Part shown: piece after piece, positions 1 to 64,000 of the stretch | How the letters are laid out: every line of letters starts with the position of its first letter | Numbering within the stretch: the first letter of the stretch is position 1 | Source of the DNA: an uncultured Bacilli bacterium | Lineage (GTDB): Bacteria > Bacillota_I > Bacilli_A > RFN20 > CAG-631 | Assembly: GCA_947627355.1 (NCBI GenBank) | Contig: CANQVX010000003.1 | Span: forward strand, 1 to 64,000 | Direction of reading: 5' to 3' | Length of the DNA stretch: 64,000 nt | Position numbers and translations under genes: made by a program | The notes under the pieces: generated by a model | The model's database searches: none | The model's input: only the letters and a program-made list of their open reading frames with translations | What the model was told of the DNA's origin: nothing

Positions 1-414
1 GATGAACATGGAAATAAATATGCAGAAGTGGTTGGAAGAGGGCATATTACATCCAATCAATGTATAAAAAGTTATGGCCAACATATAAAACCTGGATCCC
101 ACATCATTCATGATGGGATTTTTTCGCACGACAAATTGATAAAGCATTTAAATGCAGATGATGAGGTTTGGAAATCAACCGCAAAAAGTTCGAAATATCA
201 TATGCAACCTGTTAATTCCTTGTGTTCAGAAATAAAAAGAGCTTTAGTAGTACATCTAGGAATAAGGACAGAAAATTTACAAGATTATATCAACTGGATA
301 ATATTTAAATCTACATTAACAAAGGAAAATATAGACAAAAAAGTTAAGCAATTAGTAGACCTTTGCTTCCAATTTAAATCCGTTTATTGCATTAAAGACA
401 GATATCATCAATAA
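1..414 (+). CDS. IS1595-family (ISXO2-like) transposase, 5' end outside window
   Basis: The frame is open from the first base, so the gene begins before the window; only about 137 C-terminal residues are present. The part seen matches the end of an ISXO2-like DDE transposase: a strand ending in HIIHDGIFSH, which supplies an active-site Asp, then a turn with PVNSLCSEIKRALV and LQDYINWIIFK. This is the usual INSL..-LKR...-LQNYLNW layout of the IS1595 group. Whether the element is intact cannot be judged, because the 5' half and left terminal repeat are missing; I saw no clear right terminal repeat in the 56 bases before the next gene. It marks the neighbouring genes as probable accessory DNA. 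Family assignment is by motif recognition. Confidence 0.7.
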   Translation, partial: DEHGNKYAEVVGRGHITSNQCIKSYGQHIKPGSHIIHDGIFSHDKLIKHLNADDEVWKSTAKSSKYHMQPVNSLCSEIKRALVVHLGIRTENLQDYINWIIFKSTLTKENIDKKVKQLVDLCFQFKSVYCIKDRYHQ

Positions 415-470
415 ATTTTACCAACCTTTTTGTAAATATATTTAAAAAACTTTTGAAAGGCTAATAAAAT

Positions 471-860
471 ATGGGCGGTAGAGGAGCATTTGTAAATGTT
501 GATCTAAAGGATTTTAGATTTAATAATGGTTCTGGCGTAAAACAACAAACTTTTAAAACTATTGGTGAAATTGATGGCATACAAGTTATTGTACAAGATA
601 AAGGTTTTTCTGTAGGTCCTCCAAGATTTTCTCATACTGCAAATAGAATATATGCCGTTATACAAAAAGGGAAATTAAAATATCTAGTATTTTATGAAAA
701 TCATATGTTTGTCAAAGCAATTGACTTTGGTCATGAACACGGAAAATTAAATCCACATGTTCATTATGATTATACGCATAAAGGTGAATATGGACCACCA
801 ACCGAAAAAGATAATGAAATTATTAATAAAATAAAAAAGTGGTATAGTATAGATTGGTGA
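471..860 (+). CDS. Unrecognised 129-aa MGGRGA protein, possible toxin-type effector
   Basis: The protein starts MGGRGA, an N-terminus common in phage-associated and toxin-tail proteins of Firmicutes. An AAGG site lies about 12 bases before the ATG. There is no signal peptide or membrane segment. The second half is rich in His and aromatic residues, with FGHEHGKLNPHVHYDY around residues 85-100, which could be catalytic or metal binding. It sits one base from, or overlapping, the next gene, which is duplicated, giving a toxin-immunity-like layout beside a transposase. I do not recognise the family. The toxin idea is an inference from context and the MGGRGA start; a phage remnant protein is the main alternative. 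Confidence 0.5.
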   Translation: MGGRGAFVNVDLKDFRFNNGSGVKQQTFKTIGEIDGIQVIVQDKGFSVGPPRFSHTANRIYAVIQKGKLKYLVFYENHMFVKAIDFGHEHGKLNPHVHYDYTHKGEYGPPTEKDNEIINKIKKWYSIDW

Positions 861-865
861 TGAAA

Positions 866-1288
866 ATGGCGATAAAAGACGGCTTGTATGGCGCGGCTGA
901 TGTTTATGATAATATCAATGATTTTATAAGAGAATATTCTGGATACCCAAACGATGAATATGAAACCAATCAAGGCATGGATTTTGAATATAACGGAAAT
1001 GAATATCATTTATGCTGGTATCCGATGGAAAGTGAAAAAAGAAAAAAAGTTTTCTCAAAAATTGTAGGTAAAGATTTATCTAAATGTGAATATGAAGTGG
1101 CATTAATTGACTCTGATTTACCAGAAGATGAACTATCTTTTTCCAACGTTCATTATATAGGATGGTACACTGATATTTATGATTTACTTGAAAACTGTGA
1201 AATAGAAGGAAAAAAGTTTAAAGATTTATTGTTGAGCCACGAAATTATTGTTACAGGAAAAGACAAATGTTTGTTTGGTAAGTTATAA
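866..1288 (+). CDS. Immunity-like protein, copy 1 of a tandem duplicate
   Basis: A 140-residue acidic, soluble protein with no signal peptide. I place the start at the ATG giving MAIKDG, because copy 2 starts MSIKNG and GGTGA lies five bases upstream; an ATG six bases earlier overlaps the TGA of the previous gene. Copy 1 and copy 2 align without gaps from VYDNIND to TGKD, and by hand count 104 of 121 positions are identical. They differ mainly around residues 55-65 and at the C-terminus (KCLFGKL versus IIWF). The sequence is rich in Asp, Glu, Tyr and Trp, as in many immunity proteins. Family unknown; the role is inferred from position after a toxin-like gene. Confidence 0.5.
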   Translation: MAIKDGLYGAADVYDNINDFIREYSGYPNDEYETNQGMDFEYNGNEYHLCWYPMESEKRKKVFSKIVGKDLSKCEYEVALIDSDLPEDELSFSNVHYIGWYTDIYDLLENCEIEGKKFKDLLLSHEIIVTGKDKCLFGKL

Positions 1289-1307
1289 AAAAGCGAGGTT
1301 AGATATT

Positions 1308-1721
1308 ATGTCTATAAAAAATGGCGAATGGGAAGCTCCAATTGTTTATGATGACATAAATGATTTTATTAGAGAATATTCAAGTTATCCTAATGATGAA
1401 TATGAAACAAATCAAGGTATGGATTTTGAATACAATGGAAAAGAATATCATCTATGTAGGTATCCTATGGAAGATGAAGAACTAAAAGAAAAGTTTTCAA
1501 AGGTGACGGGCAAAGATTTATCTAAATGTGAATACGAAGTAGCGCTAATTGATCGAAATTTGCCACAAGACGAACTATCTTTCGATAATGTTCATTATAT
1601 TGGATGGTACACTGATATTTATGACTTGGTAGAAAACTGCGAAATAGAAGGGAAAAAGTTTAAAGATCTTCTATTAAGTCACGAAATAGTTGTAACAGGA
1701 AAAGATATAATTTGGTTCTAA
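1308..1721 (+). CDS. Immunity-like protein, copy 2 of a tandem duplicate
   Basis: This 137-residue paralogue of the preceding gene lies 19 bases downstream. Its ATG follows AAGCGAGG at a good distance; an upstream in-frame start would run into copy 1 and is less likely. The conserved blocks are NDFIREYS, PNDEYETNQGMDFEYNG, SKCEYEVALID, NVHYIGWYTDIYDL and CEIEGKKFKDLLLSHEI. The longest differences cluster in the PMEDEELKEK segment, as expected if that part meets a variable partner. A hairpin terminator follows at once, so the upstream gene and both copies probably form one unit. Function is inferred, not recognised. Confidence 0.5.
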   Translation: MSIKNGEWEAPIVYDDINDFIREYSSYPNDEYETNQGMDFEYNGKEYHLCRYPMEDEELKEKFSKVTGKDLSKCEYEVALIDRNLPQDELSFDNVHYIGWYTDIYDLVENCEIEGKKFKDLLLSHEIVVTGKDIIWF

Positions 1722-1726
1722 TTTCT

Positions 1727-1765
1727 AAAGATTGATACATTTATAGTGTTATCAGTCTTTTTTTA
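1727..1765 (+). terminator. Rho-independent terminator after the duplicated genes
   Basis: An 11-bp stem (AAAGATTGATA with TATCAGTCTTT, one G-U pair) encloses a 12-base loop and is followed by a run of Ts. It begins just after the stop of the second duplicate. Confidence 0.75.
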
Positions 1766-1865
1766 TCGTTTCTATCGGTAAATTTAAGTGAAAATAATGT
1801 TTAAATCGTTTTTATAAATATATGATTCTATCGGTAAAAATTTATGTTTTGGTAAATTGCACCAT

Positions 1866-1894
1866 TTGACACAATTTAAAAAAAGACATATACT
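1866..1894 (+). promoter_or_regulatory. Sigma-A promoter placed for a leaderless mRNA
   Basis: TTGACA at 1866-1871, a 17-base spacer and TATACT at 1889-1894. The -10 box ends six bases before the ATG of the next gene, so transcription should begin at or within a base or two of the start codon. No Shine-Dalgarno sequence lies between them. Confidence 0.75.
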
Positions 1895-1900
1895 TTTTTT

Positions 1901-4498
1901 ATGAATAAAAAAGTATATAAACCATTATTGTTGCTAATAAGCATGTTATTATTCTTAACGTCTTTTGACAATCGTCAATGGACTAGTTTTGTTGTACTTG
2001 CAAATGATAGCATTACAAAACCTACAACTCTTGAAGAGTTAAATAATGCTAATCCAAAAGAAGTAGCAGCTCTTGAAAAGTTTAACAGTGCTGATTATGG
2101 TATCGTTACACCTGTTAAAAATCAAAATGCTTATCCTTTATGTTGGTCTTTTTCAGCTATAGCTGCTGTTGAAACAAATGTATTGAAAAATCAAATAGAT
2201 GATGCTAGTGTTTCGACTTTAAATCTAGATGAAAGAAACCTAGCATATGTTACTTATAATCGTAAACCAGATAAATTTAATAACACTTATGGTGATGGAA
2301 ATTATTTAACCAATGGCATTGTTAATTGGAATAAAGGTGCCTTTACAAGACATGCAGCTGAAGCAATGTTTCAAGAAATGGCACCAGTAAATCATATCAA
2401 TTATGATAACAGTAACACTGCTAAAGGTGATTTATCTATCTTTGAAAATTATTATGAACCTGTTTACAGGTTAAAGAATTATATAACCATTAATCGTGAT
2501 ATTGCTTCAATTAAAGAAGCTATTGCTAAATATGGAGCAGTAACTGTTACATTTCCAACTAAAAAAGTTGGAAGTAATAGTTATGAAATACCTACTTACT
2601 ATAACATTACTAAAGATATGACATCATCAAGTCATGCATGTATTATTGTTGGTTGGGATGATACCATTTCTAAATCTAAGTTTGTACCATCTATTCCTAG
2701 TCAAGATGGGGCTTGGATTGTTAAAAACAGTTGGGGAACAATGTATCATAATAAAGGTTATTTCTATCTATCATATGATAATACAGCTAAAGACATTTCA
2801 AGTGTTGTTGCTTTTGATATGACTGATATGGATTCTTATGATCATTTATATTTCTATAATGGTGAAATGATTGATCGTGATAATGCTTATTCATTTACAA
2901 CTAGTGATGGACTTCCTAAAAAGTTTGCAGCTATTTATGAAGCCAAAGGTTCAAGTGAAGAATATCAAGAATATTTAACTGAAGTTAATGTAAGTCTAGC
3001 TGGTAATGATGTTGATTGTCATGTAGAAATCTATACAGGTTTAAATCCTAATTATAGTAATTCCAACGAAATAACTAATCCAATCGGTGAAGTCTTACAT
3101 GAACAAATAAATAAAAAGTTTGAAACTCCTGGAGTTTATTCAATACCACTTGAAACGCCAATTCCACTTACAAATGGTGAAAGTTTTTCAATTGTTATAG
3201 AAGTAGATAATCCAAGTAAAAATGCTTCAATTAACTATAGTTTTGAATCATCTAAAAATGATATGACTTTCATGTATGATTATGAAGCTAATATCTGGGA
3301 AAATGCTAGACAAAGAGCACTTAATAGAATAGGAACAGCTTATATTAGAGCCTATACTAAAGATTATAAACGAGATGAAAAAGTCTTAAATGATATTTCA
3401 TTTGCAAGTGTTAATCTTGAAGATTATGAATTTACTTATGATGGAAATGAAAAAAGGCCAGCAGTAGATGTTAAATACAATGGTATGACCTTAATTGAAG
3501 ATGTTGATTATAAACTATATTATCAAAATAACATAAATGCTTTAGATAATAGTAAGGTTGTTATTGAAGGCATCAATGAATTCCATGGAACTAAAGCCGT
3601 TGCCTTTCGAATAAATAAGGCTAGTGAGCCACCAAATAGACCAACTGGAACGATTGAAGTTGGTCTAGAAGTCACACGCCTTGGAGAAATTTCTCTACCT
3701 TATGGTTGGAGTTGGCAAAATCCAAACTTTGCTCTTGATGTTTCTTATTTAGATTTTGAATATGCTTATGAATGGATGATAATTTATAGCCTTCATAATA
3801 ACAATTATGAACATTATGAATTTGGTTTAAAAGTACTAAGACATAATTATTATGTTAATAAACTACAGGCTGAAAACTTTAACATCTCATTTGAAGATAA
3901 TATCACTCAGTTTGTCTATACTTCAAAAGAAATAAAACCAAACATTATAGTTAAATATGTTGATTATACTCTAACTTTAGATAAAGACTATAAAGTTGAA
4001 TATCAAAATAATATTGATGCTGGCAAAGCTTCAATTATAGTAACAGGCTTAAATCAATATGAAGGTAGTAAAACTATTGACTTTACAATTTTAAAAGCTA
4101 ACAGTCCTTATTTAGATGAATCACTGATTGAAAAAGATATAACTATATCAGATGATAACATGTATCTTAAAGATATTACTCTTCCTAGTGATTGGATATG
4201 GTTAGATGGCATGCAGTTACTTACTAGTGGTATTAATAATGTGACCTGTAAATATGTCGGTAAAGACGCTAATAATTATGAAAACATAACTAAAACTATT
4301 CAGTTAAATGTAACTAAACTAGAACAAGAAAATCCTAGTCCAGATATTGATGATAATCCTAGTACAGATGATGATAATAAAACAAGTCATGATTATTCAT
4401 TCTACTTAACTAAAGAAATTATTTTCTTATTAACTTTACCATTTTATGCTAGAATGATTGCAACAATTATTTGGTATCTAGATAATATTCAATATTGA
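1901..4498 (+). CDS. Cell-surface papain-like (C1) cysteine peptidase with Ig-like repeats
   Basis: An 865-residue secreted protein. Residues 1-35 form a signal peptide. A papain-fold catalytic domain spans about 60-300, with the oxyanion Gln75 and nucleophile Cys81 in NQNAYPLCWSFSA, His245 in SSHACIIVGWDD and Asn276 in VKNSWG. Residues about 310-490 resemble the lectin-like domain that follows bacterial C1 peptidases. Two Ig-like repeats of the YTYDGxxxxPxVxVxY...DYxxxYxNN...GxxxYxGT type lie near 500-575 and 660-735. A hydrophobic segment near 838-858 may anchor it. It probably degrades host or dietary protein at the cell surface; the substrate is unknown. It is followed 25 bases later by a shorter paralogue. 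The start has no ribosome binding site and fits leaderless translation. Confidence 0.85.
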   Translation: MNKKVYKPLLLLISMLLFLTSFDNRQWTSFVVLANDSITKPTTLEELNNANPKEVAALEKFNSADYGIVTPVKNQNAYPLCWSFSAIAAVETNVLKNQIDDASVSTLNLDERNLAYVTYNRKPDKFNNTYGDGNYLTNGIVNWNKGAFTRHAAEAMFQEMAPVNHINYDNSNTAKGDLSIFENYYEPVYRLKNYITINRDIASIKEAIAKYGAVTVTFPTKKVGSNSYEIPTYYNITKDMTSSSHACIIVGWDDTISKSKFVPSIPSQDGAWIVKNSWGTMYHNKGYFYLSYDNTAKDISSVVAFDMTDMDSYDHLYFYNGEMIDRDNAYSFTTSDGLPKKFAAIYEAKGSSEEYQEYLTEVNVSLAGNDVDCHVEIYTGLNPNYSNSNEITNPIGEVLHEQINKKFETPGVYSIPLETPIPLTNGESFSIVIEVDNPSKNASINYSFESSKNDMTFMYDYEANIWENARQRALNRIGTAYIRAYTKDYKRDEKVLNDISFASVNLEDYEFTYDGNEKRPAVDVKYNGMTLIEDVDYKLYYQNNINALDNSKVVIEGINEFHGTKAVAFRINKASEPPNRPTGTIEVGLEVTRLGEISLPYGWSWQNPNFALDVSYLDFEYAYEWMIIYSLHNNNYEHYEFGLKVLRHNYYVNKLQAENFNISFEDNITQFVYTSKEIKPNIIVKYVDYTLTLDKDYKVEYQNNIDAGKASIIVTGLNQYEGSKTIDFTILKANSPYLDESLIEKDITISDDNMYLKDITLPSDWIWLDGMQLLTSGINNVTCKYVGKDANNYENITKTIQLNVTKLEQENPSPDIDDNPSTDDDNKTSHDYSFYLTKEIIFLLTLPFYARMIATIIWYLDNIQY

Positions 4499-4523
4499 CA
4501 AACAAAAGGAGTATATTTTTAAA

Positions 4524-6578
4524 ATGAAAAAATATAATTTGCTGTTGTCTTATTTACTTATACTAATCACACCATTAAACAAGACAAATGTTTTACATGC
4601 AGCCGATAATGATGATTTAACACTTGCTGAACTAAAACAAAAATCTATCGATGAAATCGCTGGTTTTTCTTATTTTAATGGTAATGATTATGGTATTGTA
4701 ACACCAGTAAAAAATCAATTAAATTATAATCTTTGTTGGGCTTTTTCAGCTGTCAGTGCAGCAGAAACATCAATACTTTATAAACAATTAGAGGATATAA
4801 CTAAAGATGAATTAGATTTTGATGAAAGAAATCTAGCTTATACTAGTTTCTATCATAAAGTCGATGAATTCAATAATACTGCTGCTGATTATTATGACCA
4901 TCGAACAACTTGGAATGTTGAAGCTTATACCTTTGTTGCTGCTGATGCCATGCTTCAATGGGCTGCACCTGTTGACCAATTAAGCGATGATCCTAATAAT
5001 CAAAGTGATGATAGAAGAAGTGAAATCGAATCATATTATGATACCAAATATTTATTAGACAACTTTATAGAAGTTAATGCTACTGTTGAAGATATTAAAA
5101 AAGCAATTGCTAAGTATGGTGCAGTAACCGTTACTTTTGATGCTTTAACTAATTATGAAGGTCAAGCTTATTATTTACCTACTTACTATAATATTAAGGC
5201 TAATACATATTCTACTAATTATACTCATACTTGTGTAATTGTTGGTTGGGATGATAATGTTGATGCTAGTTTATTTAAACCAGAAGCAGCAAGCATTAAT
5301 GGTGCTTGGATTGTAAAAAATAGTTGGGGAGATTCCTGGTATAATGATGAAGGAATAGATGGTTATTTTTATATTTCTTATGATTCGACCGATAAAAAAC
5401 TACTTGATGACTTATATGTTTTTGATATGACTCATGCTAGTGATTACAATCATTTATATTATTATGATGGTACAATTACACCTAGTAGAGATATCCATAA
5501 CATTAGACCTGAATCTGATCATCTTCCTATTAAAGCTGCTGCTGTTTATCAAGCAAAGGCAAGTAGTGATGAAAACAATGAAATGTTTAGTGCTGTTAAT
5601 CTTGGTATCTTTGGTAATGATGTTGATATCAAAATTGAAATATATACTGGTCTTAATCCTGATTATGATAATCCAATGACTCCTCAAGATCCTACTAAAG
5701 GTGGAGTTTTAAGAGATACTATTAATACTAATGTTGCTACTAGTGGTTATTATACAATTAAATTAAACAACCCATTCTTTTTAGAACCTAATGAAAACTT
5801 TTCAATTGTTGTTGATATTGATAATCCTACTCATGATGCTTTAATGTATTATGCTTATGATAATGATTCTAATAATGATATGACATTCCTATTTAATAAA
5901 AATACTAATCAATGGGAAAATTGTAAAAAACATTCAGAATTTGATAACATTGGAGCCCTTCATGTTAGAGCCTATACTAATGATGTTAGTAAAGATGTTT
6001 CAAATGCGACAATTGAATTAGATAACACTGAATTAGTTTATGATGGAAATGAAAAACTACCAGTTGTTATTGTTACCAGTGGTAATTATGAACTGAAATT
6101 AAATGAAGATTATACCATTGAATATGAAAACAATGTTGATGCTTCAAGTCTAGCAAAAGTTAACATTACAGGTATTAATAGATTTAATGGAACTATTAGT
6201 AAATATTTTACCATTAATAAAGCTGATGCTCCTTATTTTGATCCTAGTTTTATGGAAATCTTTAATGAAAATATTGTTATTGATGAAGATACTAAATATC
6301 TAAATGATATTCCTTTACCTGATGGTTGGACTTGGGTTGATGGTGGTACGGAACTTAAAAATGGTCTAATGAAAGTTACATGTTATTATAGTAATGAAGA
6401 TGCTATTAACTATACTAATGTAACTAAAGATTTTGATTTATATTTATCATATGAAAGAGTTGATGATAAGACATTTAGTCCATTCTATTTATTCTTATTA
6501 ATTGTACCGGCTTCACTAATTATTACAGGAATTGTTTTTGAACACCGATTAAAGAAATCTAGAAATAATAAATATTAA
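4524..6578 (+). CDS. Second membrane-anchored papain-like (C1) cysteine peptidase
   Basis: A 684-residue paralogue of the preceding gene, 25 bases downstream, with an AAAGGAG site 14 bases before its ATG. A signal peptide (residues 1-27) precedes the C1 domain, with Gln65 and Cys71 in NQLNYNLCWAFSA, a His in THTCVIVGWDD and an Asn in VKNSWGDSW. A lectin-like region follows. There is one Ig-like repeat near 500-570 and a second short cell-wall-type segment. The end is a membrane helix (about 652-672, FYLFLLIVPASLIITGIVF) with a basic tail, so the catalytic domain faces outward. It lacks one of the two Ig repeats of the first copy. The pair looks like a tandem duplication that diverged in stalk length. 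Confidence 0.85.
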   Translation: MKKYNLLLSYLLILITPLNKTNVLHAADNDDLTLAELKQKSIDEIAGFSYFNGNDYGIVTPVKNQLNYNLCWAFSAVSAAETSILYKQLEDITKDELDFDERNLAYTSFYHKVDEFNNTAADYYDHRTTWNVEAYTFVAADAMLQWAAPVDQLSDDPNNQSDDRRSEIESYYDTKYLLDNFIEVNATVEDIKKAIAKYGAVTVTFDALTNYEGQAYYLPTYYNIKANTYSTNYTHTCVIVGWDDNVDASLFKPEAASINGAWIVKNSWGDSWYNDEGIDGYFYISYDSTDKKLLDDLYVFDMTHASDYNHLYYYDGTITPSRDIHNIRPESDHLPIKAAAVYQAKASSDENNEMFSAVNLGIFGNDVDIKIEIYTGLNPDYDNPMTPQDPTKGGVLRDTINTNVATSGYYTIKLNNPFFLEPNENFSIVVDIDNPTHDALMYYAYDNDSNNDMTFLFNKNTNQWENCKKHSEFDNIGALHVRAYTNDVSKDVSNATIELDNTELVYDGNEKLPVVIVTSGNYELKLNEDYTIEYENNVDASSLAKVNITGINRFNGTISKYFTINKADAPYFDPSFMEIFNENIVIDEDTKYLNDIPLPDGWTWVDGGTELKNGLMKVTCYYSNEDAINYTNVTKDFDLYLSYERVDDKTFSPFYLFLLIVPASLIITGIVFEHRLKKSRNNKY

Positions 6579-6583
6579 CTAAG

Positions 6584-6609
6584 AAAGATGAAAAAATTCA
6601 TCTTTTTTT
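6584..6609 (+). terminator. Terminator after the C1 peptidase pair
   Basis: A perfect 9-bp stem (AAAGATGAA with TTCATCTTT) around a four-A loop, running into further Ts. Confidence 0.85.
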
Positions 6610-6628
6610 AGTCGCCAACATATTTTTA

Positions 6629-6637
6629 TGATATAAT
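6629..6637 (+). promoter_or_regulatory. Extended -10 promoter of the MATE gene
   Basis: TGATATAAT is an extended -10 (TG, one base, TATAAT at 6632-6637). No good -35 hexamer is present 17 bases upstream, as is typical of extended -10 promoters. Confidence 0.6.
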
Positions 6638-6664
6638 GGTGCATGTTTGAACGAAGGTGAAGCA

Positions 6665-8026
6665 ATGCTTAAAGATTTAACTAAAGGTAATCCAGTAAAA
6701 GTTTTAATTGTTTTTGCTTTACCTATGTTACTATCAATGGTTTTCCAACAAATGTATAATTTAGCTGATTCTATTGTTGCTGGTAATTTTGGTGGTGTTA
6801 AAGCACTAGGTGCTTTATCAGCATCAACGCCTGTTACTAATTTGTTTGTAGCCATTGCGGTTGGTGGTACTTTAGGTAGTTCAGTAGTTATTTCAAATTT
6901 GTTTGGTGCTAAAGACTATAAAAAACTAAAAACCACGATTTCAACGGCAATTATTTCACTTATCTGTATTGCTTTTGTTTGTACTTTGATTGGTATTTTT
7001 ATTGTTAAACCAATTTTACATATCTTAAATACTCCTGATAATGTTATAAATGATGCTAAAAGTTATTTACAAATATATATCTTTGGTTTCTTCTTTTTAT
7101 TTATCTATAATATTGCTAATTCAATCTTTACAGGACTTGGTGATTCTAAGACCACATTATATTTACTAATCGGTTCATCATTATCTAATATTGGACTAGA
7201 TATAGCTTTTGCTTATGTCTTTAAAAATGTTGTGTTAGGTGTTGCTTGGGCAACCTTTATTGCTCAAAGCATTGCATCAATCATAGCAATCCTATTATTA
7301 ATGCATCGACTTAAAAGCATAAAAGTTGAAGAAAAATATGCTAAGTTTGATGTAAAACAATTAAAAGCCATGATGAAAATAGCAATTCCTAGTGTTTTAC
7401 AACAATCATTTGTATCAATTGGTCAATTAATGGTTCAATCATTAGTAAATGGCTATGGTACTGAAGTTTTAGATGGTTATGCGACAGCTTTAAAAATAAA
7501 TTCTTTAGCTATTATGTCAATCTTTACATTAGCTAATTCAATGTCTAGTTATACTGCTCAAAATCTAGGAAACAATGATGTTGGTAGAGTTAAAAAAGGT
7601 TATCATGTCATGTTATTATTAAGTCTTGGCTTAATATCGTTAATTGTTTTAATTGTCTTTGTCTTTTCAAAACAAATAATATCTTTGTTTATTCAAGCAA
7701 GTGAGGGAGAAGATATCAATGCCGTTATTAAAGCTGGTCAAAGATTTCTTATACTAGTTGTGCCATTTTATTTCTTTGTTACCATTAAGATTATTAGTGA
7801 TGGTGTCTTAAGAGGGGCTAAACAAATGAAAGCCTTTATGTTTTGTACCTTACTTGATTTAGTTATCAGAGTTGCTATATCATATGCTCTAGCTAAGGCT
7901 ATTGGTTATGATTCAATTGGTGTTGGTTTTGAAATAGGTTGGGTTATTTCAATGACAGCTTCCTTATTATGTTATTTCTTATATATGAGAAAAATTAGTA
8001 AACCTCAAGAATTATCGGTCAATTGA
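6665..8026 (+). CDS. MATE-family multidrug efflux transporter
   Basis: A 453-residue polytopic membrane protein, typical MATE length, with about 12 hydrophobic segments in two related halves. The N-terminal signature LTKGNPVKVLIVFALPMLLSM and PMLLSMVFQQMYNLADSIVAGNFGG are characteristic of NorM/DinF-like MATE exporters, which expel cationic drugs using a Na+ or H+ gradient. I chose the ATG of MLKDLTKG because AGGTGA precedes it by seven bases; an upstream TTG would precede any ribosome site. It is monocistronic, with its own promoter and terminator. The natural substrate cannot be read from sequence. Confidence 0.92.
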   Translation: MLKDLTKGNPVKVLIVFALPMLLSMVFQQMYNLADSIVAGNFGGVKALGALSASTPVTNLFVAIAVGGTLGSSVVISNLFGAKDYKKLKTTISTAIISLICIAFVCTLIGIFIVKPILHILNTPDNVINDAKSYLQIYIFGFFFLFIYNIANSIFTGLGDSKTTLYLLIGSSLSNIGLDIAFAYVFKNVVLGVAWATFIAQSIASIIAILLLMHRLKSIKVEEKYAKFDVKQLKAMMKIAIPSVLQQSFVSIGQLMVQSLVNGYGTEVLDGYATALKINSLAIMSIFTLANSMSSYTAQNLGNNDVGRVKKGYHVMLLLSLGLISLIVLIVFVFSKQIISLFIQASEGEDINAVIKAGQRFLILVVPFYFFVTIKIISDGVLRGAKQMKAFMFCTLLDLVIRVAISYALAKAIGYDSIGVGFEIGWVISMTASLLCYFLYMRKISKPQELSVN

Positions 8027-8051
8027 TATATTTTTATCATTTATATAATAA

Positions 8052-8084
8052 AAAACAATCCTTTTTATCGGGGATTGTTTTTTT
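8052..8084. terminator. Terminator between the MATE gene and the convergent DUF1846 gene
   Basis: A 10-bp stem (AAAACAATCC with GGATTGTTTT) around a 10-base loop, followed by Ts on the plus strand and preceded by As. It could serve both converging genes. Confidence 0.8.
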
Positions 8085-8120
8085 ATTTCATGTTTATTTT
8101 AAAATTTATCGATAGAACCG

Positions 8121-9590
8121 TTAGTTTTTAGCAAGTCCAGGTTCAGTTGTTAATTGAATCTTTAATCTATTATAAATATTTTGATCAGCATAAGATAATA
8201 TTGCTGATGAATGAGCTTGAGTATTAGCAAGTTTATCAAGTTGTCTTAAAACTAATTCAGCAATTGGATTGGTTGTAGCAGATACTGCAAGAATTAATAA
8301 CACTTCATTAGCGTGTAATCTAGGATTATGATGACCTAATCTATCAAGTTTTAAATTGATAATAGGATCAAGTACGGTAGGAGATAGAATTAATAAATCA
8401 TCGGAAATACCTGCAAGATATTTTAAAGCATTGATTAAAGCAGCGGCTGGTGCTCTTAATAGTTTTGAACTTTTACCGGTGATAATAGTTCCATCATGTA
8501 ATTGAATAGCCATTGTTGTAACGTTTTCTTTTTCATGTTTTTCAAGGCAAGCTTTAACACAAGGTCTATCATCTAAAGAAGCATGAATTTGATTCATGAT
8601 AGCATATGTTTTATCAACAGCACTATCAGGGAATTTACCTAATTTATTTTTAACAATGCTATCTAGATATCTACGTATGATTTCTTGTTTACAAGCATTA
8701 GCAGCAACTTCTTCATTAATGATACAAAAGCCAGCCATATTAACACCCATATCAGTAGGTGATTGATATGGACTAGTGCCATATATTCTTTCAAACATAA
8801 CTTTTAAGACTGGAAAGACTTCGATATCACGATTATAGTTAACTGCTACTTTGTTATATGCATTTAAATGGTAAGGATCTAACATATTGATATCATTTAA
8901 ATCAGCAGTTGCTGCTTCATAGGCTAGATTTACTGGATGTTGTAAAGGAATGTTCCAGATTGGAAATGTTTCATATTTAGCATAACCGGCTTTGATACCT
9001 CTTTTATATTCATGATATAGTTGTGATAAACAAGCAGCCATCTTACCACTTCCAGGACCTGGAGCAGTTACAATTACTAATGGTTTTGAAGTTTTAATAT
9101 AATCATTTTTACCAAAACCTTCATCACTTAAAACAAAATCAGTGTGAAGTGGATAACCTTCAATATAATAAGCCTTATAAACCTTATGGCCCATGTTTTT
9201 AAGTTTAATCATGAAACTTTTAGCATTTGATTGATTATCATATTGAGTGATTAAAATACTACCCTTACTAAGACCGATAGCATTAAAAGCATCAATTAAA
9301 CGTAACACTTCATTTTCATAAGTTATTGATGTATCATTACGAATCTTATTTGATTGAATATCATTAGCATTAGCAACTATTATAAATTCAGTTTGTTCTT
9401 TTAATTGTTGAAGCATAGTTATCTTTGCATTTGCTTTAAAGCCAGGAAGTATTCTTGAAGCATGATAATCATCAAATAATTTGCCACCAACTTCTAGATA
9501 TAGTTTATTATCAAACTGACTAATTCTTTTTTGGATTTCTTTTGCTTGAATTTCAATATATTTATCGTTATCAAAAGCAATTTCATTCAT
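8121..9590 (-). CDS. DUF1846 / UPF0371 family protein
   Basis: A 489-residue soluble protein matching the DUF1846 (UPF0371) family of Firmicutes over its whole length. Recognisable blocks include AFDNDKYIEIQAKEIQKRI near the start, a P-loop-like VTAPGPGSGKMAACLSQLYHEY near 185-205, and FPIWNIPLQHPVNLAYEAATADLND. The biochemical role of the family is not established; members are oligomeric and some structures are known. I start at the ATG of MNEIAFDN because AAGGTGG lies about ten bases upstream; an earlier in-frame ATG eight codons away has no such site. The gene diverges from the GH26-like lipoprotein gene across 157 bases. Confidence 0.88.
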   Translation of the reverse strand: MNEIAFDNDKYIEIQAKEIQKRISQFDNKLYLEVGGKLFDDYHASRILPGFKANAKITMLQQLKEQTEFIIVANANDIQSNKIRNDTSITYENEVLRLIDAFNAIGLSKGSILITQYDNQSNAKSFMIKLKNMGHKVYKAYYIEGYPLHTDFVLSDEGFGKNDYIKTSKPLVIVTAPGPGSGKMAACLSQLYHEYKRGIKAGYAKYETFPIWNIPLQHPVNLAYEAATADLNDINMLDPYHLNAYNKVAVNYNRDIEVFPVLKVMFERIYGTSPYQSPTDMGVNMAGFCIINEEVAANACKQEIIRRYLDSIVKNKLGKFPDSAVDKTYAIMNQIHASLDDRPCVKACLEKHEKENVTTMAIQLHDGTIITGKSSKLLRAPAAALINALKYLAGISDDLLILSPTVLDPIINLKLDRLGHHNPRLHANEVLLILAVSATTNPIAELVLRQLDKLANTQAHSSAILSYADQNIYNRLKIQLTTEPGLAKN

Positions 9591-9705
9591 AATACACACC
9601 ACCTTAAAATACAATAAAAAAAGTTTGTTTTGTTTAACAAAATTTCCTTTTTAATTATATAGGAATAAAAAAAATATTATAAGCATTTATTTAATAAAAT
9701 TATTA

Positions 9706-9714
9706 TGTTAAAAT
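9706..9714 (+). promoter_or_regulatory. Extended -10 promoter of the GH26-like lipoprotein
   Basis: TGTTAAAAT (TG, one base, TAAAAT at 9709-9714) lies 33 bases before the ATG, with a weak TTTATT 17 bases further up. The same TGTTAAAAT box precedes the leucine-rich lipoprotein gene at about 51.0 kb. Confidence 0.55.
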
Positions 9715-9747
9715 ACTAATAAACACGAACAAAAAGGAATGAAAAAA

Positions 9748-11724
9748 ATGAATAAAAAAATTTTAGGCGTTGCTGTTTTATTGATGTCTGTTAGTGGTTG
9801 TTTATTTGGTTGTGATTCTAAAAAAGAAAGCAAGAATGATAACCCACATGCTAAAGATTTAATCGATGCTGCTTGGCTTGATAGCTATGAAGATAGTAAA
9901 AATGGTTTTGCTAGCAAAGATAATGTAAAAAAAGTTGATACTTATGTTGATAATAAATTGATAACTGAACCAGAATTACTTACTAATAAAGATGTTAAGC
10001 ATGTCTTTTATGGTTCTAAGAACGCTAGAATTGTTAGCATGGCTGATGGTTATGCTTTTACATTTCCTAGTAATAAAACCATCAATGTTGATGCAAGTTT
10101 ATCTAAACTAAGAACTAAATATTTAACAAGTGATGGTGTTTTAACGGTTACCTTTGAAGATCAAAACCCATATGGAAATACTAAAGAAACACCAAATGGA
10201 ACTTTAAATGGTTGGAATACATATTTAAATGAATGGTTGAAACGTTTTATCGATTCACCTAGATTTATCTTAGATAACAATCTAGCTTATATTCAAGTTC
10301 CAACTCATGATGCTAATTATAAAGGCTTATATGATATGTATGGTTGGGATATTGAAATATGTGATTATAATGAAATTGAATATCCTTATTATCACATTAG
10401 AGTTTTAAGACCTAAAGATGACTATATTCGTTTCTATTTATTTGTCTTGAAATCTAAGACTAGAGATACAAGTCAAATTGATATGGTTATTGATTCATTT
10501 AAAGTTAATGTTCGTTTTGGTGTTCTTAAAAATATTCAACAAGCTTATGAATTAAAGATTCCTGATTATTGGAATGATGAAACTAAGGCTTATTATAATA
10601 AACTTCAAAATCAAAACTATGTTGACTGGGGTTTCTTTTCTTATAGTATGCCTAGTGATACTGTAAGTTCAGGTCAATATGAAAGTGAAGGTCAAAGAAT
10701 AATAGCTGAAAGAAAACGTTTAGAAGAAACATTTGATTATAAATATGATATCTTACCAACCTATATGCATATTGGTTGGCAATATGATAACGATAATACT
10801 GATTTTTCAAAGATGCCTTTACATTATTTTCCAAAAAGAATGGCTAAAGCCATGGCTTATGGAAATGGTTTTGATGATAAAGCAGTTCTACAATTTACTT
10901 ATCAATTCACTCTTCATAATAACGAAGATTTAGAAGGTTATACTCCAATGTTTGATATCATGAGAGGCGTATTTGATAACCACTTTAGAATGCTTGCTAG
11001 AAATATTAAAGAATATGCAAAACCAGTCTTATTTAGATTAAATAACGAAATGAATACTGACTGGACTAGTTATTGTGGCATGATTACATTATTAGATCCT
11101 GATTTCTTTATTCAAACTTGGGTTCGTTTATATAACATTTTCAGAGAAGAAGGAGTCGACAATGCTATTTGGATTTTCAATCCAATTGCTACATCTTGTC
11201 CATATAGTAACTGGGGCGATTATCTAAACTACATGCCTGGTAGTGATTATGTTCAACTATTAGGACTTACTAGTTATGAAATGGGAAATGATGCTAAAAA
11301 CTATCGTTCATTTGAAGACCATTACAAGACTTTATATGGTAAAAACACTCCTTATTTTGATAACTTCCCAGCTATCATTTCTGAATTTGCCGCTGGTGCT
11401 GGTGGCGAAAGACAAATGAACTATGACTTAGATAAATATGAAAAAACTGAGCCTGGAAGAAATCAAGATAAACAAACAGAATGGGTAAATGAAATGTTTA
11501 GTTTCTTTAACAAAGAAAATAAAGATGATGTGCCTTGTGTTAAAAACATCAAAGCTGCTGTTTGGTTTAGTTGTAACGATGTTGTAACCTTAGAAGATGA
11601 TGAAAATCCAGGAACTCAAAAAACATATTCCTATAACATGTTAAAACTTGATGAAAGTTTAACTTCAACACTTGAAGCTATGAAACAAGGCTTACAACAA
11701 GCCAAAGCATTAAAAAATAAATAA
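9748..11724 (+). CDS. Lipoprotein glycoside hydrolase, GH26 (mannanase)-like
   Basis: A 658-residue lipoprotein. After MNKKILGVAVLLMSVSGC there are two possible lipobox cysteines (SVSGC and CLFGC). Residues about 60-270 form a beta-rich region that may bind carbohydrate. The C-terminal half is a TIM-barrel of clan GH-A, closest by eye to GH26: an acid/base Glu near residue 434 in RLNNEMN and a probable nucleophile Glu near 546 in IISEFAAG, with aromatic residues between. GH26 enzymes cut beta-mannan and related beta-glucans. The canonical His before the acid Glu is Asn here (NNEMN), so specificity may differ. I chose the second ATG because GGAA abuts the first, leaving no room for a ribosome. 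Confidence 0.75.
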   Translation: MNKKILGVAVLLMSVSGCLFGCDSKKESKNDNPHAKDLIDAAWLDSYEDSKNGFASKDNVKKVDTYVDNKLITEPELLTNKDVKHVFYGSKNARIVSMADGYAFTFPSNKTINVDASLSKLRTKYLTSDGVLTVTFEDQNPYGNTKETPNGTLNGWNTYLNEWLKRFIDSPRFILDNNLAYIQVPTHDANYKGLYDMYGWDIEICDYNEIEYPYYHIRVLRPKDDYIRFYLFVLKSKTRDTSQIDMVIDSFKVNVRFGVLKNIQQAYELKIPDYWNDETKAYYNKLQNQNYVDWGFFSYSMPSDTVSSGQYESEGQRIIAERKRLEETFDYKYDILPTYMHIGWQYDNDNTDFSKMPLHYFPKRMAKAMAYGNGFDDKAVLQFTYQFTLHNNEDLEGYTPMFDIMRGVFDNHFRMLARNIKEYAKPVLFRLNNEMNTDWTSYCGMITLLDPDFFIQTWVRLYNIFREEGVDNAIWIFNPIATSCPYSNWGDYLNYMPGSDYVQLLGLTSYEMGNDAKNYRSFEDHYKTLYGKNTPYFDNFPAIISEFAAGAGGERQMNYDLDKYEKTEPGRNQDKQTEWVNEMFSFFNKENKDDVPCVKNIKAAVWFSCNDVVTLEDDENPGTQKTYSYNMLKLDESLTSTLEAMKQGLQQAKALKNK

Positions 11725-11728
11725 ATCT

Positions 11729-11753
11729 AAAGTGCAATTAATTTTGCACTTTT
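11729..11753 (+). terminator. Terminator after the GH26-like gene
   Basis: A perfect 9-bp stem (AAAGTGCAA with TTGCACTTT) around a six-base loop, followed by a short T run. Confidence 0.65.
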
Positions 11754-11776
11754 AAATCGCGTATTATATCTAATCC

Positions 11777-11802
11777 TTGACTTTGTCGGGGGGGGGTATA
11801 AT
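11777..11802 (+). promoter_or_regulatory. Promoter with a nine-G tract in its spacer
   Basis: TTGACT at 11777-11782 and TATAAT at 11797-11802 flank a 14-base spacer that includes nine consecutive Gs (11788-11796). The present spacer is three bases shorter than the optimum of 17. A second possible -10, TATAAA at 11803-11808, would give a 20-base spacer. A G9 run is very unusual in DNA this AT-rich. Length change by strand slippage would tune or switch the promoter of the ABC transporter downstream. Confidence 0.6.
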
Positions 11803-11822
11803 TATAAAAGGGGCGTGGATAA

Positions 11823-12602
11823 ATGGAAGAAGTATTAGTAGTAAAAAACATTAAAAAGACCTTTAAGTTATCTAAAAAACAACAAAAATTACAAGGTAGT
11901 AATGAGACTTATAAAGTGGCTGTTAATGACTTATCTTTCAATCTTTATAAAGGTGAAATCTATGGCTTACTAGGCCCTAATGGTGCTGGTAAAACAACAA
12001 CTTTAAGAATCATAGCAACCTTAATAAAAGCCGATTCTGGCGACGTTTTTGTTAATGGCTATGATATAAAAAAAGAAGCTGACAAGATAAGAAAATGCAT
12101 TGGTTTTCTAACTAGTGATTTAAAATTAGAAGGCTTCTTTACACCTAATTATTTATATGATTTCTTTTCTGATTTACATAATGTAGATAAAGATATAGCT
12201 AGAACTAGAAAAGAAAGATTATTTAAAAAATTCGGTATTGATAAATTTGCTGAAGTAAAAGTTGAAAATCTATCATCTGGTATGAAACAAAAAGTATCAT
12301 TAGTGATATCAATTGTTCATGATCCGGAAATAATTATCTTTGATGAACCAACCAATGGTCTAGATGTTTTAACAGCAAGACTAGTTATGGATTTCTTGCT
12401 TGAATTAAAAAATGAAGGAAAGACTATCTTACTATCAACTCATATCTTTAGTTTGGTTGAAAGAATTTGTGATCGTGTTGGTATAATTATCAATGGCAAG
12501 ATGGTATGTAGTGATAAATTAGAAGAATTAATTGCAGATAAATCACTTGAAGATGTCTTCTTTGATATCTATAAAAACGAAATGGAGGGAAAAGATTTAT
12601 GA
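11823..12602 (+). CDS. ABC transporter ATP-binding protein, NatA-like
   Basis: A 259-residue ATPase subunit with Walker A GPNGAGKTTT (51-60), signature LSSGMKQK (near 149), Walker B IIIFDEPTNGLD (near 168-179) and an H-loop STHIF. Order and length match the NatA/CcmA-type subunits of ABC-2 exporters. Residues 15-32 are a charged insert before the first strand. The stop overlaps the start of the permease by four bases (ATGA), so the two are translationally coupled. Expression is probably set by the G-tract promoter just upstream. The substrate could be Na+, a drug or a peptide; the sequence does not decide. Confidence 0.93.
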   Translation: MEEVLVVKNIKKTFKLSKKQQKLQGSNETYKVAVNDLSFNLYKGEIYGLLGPNGAGKTTTLRIIATLIKADSGDVFVNGYDIKKEADKIRKCIGFLTSDLKLEGFFTPNYLYDFFSDLHNVDKDIARTRKERLFKKFGIDKFAEVKVENLSSGMKQKVSLVISIVHDPEIIIFDEPTNGLDVLTARLVMDFLLELKNEGKTILLSTHIFSLVERICDRVGIIINGKMVCSDKLEELIADKSLEDVFFDIYKNEMEGKDL

Positions 12603-13759
12603 AAAACATTCTCACCATTATGAAAAAAGAATTTGCTAGATTCTTTAAAGATAAACGCATGGTTTTTGCAGTTTTGATTCTTCCGGGTTTACTTATTTTT
12701 CTTGTATATTCTTTTTTAGGTACTAATATCACTAAACAATTAGGAGAAGATACAACTAAAACGGCCACCGTTTATCTTGTTGAACCAGTGCCTGTTGGAA
12801 TAGAAGATGGTTTAAATAATCTTCCTAATATGGAAATAAAAAAGGCTTCTGAAAATGATAAAATCGACGATTTACTCGATAAAATTAAGAATAAAAAGAT
12901 TGATATAGTTATGCAATTTACTACTGCAAGTGATAATAAACCTGATATATCAATCTATTATAATTCAAGTAATACAACTTCAATGAATGCTTATACCACT
13001 ATTAATGCTATGCTTGAAGCTATGCAACATGTCGAATTATTCCATGTTAATGCCAATAGCAATACTATTTATGATGTGGTTGATCAAAAAGAAGCATTTG
13101 GTTCTATCTTTGGTATGTTTTTACCATTTTTAATTATCACTTTGATGTTTAGTAGTTGTATGTCTATTGCCCCAGAATCAATAGCTGGTGAAAAAGATAG
13201 AGGAACAATTGCTACCTTATTAGTAACACCTATTAAACGTAGTGAGCTAGCAATTGGTAAAGTTTTAAGTCTTAGTGTTCTTGCCATGCTTTGTGCTTTA
13301 AGCAGTTTTATAGGCACAGTTTTATCTTTACCAAGGCTTATAAATCAAGAAATTGTTGATAGTTCAATGAAATTTGAGTTTTCTTATCAACTAACTGATT
13401 ATTTATTATTACTATTGATTATTGTGTCAACTTTGCTAGTGTTAATTGGTTTAATTAGTGTTATATCCTCTTATGCTAAATCTGTAAAAGAAGCAACAAC
13501 ATTAATTGCACCTTTAATGATTCTAACGATGGTTATTGGCATTCTTTCAATGTTTAATACCAATTCAGGATCTAAAAATGTTGGTTTATATTTCATTCCA
13601 ATCTTTAATAGTTTGCTTGCAATGGGTGATATCTTTGCGTTTAACATAGCATTAGGTCCTATGCTTATCACAATCTTTAGTAACTTAGTCTATGCTTCAC
13701 TTATAATTTATCTTGTAACTATTATGTTTAAAAGCGAAAAAGTTATGTTTGGTAGATAA
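12599..13759 (+). CDS. ABC-2 type transporter permease, NatB-like
   Basis: A 386-residue membrane subunit. One N-terminal helix (about 20-42) is followed by a large external domain (about 45-170), then five more helices. The conserved ABC-2 segment APESIAGEKDRGTIATLLVTPIKRSELAIGKVL lies near 195-225 (given here only as a landmark: ESIAGEKDRGT then TPIKRSE). This architecture matches NatB of the Na+-exporting NatAB pair and its relatives. It follows its ATPase with an ATGA overlap and ends at a terminator. Substrate unresolved. Confidence 0.88.
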   Translation: MKNILTIMKKEFARFFKDKRMVFAVLILPGLLIFLVYSFLGTNITKQLGEDTTKTATVYLVEPVPVGIEDGLNNLPNMEIKKASENDKIDDLLDKIKNKKIDIVMQFTTASDNKPDISIYYNSSNTTSMNAYTTINAMLEAMQHVELFHVNANSNTIYDVVDQKEAFGSIFGMFLPFLIITLMFSSCMSIAPESIAGEKDRGTIATLLVTPIKRSELAIGKVLSLSVLAMLCALSSFIGTVLSLPRLINQEIVDSSMKFEFSYQLTDYLLLLLIIVSTLLVLIGLISVISSYAKSVKEATTLIAPLMILTMVIGILSMFNTNSGSKNVGLYFIPIFNSLLAMGDIFAFNIALGPMLITIFSNLVYASLIIYLVTIMFKSEKVMFGR

Positions 13760-13762
13760 AAA

Positions 13763-13786
13763 AAGAAAACCAATCGGTTTTCTTAT
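13763..13786. terminator. Bidirectional terminator between natB-like and convergent gene
   Basis: A 9-bp stem (AAGAAAACC with GGTTTTCTT) with a four-base loop. It overlaps the last codon of the minus-strand gene. Confidence 0.75.
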
Positions 13787-14109
13787 CTAGCGATTAAATA
13801 AATCACTGGTCCTATATCTAAGACAATATATAAACTTAATAAGATAAGGTTAATTAAGAAAAATGTTTTATTAATCTTATCTTTTTTATATTGGACAATG
13901 ATACAAATTAAATCAATGACTGTAAATAATAATGTCACAGCTGCTAAAATTAAATAGCCTGGAACAATGAAAAATAAACCAAGTGCACTCGTTCCTTCTT
14001 TTGATTGCATTAATTTAATTGTGTCGACAAAAGCGTATATTGTAAATATCATTAATAAGCTACAAATAGCAAGAAAAATACTAAATCCAATAACTTTACC
14101 TTTTTTCAT
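13783..14109 (-). CDS. Small unrecognised membrane protein
   Basis: A 108-residue protein with three predicted helices (about 8-28, 44-70 and 82-105) joined by short charged loops, including QYKKDKINK. An AAGGAG site lies eight bases before the ATG. I do not recognise a family. It stands alone on the minus strand between the NatAB-like exporter and the metal-resistance operon, and diverges from the latter across about 150 bases. Confidence 0.7.
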   Translation of the reverse strand: MKKGKVIGFSIFLAICSLLMIFTIYAFVDTIKLMQSKEGTSALGLFFIVPGYLILAAVTLLFTVIDLICIIVQYKKDKINKTFFLINLILLSLYIVLDIGPVIYLIAR

Positions 14110-14181
14110 AATATGCTCCTTTTTTAGTTCGTATATATTTAATATATGCTAGAAATCAAAATATAGCAAATAAATTTTTTG

Positions 14182-14210
14182 TTGACAGGGAAGCAATATT
14201 AACATATACT
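14182..14210 (+). promoter_or_regulatory. Sigma-A promoter of the metal-resistance operon
   Basis: TTGACA at 14182-14187, a 17-base spacer and TATACT at 14205-14210. The ArsR-type operator begins directly after the -10 box. Confidence 0.85.
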
Positions 14211-14234
14211 ATATGTGAACAATTGTTCATATGT
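14211..14234 (+). promoter_or_regulatory. ArsR/SmtB-type operator
   Basis: A perfect 14-base palindrome TGAACAATTGTTCA (14216-14229) lies within a longer imperfect repeat (ATATG on the left, CATATG on the right). This matches the ATATGAACA...TGTTCATAT type of site bound by CadC/SmtB/CzrA repressors. It covers the expected transcription start, so a bound repressor would block the operon. Confidence 0.8.
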
Positions 14235-14256
14235 TTACAATAAAGGGGCGATTTTA

Positions 14257-14601
14257 ATGAAAAAACATGTATGTACAAGTAAAGATGATATTTTAAATTC
14301 AAGTGTAGCTAATGAATTACCAAGCATTGATACATTTAATGAAATGGCTGAGTTATATAAAACATTTGGTGATCCTACAAGACTTAGAATCATGTATTTA
14401 TTACTAAATAAAGAAATGAATGTTTGTGATATTGCTTTATGTCTTGAAATGACTCATTCTGCTATTTCTCATCAACTATCAGTGTTAAAGAAACTACAAT
14501 TAGTAAAATACCGTAAGATTGGGAAAAATGTAATTTATAGTCTTGCTGATTATCATGTTTCAATTCTAATTGCTACCGCTTATGAACATATAAATGAATA
14601 G
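14257..14601 (+). CDS. ArsR/SmtB-family metal-responsive repressor, CadC-like
   Basis: A 114-residue winged-helix repressor. The helix-turn-helix includes FGDPTRLRIMYLLL, NVCDIALCLEMTHSAISHQLSVLKKLQLV and a wing VKYRKIGKNVIYSL. The ELNVCD-type motif (MNVCDIA) and an N-terminal Cys (KHVCTSKDD) could be the thiolate metal site of CadC-like sensors, and the C-terminal helix has D..H....A..H, matching the zinc site of SmtB/CzrA. Binding Cd, Pb or Zn would release the operator. The ATG chosen follows AAAGGGG; earlier codons lie inside the operator. It is 11 bases before its target pump gene. Confidence 0.9.
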   Translation: MKKHVCTSKDDILNSSVANELPSIDTFNEMAELYKTFGDPTRLRIMYLLLNKEMNVCDIALCLEMTHSAISHQLSVLKKLQLVKYRKIGKNVIYSLADYHVSILIATAYEHINE

Positions 14602-14612
14602 GTGGTGAGATT

Positions 14613-16523
14613 ATGGCTTGTTGTTGTAATGATAGTTGTAAACATGAAAAGAAAGAAAATAAAAAACTAGAAGTAATTATTTTATTTATTAGAGTATTAC
14701 TTGCTATTTTATTTTGTGGTCTTAGTTTTTTAAATGTCTTTAACAAATTAATCTGGCAATATGTCTTAAATATCATTGCTTATTTAATTGTTGGTTATGA
14801 TGTTTTATATAGGGCTATTAAAAATATCTTTAAAGGTGAACTATTTGATGAAAACTTTTTAATGTCACTTGCTACAATACTAGCTTTAGTTATCAAAGAA
14901 TTTCCAGAAGCTGTAGCTGTTATGCTTTTATATCAAATCGGTGAATTCTTTCAAGATATGGCTGTTGATAAATCAAAAGATTCCATCATGGAATTATTTG
15001 AAATAAATGATGAAACTGCCGTTAGAATCAATAATAATCAAGAAGAAATAGTAGACTTAGATGATATAAATGTTAATGATGTAATTCTTGTTAAACCTGG
15101 AAATAAAATTCCTGTTGATGGAATTATTATTCAAGGTAAGAGTCGTTTAAATATGGCTCAACTAACTGGTGAAAGCATTCCTTATGAAGTAGTTGAAGGA
15201 AATGAAGTTTTAAGTGGTAGTTTAAACATTAATAGTGCTTTATATATAAAAGCCACTAAAAAATATAATGAATCAACAACTTATAAGATGCAAGAAATGA
15301 TAAAAAATGCTAGTAAAAAGAAAGCAAAAAGTGAAAAATTTATCACAAAATTTTCAAAAATATATACACCAATTGTTATTTTACTTGCCTTAATTGTAGC
15401 ATTTGTGATTCCTTTAATTTTAGGCTTTGATGCTTACTTTAAAACATATTTACATCGTGCTTTAACATTTATGATTATCTCTTGTCCTTGTGCTTTAGTT
15501 ATTTCAATTCCACTTTCATTCTTTGCTGGTATTGGAAAGAGTGCAAGAGTAGGAATTCTATCTAAATCTAGCGAAGCTATCGAAAATTTTGCTAATGTTA
15601 AAGCCATTGCTTTTGATAAAACAGGAACTATTACAAAAGGTAACTTTGTAGTTGTTGATGAAAGCAGTATTAATCAAGAATTATTTATCAATTTACTATA
15701 TCAAGTAGAAACGAAATTTGATCATCCAATTGCCCTTTCTATCGTAGATTTTTATAAAAATAGAGTTACTAATAAACTTGAAATAAGTGATGTTTTAGAT
15801 ATTCCAGGTTATGGAATAACCGCTAGTTATTTAAATAAAAAAATATTAATCGGTAATGAAAATTTATTTAAAGAAAATAAGATAGATTTACCTACTATTA
15901 ATAAGGTTGGAACAATGATTTATCTTGCTTATGATAATGCTTATTTAGGTTATGTATGTCTTGCTGATACCTTAAAAGATGATAGCAAACAAGCCATTAA
16001 TTTATTAATGGAACAAGAAAAACTTAAGACTTATTTGATAAGTGGTGATAAAAAAGAAGTTGTTGAAGATATTGCAAGTAAAGTAAACATAACAAACACT
16101 TATTATCAAATGCTTCCAGAAGATAAAGTAAACGCTATTAAAACTATAAAAAATGAAAATAATGGTTTAGTTGCTTATGTCGGTGATGGAATTAATGATG
16201 CTGCTTGTTTAATTGAAAGTGATGTCGGAATTGCTATGGGTGGACTTGGTGCTGATTTAGCTATTGAAAGTGCTGATTTAGTTATCATGGATGATTCCTT
16301 AACTAAATTAGTAAAAGGCCATAAAATAGCTAAAAAGACCTTAACTATAGCAAAAGAAAACATAATCTTTGCTTTGACTATTAAATTGCTTGTCTTAATC
16401 TTAGGGGCATTTGGTTATGCTCCAATGTGGATAGCAATTTTATCAGATGTTGGTGTTTGTCTACTTGCCATTTTGAATTCTTTACGTATTTTAACTACAA
16501 GAACGACTAAAAATGTGCTATGA
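14613..16523 (+). CDS. P1B-type heavy-metal (Zn/Cd/Pb) exporting ATPase
   Basis: A 636-residue P-type ATPase. It has the metal-site motif SCPCAL (near 290), phosphorylation site DKTGT (near 335), the HP of the nucleotide domain in KFDHPIAL and GDGINDAACL in the hinge. CPC with this sequence context fits the P1B-2 group (CadA/ZntA). There is no full HMA domain; instead the N-terminus is a short soft-metal cluster, MACCCNDSCKH. It is the second gene of the operon and is presumably induced when the upstream repressor binds metal. The specific metal is inferred from group membership. Confidence 0.9.
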   Translation: MACCCNDSCKHEKKENKKLEVIILFIRVLLAILFCGLSFLNVFNKLIWQYVLNIIAYLIVGYDVLYRAIKNIFKGELFDENFLMSLATILALVIKEFPEAVAVMLLYQIGEFFQDMAVDKSKDSIMELFEINDETAVRINNNQEEIVDLDDINVNDVILVKPGNKIPVDGIIIQGKSRLNMAQLTGESIPYEVVEGNEVLSGSLNINSALYIKATKKYNESTTYKMQEMIKNASKKKAKSEKFITKFSKIYTPIVILLALIVAFVIPLILGFDAYFKTYLHRALTFMIISCPCALVISIPLSFFAGIGKSARVGILSKSSEAIENFANVKAIAFDKTGTITKGNFVVVDESSINQELFINLLYQVETKFDHPIALSIVDFYKNRVTNKLEISDVLDIPGYGITASYLNKKILIGNENLFKENKIDLPTINKVGTMIYLAYDNAYLGYVCLADTLKDDSKQAINLLMEQEKLKTYLISGDKKEVVEDIASKVNITNTYYQMLPEDKVNAIKTIKNENNGLVAYVGDGINDAACLIESDVGIAMGGLGADLAIESADLVIMDDSLTKLVKGHKIAKKTLTIAKENIIFALTIKLLVLILGAFGYAPMWIAILSDVGVCLLAILNSLRILTTRTTKNVL

Positions 16524-16526
16524 TAT

Positions 16527-16560
16527 TAATCGATAAGAATTTCTTATCGATTATTTTTTT
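16527..16560 (+). terminator. Terminator of the metal-resistance operon
   Basis: A long perfect inverted repeat (TAATCGATAAGAA with TTCTTATCGATTA) followed by seven Ts. Confidence 0.9.
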
Positions 16561-16575
16561 GGAAGGATACATTAA

Positions 16576-18219
16576 ATGGATATAAAACAAATGATTTTTT
16601 GTTTGATTGGTGGACTAGGAATCTTTTTATTTGGGATGAATCTAGTAGGAAAATCCTTGAAAGACTTAGCCGGCAATCGTTTACGTAAAATTATCGAAAA
16701 ATCAACTAATACTCCTTTAAAAGGAATTGGTGTTGGCTTTTTAGTTACAGCAATTATTCAATCCTCATCTGGTACTACTTCACTAGTTGTAGCCTTAGTT
16801 GCTGCTAGTTTGATGACTTTACCACAAGCCACGTATGTAATTGTTGGCTCTAATATTGGGGCGGCTGTTACTTCAATTTTAATTGGTTTTAACATTACTC
16901 AATTTGCTTTACCAATACTAGGGGTAGGCGCTATTATGGCCTTTGTTATTCCTAAACGAAGAGTTAAACTTGTTGGTGAAACTTTATGCGGTTTTGGTAT
17001 GTTATTCTTTGGTCTTGAATTGATGGCTCAAGGCATGCAACCAATAACTGAAACTAAGTTTGTTATTGATTTATTTACAACCTTATCAAAATATCAAATT
17101 TTAGGTTTCTTTGTTGGTATCTTTGTTACTTTACTAGTTCAATCATCTGGTGCAACTATTGGTATTTTACAAGTTTTATATGCGACTAATGGAATTAGTT
17201 TAGCAGCTGCTATGCCAATTATGATAGGGGCGTGTGTTGGAACAACTATTACTGCTTTACTTGCATCAATTTCAGCTAATAAAGCAGCCAAACAAGCGGC
17301 CTTATTTCACTTATTCTATAACTTATTAAGTGCTATTATCTTTATGATCTTGATAGTTCCATATACTTCACTAATTCAATTAATTGAAACTCATATCTTA
17401 GTTAAAATGCATGCTAATCTAATGATGAGCATAGCTATAGCAAATATTATTTATAAAGTCTTAGCCGCTCTAATTATTGCTTGGTTTAGTAAATACATCA
17501 TTAAATTTGCTGGTTTGTTTATTAAAAAAGATAAACAAAGCGATATCTTAAAAAGCTTACAACAATCAACAATTCATGAACCAGCCTTTGCTCTAGAACT
17601 TGGTGAAAAAGCAATAGAATACATGTCAAATCAAGTAATAGAAATCTTTACAAATACGGTTTCATTTAGAGACAAAAAAGACATGAAACTATATGATAAT
17701 TCTATGAAAATAGAAGACAATATTGATGAAGTGGATGCTAAGATTCATGATTATTTAATTAAAGTTGCTCAACTTAATTTAAATAAAACTCAATCTTGTG
17801 ATTTAGCTAAATATCTTGATACTATTCGTGATTTAGAACGGATAAGTGATCATTGTGTTAATTTACTTGAATATTTCTTACAACGTTATGATAATGATGA
17901 AAAATATTCTAGTGAAGGTAAATTAGAACTAATTGATTTGTTTAATAAGGTTCAAGAAATGTTATTTAATTGTATTGAAGCCTTTAACAGTGATAATCAA
18001 GAACAAGCAAAGAAAGTCTTAGAAATTGAACAAACTGTCGATGATGCCGAAGAAAACTATCGAAAGAATCACTTACTTAGAATGTATAATGGTGTTTGTA
18101 AAGCAACCATGGCAAATAACTTTTCAGATATCTTAACTAATCTTGAAAGAATTGGTGACCATTGTACAAATATTGCTGAAAAAGTAGTAAGTGGTAATGA
18201 ATATTTTGATAACAAATAG
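16576..18219 (+). CDS. Na/Pi cotransporter family protein with PhoU-like tail
   Basis: A 547-residue protein of the YjbB/NptA-like type. The N-terminal membrane part has two Na_Pi_cotrans repeats, each with a QSS signature: QSSSGTTSL near 62-70 and QSSGATIG near 189-196. The C-terminal 200 residues are helical and PhoU-like, with the paired motifs LERISDHCVNLLEY and LERIGDHCTNIAEK. It should move phosphate with Na+, possibly outward, and the PhoU part may gate it. GGAAGG precedes the ATG. The cyclodeaminase-like gene follows 11 bases later, so the two are co-transcribed, although no functional link is obvious. Confidence 0.92.
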   Translation: MDIKQMIFCLIGGLGIFLFGMNLVGKSLKDLAGNRLRKIIEKSTNTPLKGIGVGFLVTAIIQSSSGTTSLVVALVAASLMTLPQATYVIVGSNIGAAVTSILIGFNITQFALPILGVGAIMAFVIPKRRVKLVGETLCGFGMLFFGLELMAQGMQPITETKFVIDLFTTLSKYQILGFFVGIFVTLLVQSSGATIGILQVLYATNGISLAAAMPIMIGACVGTTITALLASISANKAAKQAALFHLFYNLLSAIIFMILIVPYTSLIQLIETHILVKMHANLMMSIAIANIIYKVLAALIIAWFSKYIIKFAGLFIKKDKQSDILKSLQQSTIHEPAFALELGEKAIEYMSNQVIEIFTNTVSFRDKKDMKLYDNSMKIEDNIDEVDAKIHDYLIKVAQLNLNKTQSCDLAKYLDTIRDLERISDHCVNLLEYFLQRYDNDEKYSSEGKLELIDLFNKVQEMLFNCIEAFNSDNQEQAKKVLEIEQTVDDAEENYRKNHLLRMYNGVCKATMANNFSDILTNLERIGDHCTNIAEKVVSGNEYFDNK

Positions 18220-18230
18220 GAGGAATAGAA

Positions 18231-18830
18231 ATGTTAAAAGATTTATCATTAGAAGAATATGTAACTAAAGTTGATAGTATTAGTCCAACTCCTGGAGGAG
18301 GAAGTGTGGCAGCTTTAGTTGGTGCCTTAGGTGCAGCTTTAAATCGAATGCTTGCAAATCTATCGGTCGAAAAGACTAAATTTAAAGAAGCAAGCCATGC
18401 TAAACAAGAATTATTTGCGACAGCCTTTCATGATTTAAAACAATATGAAGACGCTTTGATGGATGGAATTGATGGCGATGCTTTGTCTTATGAATGTGTT
18501 GTTAGTGCTTATAAAATTAAAGATGAAGATGAAATTCAAAGAGCTTTACATACTTCAGCTTTTATTGCTTTAGATATCGTAAGAAACGCTAATCTTGCTT
18601 TAATTGCTGTTAGCAATTTATTAGAACTAGCAAATAAAAATGTCCTCAGTGATTTAATTGCTGGAACAATTTTGCTTCAGGCTTGTGTCGAAATTAGTTA
18701 TTTAAATGTTGTTGCTAATCTTAAGTCCTTAAAAGATGAAAAAAATAAGAATGAACTATTAGAAGAAGCCAATACATATCTAGCTGAAAGTAGAAAAAAT
18801 AAAGAATTAATTCTAGAAAAAGTTAAATAA
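18231..18830 (+). CDS. Cyclodeaminase/cyclohydrolase family protein (FTCD C-domain)
   Basis: A 199-residue stand-alone version of the formiminotransferase-cyclodeaminase C-terminal domain. The signature SPTPGGGSVAALVGALGAAL begins near residue 18. The rest is helical, as in the FchA-like family. Relatives act on formimino- or methenyl-tetrahydrofolate in one-carbon metabolism. No folate partner gene is adjacent, so the exact reaction is uncertain. AGGAGG precedes the ATG. It ends at a strong bidirectional terminator. Confidence 0.88.
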   Translation: MLKDLSLEEYVTKVDSISPTPGGGSVAALVGALGAALNRMLANLSVEKTKFKEASHAKQELFATAFHDLKQYEDALMDGIDGDALSYECVVSAYKIKDEDEIQRALHTSAFIALDIVRNANLALIAVSNLLELANKNVLSDLIAGTILLQACVEISYLNVVANLKSLKDEKNKNELLEEANTYLAESRKNKELILEKVK

Positions 18831-18843
18831 ATAGAAGGCACAA

Positions 18844-18881
18844 AAAAAGGTGAATTACTGAGCAGGTAATTCACCTTTTTT
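18844..18881. terminator. Bidirectional terminator
   Basis: A perfect 15-bp stem (AAAAAGGTGAATTAC with GTAATTCACCTTTTT) and seven-base loop, with As before and Ts after. It serves the plus-strand operon and the convergent membrane-protein operon. Confidence 0.92.
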
Positions 18882-18892
18882 AACAATTATAC

Positions 18893-19333
18893 TTAATTCT
18901 TATTAACGTAATGAGCTACGTCGATTATAGCAACTTTATCTTTGAATAAACGAATAGTAGTCTTAGTGTTTTCAACTTCATCGATATGAATTAAAGCAAC
19001 TTTAGTAGTACCATTGACTTCTGTGTTTGCTTTTTCTTTATCTAGACGAACACCATCTTGTAATAAAACGTATTCTTTGCCTTTTTCGATTTGGATATTT
19101 CTTAGTGGAACGTATTCTAATAATAGTTTATTTCTGAATTTTCTTCTAGCTTCAAAACCAATAACAGCAAATAAAAATAATAAAACGATTAATGCAGCTA
19201 GAACAGCAACTTTCCAAATAACTTTCATGAAACCATCAATTGGGAAAGTTACAGCAAATGCGATGATAGCAATTGCATCAATCCAGAATAGGATTTCTAA
19301 AATTAATCCAGCTTTACTTCTTTTATTTTCCAT
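18893..19333 (-). CDS. Unrecognised membrane protein, second gene of a two-gene operon
   Basis: A 146-residue protein starting MENKRSKAG. Two hydrophobic helices (about 10-30 and 38-60) are followed by a cytosolic beta-rich tail, with FEARRKFRNKLLLEYVPL and later regular alternating strands (KVALIHIDEVEN, TIRLFKDKVAIIDV). The start overlaps the end of the upstream gene by 11 bases, which couples the two. The longer frame would add nine residues with no ribosome site of its own. Family not recognised. Confidence 0.7.
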   Translation of the reverse strand: MENKRSKAGLILEILFWIDAIAIIAFAVTFPIDGFMKVIWKVAVLAALIVLLFLFAVIGFEARRKFRNKLLLEYVPLRNIQIEKGKEYVLLQDGVRLDKEKANTEVNGTTKVALIHIDEVENTKTTIRLFKDKVAIIDVAHYVNKN

Positions 19334-19718
19334 AGGTTTCACCGACCTTTTTTTCATCAACTACTACCATATCAGGAATTGAAGATTCTTTAGAATAATC
19401 AACTGCATAAGTAGTTTGTTTAACTTCGATTGCAGGAACTGTAACATCATTAACTGGAGCAACTCTTAAGAAGACTAACTTCAATACAACGATGATTACT
19501 ACTGCTAATAAAGCAATGTAGAATACAGGACCTAAATCCCCTTTTGCTAAGAAATTTTGAACGCTTGCAGAATATACCCATTTATGAAGTGGTTCTAAGA
19601 AAGTTCCACCTAATAATTTGAGGGAATAATTTTCTGCGGTAAACAAAAATGCTAGAAACAAACCGAGAATAGCAAAAACGACTGATAAAATTGTAAACGG
19701 AATCAAGCGTTTTTTCAT
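19323..19718 (-). CDS. Unrecognised membrane protein, first gene of a two-gene operon
   Basis: A 131-residue protein with an N-terminal helix (about 8-28, FTILSVVFAILGLFLAFLF), a 35-residue external loop and a second helix (about 64-85). The tail of about 45 residues is polar and acidic (YAVDYSKESSIPDMVVVDE). It is transcribed from a good promoter at 19740-19768 and has GAGGTGA before the ATG. Both genes of this operon have two helices and a soluble tail, suggesting one membrane complex. Role unknown. Confidence 0.72.
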   Translation of the reverse strand: MKKRLIPFTILSVVFAILGLFLAFLFTAENYSLKLLGGTFLEPLHKWVYSASVQNFLAKGDLGPVFYIALLAVVIIVVLKLVFLRVAPVNDVTVPAIEVKQTTYAVDYSKESSIPDMVVVDEKKVGETYGK

Positions 19719-19739
19719 ATTTAATCACCTCATGAACAA

Positions 19740-19768
19740 ATTATACACGTTTTTAGTGAACAATTCAA
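19740..19768 (-). promoter_or_regulatory. Sigma-A promoter of the two-gene membrane operon
   Basis: On the minus strand TTGAAT (19768-19763), a 17-base spacer and TATAAT (19745-19740), about 20 bases before the ATG. Confidence 0.8.
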
Positions 19769-19888
19769 CACATTTTTTAATAAAAAAATGATTTGATTTT
19801 GAAACAAAAATAAAATTTTCGAAAATTTTTCGTTGATTCAAAAATGTTCGATAAAATCATGTATTTTAAACTTTGGATTGCCATTTTA

Positions 19889-19983
19889 GTCGCTAGAAAC
19901 GTTAAAAATCAAAAAATTCTAGATTTAGCGACCTTCTATTATTATTTCTATGGACTTTTTATAGATTTTATTTTAAAATCTAT
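19889..19983. other. Two inverted repeats upstream of pth
   Basis: GTCGCTA (19889-19895) can pair with TAGCGAC (19926-19932) across a 30-base loop. A second perfect repeat, ATAGATTTTA and TAAAATCTAT with three bases between (19961-19983), lies just before the pth ribosome site. Neither is followed by Ts, so they are not terminators. They may be operators or leader RNA structures. No confident promoter for pth was found in this 286-base gap. Confidence 0.4.
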
Positions 19984-20004
19984 GTGAAAGAAAAAGGTGA
20001 AATC

Positions 20005-20583
20005 ATGAAATTAATCGTTGGCTTAGGAAATCCTACTAAAAAATATCAAAACACTCGACATAATATTGGTTTTATGGCCATTGATTTTTATGCTAAAGAA
20101 AATGGGATCACTGACTTTAAAGAAAAATTTAATGGTTTATATGCAACTAGCGTTATTGAAAACGAAAAAGTTATTCTTTTTAAACCTGGATTATTTATGA
20201 ATCTGTCGGGTGAAGCAATCCTTGAAATCATGAACTATTTTGATATCAAACTTAATGATTTACTCGTGATTTATGATGATATGGACCTTCCTTTTGCTAG
20301 TTTAAGATTACGTCTTAAAGGTAATGCTGGTGGTCATAATGGAATGAAAAACATTTTATTACATCTTCATTCTAATGAGTTTTCAAGAATTCGAATTGGA
20401 ATTGATAGGCCAAAAGATGATAATAACATCGATTATGTTTTATCAACTTTTTCAAAACAAGAACTAGAAACATTAACTGAAACATTTAAGAAAGTTAACG
20501 ATTCTATCAACGATTTTATTAAAAATGATTTTACTAAAGCTATGAATTTGTATAACACAAAAGTGGAGAGGACAAATGAATGA
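20005..20583 (+). CDS. pth: Peptidyl-tRNA hydrolase
   Basis: A 192-residue protein with the family blocks MKLIVGLGNP, NTRHNIGFMAID (catalytic His19), FMNLSGEAI, VIYDDMDLPF (Asp) and GGHNGMKNI. It releases tRNA from peptidyl-tRNA that drops off ribosomes. The ATG with AAAAGGTGA upstream was preferred to a GTG seven codons earlier. Its end overlaps mfd by eight bases. The pth-mfd order is the one seen in Bacillus (spoVC-mfd), but the intervening sporulation gene is absent. Confidence 0.96.
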   Translation: MKLIVGLGNPTKKYQNTRHNIGFMAIDFYAKENGITDFKEKFNGLYATSVIENEKVILFKPGLFMNLSGEAILEIMNYFDIKLNDLLVIYDDMDLPFASLRLRLKGNAGGHNGMKNILLHLHSNEFSRIRIGIDRPKDDNNIDYVLSTFSKQELETLTETFKKVNDSINDFIKNDFTKAMNLYNTKVERTNE

Positions 20584-23500
20584 TCTAGAAACATTTTTAA
20601 GCAAAGTACCTTTTTTTAAAGATAATAAAAAAATCACTAAGGATATAGAGGTATCTAATAATGAATCCTTAGCTTTTTTGCTTTCAAATGATTTTTTAAA
20701 TTCACCTAGGACTATGGTTGTAGTTAAAGAAAATCTCTATGAAGCTCAAGAATTATATAATTTGTTATCGTTTTCTTTAAAAGACAAATGTAATTTATTT
20801 TGTGTTGATGAAATAACTAAGTTTACAAGCATTGCAACTAGTCCTGAACTTGAAGCTTCAAGATTATATGTACTTGCTAAAAGTATTATAAATGAACCTA
20901 TGGTTATTATTACTCATACCATGGCTTTACAACGTTTACTTCCAGCTAAATCATTGTTTTTAAAGAAAATTATTAACCTTAAAACTGATGCTGATATTTC
21001 AAGAGGTGAGTTTATTAAATCTTTGATAACCATGGGCTATAAAAATGTTTTACAAGTTGTTCAACCTTTTGAAATGTCAAGTCGTGGGGGGGTCGTTGAT
21101 GTTTATACTATTCAATATGATAAACCACTTCGAATTGAATTTTTTGACGATAAAATCGAGTCAATTAGACTATTTGATGTAACAACTCAAAGAACTGTAA
21201 AAGTTATTGATGAATGTTTAATCATGCCTGCTAGTGAATTTTTAATTGATGATTTAAACAAGGGTATCAGTAATATTCAATCAAGTTTAAATAGACAACT
21301 TAAATATAATGAATCAAATTTGGAACTAGAAGAAAACATTAATGACGATATAAATAAGATACTTAATTATCAATTTGAAGAATCTTTATATCGTTATTAT
21401 TCTTATTTTAATTGTTATGGTTCCTTAGTTGATTATTTTAAAGATGCTACATTTTTTATCTGTAATCGTGAAGCTATTTTAAATAATGCTGAATTTACTT
21501 TAAATGAAACTACTGAAAATGTTTTAGAAATGTTTAACAGTGGTAAAACATTAAGTGATAGCATTTTATTATTTTCAATTGAAGAAGTCTTAGTAAATGT
21601 TAAAAACGAAATAGAAGTAACCATTAATTCAAATGGTTCAATTAATGATGAATTAGATGCTACTCCTATTGATAATTTTGGCGGTAATTACGTCCTTTTA
21701 TGTGAAATTTTAAATGATTGGCTTAATAGAAATTATATAGTTTATATTGGTCTTGAAAAAGAGGTTCAATATGATGCTATTTATAATCTTTTAAAAGAAA
21801 AATCTTATGATGTTATTTTATATAACGATGATAGTAAATTTAAACCTGGTAAGATTTATCTTAGTCATTTCGATCTTCATAATGGAATTGAAGTAAAAAA
21901 TTATAACTTTGTTATTTTAGGTGAAAATGAAATTTATAAGAAACATTATCAAATCAATAGTCAATTTTCTAATTTTAAAGATTCGGTTACAGTTGATGAT
22001 GTTAGTGATTTAAAACCTGGTGATTATGTTGTTGATGAACGATATGGAATTGGGATTTATCAAGGAATTGAAACAAGAGAAACTAACGGTACTCATACTA
22101 ACTGGTTAGTAATTGAATATCAAAATAATGAAACCTTAGAAATCCGTCTTGAATATTTTAGTCGTATTAGAAAATATGTTGGTCCTGAAGGCCATGAACC
22201 AAACCTTGATAGCATTAGAAAACACACATGGACGAAAAAAATGTCTAAAGCAACTGATAATGCTCGTGCTAAGGCAAAAGAACTCGTTAAATTGTATGCC
22301 CTAAGAAGTCAAAAACCAGGCTTTGCTTGTATCAAAGATAACGAACTTATCGAAGAATTTGAAAAAGATTTTGGCTATGAACTTACTGTTGATCAACAAA
22401 AAGCAGTAGATGATATTAAAAAAGATTTAGAAACACCAATTATTATGGATAGACTTCTATGTGGTGATGTTGGCTTTGGTAAGACTGAAGTTGCTTTTCG
22501 TGCGGCTTATAAAATGATTTTATCAGGAAAACAAGTGGCTTTACTATGCCCTACCACTTTACTTGCTAGACAACATTATTTAACAGCCATTGATCGTTTT
22601 AAAAAGCAAGGAATTAGAATTGCTCTTTTAAGTAGAATCGTTAGTACTAAAAAACAAAAAGAAATATTGGATGACTTAAAAGATAATAAAATTGATTTAA
22701 TCATTGGAACACATAGATTATTATCTGATGATGTTAAGTTTGCTGATTTAGGTTTATTAATTGTTGATGAAGAACATAAGTTTGGTGTAACTCATAAAGA
22801 AAAGATAACATCGTTAAAATATGTGGTTGATGTTTTAACACTTTCAGCTACTCCTATTCCTAGAACTTTACAAATGGGTCTTACCAGTGTTAAAAAAATC
22901 TCAATTATTAACACTCCAATTGCTAATAGATTACCAGTTCAAACCTATGTGTTAGAACAAAACGATATTGTTATTAAAGAAATTATTGAACGTGAATTAG
23001 CTCGTAACGGGCAAGTCTTTTATTTACATAATCGAATTGATCAATTACCAGCAGTGTTAAGAAAAATAAACGCTCTAGTTCCTAAAGCAAGAGTTGCAAT
23101 AATTCATGGAAGAATTAATAATCAAACTGATTCTGAATTAAATGAACAAACAATGCTAGCCTTTATTAATGGTGAAATCGACATTTTATTATGTACCACT
23201 GTTATTGAAAATGGTATTGATATTCCTAATGTTAACACTTTAATTGTTGAAAATGCTAATTGTTTTGGTCTTGCTCAACTTTATCAACTTAGAGGTCGAG
23301 TTGGTAGAAGTGATAGATTAGCTTATGCATATTTCTTTTATAACAAAGAAATAAAACTAAGTGAAAAAGCTAGAAAAAGATTAGATGCCATTAAAGAATT
23401 TACATCGCTTGGTAGTGGTTATAAGATTGCTATGCGTGATTTATTAGCTAGAGGTGCTGGTGATTTACTAGGTGAAGAGCAATCAGGATTTATTGTAAGT

Positions 23501-24058
23501 ATTGGTATGGATATGTATATTGAATTACTTCAAGAAGCAATTGATGAAGAATTAAATGGTCCTAAAGATAAAAAAGAAACTAAGCAGAAAAAATCAATGG
23601 TTGGTGTTGATGCTTATGTTCCACCTGAATTTTTCAACAATGAATATGAAATCATTGAATTGTATCGTAAGTTAAATAAAGTTGATAAAGTCAAAGATTT
23701 AAAAGATTTACGAGATGAAATTATTGATAAGACTGGTAAACTACCAGATTCAATCAGATTATTGTTTGATGAAAAATTAATAGATATTATCGAAGACGAT
23801 GGTTTAATTGAAACAACTGATGAAAATAGTAAGATGTTTAAACTTTATTTAAGTAGAGATTTTGAATATAAGATGGATGGTTGTGGTGTCGACTTATACA
23901 ATCTAGCTTATAGCATTTCAAATACCATTACTCTTCATTATGTACCAAATAAAAACATTGTAGTGTTTTTTAAAAAAGATGATCCTAATTGGGCAAATTA
24001 TGTAACTGAATTTGCTAAAGGTTTATTAAAAATTAGAAAAAAATATCTGGGGGAATAA
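20576..24058 (+). CDS. mfd: Transcription-repair coupling factor Mfd
   Basis: A 1160-residue protein, normal length for Mfd. It has an N-terminal UvrB-like region (SSRGGVVDVYT near 170), an RNA-polymerase-interaction domain near 480-550 (LKPGDYVVDERYGIGIYQG), then RecG-like helicase motifs: Walker A GDVGFGKTEV near 630, VDEEHKFGV, SATPIPRTL and the RGRVGRSD block. The C-terminal TRCF domain follows. It removes RNA polymerase stalled at DNA damage and recruits UvrA. A run of seven Gs lies at about 21085-21092 within the RGGV codons, which is odd in this AT-rich gene. The ATG overlaps the end of pth. Confidence 0.97.
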   Translation: MNDLETFLSKVPFFKDNKKITKDIEVSNNESLAFLLSNDFLNSPRTMVVVKENLYEAQELYNLLSFSLKDKCNLFCVDEITKFTSIATSPELEASRLYVLAKSIINEPMVIITHTMALQRLLPAKSLFLKKIINLKTDADISRGEFIKSLITMGYKNVLQVVQPFEMSSRGGVVDVYTIQYDKPLRIEFFDDKIESIRLFDVTTQRTVKVIDECLIMPASEFLIDDLNKGISNIQSSLNRQLKYNESNLELEENINDDINKILNYQFEESLYRYYSYFNCYGSLVDYFKDATFFICNREAILNNAEFTLNETTENVLEMFNSGKTLSDSILLFSIEEVLVNVKNEIEVTINSNGSINDELDATPIDNFGGNYVLLCEILNDWLNRNYIVYIGLEKEVQYDAIYNLLKEKSYDVILYNDDSKFKPGKIYLSHFDLHNGIEVKNYNFVILGENEIYKKHYQINSQFSNFKDSVTVDDVSDLKPGDYVVDERYGIGIYQGIETRETNGTHTNWLVIEYQNNETLEIRLEYFSRIRKYVGPEGHEPNLDSIRKHTWTKKMSKATDNARAKAKELVKLYALRSQKPGFACIKDNELIEEFEKDFGYELTVDQQKAVDDIKKDLETPIIMDRLLCGDVGFGKTEVAFRAAYKMILSGKQVALLCPTTLLARQHYLTAIDRFKKQGIRIALLSRIVSTKKQKEILDDLKDNKIDLIIGTHRLLSDDVKFADLGLLIVDEEHKFGVTHKEKITSLKYVVDVLTLSATPIPRTLQMGLTSVKKISIINTPIANRLPVQTYVLEQNDIVIKEIIERELARNGQVFYLHNRIDQLPAVLRKINALVPKARVAIIHGRINNQTDSELNEQTMLAFINGEIDILLCTTVIENGIDIPNVNTLIVENANCFGLAQLYQLRGRVGRSDRLAYAYFFYNKEIKLSEKARKRLDAIKEFTSLGSGYKIAMRDLLARGAGDLLGEEQSGFIVSIGMDMYIELLQEAIDEELNGPKDKKETKQKKSMVGVDAYVPPEFFNNEYEIIELYRKLNKVDKVKDLKDLRDEIIDKTGKLPDSIRLLFDEKLIDIIEDDGLIETTDENSKMFKLYLSRDFEYKMDGCGVDLYNLAYSISNTITLHYVPNKNIVVFFKKDDPNWANYVTEFAKGLLKIRKKYLGE

Positions 24059-24064
24059 ATAATT

Positions 24065-24667
24065 ATGGAATTAGAAATATTTACCAATCGTGAATTCTTT
24101 AATCAAAATAAAAAAGATTTTCTTGATAAACAAGATATTTTTGTCGACACTGATTTTTATTATCAATTAGATAATGATTTAGTCTATCCTGAATCATTGA
24201 AAAAGATTGTTGAATATTTAAAATACACTGATTCGATTAATTTATATCTTGATACCACATTAGTTTCGTTTGTTAATTTAATCGTTATTGTTAACTATTT
24301 GCATCAAAATGGTTATGAAAATGATTTAGTTATCAATTACTATAATAACCAAACTTATAAAGTTATTATTAAGAAAAAACTATACAATTCGTTATATAAA
24401 GAATGTAAAAAAGTTTTAGAATACTTTAAAGGTAAAAGAGATAATGAAATATTTTCATCTGATTTAAAAATCGTGATACCTAATTTTAAGCAATGCATTT
24501 CTTTATATGATTCTATTTATTATGAACCATCTGTTATTGAAGCAATAATCTTAGAATGTAATGAAGAATATGACGATTCTATCGACAATTTTTTAGATTC
24601 TTATAATCAAACATATGGTTTTAGTAAAGAATATATTGAACAATTATTTAATAAATGGAGTAAATAA
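24065..24667 (+). CDS. Unrecognised 200-aa protein between mfd and tilS
   Basis: A soluble acidic protein with no signal or membrane segment. It lies six bases after mfd and two bases before tilS, so it is surely translated as part of this operon. The middle contains INLYLDTTLVSFVNLIVIVNYL, which weakly resembles the central helix-strand of DUF1835-type proteins. In other Bacilli this position holds sporulation and cell-division genes (spoVT to yabT). I do not recognise it with confidence. Confidence 0.6.
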   Translation: MELEIFTNREFFNQNKKDFLDKQDIFVDTDFYYQLDNDLVYPESLKKIVEYLKYTDSINLYLDTTLVSFVNLIVIVNYLHQNGYENDLVINYYNNQTYKVIIKKKLYNSLYKECKKVLEYFKGKRDNEIFSSDLKIVIPNFKQCISLYDSIYYEPSVIEAIILECNEEYDDSIDNFLDSYNQTYGFSKEYIEQLFNKWSK

Positions 24668-24669
24668 TT

Positions 24670-25902
24670 ATGAATGTAGAATTTAATTATGATAAAAATG
24701 GCCTTTATTTAGTAGCTTGTTCTGGCGGCCCAGATTCTATGGCATTACTTGATATGCTTTATAAACAAAATTACCATTTAATTGTTGCCTTAGTAAACTA
24801 TAAAAAAAGAGCTGAAAGTGATGAAGAAAAAGAAATGGTAAATAATTACTGTAATCAAAGAAATATTTCGTTTTACTCGACAGATTTTAATGTTGATTAT
24901 AGTAAAAAATCATTTCAAGCAGTAGCTCGTGATTTTCGCTATTCGTTTTTTAAAGAACTATATTTTAAGTTTAATTGTTCTGGTTTATTTGTGGGTCATC
25001 AAAAAGATGACTTAATTGAAACATATTTACTTAAACTTAGAAGACATGTAACCAATTTATCTTATTTAATTGAAGAAAAAACAATTATCAAAGATATGAT
25101 AGTATATCGTCCTTTACTTCATGTATATAAAGATGAATTAGTTAAATATTGTAAAGAAAATAATGTAGATTATGGAATTGATAGCAGTAATTTACTACCA
25201 GTTTATCCTAGAAATTCAATTCGTATTGAACTTAAAAACAAAGATAAAGAAAAAATCTATAAAGAAGCTTTAAAAAAAGATAAAGTCTTAAAAGATAAAC
25301 AAAATGAAGTGTTAGAGTTTTTAAATACTCATAATCAACCATATAATATTAATGATTTAAAAGACAAAGATAATTTGTTTTTGAGATATTTTTTATATTT
25401 TGCTGTTGATAAAAAATATAAACAAGCAATAAACAATCATTCTTTGTTTAATTTACTTTCTCTTTTACGTTTTGATAAGCCTAATGTTATGCATAATATA
25501 GAAGAGAATTATTATATGGTTAGATCATATTCTAATTTAACATTTGAATTTTGTTTTAATGATGTTGAATATTGTTATGAACTATCTGAAATTAAAGAAT
25601 TAGACACTCCTTATTTTAAAATTGCAAATGCTGGTTTAAAAATGCAAGGAATTTGTTTGTTTGAAAGTGATTTTCCAATAAAAATACGTAATATAAAAAA
25701 TGGTGATAAAATCGATATAAAAGATGGCCATAAAAAAATAAATCGCCTTTTGATCGACAAAAAAATACCTTTAGCTAGAAGAAAAACAATGCCAGTTATT
25801 GAAAATGCTAAGGGTAAAATTATATTTGTCAGTGGCATTTATAGATATTTTGAAAGAAAAACGATGCAAAATAATTTTTTTGTGTTAGAATATAAGAAAT
25901 GA
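24670..25902 (+). CDS. tilS: tRNA(Ile)-lysidine synthase TilS
   Basis: A 410-residue N-type ATP pyrophosphatase with PP-loop SGGPDS at 18-23, then HQKDDLIETYLL and a C-terminal domain containing RNIKNGDKI...KKINRLLIDKKIP, typical of TilS. It converts C34 of the tRNA reading AUA to lysidine, which is essential. It follows the orphan gene by two bases. In many Firmicutes hpt lies next to or fused with tilS before ftsH; here ftsH comes directly after. Confidence 0.95.
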   Translation: MNVEFNYDKNGLYLVACSGGPDSMALLDMLYKQNYHLIVALVNYKKRAESDEEKEMVNNYCNQRNISFYSTDFNVDYSKKSFQAVARDFRYSFFKELYFKFNCSGLFVGHQKDDLIETYLLKLRRHVTNLSYLIEEKTIIKDMIVYRPLLHVYKDELVKYCKENNVDYGIDSSNLLPVYPRNSIRIELKNKDKEKIYKEALKKDKVLKDKQNEVLEFLNTHNQPYNINDLKDKDNLFLRYFLYFAVDKKYKQAINNHSLFNLLSLLRFDKPNVMHNIEENYYMVRSYSNLTFEFCFNDVEYCYELSEIKELDTPYFKIANAGLKMQGICLFESDFPIKIRNIKNGDKIDIKDGHKKINRLLIDKKIPLARRKTMPVIENAKGKIIFVSGIYRYFERKTMQNNFFVLEYKK

Positions 25903-25918
25903 ATATTTATATTCATTT
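25897..25918 (+). other. Stem-loop between tilS and ftsH
   Basis: A perfect 9-bp stem (AAATGAATA with TATTCATTT) and four-base loop covering the tilS stop codon. No T run follows, so it is more likely an mRNA processing or stability element than a terminator. Confidence 0.45.
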
Positions 25919-25950
25919 ACATCTTTGATTAATAAGGGAGATGAAAGTCT

Positions 25951-28452
25951 GTGCAAAGTCAAAATTATACAAATGGAAGTAGAAGAAAATCATCGCTTTG
26001 GAAATACTTGTTATTCTGGGGCGCTTTAATTGCTATTATTATTGCCTTAGTCTTTACTATGACTGGTGTTCGTCGTAGTGAAATTGACTGGACAAGAAAC
26101 GATGTTGAAAATTATTTTTCACCATATGAATCACTAAATAAAGATGATAATGTCATTAAACAAGAATGGCAAAAAAGTGATATCGCTACATTCTTTACAT
26201 CTAGTAATGATGATGATTCAGAATATGTAAAGAAACTAAATAAAGTTACTAAGATGACTTTTTATGTTGGCGGTGAATCATCAACTTTTGTCATTAACTA
26301 TAGTTTAACTACTACAGAAACTAATGACCTAGATGAACAAGTTACAATCACTAAAAATTATCAAGCTAGTTATAATTTTACTGATGAAACTGAAAGAACT
26401 GAAATTGCTACTTATATCATAAATGCTCGAAATTATATAACAAATTATTTAGCTAAACATCCTGAAGAAAGTACAAATATTACAACAGGACTTGAATATA
26501 ATATTGTTAATTTATTTGATATAAATAGTTTCTATTCTCAAATGACTGAAGGTCAAAAAGAAGATTATTATAATAAACTATCATATGTTGAAAGCATTAG
26601 AGTTGATGCGGGACCTTATAAATCAACTTTAGTTGTTGATTATTATAGAGCTGGTGCTAATGCTAGACCTACTTATTATCGTGCTAGTTATACATTTGTA
26701 GCTAATGATGGTGGTTTAACAGTTAACTATATTAATCAATTAATTGACAATGCTAATGCCTTCTTAATTGCTTATAAAAATGATTATAATCCTAGAATTG
26801 ATGTTACATTATACATCGGTGTTAAGGATACTACTGAAAGAAGCTTCTGGCTTGACTTATTAATCAGTTTATTACCAATTATTATTTGTGGTGTTTTAAT
26901 CTTTATTATCATCTCAAAAGCAAGTGGTGGAAACAAATCCACTATGGAATTTGGTAACTCTAAAGCTCGTCGTGAAGATAATTCACCAGTTCGTTTTAGA
27001 GATGTTGCTGGTTGTGATGATGAAAAAGAAGAAATGAAAGAATTAGTTGATTACTTAAAGAATCCAACAAAATATCGTGATTCAGGAGCTCGTATACCTA
27101 AAGGTATTATCTTAAAAGGACCTCCTGGAACTGGTAAAACTTTACTTGCTAAAGCTGTTGCTGGTGAAGCTAATGTACCATTCTATTACATTTCAGGTTC
27201 TGACTTCCTTGAAATGTTTGTCGGTGTCGGTGCTAGTCGTGTTCGTGATATGTTTAAACGAGCTAGATCAACTGCTCCATGTATTATTTTTATCGATGAA
27301 ATCGATGCTGTTGCAAGACAAAGAGGTAGTGGACTTGGTGGTGGACATGATGAACGTGAACAAACTTTAAACCAATTATTAGTTGAAATGGATGGTTTTG
27401 AAGGTAATACTGGTGTTATCGTTTTAGCTGCTACAAATAGAATTGATATTCTCGATCCTGCTTTATTAAGGCCAGGTCGTTTTGATAGACAAATTGATGT
27501 TAACTTACCTGACTTGAAAGGCCGTGTTGAAATCTTAAAAGTTCATGCTCGTAATAAAAAACTTGCTAGTGATGTATCTTTAGAATCAGTTGCTAAAAGA
27601 ACTCCTGGCTTTAGTGGTGCTGAACTTGAAAACGTTTTAAACGAAGCTGCTATTCTATCAGTTCGTAATCGTCATGAAAGAATTAGTACTTCTGATATTG
27701 ATGAAGCTGTTGATAGAGTTATGGCAGGTCCTGCAAAGAAAACTAAAGTTATTTCAGAAAGAGCAAAGAAAATGGTTGCTTATCATGAAGCAGGACATGC
27801 TGTTATTGGCTTAAAGGTCGCTTTAAGTGAAACAGTTCAAAAGATTACTATTATTCCACGTGGCGATGCTGGTGGTTATGTCTTAATGACACCAAAAGAT
27901 GAAAGTATGTTACAAACCAAAGGCGAATTACTTGCTAAGATTACTTCTTATTTAGCAGGTCGTGCTTCTGAAGAAATCTTCTTTGATGATGTAACAACTG
28001 GTGCTCATAGTGATATTGAAAGAGCAACTCAAATTGCAAGAACTATGGTTACTGAACTTGGTATGTCATCTTTAGGACCTGTTCAATATGAAAATGGTGC
28101 TCAACAAGTGTTCTTGGGTAGAGATTATGGAAGTACAAGAATTTCAAGTGAAGTTGCTAATGAAATCGATAAAGCTGTTCGTGAAATCATTGAAAGTTGT
28201 TTAGAAACAGCAAGAAAATGTATCTTAGAAAACAAAGATATCTTAATTCTAATTGCTGAAAATCTACTTAAATATGAAACAATCACAGCTGAAGAAATCA
28301 ATTATCTAATTGAACATGGTTCACTTGATGAATATAAAGCTGAACAAGAAAAAAATGCAACTTTAAAAAATCAAGAAACTAATACAACTATAAAACCTGT
28401 TGATTCAGCAAATGAACCAACGAAAGAAGATAAGCCAAATGAACCAAGATAA
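25951..28452 (+). CDS. ftsH: ATP-dependent membrane zinc protease FtsH with enlarged external domain
   Basis: An 833-residue FtsH. Helix 1 is at about 17-40 and helix 2 at about 297-323. AAA Walker A GPPGTGKT lies near 390, Walker B IIFIDEID, the second region of homology [17 protein letters not shown], and zinc site HEAGH near 612. It degrades misfolded membrane and regulatory proteins. The external loop is about 255 residues, against roughly 75-100 in most FtsH. It contains two similar copies: residues about 90-172 and 208-285, each with a KL..V start, a [14 protein letters not shown] strand, a QASY/RASY strand and a helix ending in NA. The start is GTG with GGGAG upstream. The C-terminal tail is charged and low in complexity. 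Confidence 0.95.
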
Positions 28453-29317
28453 ACTCTATAAATTTTTAGCTTTTAATAATGAAATACGAGTTTATAGTGT
28501 TGAAAGTAAAGAAGTTTTACTTAAATATTTAAAGCATGTGGAATGTTCACCAATTGCTAGTGTTGCGATTGGTAGACTAATGAGCGCTGCTTTAATGATG
28601 GCTGGTATGCTAAAAGATGATGAAAAACTATTATTATCAATTGATAGTGATGGTCCAATTCAATCACTTAAGGCTGAAGCTGATGCATATGGAACCGTAA
28701 GAGGATTTGTAAAGAATCCTCTTTTGGACGTTTCATACAATGAATTTGGCCGTTTAGATGTAGCAAAAGCTGTCGGACATGGTATTTTAACAGTTAAAAA
28801 GCAATTAAATTTAAAAGAACCTTTCACTGGTAGTTGTGAACTTGTTAGTGGTGAAATAGCTGAAGATATTAGTTATTATTTTGGTATCAGTGAACAAACT
28901 CCAACCGTTGTTGCATTAGGAGTTAATATTAGTAAAGAAGGAACAATTGATAATTCAGGTGGCTTTATTATTCAAATGCTTCCTAATGCTAGTGAAGAAG
29001 CATATCAATATGTAGAAGAGTTGCTTAAAAAAGTAACTTCAGTTAGTGAATTATTAAATAAATTTGGTCCTGAACAATTAGTTCATGAATTATTTAATGA
29101 TGCTACTTTAGTTGAATCATATCCAGTTAGATTTCAATGTTCATGTTCTAGAAGAGTGGCCATTAATATTTTAAAAAGACTTGAATATTCTGATTTAGAA
29201 ACAATTATTAATGAAGATCATAAAGCTGAAGTAACTTGTAACTTCTGCAATCGTAAATATCACTTCACAGAAGAAGAGTTAAAACAAATCTTAGAGGAAA
29301 AACGATGCGAGGCATAG
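28439..29317 (+). CDS. hslO: Redox-regulated chaperone Hsp33
   Basis: A 292-residue protein with the Hsp33 fold: RLMSAALMMAGMLKDDEKL near the start, the LVSGEIAEDISYYFGISEQTP block and the C-terminal zinc redox switch CSC...CNFC (FQCSCSRR and VTCNFCNRKYHF). On oxidation the zinc is lost and the holdase is activated. The start is set at the ATG overlapping the ftsH stop by 14 bases; a longer reading would lie wholly inside ftsH. ftsH-hslO order matches Bacillus. Confidence 0.95.
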   Translation: MNQDKLYKFLAFNNEIRVYSVESKEVLLKYLKHVECSPIASVAIGRLMSAALMMAGMLKDDEKLLLSIDSDGPIQSLKAEADAYGTVRGFVKNPLLDVSYNEFGRLDVAKAVGHGILTVKKQLNLKEPFTGSCELVSGEIAEDISYYFGISEQTPTVVALGVNISKEGTIDNSGGFIIQMLPNASEEAYQYVEELLKKVTSVSELLNKFGPEQLVHELFNDATLVESYPVRFQCSCSRRVAINILKRLEYSDLETIINEDHKAEVTCNFCNRKYHFTEEELKQILEEKRCEA

Positions 29318-30147
29318 AAATATTTTGGTTGTGTCTAGGAATTATCGTTTTTATCGGTATTTTAGTTTATTTATATGGTTATATATTTGAAGTTAGAATG
29401 ACTCGTTTAATCAAATATGAATACCATGATAAAACTATTAAAAAGGTAAAAGAAACTAGCTTAAAAGAAGGCTTAAAGATAATCTTTTTTAGTGACTTGC
29501 ATCTAGGTAAGAATTTACATGGAAAACAACTAAAAAAGAAACTAGCTTTCATTTTAAAACAAAATGCTGATATTTATTTGTTTGGTGGCGATTTAATCGG
29601 TTATCGTCTAACTGATTATGTTAAAAGTACTGAAATTATCGATAGATTCAATGATTTTCTAACGGTTCCGTGTTATAAAATAAAAGGAAATCATGAATAT
29701 AAAAAAGAAGAACATACATCTCAAGAAACTAAAGATCTTTATTTTGCTGCTATGCCCTTTAAACCGTTAGTTAATGAAAAAGAAATAATTGAATATAAAG
29801 ATAAAAAAATAGCGATTATTGGTTTACAAGAAGGTCAATATCATAAACCTGAAATGCCTAAAATAGATGAAGATGTTGATTTAAAAATTGTTATGATACA
29901 TCAAGGAGACTATTTTGATACATTTAATGATGTTGATATTGTATTATCTGGACATACTCATGGAGGACAAATTAGAATTCCATTTTTACCACCAATCTAT
30001 TCACCAAAACATGGAAAGAAATATAACCGAGGTTTATTTATAAAAGATAACAAAGCTTTGATTGTATCTAAGGGAGTTGGCTGTAATATGTTTAAGTTTC
30101 GTTTTTTAGCTTCTAGTGATATAATTGAATTGAAAATAACATTTTAA
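29305..30147 (+). CDS. Membrane-anchored calcineurin-like metallophosphoesterase, YkuE-like
   Basis: A 280-residue protein with an N-terminal helix (about 5-27) and a dimetal phosphoesterase domain. It shows FSDLHLG, GGDLIGY, KGNHEY, MIHQGD and LSGHTHGGQIRIP, which together supply the five metal-binding blocks. The family includes lipid-linked pyrophosphate or cell-envelope phosphatases of the YkuE/LpxH-related group. It overlaps hslO by 13 bases. Substrate unknown. Confidence 0.88.
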   Translation: MRGIEIFWLCLGIIVFIGILVYLYGYIFEVRMTRLIKYEYHDKTIKKVKETSLKEGLKIIFFSDLHLGKNLHGKQLKKKLAFILKQNADIYLFGGDLIGYRLTDYVKSTEIIDRFNDFLTVPCYKIKGNHEYKKEEHTSQETKDLYFAAMPFKPLVNEKEIIEYKDKKIAIIGLQEGQYHKPEMPKIDEDVDLKIVMIHQGDYFDTFNDVDIVLSGHTHGGQIRIPFLPPIYSPKHGKKYNRGLFIKDNKALIVSKGVGCNMFKFRFLASSDIIELKITF

Positions 30148-30161
30148 AGGAGTGGACTTAT

Positions 30162-31931
30162 ATGAAATTATCACCATCTGCGATTTTGATTATTGCAGTC
30201 TCGTTAATAACTATATTTGCTATCATTCTTTTATGTGTCACGATTTTTAAAAAACAAAATCCATCATTTACTGAAACTATGAATGCTAAGAAAAATATTC
30301 GTTTTTCAATTATGATTGATATTAAACAAGATTTTGTTGAAATCTATTCTGTTTATGAAACAAATAATAAAACCAAAACAATGTCTTATGAAGAATTTAC
30401 TTATTCTTTTGATAACGAAAACTTAAATAAACTTAAAGATTGGCTCGATAGAATCGATAAAAATGATGATGTTGCTTTTTTAAACTCCGAACAACTTGAA
30501 GTTGCTATGTATGATTTTAATGGTAAAAAAAGATTATATCGTTGTACCTTACAAAACTTCATAAAAGACCGTAAAAAGTATTTCTTAAATGCTCAAGATA
30601 TTACCGATAATAATCCAACAATCAAAGAATATGAAAACAAATTAAGTCAATATAGCAGTGAAAAATTTTATGAAAAAATTAACTTTTTAATGGAAGATAA
30701 TCTTGATAACGAAATGGGTTTATTAATTTCCATTCGTTATAAAGGTTATTATTCAATTACTAAAAACTATGAACTTGATTATATAAAACTAATCGATTAT
30801 GAAATATTAAATAGATTAGAAGCCATTTGTGAAAATGATATGGCTATTTGTCAAGGAACTGACTCCATCTTTTATATTTTTATTAGTAAAGTTTTAGTAG
30901 GTCCTTTAGCAAAGACTACTAAACAAAAGATTAAAAAGATTTTACAAACTTGCTCAGGTACTATTGAAGTAAATAAAGCTAAGTTTAATTTATCATTTGC
31001 TACTGGTATCAAAGAAGTTAGAAAATTTGATGATTTGCAAGTTTGTATGGAAATGGCAAAGAAAGCATTGATTCGTTCATTTAGAAAAGCTGACGATAAA
31101 ATCGTTTATTTTGATACTAGTGAACTTGCTGAAATGGAATCAGTTTTAGAAATCAAAAAATCAGTTGTTAAACAATTAGTTGATAACGAAGATTTCCAAT
31201 TAATTAAAACTCCAATTATTGATATAAAATCACGACTTGTCTATGGCTATGCTATTAATATTTTATTTAACCAAACATTTTTAAGAGCAAGTAAAGTTGA
31301 TGATTTAAATTCTGAAAGTATTTTCTATATTGCTCAAGATATCGGTGAAAGAAAAAGATTAGTTGAAGCTATTTTAAATCGAATTATTGATCTTCAATTA
31401 GATAAACCAATCTTTATTAATTTCTCTTATCTTCAAGTTGCTAAGTTTTGTGAAATTTGTTTTACTCAAGAAAAATATAAGAATCTACCGTTAAATTTTA
31501 TCATTTCATTTGATAATTTTTCTAATACTGAAACTAATTTGATTAACTTAGAAAGACTTATTAATAACGTTGAAAAACATAATATGCATTGTGGCCTTGC
31601 AATTAGAAATTATAAAAAACTTTCAATTGCTGAAAGTGTTTATAATAAACTTAAATACATGTTAATTCAAAATGCAGTTATTGAAGAATCTTTTAATTTA
31701 ACGAGCCATAAAATTGGTCTAGATAGTTTTATTCAAACGGCTAAAAAATACAATTTAAAAGTTATTGGTGCTGGTATTAGTAACCCTCAACAATACGAAA
31801 AAATGTATGATATCAATGCTGATTATCTAACAGGTAGTTTCTTTAATGAAAAAGTTAAAGATGGTAAGTTAGATGATAAAGCATTTCTAGATCAAATTGA
31901 CGAAATCGAAGAACACGTTGAAAGATTATAA
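30162..31931 (+). CDS. Degenerate GGDEF-EAL membrane protein
   Basis: A 589-residue protein with one N-terminal helix (about 7-28). Residues 45-170 are PAS-like, 175-315 look like a GGDEF domain and 335-580 like an EAL domain. Key residues are changed: the GGDEF loop reads GTDSIF (near 228), the EAL motif reads YAI in VYGYAINI (near 360), the usual DDFG reads RNYK and the AEGVE block reads GAGIS. It should neither make nor hydrolyse c-di-GMP. It may bind a nucleotide or a protein. AAAGGAG precedes the ATG; it lies 14 bases after the phosphoesterase. Confidence 0.78.
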   Translation: MKLSPSAILIIAVSLITIFAIILLCVTIFKKQNPSFTETMNAKKNIRFSIMIDIKQDFVEIYSVYETNNKTKTMSYEEFTYSFDNENLNKLKDWLDRIDKNDDVAFLNSEQLEVAMYDFNGKKRLYRCTLQNFIKDRKKYFLNAQDITDNNPTIKEYENKLSQYSSEKFYEKINFLMEDNLDNEMGLLISIRYKGYYSITKNYELDYIKLIDYEILNRLEAICENDMAICQGTDSIFYIFISKVLVGPLAKTTKQKIKKILQTCSGTIEVNKAKFNLSFATGIKEVRKFDDLQVCMEMAKKALIRSFRKADDKIVYFDTSELAEMESVLEIKKSVVKQLVDNEDFQLIKTPIIDIKSRLVYGYAINILFNQTFLRASKVDDLNSESIFYIAQDIGERKRLVEAILNRIIDLQLDKPIFINFSYLQVAKFCEICFTQEKYKNLPLNFIISFDNFSNTETNLINLERLINNVEKHNMHCGLAIRNYKKLSIAESVYNKLKYMLIQNAVIEESFNLTSHKIGLDSFIQTAKKYNLKVIGAGISNPQQYEKMYDINADYLTGSFFNEKVKDGKLDDKAFLDQIDEIEEHVERL

Positions 31932-31947
31932 GAAAGGACTATAATTT

Positions 31948-33570
31948 ATGGAAAAAAAGTGGTGGCATAATAAAATATTTTATGAAATTTATCCAATCAG
32001 TTTTGCTGATGCTAATAATGATGGTTATGGAGATATCAAAGGTATCATTTCTAAACTAGATTATTTAAAAGATTTAGGTGTTGATGTTTTATGGTTAACA
32101 CCTTTTTTTGCTTCTCCTATGGAAGATAATGGCTATGATGTAGCTGATTATAAAGCCATTAATCCTTTGTTTGGTACTATGGAAGATATGGATAAACTAC
32201 TAGAAGAAACTAAAAAAAGAGATATGTATATCATGATGGATATTGTTGCTAACCATACATCTAGTGAACATGTTTGGTTTAAAGAATCAAAAAAGTCTAA
32301 AGATAATTTCTATCGTGAATATTATATTTGGCGTGATAGTCCTTTATTTGATTTACATTCCACTTTTGGTGGTTCTGCTTGGGAATATGATAGCACTACT
32401 AAACAATATTATTTCCATGAATTTGGCACTGGCCAACCTGATTTAAACTGGGAAAATCCTAAGATTATGGATGCTTTTGTTGATATCATTAACTTCTGGA
32501 TGGAAAAAGGAATTCGTGGTATTCGTTTTGATGTTATTCATTTAATTGGTAAAGAAATTGATAAAAACATTCATGCTTATGGCCCAACCTTACATCAAAA
32601 AGTTAGAGAACTTAATTTAAGGTCATATGGAAATTATCCTTCAGTTACCATTGGCGAAGCTTGGGGTGATTTAAATACTGCTATAGAATTTACAAATCCT
32701 AGCCATCATGAACTAGATATGGTCTTTCAATTTGAATGCACTAGTTCTACTTGTGATTTTAAAAAATATGGTAAGTTTAGTCCTAAACCTATTAACAATA
32801 AATTTATCAAAGATACACTTGCTAAATATCAACGTGGTTTAAATGAATTATCTTGGAATGCTTTAGTTGTTGAAAACCATGATTTAGGACGTTGTATTAA
32901 TAAATTTGGTGATGAAGAAAACTATTATTTAGAATCAGCAAAAGCAATTGCTACAATGAATTTCTTATTAAAAGGTAGTCCATTTATTTATCAAGGACAA
33001 GAACTTGGAATGACTAATCTAATAGTTAATTCTATCGATGAATACAAGGATATTGAAACATTGAACTATTATAAAGAATATGTTTTAGAACAAAAAGTAA
33101 TGTCTCACGATGAGTTTATGAAAGCTTGTTATAAAGAAGCTAGAGATAACAATCGTACTCCTATGCAATGGGATAATAGTGTTAATGCTGGTTTTAATAA
33201 AGGTCATCAAACTTGGATGAAAGTTAATCCTAATTATGTTAAAATTAACGCTCAAAACGAACAAAATGATAAAAATTCAATCTTAAATTATTATAAACAA
33301 TTACTAAAACTTAGAAAGAGTGAAGAATATCAAGAAGTAATCACTTATGGAGATTTTAACACTTATCTTGATAACTATGATGATATCTTTATTTACACTA
33401 GAGAAAATAATGATAAACATTTATGTGTTGTAACTAATATGTCTAAAAATACATATTCAATTAAGCTTCCATTTGGTATCAAAAAAGTATTACTACATAA
33501 CTATAGTAATACCTTAAATGATATAAATGTTGAACTTAAACCTTATGAAACATTAGTTTATGAATTTTAA
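31948..33570 (+). CDS. GH13 alpha-glucosidase (oligo-1,6-glucosidase/trehalose-6-phosphate hydrolase type)
   Basis: A 540-residue GH13 enzyme of the MalL/TreC subgroup. It has VLWLTPFF, MDIVANHTS, GIRGIRFDVI with nucleophile Asp195, TIGEAWGD with acid/base Glu237 and VENHDLGR with His311 and Asp312. GMTNLIVNSIDEYKDIETLN is typical of oligo-1,6-glucosidases and trehalose-6-P hydrolases. No sugar transporter is beside it, so I cannot choose between the two. There is no signal peptide, so it acts on imported sugars. Its stop overlaps that of the convergent hydrolase by four bases. Confidence 0.93.
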   Translation: MEKKWWHNKIFYEIYPISFADANNDGYGDIKGIISKLDYLKDLGVDVLWLTPFFASPMEDNGYDVADYKAINPLFGTMEDMDKLLEETKKRDMYIMMDIVANHTSSEHVWFKESKKSKDNFYREYYIWRDSPLFDLHSTFGGSAWEYDSTTKQYYFHEFGTGQPDLNWENPKIMDAFVDIINFWMEKGIRGIRFDVIHLIGKEIDKNIHAYGPTLHQKVRELNLRSYGNYPSVTIGEAWGDLNTAIEFTNPSHHELDMVFQFECTSSTCDFKKYGKFSPKPINNKFIKDTLAKYQRGLNELSWNALVVENHDLGRCINKFGDEENYYLESAKAIATMNFLLKGSPFIYQGQELGMTNLIVNSIDEYKDIETLNYYKEYVLEQKVMSHDEFMKACYKEARDNNRTPMQWDNSVNAGFNKGHQTWMKVNPNYVKINAQNEQNDKNSILNYYKQLLKLRKSEEYQEVITYGDFNTYLDNYDDIFIYTRENNDKHLCVVTNMSKNTYSIKLPFGIKKVLLHNYSNTLNDINVELKPYETLVYEF

Positions 33571-34331
33571 GATTGTGGTTGATTAGTTAAATAATTAAAG
33601 ATTATTTTACCAATAGCTGGTGAATTGCAAATATAGTTATAATGATTTGCTTTTTCAACCAATACCATTTCCGAATTTTTAATGGCTTTATGAATATTTA
33701 AGGAATGTTTGAATTTTATACAATCATGCTTACCTACAGTTATTAAGGTAGGCATTTTTATTTTAGTTAGTTCATCAAAAGTCATGTTTGGTTCATTTAA
33801 CATTAGTTGATTATAGGTTTTAACAACTTTAGATCTAGAAAACTTTGCTTTAAAAAAGATACCAATTCTAGTTTTAAGTTTTAAACCTTTTTTAAAAATA
33901 TTAACACCACTGATTAATAATTTTTCAACATAATTTGGATACTTTAAGGCGAATTTTAAAGCAGTGATACCACCATCACTAAAGCCATATAGATAAGCTT
34001 TTTTAATGTTTCGATTATCCATGAAGGCTTTTAAATCTTCAACAAAGATATCGTAATGTAAATCTTTTATATCACCACTACTTTTACCATGACATCTAGT
34101 ATCAAGAGCATAAACTAAATAGTATTTTGATAATTTTTTAATGGTTTTATCGAAGATTTTACTACTTTCACCATTGCCGTGTAACAAGATAATTACCTTG
34201 CCTGAACCTTCTTTTTTATAATACATTTCAAAGTTATTGATGTTAACCATGCTCATAAAAATCACCAAAAACATTATAAGAAAAATAAATAAAAAAGAAA
34301 AGATGATAAACTGATTATTTTTAGCACTCAT
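33567..34331 (-). CDS. Alpha/beta hydrolase
   Basis: A 254-residue hydrolase with a probable N-terminal anchor (7-28), oxyanion block LLHGNGES, nucleophile elbow GFSDGG (Ser118), Asp203 in GKHD and His230 in ANHYNYI. Substrate unknown. The start is uncertain. The first ATG (34331) has no ribosome site and lies inside the CIRCE element of htpG. A later ATG at 34256 (MSMVNINNF) follows GGTGA and would give a 229-residue cytosolic protein with a typical start. I kept the longer frame because the extra residues form a good hydrophobic helix, though AT-rich DNA can give that by chance. Confidence 0.8.
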   Translation of the reverse strand: MSAKNNQFIIFSFLFIFLIMFLVIFMSMVNINNFEMYYKKEGSGKVIILLHGNGESSKIFDKTIKKLSKYYLVYALDTRCHGKSSGDIKDLHYDIFVEDLKAFMDNRNIKKAYLYGFSDGGITALKFALKYPNYVEKLLISGVNIFKKGLKLKTRIGIFFKAKFSRSKVVKTYNQLMLNEPNMTFDELTKIKMPTLITVGKHDCIKFKHSLNIHKAIKNSEMVLVEKANHYNYICNSPAIGKIIFNYLTNQPQS

Positions 34332-34347
34332 ATATTGACAGTGCTAA
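34321..34347 (+). promoter_or_regulatory. CIRCE element (HrcA operator) at htpG
   Basis: TTAGCACTC, nine bases, CAGTGCTAA: eight of nine positions pair in the inverted repeat, as in the classical CIRCE. It overlaps the -35 box of htpG and the start of the divergent hydrolase gene. Confidence 0.93.
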
Positions 34348-34363
34348 AAGCGATGATTATAAT
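34335..34363 (+). promoter_or_regulatory. Consensus sigma-A promoter of htpG
   Basis: TTGACA at 34335-34340, a 17-base spacer and TATAAT at 34358-34363, a perfect match in both boxes and spacing. The -35 box is embedded in the CIRCE element, so HrcA binding would exclude RNA polymerase. Confidence 0.92.
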
Positions 34364-34389
34364 ATATATAGAAAAAAGGAGATGCTATT

Positions 34390-36309
34390 ATGCAAGAAGT
34401 TAAAAAGTTTAAAACTGAATCTAAACGTTTATTAGATTTAATGATTAATTCTATTTATTCAAATAAGGAAATCTTTTTAAGAGAGTTAATTTCTAATGCT
34501 TCTGATGCTATTGATAAATATCATTATCTAGCTCTTACTAAAAAAGATATTCCCGTACTTGAAAATTATGAAATTAATTTAGCTATTGATAAAGAAAAAA
34601 GAGCCCTTATCATTGAAGATAATGGAATTGGTATGACTCATGATGAAATAGTGAATCATTTAGGAACTATTGCTAAAAGTGGTTCTTTAGAATTTTTAGA
34701 TAAAATTAAGGATGAAAAAGCAAACGATATTGATATTATTGGTCAATTTGGTGTTGGTTTTTATTCGGCTTTCATGGTAAGTAGCAAGGTTGAAGTTGAA
34801 ACTAAATCACCTTATAGTGAAGTTGCTTATCGTTTCAGTTCTGCTGGTTCTGAAAGTTATAAAATTGAAGAAATTGATAAACCAAATAATGGTACCAAAG
34901 TTATTGTTTATCTAAGAGATAACACTGAAGAAGAAAACTATGATAAATATCTAGAACAATATCATATTTCTTCATTAGTTAAAAAATATAGTGATTATGT
35001 TCGCTATCCAATTACCATGGTTATGGAACGTAGTGAAACTAAAAAAGATGCTGATGGTAAACCTATTGAAGGACAATATGAAACCATTAATGAAAAAGAA
35101 ACACTTAATTCCATGATACCAATTTGGAAAAAAGCTAAGGCTGATGTAACAGAAGAACAACTAAATAACTTTTATAAACAAAAGTTCAATGATTATAATG
35201 ATCCGTTAGTTTCTTTATCAGTTAACACTGAAGGCTTACTAACTTATAATGCTTTATTATTTATTCCTAAAAAAGCACCATATGACTTATATAGTGAAAA
35301 CTATGAAAGAGGTTTACAATTATATACTAAAGGTGTCTTTATCATGGATAAATGTAAAGAACTTATTCCTGATTATTTACGATTTGTTAAAGGTTTAGTT
35401 GATTCTAGTGATTTATCTTTAAATATCAGTCGTGAAATGTTACAACAAGATAGACAACTACAAAAAATAGCTTCAACTATTGAAAAGAAAATTTTAAACG
35501 AATTAGCAAGACTACAAAAAGATGAATATGATAAATATCTAGAATTCTTTGATACTTTTGGAATTAACTTGAAATACAGTATTTATCAAAGTTATGGACA
35601 AAATAAAGATAAAGTTCAAGACTTATTAGTTTATAAGACAATTAACGAAGAAAAACCTATTTCTTTAAAAACTTATGTTGAAAAGATGAAAGATAAACAA
35701 GACGCTATTTATTTTGCTTCAGCTAAAGATAAAGATGCAGTACTTGCAATGCCTCAAATGGATTTGGTTAAAAAATATGGTTATGATGTTTTAATTCTAA
35801 CTGATAATGTTGATGAATTTGTTATGACAATGTTACAAAACTACATGGATAAACCATTTAAATCAATTAATCAAGGTGAATTAAATATTCTTGATGATAA
35901 TCAAAAAGAAGAAGTTGAAAAACTAAAAGATCTTAAAAAATCATTTATTGATAAATTAAAAGATATCTTAAAAGATGATGTAAGTGATGTAGTAATTTCC
36001 TCAAGACTTACTGATTCACCAGTGTGTCTTGTAAGTACTGATGGTATTTCATTTGAAATGGAAAAAGTTCTTGCTAGTATGCCAGATGGAAATCAAAATA
36101 ATATCAAAGCTCAACGAGTACTTGAATTAAATCCTAACCATGATTTATTCAAGACATTAGAAAAAGTATATACGTCTAATCCAGCTGAATTAGAAGATTA
36201 TGCTAAACTTTTATATTCACAAGCATTACTTATGGAAGGATTTCCACTCAAAGATCCTGTTGAATTTTCCAACAAAATGTGTGAATTAATGATTAAAAGT
36301 AGTAAGTAA
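34390..36309 (+). CDS. htpG: Molecular chaperone HtpG (Hsp90)
   Basis: A 639-residue Hsp90 of normal length. It has IYSNKEIFLRELISNASDA at the start (cited as landmark YSNKEIFLREL), the ATP-lid motifs DNGIGMT and GQFGVGFYSAFMV, then the middle domain with LRFVKGLVDSSDLSLNISREMLQ and the C-terminal dimerisation domain. It remodels client proteins with ATP. AAAAGGAG precedes the ATG. CIRCE control places it in the HrcA regulon, unlike B. subtilis htpG, which is not CIRCE-controlled. Confidence 0.97.
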   Translation: MQEVKKFKTESKRLLDLMINSIYSNKEIFLRELISNASDAIDKYHYLALTKKDIPVLENYEINLAIDKEKRALIIEDNGIGMTHDEIVNHLGTIAKSGSLEFLDKIKDEKANDIDIIGQFGVGFYSAFMVSSKVEVETKSPYSEVAYRFSSAGSESYKIEEIDKPNNGTKVIVYLRDNTEEENYDKYLEQYHISSLVKKYSDYVRYPITMVMERSETKKDADGKPIEGQYETINEKETLNSMIPIWKKAKADVTEEQLNNFYKQKFNDYNDPLVSLSVNTEGLLTYNALLFIPKKAPYDLYSENYERGLQLYTKGVFIMDKCKELIPDYLRFVKGLVDSSDLSLNISREMLQQDRQLQKIASTIEKKILNELARLQKDEYDKYLEFFDTFGINLKYSIYQSYGQNKDKVQDLLVYKTINEEKPISLKTYVEKMKDKQDAIYFASAKDKDAVLAMPQMDLVKKYGYDVLILTDNVDEFVMTMLQNYMDKPFKSINQGELNILDDNQKEEVEKLKDLKKSFIDKLKDILKDDVSDVVISSRLTDSPVCLVSTDGISFEMEKVLASMPDGNQNNIKAQRVLELNPNHDLFKTLEKVYTSNPAELEDYAKLLYSQALLMEGFPLKDPVEFSNKMCELMIKSSK

Positions 36310-36334
36310 AATGTAAATTTCACTTATCATAAGT

Positions 36335-36391
36335 GCACTTTAATTTTTATCACTTTATGGCTTAAAGTGGTATTAGTTAAAGTGCTTTTTT
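36335..36391 (+). terminator. Terminator after htpG
   Basis: Nested stem: outer GCACTTTAA with TTAAAGTGC and an inner CACTTTA with TAAAGTG, followed by six Ts. Confidence 0.85.
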
Positions 36392-36420
36392 ATTGCTTTG
36401 AAAAATTTTTTTACAAAATT

Positions 36421-36437
36421 CGACAAAAAACGACAAA
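36421..36437 (+). promoter_or_regulatory. Direct CGACAAA repeat upstream of the ECF sigma gene
   Basis: CGACAAA occurs twice with a ten-base period (36421-36427 and 36431-36437), about 50 bases before the sigma factor ATG. No good sigma-A promoter is visible here, so this may be part of a promoter read by the ECF factor itself. Confidence 0.35.
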
Positions 36438-36486
36438 CTAAATTGTCTATATTAATGTAAGCGAATTTTTTGAAAGGAGGGGAAAG

Positions 36487-37023
36487 ATGATGAAGGTAAG
36501 TGTGGAAACCATTGAATTATTGCAAAAGGGATATGAATCTGCATTCAATCAAGTTTATGAAGCTTACGAAAGATTTTTATATTTTTTGATTTTCACTATT
36601 GTTAAAAATGAAGAAGTTGCTAAAGATATCTTACAAGATGTGTTCATCAAAATATTTATTGAAGCACCACATCTAAGATATGCTAAAAACTTCCATTCAT
36701 GGGTAATTAAAGTCGCTAGAAATTCAGCACTTAACGCAGTTAAAGAAATGTCACGTTATGTACCATTAGAAGAATGTCATCTAGAAAAGTATGTAATGGA
36801 ATCTTATACTGTTAAATACAATTTTGATTTACCTATACTATTTTCAGCAGAAGATAATCTTATTATTATTTATCATCTTGTATATGGTATTAGTTTCAAA
36901 GAAATAGCCACTATGCTCAAATCAACAATAGATCGAATCGCTTCCCGTTTTTATCGTATACTTCATAAAATTAAAAGAATGTATCTTGAACGAGAAGAAG
37001 CTGAAAAGAAAGATAAAAACTAA
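36487..37023 (+). CDS. ECF-type RNA polymerase sigma factor
   Basis: A 178-residue sigma-70 family protein with only regions 2 and 4. Region 2 is seen in LYFLIFTIVKNEEVAKDILQ followed by DVFIKIFIE and FHSWVIKVARNSALNAVKE. Region 4 is the helix-turn-helix YHLVYGISFKEIATMLKSTIDRIASRFYRILHKIKR. AAAGGAGGGG lies before tandem ATGs. It is followed by a membrane protein likely to be its anti-sigma factor and by a secreted protein that is the probable target. Confidence 0.9.
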   Translation: MMKVSVETIELLQKGYESAFNQVYEAYERFLYFLIFTIVKNEEVAKDILQDVFIKIFIEAPHLRYAKNFHSWVIKVARNSALNAVKEMSRYVPLEECHLEKYVMESYTVKYNFDLPILFSAEDNLIIIYHLVYGISFKEIATMLKSTIDRIASRFYRILHKIKRMYLEREEAEKKDKN

Positions 37024-37077
37024 TTAAAAAAACAAAAAGCATTTTAACAAAAAAGTTTAAAGGAGGGAAAAAGAAAA

Positions 37078-37884
37078 ATGAATTACAAAGAAAAGTTAAA
37101 GATTGATTTAGAAAAAACAATTGACGCTTACCATTCGCCAATAATTAATATTGACGATGTTAAATCTAAGTTAACCTTTAATACAAATCCGATTGAAGAA
37201 CCAGTTAAAAGTAAACCAAAAAGAAAAGTCTTATTTCCTATTTGGATGTGCGCTTCATTACTTGTTGGTATTGGAGTAGGAACTGGTATAACCTATGCAG
37301 TAAGTAGAGAAACGGATAATGAAAAAGTATATTCTTCATTTTTGGAAGAAAGAATTTTTGATCAAAAAGATACTATTTTTCCGGAACTTGAAAGAAATAT
37401 ATTCGATGAATGTACGGCTTTTATGACAACTCACTTAGTGAAGCAATATTCTTACGCAAAATTAATTGATGACTCAAATAAAAACACTATTGAAATTGTA
37501 TTGGCAAAAAGCGATCAAGAATTTACAATTAAAAAAAGTGACTCAATTGATTTATCATATTCAAATTTTATTTTATGTAATAAAGATGGATCAGATTATT
37601 TTTACTTTGTAGGTTATAAGGATAGAAAAACTATGCACTATCGTGTTAAGAGCAATCTTCCTTATACTTCAAGCCAGTTAAAAGAGTCATTTGAAACTGC
37701 AACAAATTCGGTACTTTCAAAAGAATTTTTAAATGGTGTAGATACAGGAATATTTGCTAATTTAAATTACGATAATGCAACAAAAACATATAATTTAGTT
37801 TATGAATTAAATTATGAAAATGAAACTTATATAGCAAAATATGACAACACATTAGAAAAACTTGTTGTAAAGAAATTAGTATAA
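37078..37884 (+). CDS. Membrane protein, probable anti-sigma factor
   Basis: A 268-residue protein with a short cytosolic N-terminus (about 55 residues), a single helix (about 55-76, IWMCASLLVGIGVGTGITYAV) and an external domain of about 190 residues. This is the usual topology of an anti-sigma factor encoded behind its ECF partner. No zinc anti-sigma HxxxCxxC motif is present. AAAGGAGGG precedes the ATG. The function is inferred from topology and position 54 bases after the sigma gene. Confidence 0.7.
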   Translation: MNYKEKLKIDLEKTIDAYHSPIINIDDVKSKLTFNTNPIEEPVKSKPKRKVLFPIWMCASLLVGIGVGTGITYAVSRETDNEKVYSSFLEERIFDQKDTIFPELERNIFDECTAFMTTHLVKQYSYAKLIDDSNKNTIEIVLAKSDQEFTIKKSDSIDLSYSNFILCNKDGSDYFYFVGYKDRKTMHYRVKSNLPYTSSQLKESFETATNSVLSKEFLNGVDTGIFANLNYDNATKTYNLVYELNYENETYIAKYDNTLEKLVVKKLV

Positions 37885-37897
37885 GAGGGGATGTAAA

Positions 37898-39325
37898 ATG
37901 TTTTTAAAACTAATTTTATTATCAACGTTTGCTTTGTTTTCTGTACAAAAAACTGATATCAAAGTAAGCAAAAATGTAGTTCAAGTCAATGAAAGAACTC
38001 AATTGAAAAAATTACAACTTGAAACGCCTATTCATGCACAATCAATTGAAAACTTACGTTTGAAATTTTTAGAAGGTAAAGAAATTGATGGTGTATATGA
38101 TTTGTATGATGTAAACTTCAATTTGAGTTATTATTTGATAGTATTTAGGGACAATGGATACTTAATTTACAATATTGAAGAGAAAAATTATGAAGAATTT
38201 TCTGAAACAAATAAGTGTCCATATTGCAATTGTCTTGATAAAATGTTGGTTTATTTATCGGTTGGAAATTATTACTATGTTGATGATGGGATTCTTGTTA
38301 GCACTTCAAGAGAATATACGATTAGTACAAATACTGAATTGAATTATTTGCAAACGAGTTTTACTAAATTACAAGATGCAAAGCAACAAGAACTATTATC
38401 ACAAGAAGAATTTGATGCCGCAATCAACTCAAGTAGTTCTGATCTTCCAAAAGAATATAATCTAGTTGATGATTATTATTTTCACAACCTACACACAAAT
38501 TATTGTGATAATTATTTAGGAAGTTGCGGATATATTGCTATACAAATGCTACTTGGTTATTTTAATTTTATCAAAGGTCAAGGTGGCATTATTCCAGATG
38601 AATATATATTCAATGGAGCGAATCTAACATCTGATAATTATAAAGAATGTACTGATTCACCAGGTAGTAAATTCGATTTTCATTACCATTTGTTAGAAAT
38701 AGGTGAAAGCCTTGGATTTAATCAAGGTGGAATAAATATGCCAGAATTAAACAAAATATTTAAAGCCTATATGAATGAGCACAAGGATTATAAAGTTGAA
38801 ACATTAATGCGAGATGGTGTTAGTGATATTTTTTGGAAAACTTACTTTGCTTTATACATGACAGCACTAGATGTTCCAGCAATCGTTCATATAACTGGAT
38901 ATGATGGAAATATTTCACCGGCAACCGATGTTTCACACGCTGCAATTTGCTATGGTTACGTTGATAGTTTAAATGGTATTAGATTACATATTGGTGATAG
39001 GTCAGAAGATTTGACCGATGTTATTTCAAGAAGTTATGTTGTTCAATCATTCTATATGGCTAACTTTACATCTGCACATAAACATGCCTATGGTTATATA
39101 TGGGACACAAAAGAAGAATGTAATAAATATTGTGTTTGTGGTGATACCATCACACATCAACACAATCTAACATATGAAAAAGTAGATGTTTATCAACATA
39201 AAGTTATATGTTTGGATTGTGGAAAAGAATATCTAGAAGATCATCATTATGTGCAAATGAATAAGACAGTCTTTATTTGTAATTATTGTGGTGAACATGT
39301 AAACCATTTACCAACACAAGAATAA
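37898..39325 (+). CDS. Secreted cysteine-peptidase-like protein with zinc-ribbon tail
   Basis: A 475-residue protein with a signal peptide (1-17). A CPYCNC motif lies near residue 107. The central domain (about 180-385) has a probable nucleophile Cys210 in YLGSCGYIAIQMLLGYF and a probable His347 in VSHAAICYGY followed by HIGDRSED, the pattern of a C39-like papain-fold peptidase. The C-terminal 80 residues hold Cys/His pairs (CVCG, CLDCG, CNYCG with interspersed His), a probable metal-binding tail. It is the third gene of the ECF operon, so sigma activation should raise its secretion. Peptidase activity is inferred from motifs. Confidence 0.65.
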   Translation: MFLKLILLSTFALFSVQKTDIKVSKNVVQVNERTQLKKLQLETPIHAQSIENLRLKFLEGKEIDGVYDLYDVNFNLSYYLIVFRDNGYLIYNIEEKNYEEFSETNKCPYCNCLDKMLVYLSVGNYYYVDDGILVSTSREYTISTNTELNYLQTSFTKLQDAKQQELLSQEEFDAAINSSSSDLPKEYNLVDDYYFHNLHTNYCDNYLGSCGYIAIQMLLGYFNFIKGQGGIIPDEYIFNGANLTSDNYKECTDSPGSKFDFHYHLLEIGESLGFNQGGINMPELNKIFKAYMNEHKDYKVETLMRDGVSDIFWKTYFALYMTALDVPAIVHITGYDGNISPATDVSHAAICYGYVDSLNGIRLHIGDRSEDLTDVISRSYVVQSFYMANFTSAHKHAYGYIWDTKEECNKYCVCGDTITHQHNLTYEKVDVYQHKVICLDCGKEYLEDHHYVQMNKTVFICNYCGEHVNHLPTQE

Positions 39326-39331
39326 CAAAAA

Positions 39332-39363
39332 AAGGAGTAAGTCTATAAAAGGGCTTACTCCTT
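39332..39363. terminator. Bidirectional terminator between the ECF operon and the tRNA methyltransferase
   Basis: A 10-bp stem (AAGGAGTAAG with CTTACTCCTT) and 12-base loop. Seven As lie on the left, which read as Ts for the minus-strand gene. Confidence 0.85.
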
Positions 39364-39978
39364 ATATTTGATTTCTAGTAAAACAACATCTTTATTTTGC
39401 TTTCTATTAACAATATTTTGTCGATAGATTCGCATATTTAGGTTGTTTATGATGGCATTTATTTTATCTAATTTATCAAGTCGATGAATTAAATAAAAGG
39501 AGCCATCTTTTTTTAATAATTTATTTACTTTATCAAATAAGTTTTCTAATGTTAGATTAGTATCATGCTTGGCATTCATAAGTGATTTGTTATCACTTTT
39601 AGTTGAATTAGAAAAATATGGTGGATTACAAATTATAACATCAAATAATGAATCATATTCAAAGTCTAATAAGTCTTTACAATATAATTCATAGTTTTGA
39701 ATATGATTTAGTTCTAAATTATATTTTGCTAATTCAATTGCTTTATCATGAATATCAATTCCAACTAATTTTTGATATTTAAAACATGAGGCATATAATA
39801 ATAAAACACCATTATTTGTACCAATATCTAAAACTAAACTTTTATCGGGTAAATCGATAAAATTACCAAGTAGAACACTATCAGTATTCATTCTAAACAT
39901 ATCTTTGTATTGATATAGATGAATGTGTTCTTTATTTGGTAAATAATCATAACTACAGTTTTCTAAATTAATATTCAT
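39355..39978 (-). CDS. tRNA1(Val) (adenine37-N6)-methyltransferase-like protein
   Basis: A 207-residue class I methyltransferase with SAM loop DIGTNNGVLLL (51-61), acidic GIDIHDKA and the catalytic NPPY (118-121) typical of N6-adenine methylation. Length and the MFRMNTDSVLLGNF start match the TrmN6/YfiC/YabB group. It overlaps the end of the upstream lipoprotein fragment by 11 bases. Confidence 0.88.
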   Translation of the reverse strand: MNINLENCSYDYLPNKEHIHLYQYKDMFRMNTDSVLLGNFIDLPDKSLVLDIGTNNGVLLLYASCFKYQKLVGIDIHDKAIELAKYNLELNHIQNYELYCKDLLDFEYDSLFDVIICNPPYFSNSTKSDNKSLMNAKHDTNLTLENLFDKVNKLLKKDGSFYLIHRLDKLDKINAIINNLNMRIYRQNIVNRKQNKDVVLLEIKYKE

Positions 39979-40561
39979 TATTAATATCCAATATGATATA
40001 GAAACAATTATCTTCAGACATAAAGAAGTACATTCCTAAATCGCCTGTTGGATCAACTGTATAATAACCATCTTCATCATAATTTGAGTCATCTATTGTC
40101 CAGTTTGCTTCAGTTAAAATATTAACGTAGTCTTGTTCACTATATTCAGGATTATAGATAGCAATAGTTCCGTAATAAACTTCATAAAATTCTCCTGCTA
40201 AACCTGGAATTTCTATATCTGTGTATTCTTGAATATCTGTTAGTGGCCAATCATCTTTTGGAGGCACATCCCAACATGAATAGTCAATAAATAATGCTGA
40301 ATCTTCTTCATAGTAATAATATTCAATAACATTGGTTAAAGCACCATCTACAGCAAAGTATGCATCATATTTATAATCGCCAACTGAATGAATTTCTTTT
40401 TTATATGTTGTCCAAACAAAAGTGCTGTCTAATATTTCTTTATAAGTTTCAACTGATGTTTCATCTACACCATAAACTAAGATTTTAAAAAAAGCGCCTT
40501 CTTCAGAACCATAATCAAGTACAGTGTAACTTTTAGCACCTTCATAAGGAGCTATTTTCAT
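39968..40561 (-). pseudogene. 3' part of a split repeat lipoprotein (repeats 3-4)
   Basis: A 197-residue frame with no signal peptide. It contains the body of a third and a whole fourth copy of the about 100-residue repeat found in the adjacent lipoprotein (DW....I, IxxAP/IPG.., Y....E, Y.. strand pattern). The repeat starts in the upstream frame as SEWPDAKITQIIES and continues here as KIAPYEGAKSYTVLDY in the next frame. The two frames overlap at ATGA, so restarting is possible, but the split within a repeat argues for a frameshift (1-base deletion or equivalent, or a sequencing error). Confidence 0.6.
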
Positions 40562-41574
40562 GTAAGACTATATGATTCAATTATTTGAGTTATTTTGGCA
40601 TCAGGCCATTCTGAAAAGGTTTCTTCAACTGGTTCAATCCAAGCGCAAATTTCAAATACCGGATAAAATTCATCATCGCCTAAAAAATAATCAATTTCCA
40701 AATATAAATCAGATGTTTCATCTAAATTTTTATAATAGTCAACTATTATACTACATGTTGGATCTTCGATTCCATTATTAACAAATTCGTATCCATATGT
40801 TTCAATAATTGAGATGTACTCATCACAAACATCACCCGAATACATATCTGTAATATAAATAAAATCACCGACAGCATCGGTTTCAACTGAAATTTCATAT
40901 TCACTAGTTATTGGAGCAACTGGAATAACTTCTGTTAATATTTCTTCCATTAAAGTTTTATCTTCGTCTCTCCAATCAGTAATTTTTTCATAATCAACGA
41001 TATCAAATTCAACCCAAGCATAAATATCAAATGCAGCTGGATCTTCAGTTGTTTCTAGAAAATATCCAATTTGAATTACTACAAATGAAGTACTATCTAT
41101 GTCTTTTGAATATTCTTTTAAAAATCCATCCTTGTATTCGGTGGCTTCAACATTATCATCAAATTGGTAGCCATTATTTTCTAAAACCATTCCATATTGA
41201 TTACTTAAGTCACCTACAGTTTCATCAGAAATCAAGATAAATTCACCATATTCATCTTCTAGAACGTCCAAAAAATAATTTTCGCTTACAGGTGCAACTG
41301 GAATAGTTAGACCTAATAAAGTTTGCATTGTTTGAATGTCTTCTTGTTTCCAACTTGTGATTGCATTTACAGTTCCACTGCTAGTTGATGAAGTTGAATC
41401 AACATGAACTGAAGTTGAATCTTCAATAGAACTAGAATCAACTGTACTTGAATTGCTTGATGTAATTGATAAACTACTAGAACTACTATCTTTTTTATCA
41501 TTACAAGAAGTTAACGAAAGAGAAAATAAGGCAATTAAACTTGCAAATAATAAACTTTTTTTCATTTTCATCAT
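40558..41574 (-). CDS. Repeat-containing lipoprotein, 5' part (repeats 1-2)
   Basis: A 338-residue lipoprotein. The lipobox LTSC is at about residues 21-24, followed by a Ser/Thr-rich linker of about 50 residues. Two tandem repeats of about 110 residues follow (starting SWKQEDIQTMQ and DWRDEDKTLME), each with IPVAP and later GDL/GDV..Y..... GY.F. The frame ends inside the start of a third repeat that continues in the next frame downstream, so the intact protein would be about 535 residues with four repeats. Family unknown. The ribosome site lies 24 bases upstream, separated from the ATG by a perfect hairpin. Confidence 0.75.
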   Translation of the reverse strand: MMKMKKSLLFASLIALFSLSLTSCNDKKDSSSSSLSITSSNSSTVDSSSIEDSTSVHVDSTSSTSSGTVNAITSWKQEDIQTMQTLLGLTIPVAPVSENYFLDVLEDEYGEFILISDETVGDLSNQYGMVLENNGYQFDDNVEATEYKDGFLKEYSKDIDSTSFVVIQIGYFLETTEDPAAFDIYAWVEFDIVDYEKITDWRDEDKTLMEEILTEVIPVAPITSEYEISVETDAVGDFIYITDMYSGDVCDEYISIIETYGYEFVNNGIEDPTCSIIVDYYKNLDETSDLYLEIDYFLGDDEFYPVFEICAWIEPVEETFSEWPDAKITQIIESYSLT

Positions 41575-41576
41575 TT

Positions 41577-41605
41577 AATAGTATTTAAAAATACTATTCC
41601 TCCTT
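41577..41605 (-). promoter_or_regulatory. Shine-Dalgarno followed by a hairpin before the start codon
   Basis: On the minus strand AAGGAGG (41605-41599) is followed directly by a perfect 10-bp inverted repeat (AATAGTATTT and AAATACTATT, two bases between, 41598-41577), then AA and the ATG. Unfolded, the spacing is 24 bases, too long for initiation; folded, the site and ATG are brought close. No other start codon lies in the gap. Confidence 0.6.
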
Positions 41606-41650
41606 GAAAAAAATTATAGTCCTCTATTTTTAAAAAATCAATAAATCAAA

Positions 41651-41682
41651 AAAGAATGACAATTTTAAAATCATCATTCTTT
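41651..41682 (-). terminator. Terminator of the cysteine-rich gene
   Basis: A 9-bp stem (AAAGAATGA with TCATTCTTT) around a 14-base loop, with Ts on the minus-strand side. Confidence 0.75.
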
Positions 41683-41698
41683 GTAGTATTTTTACTGT

Positions 41699-42160
41699 TT
41701 AGTACTCTACTTCTATTCCTAAAACATTTGAACAGATTGTTTTCTTACAACAGCATTGAGTAAAACAAAGTTGGGCTCTATTACATACATTCTTATATTG
41801 TTTACAGCATTCACAACTTGTTGTTTTGATACAACAACAACCATCACCATAAGCTCTTGCTATATAAGTAATTGTAATTGTGTTTCCAAGTGCTATAAAA
41901 GAGATTGGTAAACCATTTTCAGGATTAAGGGTTGGATAGTTTATACCATTGATGTAAAGTGTTCCAGGAATAAATACTAATGGAGCTGGTAGTAAATCCT
42001 TAAAATAAGCATTTGTTACTAATGGGTCATTATTAGTACAAGTTGCAGTGTAAGTAACGATATCACATGGCTTTAAAGCATTTACATTTTGATTTAGAGT
42101 TAATGTTAATTTAGGGCAATTTGCTCCACAAGTATTGTTTGTAAAGTTTCCATTGTTCAT
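41699..42160 (-). CDS. Cysteine-rich protein with a DUF11-like domain
   Basis: A 153-residue protein with 16 cysteines. Residues about 18-105 resemble a DUF11/conserved-repeat surface domain (LTLTLNQNV, VTYTATCTNND, NAYFKDLLPAPLVFIPGTLYING). The last 50 residues are a dense Cys cluster (GCCCIKTTSCECCKQYKNVC then CFTQCCCKKTIC). No signal peptide is seen, as in several spore-coat and surface proteins of this type. The ATG used follows AGGTGA by five bases. It is monocistronic. Role unknown; crosslinking at the surface or metal binding are possible. Confidence 0.7.
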   Translation of the reverse strand: MNNGNFTNNTCGANCPKLTLTLNQNVNALKPCDIVTYTATCTNNDPLVTNAYFKDLLPAPLVFIPGTLYINGINYPTLNPENGLPISFIALGNTITITYIARAYGDGCCCIKTTSCECCKQYKNVCNRAQLCFTQCCCKKTICSNVLGIEVEY

Positions 42161-42264
42161 AGATTCACCTACTTCCAATAAAACAACTACACTTAACCAT
42201 ATGAAGTATTTAACTAATAAAATTAGGTAAAAGGCTAAAAATCATTAAATTGCCCAAGAAAATA

Positions 42265-42293
42265 TTTAAAAAAAATCAAAAATTTCTTATAAT
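42265..42293 (+). promoter_or_regulatory. Probable promoter of truB
   Basis: TATAAT at 42288-42293 with a weak TTTAAA 17 bases upstream, about 20 bases before the truB ATG. Confidence 0.5.
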
Positions 42294-42314
42294 GTTAAGG
42301 AAAGAAGGAATAGT

Positions 42315-43169
42315 ATGCATGGCTTGCTATTAGTTAATAAAGAAGTTGGATATACATGTCAAGATGTTTGTAACTGCATTAAAAGAAAATTTAATGTTAA
42401 AAAAGTTGGTCATTGTGGTACTTTAGATCCTTTTGCTAATGGTTTATTAATAGTTGGAATTAATGAAGGAACAAAAATACTATCCTTTTTAGAAACTCAA
42501 AATAAAACATATTTAGCAACCCTTGAATTAGGTATTAAAACTGATACAGGAGATTGTACTGGAAATATAATTGAAACTGATAAAGTTAATAAATTTGATA
42601 AAAAAGAAATCATAAATGTATTTAATTCTTTAATAGGTATACAAAAACAAATACCACCTATGTATAGTGCTATTAAAATCAATGGAAAAAAGTTATATGA
42701 ATACGCTAGAGATAATCAAAATATTGAAAGAAAAGCTCGAGAGATTCAAATATTTTTATTAGAACTTGTTGAATATAAACATCCTTTAGTTACCTTTAAA
42801 GTTACTTGTTCGAAAGGTACTTATATTAGAACACTTGGAGAAGATATTGCATCAAAACTAAACACTGTTGGTCATTTAAAATCATTAACAAGATTAAACA
42901 TTGATAATTATTCTTTAGAAAATGCTAAAAAAATAGCAGATCTTACTGAAAATGATATTCAAAGTATTGCTAGTATGGTGCCATTTAAATTTTATCTCGC
43001 AAGTGATAAAGAATTAAATGACATTAAAAATGGAAAAAGAGTAAAACTAAATAGTAATGAAAAACAATTATTAATACTTGATAAAAATAATAAAGCAATA
43101 GCCATATATGAATTAGAAAAAGATAATATTTATCGGTCAATACGAGGTTTTTATTATGAAAATAACTAG
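42315..43169 (+). CDS. truB: tRNA pseudouridine55 synthase
   Basis: A 284-residue TruB with GTLDPFANGLL holding the catalytic Asp38, then the KTYLATLELGIKTDTGD block, IPPMYSAIKINGKKLYEYAR and the PUA-like tail. It makes pseudouridine 55 in the T loop of tRNA. It overlaps ribF by 14 bases. The truB-ribF-rpsO order is the standard Firmicutes cluster. Confidence 0.96.
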   Translation: MHGLLLVNKEVGYTCQDVCNCIKRKFNVKKVGHCGTLDPFANGLLIVGINEGTKILSFLETQNKTYLATLELGIKTDTGDCTGNIIETDKVNKFDKKEIINVFNSLIGIQKQIPPMYSAIKINGKKLYEYARDNQNIERKAREIQIFLLELVEYKHPLVTFKVTCSKGTYIRTLGEDIASKLNTVGHLKSLTRLNIDNYSLENAKKIADLTENDIQSIASMVPFKFYLASDKELNDIKNGKRVKLNSNEKQLLILDKNNKAIAIYELEKDNIYRSIRGFYYENN

Positions 43170-44070
43170 AGTTTATGATAACAATGATATAGAGATCAAA
43201 ACAAAAGATAGTTTTGTTGTAACTATTGGTTTTTTTGATGGAATTCATTTAGGCCATGAAAAGCTATTAGAAAAATGTTGTTTAAAAGCTACAGAATTAA
43301 AGGCTAAAAGTCTAGTTATTACATTTTCAAATGAAGCCATCATGAAATTAAAACACACTTATAACTTATGTTTAGAAGAAAATAAACTACTAGCTTTTGA
43401 AAAGAAACATATTGATGAAGTTATAGTTATTGAAAATGATTCACCTATATTAAAGCAAACAGCAAGTGAATTTATAAATCAATTTCTAGCAAAATTTAAT
43501 ATTGCTTGTATCTATTGTGGTGATGATTTTTGTTTTGGTTGTGATGGTAAAAAATATGATTTACTCGATAAATATTATAATATAGAAGTTATTGAATCAT
43601 TAAAAGATAAGAATGGAAAAATATCATCAAGCAATATTAAAAGAATGCTTGAAACAAATAATGTTGAAATAGCTAACTCATATTTATTTTATCCATATCA
43701 TATCAAAGGAAAAGTTATCAAAGGTAAACAACTAGGAAATACCATAGGATTTCCAACAGCAAATATTGAAATAAATAATCTAGTTTTAAAAGATGGAGTT
43801 TATTATGGCGAGGTTTATTATGAAAATAAATTCTATTTAGCTATGATTAATGTTGGAACAAATCCAACAACAGATAAAGATAACATTAAGAAACTAGAAG
43901 TTCATATTCTTGATTTTAATCAAGATATCTATGGTAAAGAAATAGAAGTTTATTTCTTAAAATATCTTAGAACAGAAGTTAAATTTGCTTCAATTGAATT
44001 ACTTAAAAATCAACTTGAACATGATAAATTGTCGATAGAAAGGCATAAAATCATAAATTTTAAAAATTGA
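43156..44070 (+). CDS. ribF: Bifunctional riboflavin kinase/FAD synthetase
   Basis: A 304-residue protein. The N-terminal adenylyltransferase has GFFDGIHLGH (25-34) and SSSNIKRML; the C-terminal flavokinase has GKVIKGKQLGNTIGFPTANI and VGTNPT. It makes FMN and FAD from riboflavin. The start overlaps truB. Confidence 0.96.
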   Translation: MKITRVYDNNDIEIKTKDSFVVTIGFFDGIHLGHEKLLEKCCLKATELKAKSLVITFSNEAIMKLKHTYNLCLEENKLLAFEKKHIDEVIVIENDSPILKQTASEFINQFLAKFNIACIYCGDDFCFGCDGKKYDLLDKYYNIEVIESLKDKNGKISSSNIKRMLETNNVEIANSYLFYPYHIKGKVIKGKQLGNTIGFPTANIEINNLVLKDGVYYGEVYYENKFYLAMINVGTNPTTDKDNIKKLEVHILDFNQDIYGKEIEVYFLKYLRTEVKFASIELLKNQLEHDKLSIERHKIINFKN

Positions 44071-44099
44071 TTGTAAACTATAACTTTATATATTATAAT
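44071..44099 (+). promoter_or_regulatory. Promoter of rpsO
   Basis: TTGTAA at 44071-44076, a 17-base spacer and TATAAT at 44094-44099. It starts right after the ribF stop, so rpsO has its own transcript. Confidence 0.8.
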
Positions 44100-44104
44100 A
44101 TATA

Positions 44105-44150
44105 AGACGTCCACCAAGATAACAAATTACTCCGATTGTTTTCTTAGTCT
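44105..44150 (+). promoter_or_regulatory. Structured leader of rpsO, possible S15 autoregulation site
   Basis: AAGATAACAA (44116-44125) pairs with TTGTTTTCTT (44136-44145) at nine of ten positions, and AGAC (44105-44108) pairs with GTCT (44147-44150) outside it. No T run follows. S15 represses its own mRNA through such leaders in several bacteria; whether this one does is inference. Confidence 0.5.
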
Positions 44151-44180
44151 ACGCCAGAAATTAAAAAAGGAGGAAAACTT

Positions 44181-44453
44181 ATGTTAACAAAAGAACAAGT
44201 TGCCAACATCGTTAAAGAATATGGTGAAGATGAAAAGAACACTGGTTCAACAGAAGTTCAAGTAGCTTTACTAACTGAAAGAATTAAGTATTTAACAGAA
44301 CATTTAAAAGTTCATAAGAATGACAACCATTCTAGACGTGGTCTTTTAAAATTAGTTGGTCAAAGACGTGGCTTATTAGTTTATCTAAAGAGAACTAATT
44401 ATGCTAGTTACGTTAAATTAATTGAAAAATTAGGCATTAGAGATAACATCTAA
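44181..44453 (+). CDS. rpsO: 30S ribosomal protein S15
   Basis: A 90-residue protein with [39 protein letters not shown] and LLVYLKRTN, the full S15 signature. It binds 16S rRNA early in assembly of the small subunit. AAAGGAGG precedes the ATG. A terminator follows, so it is monocistronic from its own promoter. Confidence 0.98.
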
Positions 44454-44458
44454 TCATC

Positions 44459-44487
44459 AAAACTGGGCTAATGTCCAGTTTTTTTAA
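44459..44487 (+). terminator. Terminator of rpsO
   Basis: An 8-bp stem (AAAACTGG with CCAGTTTT) around an eight-base loop, followed by Ts. Confidence 0.85.
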
Positions 44488-44506
44488 AAAAAAGGGGAGA
44501 ATAGTT

Positions 44507-45583
44507 ATGAATCGTGATGTATTATTAAAAGAAATTAGTGAAGTTAATGGTGTTTCCGGTTTTGAAAAAGAAGCAACAAGAGTTGTTAAAAAATATTTTA
44601 ATGAATCATGTGATGAAATTAAATACGACAATTTAGGTTCAATTGTTGGAAAAAAAGTTGGAAATGAAAAAGGGCCAAAGATTTTATTAACGGGTCATAT
44701 TGATGAAGTGGGCTTTTTAGTAAAATCTATTGACAATGATGGCTTTATTCGTGTTCATCCATTAGGTGGCTGGTGGGCTCATGTAATTCTAGCTCAAAAA
44801 GTTATGATTACTACTCGTAGTGGTAAAAAAGTATTTGGTGTATTTGGCGCTGAACCACCTCATGGAATGGGACCAGAAGCTAGAAACAAAGTAAAAGATG
44901 CTAAAGACTTGTATATTGATTTAGGTGTTAAAAACAAACAAGAAGTTGAAGAATTAGGTGTTCAAGTCGGTGATCCTATTTGTCCTTTAACTGAATTTAG
45001 AAGAATGAATAACCCTAAATATTTATATGGTAAAGCTTGGGATGATAGAATTGCTGTTGCTTCAATTATTGAAACCTTAAATAACTTAAAAGGTGTTAAC
45101 CATCCAAATGTTGTTTATGGTGCTGCTACTGTTCAAGAAGAAGTTGGTTTAAGAGGTGCTAAAACAGTTGCTAATATGGTTCATCCTGATGTTGCAATCG
45201 CTATTGATGTTACTATGTGTTATGACTTACCTACCATTAAAGATGGTGAAGCAAAACTTGGAACTGGTGTTGCTTTAAGTTTATATGATCATAGTGTTAT
45301 TGCTCATAGTGGTCTTGTAAAATTCATGGAAAACATTTGTAAGGAACAAAACATTCCATTTACTTATGATGGACTTGCTGCCGGTGGTACTGATAGTGGT
45401 GAACTTCATAAGGTTTATGATGGTGTTGTAAATATGACTTTATCATTACCATGTCGTTATTTCCATTCTCATAGTTCAATTGTCCATGAAGATGATTTAG
45501 ATGCAACAGTAAGATTACTAACTGAATTTATTAAACGTTTAGATAGTGCTGCATTAGAAGAAATTAAAAAAGATAAACAATAA
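44507..45583 (+). CDS. M42-family metallo-aminopeptidase, copy 1
   Basis: A 358-residue M42 (PepA/FrvX/YsdC-like) peptidase. The di-zinc site residues appear in TGHIDEVGFLV, AWDDRIAVA, VQEEVGLRGA (catalytic and ligand Glu), AIDVT and CRYFHSHSS near the C-terminus. These form large tetrahedral complexes that trim peptides in the cytosol. The ATG follows AAGGGGAG; an upstream start would lie in the rpsO terminator. A second M42 gene lies 3.5 kb downstream. Confidence 0.94.
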   Translation: MNRDVLLKEISEVNGVSGFEKEATRVVKKYFNESCDEIKYDNLGSIVGKKVGNEKGPKILLTGHIDEVGFLVKSIDNDGFIRVHPLGGWWAHVILAQKVMITTRSGKKVFGVFGAEPPHGMGPEARNKVKDAKDLYIDLGVKNKQEVEELGVQVGDPICPLTEFRRMNNPKYLYGKAWDDRIAVASIIETLNNLKGVNHPNVVYGAATVQEEVGLRGAKTVANMVHPDVAIAIDVTMCYDLPTIKDGEAKLGTGVALSLYDHSVIAHSGLVKFMENICKEQNIPFTYDGLAAGGTDSGELHKVYDGVVNMTLSLPCRYFHSHSSIVHEDDLDATVRLLTEFIKRLDSAALEEIKKDKQ

Positions 45584-45635
45584 AAATTGCTGAATAAAAG
45601 GACTATTTTACTTACAAAATATAATTGGTGATTTA

Positions 45636-46451
45636 ATGAAAATACCAAAGATATTGGCTAATGTATTAGTCCTTTTTTTGTTATCAAGTTGTAATGATAA
45701 TAAGAATATTGTTTCATCTTATAGTTCTAGTGAATCAGTAAGTTCAAACATTCAAGAAATAGCTGATTTTGGTGTTTTTATTAACGAATTTGAATATTTA
45801 ACTAATCAATTTAAAGATATTGATAAACAAATACTACCTGATATAATTTATGCTATTTTATCCGTTTCTATCGACAATAATTTAATTGAAATGCAAGTTG
45901 AAATTATTGAAGATACTAATAATGGTAAGCAATATCATGTTTCTAACAACCTTATTGATTTATGGGTAAGTAATAATAAAATTGAAATAATCTATATAAA
46001 CGAAAAATATCCTTTAGAACCACTACCTAATTATTATTTAGAACTTTATATCAATTATTTAGAATTCAAAAGTGAAACTGATAATTTAATATTTGTTGAT
46101 TTAAAAAGACAAACTGTCAATGTTTTTAAAAATATAAATGGTTATTTCTTTTTAATTAAAAGTTTTCCTTGTGCTAGTGGAAAAACATCAACTCCAACTA
46201 AACGAGGTTTATATAAAATTTATGATAAAGGTCCTGTTTTTTATAACGAAGTGAAGTTTTATAAATGTTATTATTGGCTTAAATATTCTAATAAATATTT
46301 GCTTCATTCAATTCCTTATAGTTTAGAAGGAGAGCCATTAAATACTTCAATGAGTAAAAAAGTCTCGAATGGCTGTGTAAGAATGTATTATAAAGATGCC
46401 AAATGGCTCTATGAAAACATTCAAATTAACACCACAATTTGGATAAATTGA
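45636..46451 (+). CDS. L,D-transpeptidase (YkuD) lipoprotein
   Basis: A 271-residue protein with signal peptide and lipobox LLSSC (Cys19), then a Ser-rich linker. Residues about 145-270 are a YkuD domain: VDLKRQTVNVFKNINGYFFL, ASGKTSTPTKRGLY, HSIPYS and the catalytic SNGCVRM. It crosslinks peptidoglycan or links protein to it. Its presence supports a cell wall in this organism. GGTGA precedes the ATG. Confidence 0.9.
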   Translation: MKIPKILANVLVLFLLSSCNDNKNIVSSYSSSESVSSNIQEIADFGVFINEFEYLTNQFKDIDKQILPDIIYAILSVSIDNNLIEMQVEIIEDTNNGKQYHVSNNLIDLWVSNNKIEIIYINEKYPLEPLPNYYLELYINYLEFKSETDNLIFVDLKRQTVNVFKNINGYFFLIKSFPCASGKTSTPTKRGLYKIYDKGPVFYNEVKFYKCYYWLKYSNKYLLHSIPYSLEGEPLNTSMSKKVSNGCVRMYYKDAKWLYENIQINTTIWIN

Positions 46452-46455
46452 GTGA

Positions 46456-46483
46456 TTGCAATTTACTAAAACAAGTGTATAAT
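46456..46483 (+). promoter_or_regulatory. Promoter of the thrS T-box leader
   Basis: TTGCAA at 46456-46461, a 16-base spacer and TATAAT at 46478-46483, at the end of the L,D-transpeptidase gene. Confidence 0.75.
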
Positions 46484-46489
46484 ATGGGT

Positions 46490-46711
46490 AGCGACAATTG
46501 AAGACAATGTCTATTTAAAGATGTCTATAGAGAGAAAATCATTGGTGGAAGATTTTCGATAATCGAAATAGAATACTACTTCATAGCTCTATTAATACTA
46601 GCGTATATTCTGCGTTAAAGAATAAAGAGTGCATATTACATTTGTAATATGAACTAAGGTGGTACCACGTAATCAAAGCGTCCTTAGATTGAAATCGAGG
46701 ATGTTTTTTTA
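46490..46711 (+). promoter_or_regulatory. T-box riboswitch controlling thrS
   Basis: The leader carries the T-box core AAGGTGGTACCACG (46656-46669), whose bulge pairs with the acceptor end of uncharged tRNA. A terminator stem (GCGTCCT at 46678-46684 with AGGATG at 46698-46703 and seven Ts) follows at 46678-46711. Upstream lies a long stem I region with a possible Thr specifier ACT around 46574-46577. Uncharged tRNA-Thr should favour the antiterminator and thrS expression. The specifier position is my reading and is less certain than the T-box itself. Confidence 0.9.
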
Positions 46712-46733
46712 TTTTAAAGGAGTGAAAAAAATT

Positions 46734-48470
46734 ATGATTAACATTAAAGAAGATGAAAAATTATCAGTTTTAAACCATAGTTGTGCCCATTTACTAGCAC
46801 AAGCGGTTAAACATTTGTATCCAAATGCTAAGTTTTGGGTTGGACCTGTTATTGAAGATGGCTTTTATTATGATATGGATTTAGGCGATGCAGTTGTTAA
46901 AGAAGAAGATTTAGCAACCATTGAAAAAGAAATGAAAAAAATTGCTAAAGATGGAAAACGTATCGTTCGTGAAGAATTATCTAAACAACAAGCACTTGAA
47001 ATGTTTAAAGATGATCCTTATAAGATTGATTTAATTGAAAACCTTCCTGAAGATGAAGTAATTAGTGCTTATCGTCAAGGTGATTTTGTTGACCTTTGCC
47101 GTGGCCCTCATGTTGAATCAGTTAAACTAATAAAATACTTTAAATTACTTAAGGTAAGTGGTGCTTATTATAAAGGTGATAGCAATAATAAAATGCTACA
47201 AAGAATTTATGGTATTTGCTTTGAAAATGAACAAGATTTAACAGATTATTTAAACTTCTTAGAAGAAGCTAAAAAAAGAGACCATAGAAAACTTGGAAAA
47301 GACTTAGAATTATTCATGTTAAGTGAATATGGACCTGGTTTTCCTTTCTGGTTACCAGATGGTATGATTTTAAGAAAACAATTAGAAAACTTTTGGATTG
47401 AAGAACATTTAAAAGAAGGATATAAACTAATTCAAACTCCAATCATGTTAAATAAAAAACTATGGGAAATTTCTGGACACTGGGAAAACTATCGTGAAAA
47501 CATGTATACATCTGAAATCGATAAATATGAATTTGCTATTAAACCTATGAATTGTCCTGGAAGTTTACTTGTTTATAAAAATTCAATTCACTCTTATAAA
47601 GATTTTCCATTAAAACTTGGTGAACTTGGCTTAGTTCATCGTCATGAAGCAAGTGGTGCTTTAAATGGTTTATTTAGAGTTAGAACATTTACTCAAGATG
47701 ATGCTCACATCTTCATGAGTGAAGATATGATTCAAAAAGAAGTTAAAAAACTTATTCAATTATATGACCGCATTTATTCAATCTTTGGCTTAGATTATCA
47801 TATTGAATTATCAACTCGTCCTGAAAAGAAATACATTGGTAAGATTTCAGTTTGGAACAAAGCTGAAAAAGCTTTAGCAAAAGCATGCGAAGCATCTGGT
47901 AAAAAATTTATTATCAATCCAGGTGATGGTGCTTTCTATGGACCTAAACTTGATTTCAAATTAAGAGACTCACTTGGCCGTATTTGGCAATGTGGTACTA
48001 TTCAATTAGACATGAATCTACCGGAAAGATTTGACATTTACTACATTGATAAAAAAGGTAATAAAAAACGTCCAATCATGCTACATCGTGCCTTACTTGG
48101 TTCAATTGAACGTTTTATTGGTATCATTATTGAACACTTTGGTGGTGCTTTCCCATTATGGCTAGCTCCTAAACAAGTAGTTGTTTTACCTGTTAATAAT
48201 CAATATCATTTAAAATATGCTAAAAAGATTGAACAACAATTACTTAAAGCAAACATTAGAGTAGTTATGGATGCTCGTGAAGAAAAACTAGGTTATAAGA
48301 TTCGTGAAGCAAACGTTAAAAAGATTACTTATCAAGTAGTTGTTGGCGATGAAGAACTTAATAACAAGACTATTAAAGTTCGTAAATATGGAAGTCAAGA
48401 ACAAACTTCTATGACTTTAAAAGAATTTGTTAAGAAATTACAACTTGAAATTAAAAACAAGGTTAGATAA
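46734..48470 (+). CDS. thrS: Threonyl-tRNA synthetase lacking the N-terminal TGS domain
   Basis: A 578-residue class II synthetase; most bacterial ThrRS are about 640. It begins directly with the editing domain (LNHSCAHLLAQAVKHLYPNA, then the FVDLCRGPHV block), so the TGS domain is absent. The catalytic core has MNCPGSLLVYK (zinc Cys), motif 2 FRVRTFTQDDAHIF and motif 3 LHRALLGSIERFIGIIIE; the anticodon domain follows. The ATG chosen has AAAGGAG eight bases upstream; an upstream frame would run through the T-box. Short ThrRS forms occur in mycoplasmas too. The upstream T-box should regulate it by threonine supply. Confidence 0.95.
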   Translation: MINIKEDEKLSVLNHSCAHLLAQAVKHLYPNAKFWVGPVIEDGFYYDMDLGDAVVKEEDLATIEKEMKKIAKDGKRIVREELSKQQALEMFKDDPYKIDLIENLPEDEVISAYRQGDFVDLCRGPHVESVKLIKYFKLLKVSGAYYKGDSNNKMLQRIYGICFENEQDLTDYLNFLEEAKKRDHRKLGKDLELFMLSEYGPGFPFWLPDGMILRKQLENFWIEEHLKEGYKLIQTPIMLNKKLWEISGHWENYRENMYTSEIDKYEFAIKPMNCPGSLLVYKNSIHSYKDFPLKLGELGLVHRHEASGALNGLFRVRTFTQDDAHIFMSEDMIQKEVKKLIQLYDRIYSIFGLDYHIELSTRPEKKYIGKISVWNKAEKALAKACEASGKKFIINPGDGAFYGPKLDFKLRDSLGRIWQCGTIQLDMNLPERFDIYYIDKKGNKKRPIMLHRALLGSIERFIGIIIEHFGGAFPLWLAPKQVVVLPVNNQYHLKYAKKIEQQLLKANIRVVMDAREEKLGYKIREANVKKITYQVVVGDEELNNKTIKVRKYGSQEQTSMTLKEFVKKLQLEIKNKVR

Positions 48471-48472
48471 TT

Positions 48473-49105
48473 ATGCGTGGTAGAAATAAACCTTGGGCAG
48501 ATGCCTTTATTTTAGAACATGCTAATTATTTATTAGAAAACAAGAATTATAAATTTGATAAACCTACTTATTTAGAAATCGGTATTGGTAAAGGTGATTT
48601 TATCATTCAAAGCTGCAAGTATTATCAAGATGTTTTCCATATTGGAATTGAAGTAAATAAATCAATATTTGCTTTAGCTTTAAAAAAGATAGTAGAAGTT
48701 GATAATTTAGATAATATTGCTTTGCTTAATATCGATGCCACTAATATATTAGATTATATTCCATTAAATTCTATCGATAAAATCTTTTTAAACTTTAGTG
48801 ATCCATGGCCTAAAAAAAGACATGCAAAACGAAGATTAGTTAGTTCAAGATATTTAAAAATATTTAAACAAATCTTAAAATCTTCCGGTCAAATCGTATT
48901 AAAAACTGATAATAAAAATTTAATGGAATATGCTAAAGAATGTTTTGATGAAGAAAATTTTATATGTGTTGATTATTTTGATGATTATCAAACTGTTGAA
49001 GGCGATTTTGTTAGTGAATACGAAACTCGTTTTAGAAGTTTAAATCAACCAATTTATCGAATAATCGTTAAATTTGAAAAGGAGGTTAAACATGAATCTA
49101 ACTAA
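48473..49105 (+). CDS. trmB: tRNA (guanine46-N7)-methyltransferase
   Basis: A 210-residue TrmB with the SAM loop LEIGIGKGDFI, GIEVNKS and the hallmark LNFSDPWPKKRHAKRRL, ending in YETRF. It adds m7G46 to tRNA. It starts two bases after thrS and overlaps the next gene by 14 bases, so the cluster is one operon. Confidence 0.96.
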   Translation: MRGRNKPWADAFILEHANYLLENKNYKFDKPTYLEIGIGKGDFIIQSCKYYQDVFHIGIEVNKSIFALALKKIVEVDNLDNIALLNIDATNILDYIPLNSIDKIFLNFSDPWPKKRHAKRRLVSSRYLKIFKQILKSSGQIVLKTDNKNLMEYAKECFDEENFICVDYFDDYQTVEGDFVSEYETRFRSLNQPIYRIIVKFEKEVKHESN

Positions 49106-50171
49106 AAAACAAATTAAAATCTTAAAAGATTTTTGTGAGTCTTATGGTGCATCAGGCTTTGAAAAAAATGTAACTCATTTATTTAAAGAATATGTAACAC
49201 CTTATTGTGATGACATTATTTATGATAACTTAGGTTCTATCTATGCTTATAAGAAATCTAAAGTTAATAATCCTTTAAAGGTTATGGTCGCTGCTCATAG
49301 TGATGAAGTGGCTTTAAAAGTAAATGAAATATGTGATAATGGTCTTATTAAAGTTAGAGAAACAAGCATTTGGAATCAAATATTAATGGCTCAAAGAGTA
49401 ACTTTAATCAATCAAAACAATGAAATGTTTAAAGGTGCTATTTGTGCAACTCCAATTCATTTACTATCAGCTAGTCAAAAAAATAGTCCAGTTGAGGTAA
49501 AAGATATGTTTGTTGACTTTGGATTTTTAAATAAAGAAGATGCTATTAACCATAATGTTAGATTTAATGATCCAATTTTTGTCGATGGATCCTTTGAAAT
49601 CTTAAATGATAAACGCATTTTATCAAAAGCCTTAGATAATCGTATTGGTTGTGCTTTATTAGTTGAAATATTAATGGCTTTAAAAAATGTAGAACTTCCT
49701 TATGATTTATATGTTGGTCTTGATGTTCAAGAAGAAGTAGGACTTAGAGGAGCAACTACCGCTAGTCAAATGATTAAACCTGATTTTGCTATTGTTGTTG
49801 ATTGTTCACCTGCTAATGATTTAGCTTCAAATACTGAAATGGGAAGATTAGGAGAAGGCGTTTTACTTAGAGTTGTTGATGGTAACATGATTGCTTTTTC
49901 TCAATTGATTGATTATCAAAAGAAATTATGTATCAAGCATCATATTCCTTATCAATATTTCATTTCTAATGGTGGCACTGATGCTGGAGCAATTCATAAA
50001 GCAAATGATGGAATTTTAACTCTTACCTCTTGTATTTGTGCTAGAAATATTCATTCTAATTCTTCAATTATGGATGTTGATGATTATCTAGCAAATATGA
50101 AATTTTTAAAAGTTTTACTTAAATCATTTAATGCTAGTGTTTATGAAAAATTATTAAAGGATGGTCGTTAA
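49092..50171 (+). CDS. M42-family metallo-aminopeptidase, copy 2
   Basis: A 359-residue M42 peptidase paralogous to the one 3.5 kb upstream. Zinc and catalytic blocks are AAHSDEVALKV, KALDNRIGCA, VQEEVGLRGA, VVDCSPA and GGTDAGAIH. HIDE of copy 1 is HSDE here. The two copies differ enough to suggest distinct peptide preferences. The ATG with GGAGG upstream was chosen. It overlaps trmB. Confidence 0.93.
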   Translation: MNLTKKQIKILKDFCESYGASGFEKNVTHLFKEYVTPYCDDIIYDNLGSIYAYKKSKVNNPLKVMVAAHSDEVALKVNEICDNGLIKVRETSIWNQILMAQRVTLINQNNEMFKGAICATPIHLLSASQKNSPVEVKDMFVDFGFLNKEDAINHNVRFNDPIFVDGSFEILNDKRILSKALDNRIGCALLVEILMALKNVELPYDLYVGLDVQEEVGLRGATTASQMIKPDFAIVVDCSPANDLASNTEMGRLGEGVLLRVVDGNMIAFSQLIDYQKKLCIKHHIPYQYFISNGGTDAGAIHKANDGILTLTSCICARNIHSNSSIMDVDDYLANMKFLKVLLKSFNASVYEKLLKDGR

Positions 50172-50172
50172 T

Positions 50173-50766
50173 ATGAGTTATGTATTTTATTTAAATCATA
50201 TGTTACTTATCAATCATGGTTCAAATCAAAAGACCGATCATGTTAAACAATTTGCCGATAGAATCGTAGCTTTATATAATAAAGATAACGAAAATATAGG
50301 TTATAATATCTTAAATTATCAAGATGATTCATTAAAGCCAGGACTTATCATTTATCCTAGTGCTAAATTAGAAAATGAAGTAAATGAAATCTTAAATAAA
50401 CAAGGACTTCCTTCAATTAAACTGCAAGGAATGGAAAGTCTAGTAGTAGGAAAAGTCCTAACTTGTGTTGAACATCCTGATTCTGATCATTTACATATCA
50501 CAACAGTAGATGTTAAAGATGAAGTTTTACAGATTGTTTGTGGTGCTAAAAACATTGCAGCCGGTCAAAAGGTAGTAGTTGCTAAAGTAGGCACTATGAT
50601 GTTTGATGGTACATTTATTGAACCAAGTTTGTTGCGAAACGTTTCATCTTGTGGTATGATATGTTCAGGATTTGAACTTAAATTAGATGGCTACAAGCCA
50701 AAAACAGGAATTCTTGTTTTAGATGATAGTTATCAAATTGGAAATCCTTATTTTGCTAAGGAGTGA
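50173..50766 (+). CDS. ytpR: YtpR-like protein with tRNA-binding domain
   Basis: A 197-residue protein. The C-terminal 110 residues are a tRNA-binding OB-fold as in PheT and Arc1p (VGKVLTCVEHPDSDHLHITTVD cited as landmark VGKVLTCVEHPDSDHL, then VCGAKNIAAGQKVVVAKVGT). The N-terminal 85 residues are specific to the YtpR group. The function of this group is not firmly known. The start follows AAAGGATGG; it begins one base after the M42 stop. Confidence 0.88.
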   Translation: MSYVFYLNHMLLINHGSNQKTDHVKQFADRIVALYNKDNENIGYNILNYQDDSLKPGLIIYPSAKLENEVNEILNKQGLPSIKLQGMESLVVGKVLTCVEHPDSDHLHITTVDVKDEVLQIVCGAKNIAAGQKVVVAKVGTMMFDGTFIEPSLLRNVSSCGMICSGFELKLDGYKPKTGILVLDDSYQIGNPYFAKE

Positions 50767-50771
50767 GCTTA

Positions 50772-50960
50772 ATGGAAAACAAAAAACCTACTTATAGTGA
50801 TGAAACCCAAGCAGTAGTACTTAACGAAAATACTGAAGTTTTAGATGCTACCGGTTATGTCAATACTGTCGAATTAAACGATCTTATTAAGGCTGAAGAA
50901 GCCGAAAAAAAACTTCCTTGGTATAAGAAAATTTTTAAACGTAAAAATAAGAAAAAATAG
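50772..50960 (+). CDS. Small protein with basic C-terminal tail
   Basis: A 62-residue protein. The first 45 residues are acidic (YSDETQAVVLNENTEVLDA), and the end is WYKKIFKRKNKKK, a strongly basic aromatic tail that could bind membrane or nucleic acid. AAGGAGTGA precedes the ATG, and the start lies six bases after ytpR. No family recognised. A terminator follows. Confidence 0.65.
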   Translation: MENKKPTYSDETQAVVLNENTEVLDATGYVNTVELNDLIKAEEAEKKLPWYKKIFKRKNKKK

Positions 50961-50964
50961 ATTA

Positions 50965-50995
50965 AGTGTTTGCTTTTTTATAGCAAATGCTTTTT
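50965..50995 (+). terminator. Terminator of the thrS operon
   Basis: A 9-bp stem (AGTGTTTGC with GCAAATGCT, two G-U pairs) and nine-base loop, followed by Ts. Confidence 0.75.
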
Positions 50996-51015
50996 ATTAT
51001 TTATAATAATTATTA

Positions 51016-51044
51016 TTGCTAATTTTTATTTGAGTTGTTAAAAT
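51016..51044 (+). promoter_or_regulatory. Promoter of the leucine-rich lipoprotein
   Basis: TTGCTA at 51016-51021, a 17-base spacer and TAAAAT at 51039-51044 with an extended TG (TGTTAAAAT), 32 bases before the ATG. Confidence 0.7.
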
Positions 51045-51076
51045 ATTGTGTGTGGAATAAATTTGGGGGTAGTAAA

Positions 51077-52813
51077 ATGAAAAAAGGTAAAGGACTATTT
51101 TTATTGTCAAGCTTACTATTTTTATCAACTGCTGTTGGCTGTTCATCTGTAGCTGGTGGCTTAAAATCTTATAGTTATGAATACGATTATGAAGATGTTG
51201 AAGGTGGACTTAAAATCACCGGTATTCAATATAATAAGAAAAACAAAAAACTAGATATTACAATTCCAGATTCCATTTTAGGAAAGAAAGTTGTAGCTAT
51301 TGCTGAAGGTGCATTTAAAAATAACAACGTTATTTATAATGTATTTTTAGGAAAAAATGTTAAAACAATTGAAGCTGAAGCTTTCATGGGCTGTTCTAAA
51401 TTAAATAATATTGTTTATCCAACCGATGTTTTAATTCATGTTGGTGATAGAGCATATGCTAATACTGCAGTAAGTGATTTATTTATCACTAATAAAATTG
51501 AATTAGGAAATGAAGTATTTAAAGATTGTGTTTCTTTAAATAGTGTTAAATCAACCGCTAATGTTTATGGTTCAAATTTATTTACCGGTTGTACTAACTT
51601 AAAATCACTTGATATTAATTTTATTGGTGCTAATGCCACTGATTATAAACCTTTATCTTATCTATTTGGTGAAACTATTCCTTCATCTTTAACTGAACTT
51701 GTAATTGGTGAACAAACTTCATTTGCTTCAAATACTTTTGAAAATTGTTCAACTTTAACTAATATTGAACTTCCAGGTCCTAAAATTGTTCTAGAACTTC
51801 CTCGAGGTTTATTTGCTAATTGTAGTGCTCTTGAAAGTTTAACTTTACCATTTGTAGGAAAAGCAACAATACCTTTAGCATCTTCTACTATTAATGATGA
51901 TTATTCACTTGCTTATTTATTTAATAAAACTAGCAATGCTGAAATTAGTGATAAATTAAAATCAATTACTTTCCATCCAACTGCCATTGTAACTCTAGAA
52001 AATAACGAAAAACTTACTAATGGTATGATTTCTATCCGTAAAGTTAATTTCGGTGGTTGTAATCATCTTGAAACACTTGAATTTGATAAAGGCCTTGTAA
52101 GTATTGAAGCAGGCGCTTTTGATGGTTGTAGTGCATTAAATAGCATTAAATTACCTTCATCAATTGAAACAATTGGTGCTAAAGCATTTGATCAAACTAA
52201 ATTATATACTGACCATGCAAGTGGTTTATTAATCGTTGATAAGTGGGCTGTTGGTTATAAAGCAGCAACTAACAAAAGACTTTCAAACAATACAATTAAT
52301 GGTATTGCTGATGAATTATTTAAAGAAAACAATGATGTTACTGAAGTTGCTTTTAGAAACTTAAAGACTTTAGGAAAAAATACTTTCACTGGTGCTAGTG
52401 CATTAACTAAGGTTGATTTCCAAACAATTGAAACAATTCCTGAAAATACCTTTGCTAATTGTCTTGCTTTAGGTGAAGTAAATTTACCAAGAGTTAAAGA
52501 ATTGGGCGCTGGTGCTTTTAGTGGTTGTACAACTTTAAATAAAGTTACTTTATCAAGAGTTGAAAACATTAGTGCTAATGCCTTTAAAGATTGTAGTTCA
52601 TTAACTTATCTTGTTATACCAAGTTCAATTAAAACTATTGCTGATGATGCGTTTGCAGGTTGCACTAATTTAGTTATTTATCTTGATTTTGAACAAACAG
52701 CAGATAAAACAATGCCAACTGGAGCATGGTCTAATGGTTTAACAATTTATTATAAAGATGCCTGGGAACTTAATGACAATGGTGTTCCAACACCTAAAAC
52801 TCCAGCAGCTTAA
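51077..52813 (+). CDS. BspA-type leucine-rich repeat lipoprotein
   Basis: A 578-residue protein with a lipoprotein signal (LSTAVGC; Cys about 22). From about residue 60 to 550 it is a run of about 20 LRR_5 (BspA-like) units of the form I...AFxxCxxLxxVxLPxxV..I, seen in EAEAFMGCSKLNNIVYP and GAGAFSGCTTLNKVTLS. These form solenoids that bind host or bacterial surfaces. It is monocistronic with its own promoter and terminator. The ATG follows GGGGG at nine bases. Confidence 0.9.
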   Translation: MKKGKGLFLLSSLLFLSTAVGCSSVAGGLKSYSYEYDYEDVEGGLKITGIQYNKKNKKLDITIPDSILGKKVVAIAEGAFKNNNVIYNVFLGKNVKTIEAEAFMGCSKLNNIVYPTDVLIHVGDRAYANTAVSDLFITNKIELGNEVFKDCVSLNSVKSTANVYGSNLFTGCTNLKSLDINFIGANATDYKPLSYLFGETIPSSLTELVIGEQTSFASNTFENCSTLTNIELPGPKIVLELPRGLFANCSALESLTLPFVGKATIPLASSTINDDYSLAYLFNKTSNAEISDKLKSITFHPTAIVTLENNEKLTNGMISIRKVNFGGCNHLETLEFDKGLVSIEAGAFDGCSALNSIKLPSSIETIGAKAFDQTKLYTDHASGLLIVDKWAVGYKAATNKRLSNNTINGIADELFKENNDVTEVAFRNLKTLGKNTFTGASALTKVDFQTIETIPENTFANCLALGEVNLPRVKELGAGAFSGCTTLNKVTLSRVENISANAFKDCSSLTYLVIPSSIKTIADDAFAGCTNLVIYLDFEQTADKTMPTGAWSNGLTIYYKDAWELNDNGVPTPKTPAA

Positions 52814-52840
52814 TAAAACTTTATAAAATTTGATATTTTA

Positions 52841-52866
52841 GCGGAGCGTTTGCTTCGCTTTTTTAT
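52841..52866 (+). terminator. Terminator of the leucine-rich lipoprotein
   Basis: AGCGGAGC with GCTTCGCT (one G-U pair) and a four-base loop, then six Ts. Confidence 0.85.
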
Positions 52867-52901
52867 ATTCATAAAAAACGTTTTGGAATTATTTTAAAAA
52901 T

Positions 52902-52928
52902 TTAGCACTAAACTATTGACAGTGCTAA
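52902..52928 (+). promoter_or_regulatory. CIRCE element 1 of the hrcA operon
   Basis: TTAGCACT, eleven bases, AGTGCTAA, a CIRCE inverted repeat of the usual length. It overlaps the -35 box TTGACA. Confidence 0.93.
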
Positions 52929-52944
52929 AGTACATAAGTATAAT
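52916..52944 (+). promoter_or_regulatory. Consensus sigma-A promoter of hrcA-grpE-dnaK-dnaJ
   Basis: TTGACA at 52916-52921, a 17-base spacer and TATAAT at 52939-52944, the same perfect layout as at htpG. Confidence 0.93.
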
Positions 52945-52948
52945 AATC

Positions 52949-52975
52949 TTAGCACTTGAAAACATATAGTGCTAA
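52949..52975 (+). promoter_or_regulatory. CIRCE element 2 of the hrcA operon
   Basis: A second TTAGCACT, eleven bases, AGTGCTAA copy lies in the 5' leader, between the -10 box and the hrcA start. The two centres are 47 bases apart. Confidence 0.92.
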
Positions 52976-52988
52976 TGGTGGTGATGAT

Positions 52989-54014
52989 ATGGAAACTCTT
53001 CCAAGAAAATTTTTAATCTTAAAACTGATTGTTGAAGAATTTATTAAAACTGCTCATCCTGTTGGTTCAAACACTTTGCTTGAACAATATAATCTTGATT
53101 TCTCAAGTGCAACTATTCGAAATGAAATGTTTACTCTTGAAGAAGAAGGCTATATTGAAAAACCTCATACTAGTGCTGGTAGAGTGCCAAGTGTTAAAGG
53201 ATATCGTTATTACATTGAACATTTAAAAAGCGATAACAGAGCTAAAAACATCAAATCTAAAATTAAAAATTTCATCGAAGATAATAGTCAAACCATGCAC
53301 ATCGATCAAATCATTGATGAATGTTGTCAAATTATTTCTAATATGACAAATCTTGTATCAGTTGTTATGGGCCCTGATGGAAGTAAAGAAAAGATTGCTA
53401 AAGTTGAACTTATTAGATTGAATTCATCAACAGCAATTGTTGTCTTTATTACTGATAGTGGTTATGTTGAACATAAAATTATTAATGTTCCAAGTGGAAG
53501 CAAGATAGAAGAATTAGAAGATTGTGTTCATATTATTAATAAAAGAATTGCTGGTATTTCATTAAATGAATCAGATGTTGCTTTAAAAAGTGTCCAATTA
53601 GTCTTATCTGAACACATTAAAAATTATCAAATGGTTTACAATGCTTTTGCTCAAGCCTTCTTACATTTTGCTAGCGAAAGAATTTCCTATTATGGTAAAA
53701 ACAATTTGTTAAGTCAAAAAGATTTTGCTGATATTCAAAAAATGAAAAAAGTAGCAAAAATATTAGAAGACAACAACATTTGGAAAAGTTTTGATAATGA
53801 ATATGAAGGAATTAATGTCTCAATTGGTAAAGAAAGCAATGTAACTGACCTTGAAGATATTTCGGTTGTTTCAACTAAACTTAAATTATCAGAATCAAAT
53901 TCAGGTACCGTTGCGATTATTGGCCCAACTAGAATGGATTATAGTCAAGTCATTGATGCCTTAGAATATTTATCTGATACCATTGATGAATTAGTTAAAA
54001 AGAAGGAGAAATAA
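52989..54014 (+). CDS. hrcA: Heat-inducible transcription repressor HrcA
   Basis: A 341-residue HrcA. It starts METLPRKFLILKLIVEEFIKTAHPVGS (landmark LPRKFLILKLIVEEF), with the winged helix SSATIRNEMFTLEEEGYIEKPHTSAGRVPS and the GAF-like and dimerisation domains after it. It binds CIRCE and is kept active by GroEL. The ATG after GGTGGTGAT was chosen because the longer reading lies in the second CIRCE. It should repress this operon and htpG. Confidence 0.96.
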   Translation: METLPRKFLILKLIVEEFIKTAHPVGSNTLLEQYNLDFSSATIRNEMFTLEEEGYIEKPHTSAGRVPSVKGYRYYIEHLKSDNRAKNIKSKIKNFIEDNSQTMHIDQIIDECCQIISNMTNLVSVVMGPDGSKEKIAKVELIRLNSSTAIVVFITDSGYVEHKIINVPSGSKIEELEDCVHIINKRIAGISLNESDVALKSVQLVLSEHIKNYQMVYNAFAQAFLHFASERISYYGKNNLLSQKDFADIQKMKKVAKILEDNNIWKSFDNEYEGINVSIGKESNVTDLEDISVVSTKLKLSESNSGTVAIIGPTRMDYSQVIDALEYLSDTIDELVKKKEK

Positions 54015-54015
54015 T

Positions 54016-56459
<2,444 letters not shown>

Positions 56460-56471
56460 TTTGTAATGTTT

Positions 56472-56498
56472 GGGGGTGCAAATTAATTGCACTCCCCA
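56472..56498 (+). other. Stem-loop between dnaK and dnaJ
   Basis: GGGGGTGCAA pairs with TTGCACTCCCC (one G-U pair) around a five-base loop. Only a weak T run follows, so it may attenuate readthrough into dnaJ or stabilise the dnaK message. Confidence 0.55.
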
Positions 56499-56519
56499 TT
56501 TTAGAAAGAAGGTATGTCC

Positions 56520-57689
56520 ATGGCTAATCAAAAAAGAGATTTATATGAAATTCTTGGAATTAGTAAAAATGCTACTCAAGAAGAAATCAAAGCTGCCCAT
56601 CGTAAACTTGTAAAACAATATCACCCTGATTTAAATAAAGAACCAGGAGCTGAAGAAAAGTTTAAAGAAGTTCAAAATGCTTATGATATTTTAAGTGACG
56701 AAAAGAAAAGACAACTATATGATCAATATGGTTATGCTGGAATCGATCCAAATGCTGCTGGTGGCTTTAATGGCGCTGGTGGTTTTAATGGTAATTTTGG
56801 CGATTTTGGCGAAGCTTTTGGTGGTTTTGGTGATATTTTTGAAAGCTTTTTTGGTGCTGGACGTCGTAGTAATGCAGAACGCAATCCAAACCGTGGACCA
56901 ATTCGTGGTGAAGATGAATTTACCAGCATGAGAATATCTTTTATGGATTCTGTCCGTGGTGTTGAAGTAAAAGTACCTTTAACTTATTACAAATTATGTT
57001 CTCATTGTAATGGCACAGGTGCTGAATCTGCAAAAGATGTTGAAACATGTCCTACTTGTCGAGGTACTGGAACTATAAAGACCCAAACTCAAAGCTTTTT
57101 TGGCACTATGATTAGTGAAAAAAGATGTCCAACTTGTAACGGAACTGGAAAAAGAATTAAAACTCCTTGTCATGAATGCCGTGGCGAAGGTTATATTAAA
57201 GTTAAAGAACAATATAATTTAAAGATTCCTCAAGGTATTAATTCTCAACGTCAATTAAAAATAGCTGGTAAAGGAAAAGTTGGTAAAAATGGTGGACCAT
57301 GTGGCGATCTTTATATTGAAATAATTGTCGAACAAAGCAATGATTTTAAACGTGATGGTAACAATGTTCATATCGAATTTCCAATCACTTCAACTGATGC
57401 TATTTTAGGTCTTAGATGTGAAGTTCCAACAATTTATGGAATGACGACAATTGATATTCCATCTGGTATTCAAAATGGTGATACAATTCGCATTAAAAAC
57501 AAAGGTTTCAAAGATGTTAGAAGTGATGTTTTTGGCGATGAAATCGTACATATTAAGGTTGTTGTTCCTTCATCATTAAGTAGTGATGAAAAACAATTAT
57601 ATGAACAAATTAGAAACGTTGAATCAAGAAAAAAAGATAAACCTAACGATAAATATAACGAAAAAATCAAACGAGCATACAAAATGTAG
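56520..57689 (+). CDS. dnaJ: Chaperone DnaJ (Hsp40)
   Basis: A 389-residue type I Hsp40. It has the J domain with HPD (YHPDLNK), a Gly/Phe-rich linker (GGFNGAGGFNGNFGDFGEAF), four zinc-finger repeats (CSHCNGTG, CPTCRGTG, CPTCNGTG, CHECRGEG) and the C-terminal domain. The ATG at MANQ is chosen because AAAGAAGG ends about seven bases before it; the earlier ATG lies too close. The stop sits inside the terminator stem. Confidence 0.97.
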   Translation: MANQKRDLYEILGISKNATQEEIKAAHRKLVKQYHPDLNKEPGAEEKFKEVQNAYDILSDEKKRQLYDQYGYAGIDPNAAGGFNGAGGFNGNFGDFGEAFGGFGDIFESFFGAGRRSNAERNPNRGPIRGEDEFTSMRISFMDSVRGVEVKVPLTYYKLCSHCNGTGAESAKDVETCPTCRGTGTIKTQTQSFFGTMISEKRCPTCNGTGKRIKTPCHECRGEGYIKVKEQYNLKIPQGINSQRQLKIAGKGKVGKNGGPCGDLYIEIIVEQSNDFKRDGNNVHIEFPITSTDAILGLRCEVPTIYGMTTIDIPSGIQNGDTIRIKNKGFKDVRSDVFGDEIVHIKVVVPSSLSSDEKQLYEQIRNVESRKKDKPNDKYNEKIKRAYKM

Positions 57690-57707
57690 TGAAAACTACA
57701 TTTTTTT
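57682..57707 (+). terminator. Terminator of the hrcA operon
   Basis: A 9-bp stem (AAATGTAGT with ACTACATTT) with a GAAA tetraloop and a T run. It overlaps the dnaJ stop codon. Confidence 0.92.
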
Positions 57708-57727
57708 ATATGAAAATATAAAAAAAA

Positions 57728-57736
57728 TGGTATAAT
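57728..57736 (+). promoter_or_regulatory. Extended -10 promoter of ftsK
   Basis: TGGTATAAT (TATAAT at 57731-57736) lies 24 bases before the ATG, with no clear -35 box. Confidence 0.6.
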
Positions 57737-57760
57737 GAAAAAAGAGTAGGTGAAGTTTTC

Positions 57761-60601
57761 ATGGCAAAAGATAAACATCAAAAAATAAAAGATGAAAAAA
57801 CAAAAGAAATGAAAGATAAAGAAGCCATTATCGCCATAATTGGTTTGATTTTAGTGGTATTTTCTATCTTAATTATAGCAAACACAGGATTTATAGCTAA
57901 CGCTTTAAAATATGCCTTTGTCTTTTTATTTGGCACTTGCTATTTATTTGTTTTACTTTATTTGTTATTCATTGGTTTTTATATGATTTTCAAAAAGAAA
58001 CCATTTAAAATGTTTCAAAAAATGCAATATGTTTTGTTATTTTTTATTTTTTTATGTGTCCTTGCCTTAGCATCTACTGGTCATAAAGGTTTGGTATTTA
58101 AAAATTTCACAGGAATTTATAAACAATTAATGCCAAAAAGTTTAAACACTGCGACAGTTTCCGCTCGTGTTGGTGGTGGTTGGCTTGGCTTTTTCTTACT
58201 TGCCGTTTTTAACACTTTACTTGGTGCTGAAGCTTGGTCAATGATAGTTTATATCATTTTACTTTTAGGCCTAGTTTATCTACTATTCTATAAAAAAATC
58301 AATGCTTTGATTAGAAAAGCTGCTAAAGCTAGAAAAGCTAAAAAAGAACAAAAACAAAACGAAAAAGAACTTGCAAATACTAGTGTTGTCGATAGAAGAG
58401 ATACCTTAACTGGTCAAACTTTAGATAACGACAATAATAAAACAAGTCATGCAGTTATCATTTCTGATAATGAAAATCCATTCAATGAAAATATAAATAA
58501 ACAAGAAACTGAAACTAAAGTGGTTGTTGAAGAACCTGAAAAGCCAGTTGTAAATGCTTCTTTATCATCTAGTACTAAATATCGTAGTCTTGCTGATTTT
58601 GATGATGTTGTCGATGATTTAGAAGCCACTCGAGTTATTTCTCGTGATCAAATTAATAATAATTCTAATCAAACTGTTACTCAAAATAATTCAATTTTTG
58701 AACCAAGTGTGAAAGTAAATGAAGACAATACTAATCAAAATCTATTTGTTCAAGAAAAAGAAATTAAGCCAAATAGTGAAGAAGCCTTAAGAATGCAAGA
58801 ATATGAAAAAATAAAACAAGAACAATTGAATCAAACTTATTATGAAAATGAAACTTTAAATCAAACAAATAACGAAAATGTAAATGAAGTTAACGAAACT
58901 ATTCAACCAGTTGATGAAAGTAAAAATGATGAAGAAGTTAGTGAAGAAAAAGAACTTTCAATTCAATCACAAGTATCATTTGAAGAACAATATGTAAAAC
59001 CTATGCAAACCACATTTACCTATGGAAATCATACTAAAGAAGAACTTGAGCAAGATGAAGAAGAAGTAGAAGTTGAAATTAATCAAGACGATGATTTTGT
59101 TTATGATTTTAGAACTTATCAATTACCACCTTTAGCTTTATTAAAAGATGCTACAAATGTTCAAGAAATTCTTCAAGAAAATGCTGCTTCTGCTGTTGAA
59201 AAAGCCGATATTTTAATGCAAAAAATGAAAGAATTAAATATTGATGCTGAAATTGTTGGCTATAGTATTGGTCCATCAGTTACCCAATATGAAACTAGAC
59301 TTAATAAAGGTAAAGCTCAATCAATTCAAGGAGCTATGGAAGACTTTAAACTTGCTTTAGGTGTTGCTTCTTTACGTATTGTTATCCCTATTCCTGGAAA
59401 AAGAGGAAGTATCGGTATTGAAGTTCCTAATGATAAAAAGAGCATGGTAACATTTAAAGAAATCATGAGTTATATTACTTATATGAAAGCAAATGACCCA
59501 AAGATGCAAAAAATGGATACTATTATGCCAATTGGTAAAGATATTTCTGGTAATCCAGTTATTGCTTCTATTACTAAAATGCCACATTGTTTAATTTCTG
59601 GTGCTACTAATAGCGGTAAATCTGTTTGTGCTAATACCATTATTTGTTCATTGCTTTATCAATACAAACCAAATGAATTAAAATTTATAATGATTGACCC
59701 TAAACGTGTTGAAATGCTTTTCTATAAGAATTTACCTCACTTATTATGTCCAATCATTATTGATTCTGAACATGCGGCTGTTGCTTTAGTAAAACTATGT
59801 GAAGAAATGCAAGAAAGATTTGATACATTTTCAAAATGCCAAGTAAAAAATATTGCTGCTTATAATGAAATGAGAAGAGCAAATGGTGAAGAAATCATGC
59901 CATTTATTGTTCTAGTTGTTGATGAATTTGCTGAATTAATGTTAAGTAAACAATCAGCTATTATTGAAGAAAAAGTACAAAGCCTAGTTCAACTTGGTAG
60001 AGCATCAGGTATTCACTTAATTTTATGTACTCAAAGACCATCAGTAAACGTTATTACTGGTACTATTAAAAATAACATTCCATGTCGTTTAACATTTAGA
60101 TTATCATCAAATGTTGACTCTAAGACTGTTATTGATTCAGGCGGTGCTGAAAAACTATTAAACAATGGGGATATGTTATTATTAACCCCTGAAAGTTCAG
60201 ACTTAAAGAGAGTTCAAGGTTCATTTATTTCTGATGAAGAAATTGAAAACATTGTAGCTTTTTGTTCTAAACAATGTCCGTCTCAATATGATCCTAGATT
60301 TTTAGATTTACAAACTAATGCTGAAAAAGAAAAAGCTATACATAATTTAGAAGAAAATGACAATAATAATGATGAAGATGCTGATGAAGCTCTTTATAAA
60401 GATATTCGTTATTTTGTCTTAAAAGAACAAACCATTGTCACATCATTGATTCAAGGAAAGTTCAAAATTGGTTATGGAAAAGTATCAAACTTTATTAGCC
60501 GATTAACTGATGAAGGAATCATTGGCCAAAAAGCCGGTGGCAAGGGTAGAGAAGTTTTAATGACCTTAGAAGAATGGGAGTCAAATAATAATGAACAATA
60601 A
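57761..60601 (+). CDS. ftsK: DNA translocase FtsK/SpoIIIE
   Basis: A 946-residue translocase. Four membrane helices lie in about 25-190, followed by a long polar acidic linker (200-440). The motor has Walker A SGATNSGKSVCANT (near 612-625), Walker B FIVLVVDEFAELM and the GRASGIHLILCTQRPS block. The C-terminal gamma winged helix (about 880-946) reads KOPS-type sequences. It pumps chromosomal DNA at division. It may also be called SpoIIIE; no sporulation genes are near. An M16 gene overlaps its end. Confidence 0.96.
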   Translation: MAKDKHQKIKDEKTKEMKDKEAIIAIIGLILVVFSILIIANTGFIANALKYAFVFLFGTCYLFVLLYLLFIGFYMIFKKKPFKMFQKMQYVLLFFIFLCVLALASTGHKGLVFKNFTGIYKQLMPKSLNTATVSARVGGGWLGFFLLAVFNTLLGAEAWSMIVYIILLLGLVYLLFYKKINALIRKAAKARKAKKEQKQNEKELANTSVVDRRDTLTGQTLDNDNNKTSHAVIISDNENPFNENINKQETETKVVVEEPEKPVVNASLSSSTKYRSLADFDDVVDDLEATRVISRDQINNNSNQTVTQNNSIFEPSVKVNEDNTNQNLFVQEKEIKPNSEEALRMQEYEKIKQEQLNQTYYENETLNQTNNENVNEVNETIQPVDESKNDEEVSEEKELSIQSQVSFEEQYVKPMQTTFTYGNHTKEELEQDEEEVEVEINQDDDFVYDFRTYQLPPLALLKDATNVQEILQENAASAVEKADILMQKMKELNIDAEIVGYSIGPSVTQYETRLNKGKAQSIQGAMEDFKLALGVASLRIVIPIPGKRGSIGIEVPNDKKSMVTFKEIMSYITYMKANDPKMQKMDTIMPIGKDISGNPVIASITKMPHCLISGATNSGKSVCANTIICSLLYQYKPNELKFIMIDPKRVEMLFYKNLPHLLCPIIIDSEHAAVALVKLCEEMQERFDTFSKCQVKNIAAYNEMRRANGEEIMPFIVLVVDEFAELMLSKQSAIIEEKVQSLVQLGRASGIHLILCTQRPSVNVITGTIKNNIPCRLTFRLSSNVDSKTVIDSGGAEKLLNNGDMLLLTPESSDLKRVQGSFISDEEIENIVAFCSKQCPSQYDPRFLDLQTNAEKEKAIHNLEENDNNNDEDADEALYKDIRYFVLKEQTIVTSLIQGKFKIGYGKVSNFISRLTDEGIIGQKAGGKGREVLMTLEEWESNNNEQ

Positions 60602-61859
60602 AAAGACAATTCGTTTTCAAAATAATTGTCGTTTAATCTTACAAAAAGATAAAAAATTTAAATATATCGGTGTTGAAGTTGTTTTTTATGATAAATTCGA
60701 TTATAAAAACATCACAGCCTATAATGTTTTATCAAGAATATTACTAAATTCATCAAAAGTTTATAAAACGATGAAAGAAATGAATCAAAAAAAGGAAGAA
60801 CTATATGATGTTGAACTTAATACCTCATATAAATATTGGTATAAGTTAGCAACTTTTAAAGTTATCGGTAATTTTATCAATCCTAAATATGTTAACAATA
60901 AAAATTATGAAGAAGAAATATTTTCTTTTTTAAGTAGTACAATTTTTAATCAAAACATCGAAAATCATTCTTTTGATAAAGATTTATTTAATATTGCTAA
61001 AGATTTAGTGGCTAATTCAATTTTATTACAAAAAGATCAACCTGATTCTTATGCTTTTATCTCTTTATTAAAAATGCTAGGAACTAAAAAACAAGCAATA
61101 GCTGCTTCAACTATTGGTGAAAAGAAAGTGTTAGATGAATTAAATGCCTCTAATTTAGTTGATTATTATTTGCATTTAATTAATCTACCATTTGATATTT
61201 ATGTTTATGGTGACATTCAATTTGAAAAAATTAAAAGACTTGTAAAAAAATATTTTAACAATCAAACAACAACTAGAAAGAAATATCAACTTCAAAAGGC
61301 TTTAAATCCTAATAATATCAAAAATAAAGTAATTTATCGTGATGTTTTACAAGCAAAAGTTGCTATTTGTTATACTACAGGTGTTTTATATAACGATAAA
61401 GATTATTATGCCATGAGATTGCTTAACAATCTTTTTGGGGAAAACCAACAATCAAAATTGTTTCAAGAAATAAGAGAAAAACAAGGCTTGTGTTATTCAA
61501 TTTTTTCTACTTTTGATAGTGTTTATGGAACCATTATTGTTTATACTGGCATACCAATTGAAAAAGTAAAAGAAACAATATCGGCTATCAATCAATTGAT
61601 AGATGACTTGAAAGAAGGAAAAATATCAAATAAAGATATTGAAATGGCAAAAATTGATATTATTTCTTCGTTAAATCAAGTAAAAGATAACATGTTTAAA
61701 CACATGAACTTAGAAATAAGAGCAGCTTGTTATAATCAAGAATATGATGTCGAAAAAATCATAAATTTATATCAAAAAATAACCAAAAATGATTTAATTG
61801 AAGTTGCAAAAAAGATTCAATATAAAACCCATGTTGTGGTAACTAAAAAAGGAAAATGA
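60591..61859 (+). CDS. ymfF: Inactive-type M16 peptidase-like protein, YmfF-like
   Basis: A 422-residue M16-fold protein without the HxxEH zinc motif, so it should be the non-catalytic half of a pair. KEMNQKKEELYDVEL and the LFQEIREKQGLCYSIFS block are typical of the YmfF type. In Bacillus ymfF and ymfH lie after spoIIIE in the same order. It overlaps ftsK by 11 bases and the next gene by four (ATGA). Confidence 0.9.
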   Translation: MNNKKTIRFQNNCRLILQKDKKFKYIGVEVVFYDKFDYKNITAYNVLSRILLNSSKVYKTMKEMNQKKEELYDVELNTSYKYWYKLATFKVIGNFINPKYVNNKNYEEEIFSFLSSTIFNQNIENHSFDKDLFNIAKDLVANSILLQKDQPDSYAFISLLKMLGTKKQAIAASTIGEKKVLDELNASNLVDYYLHLINLPFDIYVYGDIQFEKIKRLVKKYFNNQTTTRKKYQLQKALNPNNIKNKVIYRDVLQAKVAICYTTGVLYNDKDYYAMRLLNNLFGENQQSKLFQEIREKQGLCYSIFSTFDSVYGTIIVYTGIPIEKVKETISAINQLIDDLKEGKISNKDIEMAKIDIISSLNQVKDNMFKHMNLEIRAACYNQEYDVEKIINLYQKITKNDLIEVAKKIQYKTHVVVTKKGK

Positions 61860-63142
61860 CCATGAAATATAAAAGATATCCAAAGATAAATGAAGAAGTT
61901 TATACATTAACCTTAGAAAATAAATTAAAGGTTTATTATATTCCTAGAACTGGCTTTCAAAATAAGATTGCTATAATTGCCACAAGATTTGGAAGTTTAC
62001 ATTCTAACCAAACTGTTATGATTGATGGAAAATCTAAAAAAATACCGTTTGGAACGGCTCATTTTTTAGAACATAGAATGTTTTCAATTAAAGATAAAGA
62101 TGCTAGTGAATTGTTTTTAAATTTAGGTGCTAGTTCTAATGCTTTTACATCTTATAATACCACAGCATATTATTTTAAATGTAACGATAGATTCTATGAA
62201 AATCTTGATGTGCTATTTGAAATGATATCATCATTTGATAGCACTAGTAAGCAAATCGAAAATGAAAAGCAAATTATCATTGAAGAATTAAAAATGTATC
62301 AAGATGAACCAGCCACTAAATTACTAAATAATTTATTTAAAAATGGTTATCAATATCATTTAATCAATCAAGATATTGGTGGAACTATTGAAAGTGTTGA
62401 ATCTATCGATAAAAAGATGCTAGAAGCCTGTTATAAAAAGTATTATGATCCTAGCAATTTAGTATTAGTTATTGCTGGTGATTTAAATGTCGATGAACTT
62501 GAAAAATATTTAAATAATCTAAAGGTTTTTGATAAAAAAATAGATAAACCTAATATTAAAAAACTATCATTTAAAAATGAACCATTAGAAGTTATTAACG
62601 ATAGAACAGATATTTATCAAGATATTTCTTTACCTTTGTATGGAATTCTATTTAAACTAAAACCAGTTAATACAAAACTACAACAAAAGGCTTATCTTCA
62701 AATGGAAATATTATTAAGTTATTATTTTGATGCTTCAGGAATTTATACTGAAGATTGGCTTAAAAAGAAAATAATTAATAATTCTATTAGTTTCTATCAT
62801 GGGATGAATATTGACCTTAATTATTTAATTTTATATAATATTAATGACAAATATGACATTTCCATAAATCATATTTTGGACGTTTTTGATAAAAAACATT
62901 TCACCATGACTGAATCAGATTTTAAACGAATTAAAAACAAATTAATTGGTTCACTCATTAAAGAATATGGAAATGTTGAAGAAATGGCTAAAGAATATCT
63001 TCATTATTTGATTAGTGATATGGATTATTTTAAAGAAATTACGATACTAAATCAGATAACTTTAGAAGACATTTATGAAACTTATTTAGAAATTTGCAAT
63101 GCCTCCCATTGCATTGTTATTGAAAGGAAAGATGCTAAATGA
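61856..63142 (+). CDS. ymfH: M16 zinc peptidase, YmfH-like
   Basis: A 428-residue M16 peptidase with HFLEH (His69 to His73), the inverted zinc motif, and a downstream Glu in the IIIEELKMYQDEP block. The pair is often described as EF-P modification-associated in Firmicutes. It forms a clamshell with the inactive partner upstream. It overlaps both neighbours by four bases. Confidence 0.92.
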   Translation: MTMKYKRYPKINEEVYTLTLENKLKVYYIPRTGFQNKIAIIATRFGSLHSNQTVMIDGKSKKIPFGTAHFLEHRMFSIKDKDASELFLNLGASSNAFTSYNTTAYYFKCNDRFYENLDVLFEMISSFDSTSKQIENEKQIIIEELKMYQDEPATKLLNNLFKNGYQYHLINQDIGGTIESVESIDKKMLEACYKKYYDPSNLVLVIAGDLNVDELEKYLNNLKVFDKKIDKPNIKKLSFKNEPLEVINDRTDIYQDISLPLYGILFKLKPVNTKLQQKAYLQMEILLSYYFDASGIYTEDWLKKKIINNSISFYHGMNIDLNYLILYNINDKYDISINHILDVFDKKHFTMTESDFKRIKNKLIGSLIKEYGNVEEMAKEYLHYLISDMDYFKEITILNQITLEDIYETYLEICNASHCIVIERKDAK

Positions 63143-63471
63143 TGAAGGGGATTGGAATTGATATTGTTAAAGTTAGTCGTTTATCTGAACGTGTAGCTGA
63201 TAAGATTTTATCTGATAAGGAATTAAAAGAATTTAAAACTTATCTAGATGTAAACAAAAAAAGAGCTATGCAATTTTTAGGTGGTCGTCTAGCTGCTAAA
63301 GAAGCTTATTTAAAAGCAGTAGGTGTTGGTATGTATAATGGCATATCTTTAAACCAATTAAAAGTTGTTAAGGATCAATTTGGTAATCCAACGTTTGAAG
63401 ATACACCTAATTGCTTCTTATCAATCACTCATGATGCCGGTGTAGCCGTAGCAATTGTAGTGATTTATTAG
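63139..63471 (+). CDS. acpS: Holo-[acyl-carrier-protein] synthase
   Basis: A 110-residue AcpS (or 109 from the second of two tandem ATGs). It has GIGIDIVKVSRL with the Mg-binding Asp and GGRLAAKEAYLKAVG with Glu. It transfers phosphopantetheine from CoA to ACP. It is the last gene of the ftsK run. Confidence 0.95.
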   Translation: MMKGIGIDIVKVSRLSERVADKILSDKELKEFKTYLDVNKKRAMQFLGGRLAAKEAYLKAVGVGMYNGISLNQLKVVKDQFGNPTFEDTPNCFLSITHDAGVAVAIVVIY

Positions 63472-63516
63472 CCCTAAAAAAATTTTTAAAAAAAATAAAA
63501 TTTAACCAAATTAAAC

Positions 63517-63565
63517 AAAAGTTCCAATAAGCATAAAAAATAGTTGCTTTTTTGGAACTTTTTTT
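63517..63565 (+). terminator. Terminator after acpS
   Basis: Outer stem AAAAGTTCCAA with TTGGAACTTTT and inner AAGCA with TTGCTT, followed by Ts. Confidence 0.85.
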
Positions 63566-63635
63566 GATATTTTTGCTCAAATTGGCGATTTTTCTTTTTT
63601 TTATTTTTTTGTTATTCTTAATACGGTGATGGAAA

Positions 63636-63917
63636 ATGACAAATGTTGTTGTATTAATTGGACAAGTAAAAAGAGCTTATTTTGATGAAAAAACAAGTAC
63701 ATGTTATCTTGAATTAAAGGTCGAAAATCCTTTTGTAGATGAATATGATACTGTTGAAGAAGTTTATGTCGTCAGGTTATGGCGTGGAATTTATAATGAC
63801 TTGAAATCTATATCTAAAATAAAACCTAATATTCTTGTTGGTATTAAAGGCCGACTTGAAATTGAAAATGATAAAGTAATTATTGTAAGTGAAAGAGTTT
63901 CTTTTTTAGGTAAATAA
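63636..63917 (+). CDS. Short SSB-like OB-fold protein
   Basis: A 93-residue protein resembling the OB-fold of single-strand DNA-binding proteins (VVVLIGQVKRAYFDEKTST, VVRLWRGIYNDL, VGIKGRLEIENDKVIIVSERVSFL). It lacks the acidic C-terminal tail that recruits partners in SSB. It is probably a secondary, short SSB-type protein. GGTGATGGAAA precedes the ATG. Function is inferred from fold only. Confidence 0.7.
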   Translation: MTNVVVLIGQVKRAYFDEKTSTCYLELKVENPFVDEYDTVEEVYVVRLWRGIYNDLKSISKIKPNILVGIKGRLEIENDKVIIVSERVSFLGK

Positions 63918-63939
63918 TTATTTATTTTAAGCATAAAAA

Positions 63940-63975
63940 AAGATTCATCAAAAACATGGATGTATCTTAATTTTT
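63940..63975 (+). terminator. Probable terminator after the SSB-like gene
   Basis: AAGATTCATC pairs imperfectly with GATGTATCTT around a nine-base loop, followed by a short T run. Confidence 0.5.
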
Positions 63976-64000
63976 GTTATGGCTAAAAAACGGATTTTAA

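Follow-up and report, generated by a model that had tools for sequence, protein, structure and literature searches.

The tract of nine Gs that separates the -35 and -10 boxes of a sigma-A promoter upstream of an ABC-2 exporter operon appears to be a slippable spacer tuning the transcription of this operon, a reading to which we assign a probability of about 0.7. The promoter lies in a 64-kb stretch of DNA (here the window) from an uncultured gut bacterium belonging to the Bacilli. According to the proposed mechanism, replication slippage would add Gs to the tract or remove them from it, the changed number of Gs would alter the distance between the -35 and -10 boxes, and the rate of transcription of the exporter operon would change with this distance. 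The assembled state, with its spacer of 14 nt, would be a poor promoter, while 11-12 Gs would bring the spacer to the optimum of 16-17 nt. We infer that such slippage takes place within the population, that it affects exporter transcription and that it may benefit the cell.

The sequence of the promoter region, read directly from the window, is ccTTGACTttgtcGGGGGGGGGTATAATTATAAAAGGGGcgtggataaATG, and its features are collected in Table 1. The sequence-only reading had placed nine Gs between TTGACT and TATAAT with a spacer of 14, which was correct to the base. The tract is the sole run of at least eight Gs on either strand of the window, and the two G8 matches observed there compare with a mean of 0.06 in shuffled sequences, in agreement with the earlier judgement that the run was unlikely by chance. 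When tract lengths of 5-14 Gs were scored with a simple model, the best version of the window promoter was that with 12 Gs, TTGACT-17-TATAAT, three slips away from the assembled one. Thus, the suggestion that three extra Gs would optimize the promoter held. The second suggested route, the loss of three Gs to bring the TATAAA box into use, is unlikely. Transcription from the TATAAT box is expected to start near position 11809, at the AGGGG ribosome-binding site, whereas that from the TATAAA box would start at about 11815, past this site, so that the resulting RNA would be devoid of a Shine-Dalgarno sequence.

Table 1. Features at the exporter locus (window coordinates)
Feature	Position	Strand	Details and basis
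Hairpin 3' of the upstream gene	11729..11752	+	stem 9, loop 6; dG -10.4, z -3.8
-35 box TTGACT	11777..11782	+	sequence; the sister species has TTGATT here
ttgtc between TTGACT and the G9 tract		+	sequence
G9 tract, adjoining the -10 box	11788..11796	+	sequence; G8 followed by T in the sister species
-10 box TATAAT, 14 nt from TTGACT	11797..11802	+	sequence; conserved in the sister species
Second box TATAAA, 20 nt from TTGACT	11803..11808	+	sequence; not conserved in the sister species
Shine-Dalgarno AGGGG, where transcription from TATAAT should start	11809..11813	+	sequence, inference
ABC transporter ATPase, PF00005, ATG at 11823	11823..12602	+	
ABC-2 type permease, PF12698	12599..13759	+	

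The ATPase and permease genes overlap by 4 nt and hence form an operon. The hairpin is a probable terminator insulating this operon from the preceding gene; a consensus scan reported it on the minus strand, its stem is symmetric, and its plus side is rich in T. Elsewhere in the window, TTGACAGTGCTAA promoters at 34335-34363 and 52916-52944 are embedded in CIRCE-like repeats (TTAGCACTC-N9-CAGTGCTAA), 5' of ORFs that resemble HtpG and HrcA by eye, as is typical of sites of the HrcA regulon.

In the sister species (genome G001), the same locus carries TTGATT-ttatc-G8-T-TATAAT, again with a total of 14 nt. As most of the remaining intergenic DNA has changed between the two species, the boxes and the tract have been conserved; and as G8 plus T keeps the spacer at 14 nt, the difference within the tract reflects a G/T substitution and no slip. 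In more distant relatives, no G tract was found upstream of the same gene.

The window promoter is not a one-off, which the sequence-only reading had not noticed, but one of about 11 of its kind in the genome. The genome (G000, 1.57 Mb) contains 16 runs of at least seven Gs; 11 of them are flanked by a TTGAC box on one side and a -10 box on the other, and the remaining 5 are in coding sequences. Among the coding runs, one of seven Gs (window 21086-21092) lies in a CDS resembling Mfd, the transcription-repair coupling factor, by eye; the others (L064, L070, L073, L074), some of them in lipoprotein-like genes, may act as switches by frameshifting. The pattern TTGAC-N-G7-N-TANNNT was present in 62 of the 279 genomes searched in the order and in 49 of the 395 searched in the class, whereas the reversed pattern, used as a control, gave none in either set (0/279 and 0/395). 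Within the class sample, the small-genome families f11 and f22 yielded no G-tract matches, and in the viral contigs, considered as possible strain replicates, there were only 3. The matches listed from the collection scan come from Bacilli, Clostridia, Saccharibacteria, spirochaetes, Streptobacillus and others. Many sites also occur in isolate genomes: Streptobacillus notomytis (L118) with 21 and Hydrogenoanaerobacterium saccharovorans An564 (L122) with 9. We found no description of poly-G spacer promoters in this order in the open-access literature.

These data bear on whether the run could be a chance occurrence or an assembly artefact without function. The length of a homopolymer can indeed be misjudged in the consensus of a metagenome-assembled genome; however, the tract is conserved in the sister species, eleven sites occur in one genome, the control searches were empty, and isolate genomes carry the layout as well. 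As an account of the presence of the run this explanation is already refuted, and we regard it as extremely improbable altogether.

Signal or lipoprotein starts are strongly overrepresented among the genes that follow promoters of this family. In the genome of the window promoter, whose own target is an exporter operon with a permease, the other family members precede genes for lipoproteins, secreted proteins, a YfhO-like membrane protein, a small membrane protein, one hypothetical protein and a protein that we read as signal-peptidase-like, although it has no Pfam match. An ORF follows closely downstream of 69 of the 83 sites in named genomes. Signal, membrane or lipobox starts, called by a simple hydropathy rule, were found in 54 of these 69 ORFs versus 94 of the 388 other ORFs at these loci (odds ratio 11, p = 1.5e-17). 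The roughly 11 promoters of the genome, mostly placed before surface, secreted or secretion-related genes, may constitute an independently switching set. In genome G601, an array of seven secreted paralogues (L075, G601:C6:7500-27400) has a near-identical G8 or G9 promoter in front of each gene; G-tract promoter copies are also numerous in G554 (about 30) and G371 (13), where they are dispersed, several of them at contig ends. At L075 and L087-L089 (G554), the genes for large secreted proteins, arrayed or dispersed, each have a G-tract promoter to themselves and make up candidate antigenic-variation families in uncultured Bacilli. Tandem lipoprotein paralogues at L062 (G000:C1:186000-190500) have near-identical promoters that are one G apart (G8, G9).

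The total spacers of G-tract promoters spread over 13-20 nt and, in this order, mostly avoid 17 nt. Ordinary promoters of the genus (exact matches with spacers of 13-20 nt, n = 36) peaked at 17 nt, with 19 of 36 at this length, versus none of the 20 G-tract promoters (p = 2e-5). In named genomes the corresponding figures were 44 of 89 for ordinary promoters (a one-mismatch set) and 7 of 83 for G-tract promoters (p = 2e-9). We dropped the idea that this avoidance is universal, since 12 of 70 class sites outside the order and, by hand count, 5 of 21 sites in the Streptobacillus isolate genome have spacers of 17 nt. In the simple scoring model, all 20 genus sites scored better at a tract length one to three slips away, and 19 of them regained 17 nt with a TTGAC-type -35 box; the ABC site of G001 reached 17 nt only via an alternative TTAACT box.

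Many sites have spacers of 18-19 nt, and some contain short inverted repeats, e.g., GACAAATTTTGTC, as if they were long-spacer promoters (18-20 nt) whose spacer is untwisted by a MerR-type activator and in which the G run is incidental. This is very improbable, since a large second group, including the window promoter, has spacers of 14-16 nt, the inverted repeat is missing from most sites, and the targets are unrelated genes across phyla.

The main rival to a slippage switch is that the architecture is fixed: the poly-G spacer would adopt an A-like shape or bind a regulator, and distances of 14-15 or 18-19 nt would work as they are, with no switching. In support of that, the G run adjoins the -10 box (0-1 nt) in 106 of the 127 listed sites, and the tract is on the G strand, with only 8 sites of the C-tract version in 274 genomes. 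Conservation of spacers points in the same direction: orthologous promoters of G000 and G001 had equal totals (14, 18 and 19 nt, all off 17) in 3 of 4 pairs, and among look-alike promoter pairs from different genomes the total spacer was equal in 25 of 64 (39%), versus 24% for unrelated pairs. However, part of the G-over-C strand bias is explained by GC skew, and there is no one working distance, as spacers range over 13-19 nt within one genus. Nor does the number of Gs offset the length of the remaining spacer (r = -0.08). Moreover, copies that share the same sequence upstream of the tract differ by one or two Gs within single genomes: 8/9 in G000, 9/10 in G046 and G371, 10/11 in G035, and 9/10/11 in G554. 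Length differences also occur within the tandem arrays of secreted paralogues (L075). Given also the excess of equal spacers among look-alike pairs, the lengths appear labile, yet not fully scrambled. On balance, we consider a fixed architecture unlikely, and slippage of the tract remains the preferred reading.

Such slippage need not be fast, as MutS is present in G000. We rejected the loss of mismatch repair as its cause: G000 has MutS, and although only 74 of the 274 order genomes searched were MutS-positive, these hold 81 of the 127 listed G-tract sites (phylogeny not controlled). The earlier proposal of a slippage switch at the exporter promoter, its route through the loss of three Gs aside, is supported indirectly but fairly strongly by the promoter family, the surface targets, the length differences between copies and the spacers that avoid 17 nt.

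Switches of this design are known from other bacteria. In porA of Neisseria meningitidis, a poly-G tract lies between the -35 and -10 boxes, and one G changes transcription (PMC3899988). There, as here, a sigma-70-type promoter has the run in its spacer; in porA, a surface gene is affected when a single G is gained or lost (PMC3899988). In contrast, porA is a pathogen gene that was studied singly, whereas about 11 promoters per genome are involved here, in a gut bacterium of the Bacilli that is uncultured and with an exporter operon among the targets. The tp0126 promoter of Treponema pallidum has its optimum at a total distance of 17 (PMC7864442). It likewise has poly-G between its -35 and -10 boxes, in a genome with many poly-G tracts, but belongs to another phylum with a different GC content, and the tracts of T. 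pallidum vary in vivo, whereas those described here are known from assemblies. The vlp promoters of Mycoplasma hyorhinis have been reviewed beside porA as spacing-type switches (PMC3899988). They share with the present family a homopolymer in the promoters of surface-protein genes. The vlp tract is poly-A, unlike the G tract here. The window promoter has a G run between recognizable -35 and -10 boxes and can reach a near-17 spacer at some tract length (n = 12). By this comparison, it is probably a slip-prone on/off switch of the porA/tp0126 type.

The avoidance of 17-nt spacers leads to the prediction that, in the bulk population, most copies of these promoters are off and a minor fraction is at the on length. 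For gut commensals, most knowledge of phase variation comes from invertible promoters. We tentatively suggest, at somewhat less than even odds, that a whole order of uncultured Bacilli of the gut, together with scattered other commensals, has poly-G spacer promoters on its surface and secretion genes and holds them mostly off-optimal, so that each gene is off unless one to three slips turn it on, as a bet-hedging surface programme that operates without invertases. The motif, which a simple pattern search picks up, indicates that candidate surface genes switched by slippage number in the hundreds in lineages for which no genetics exists.
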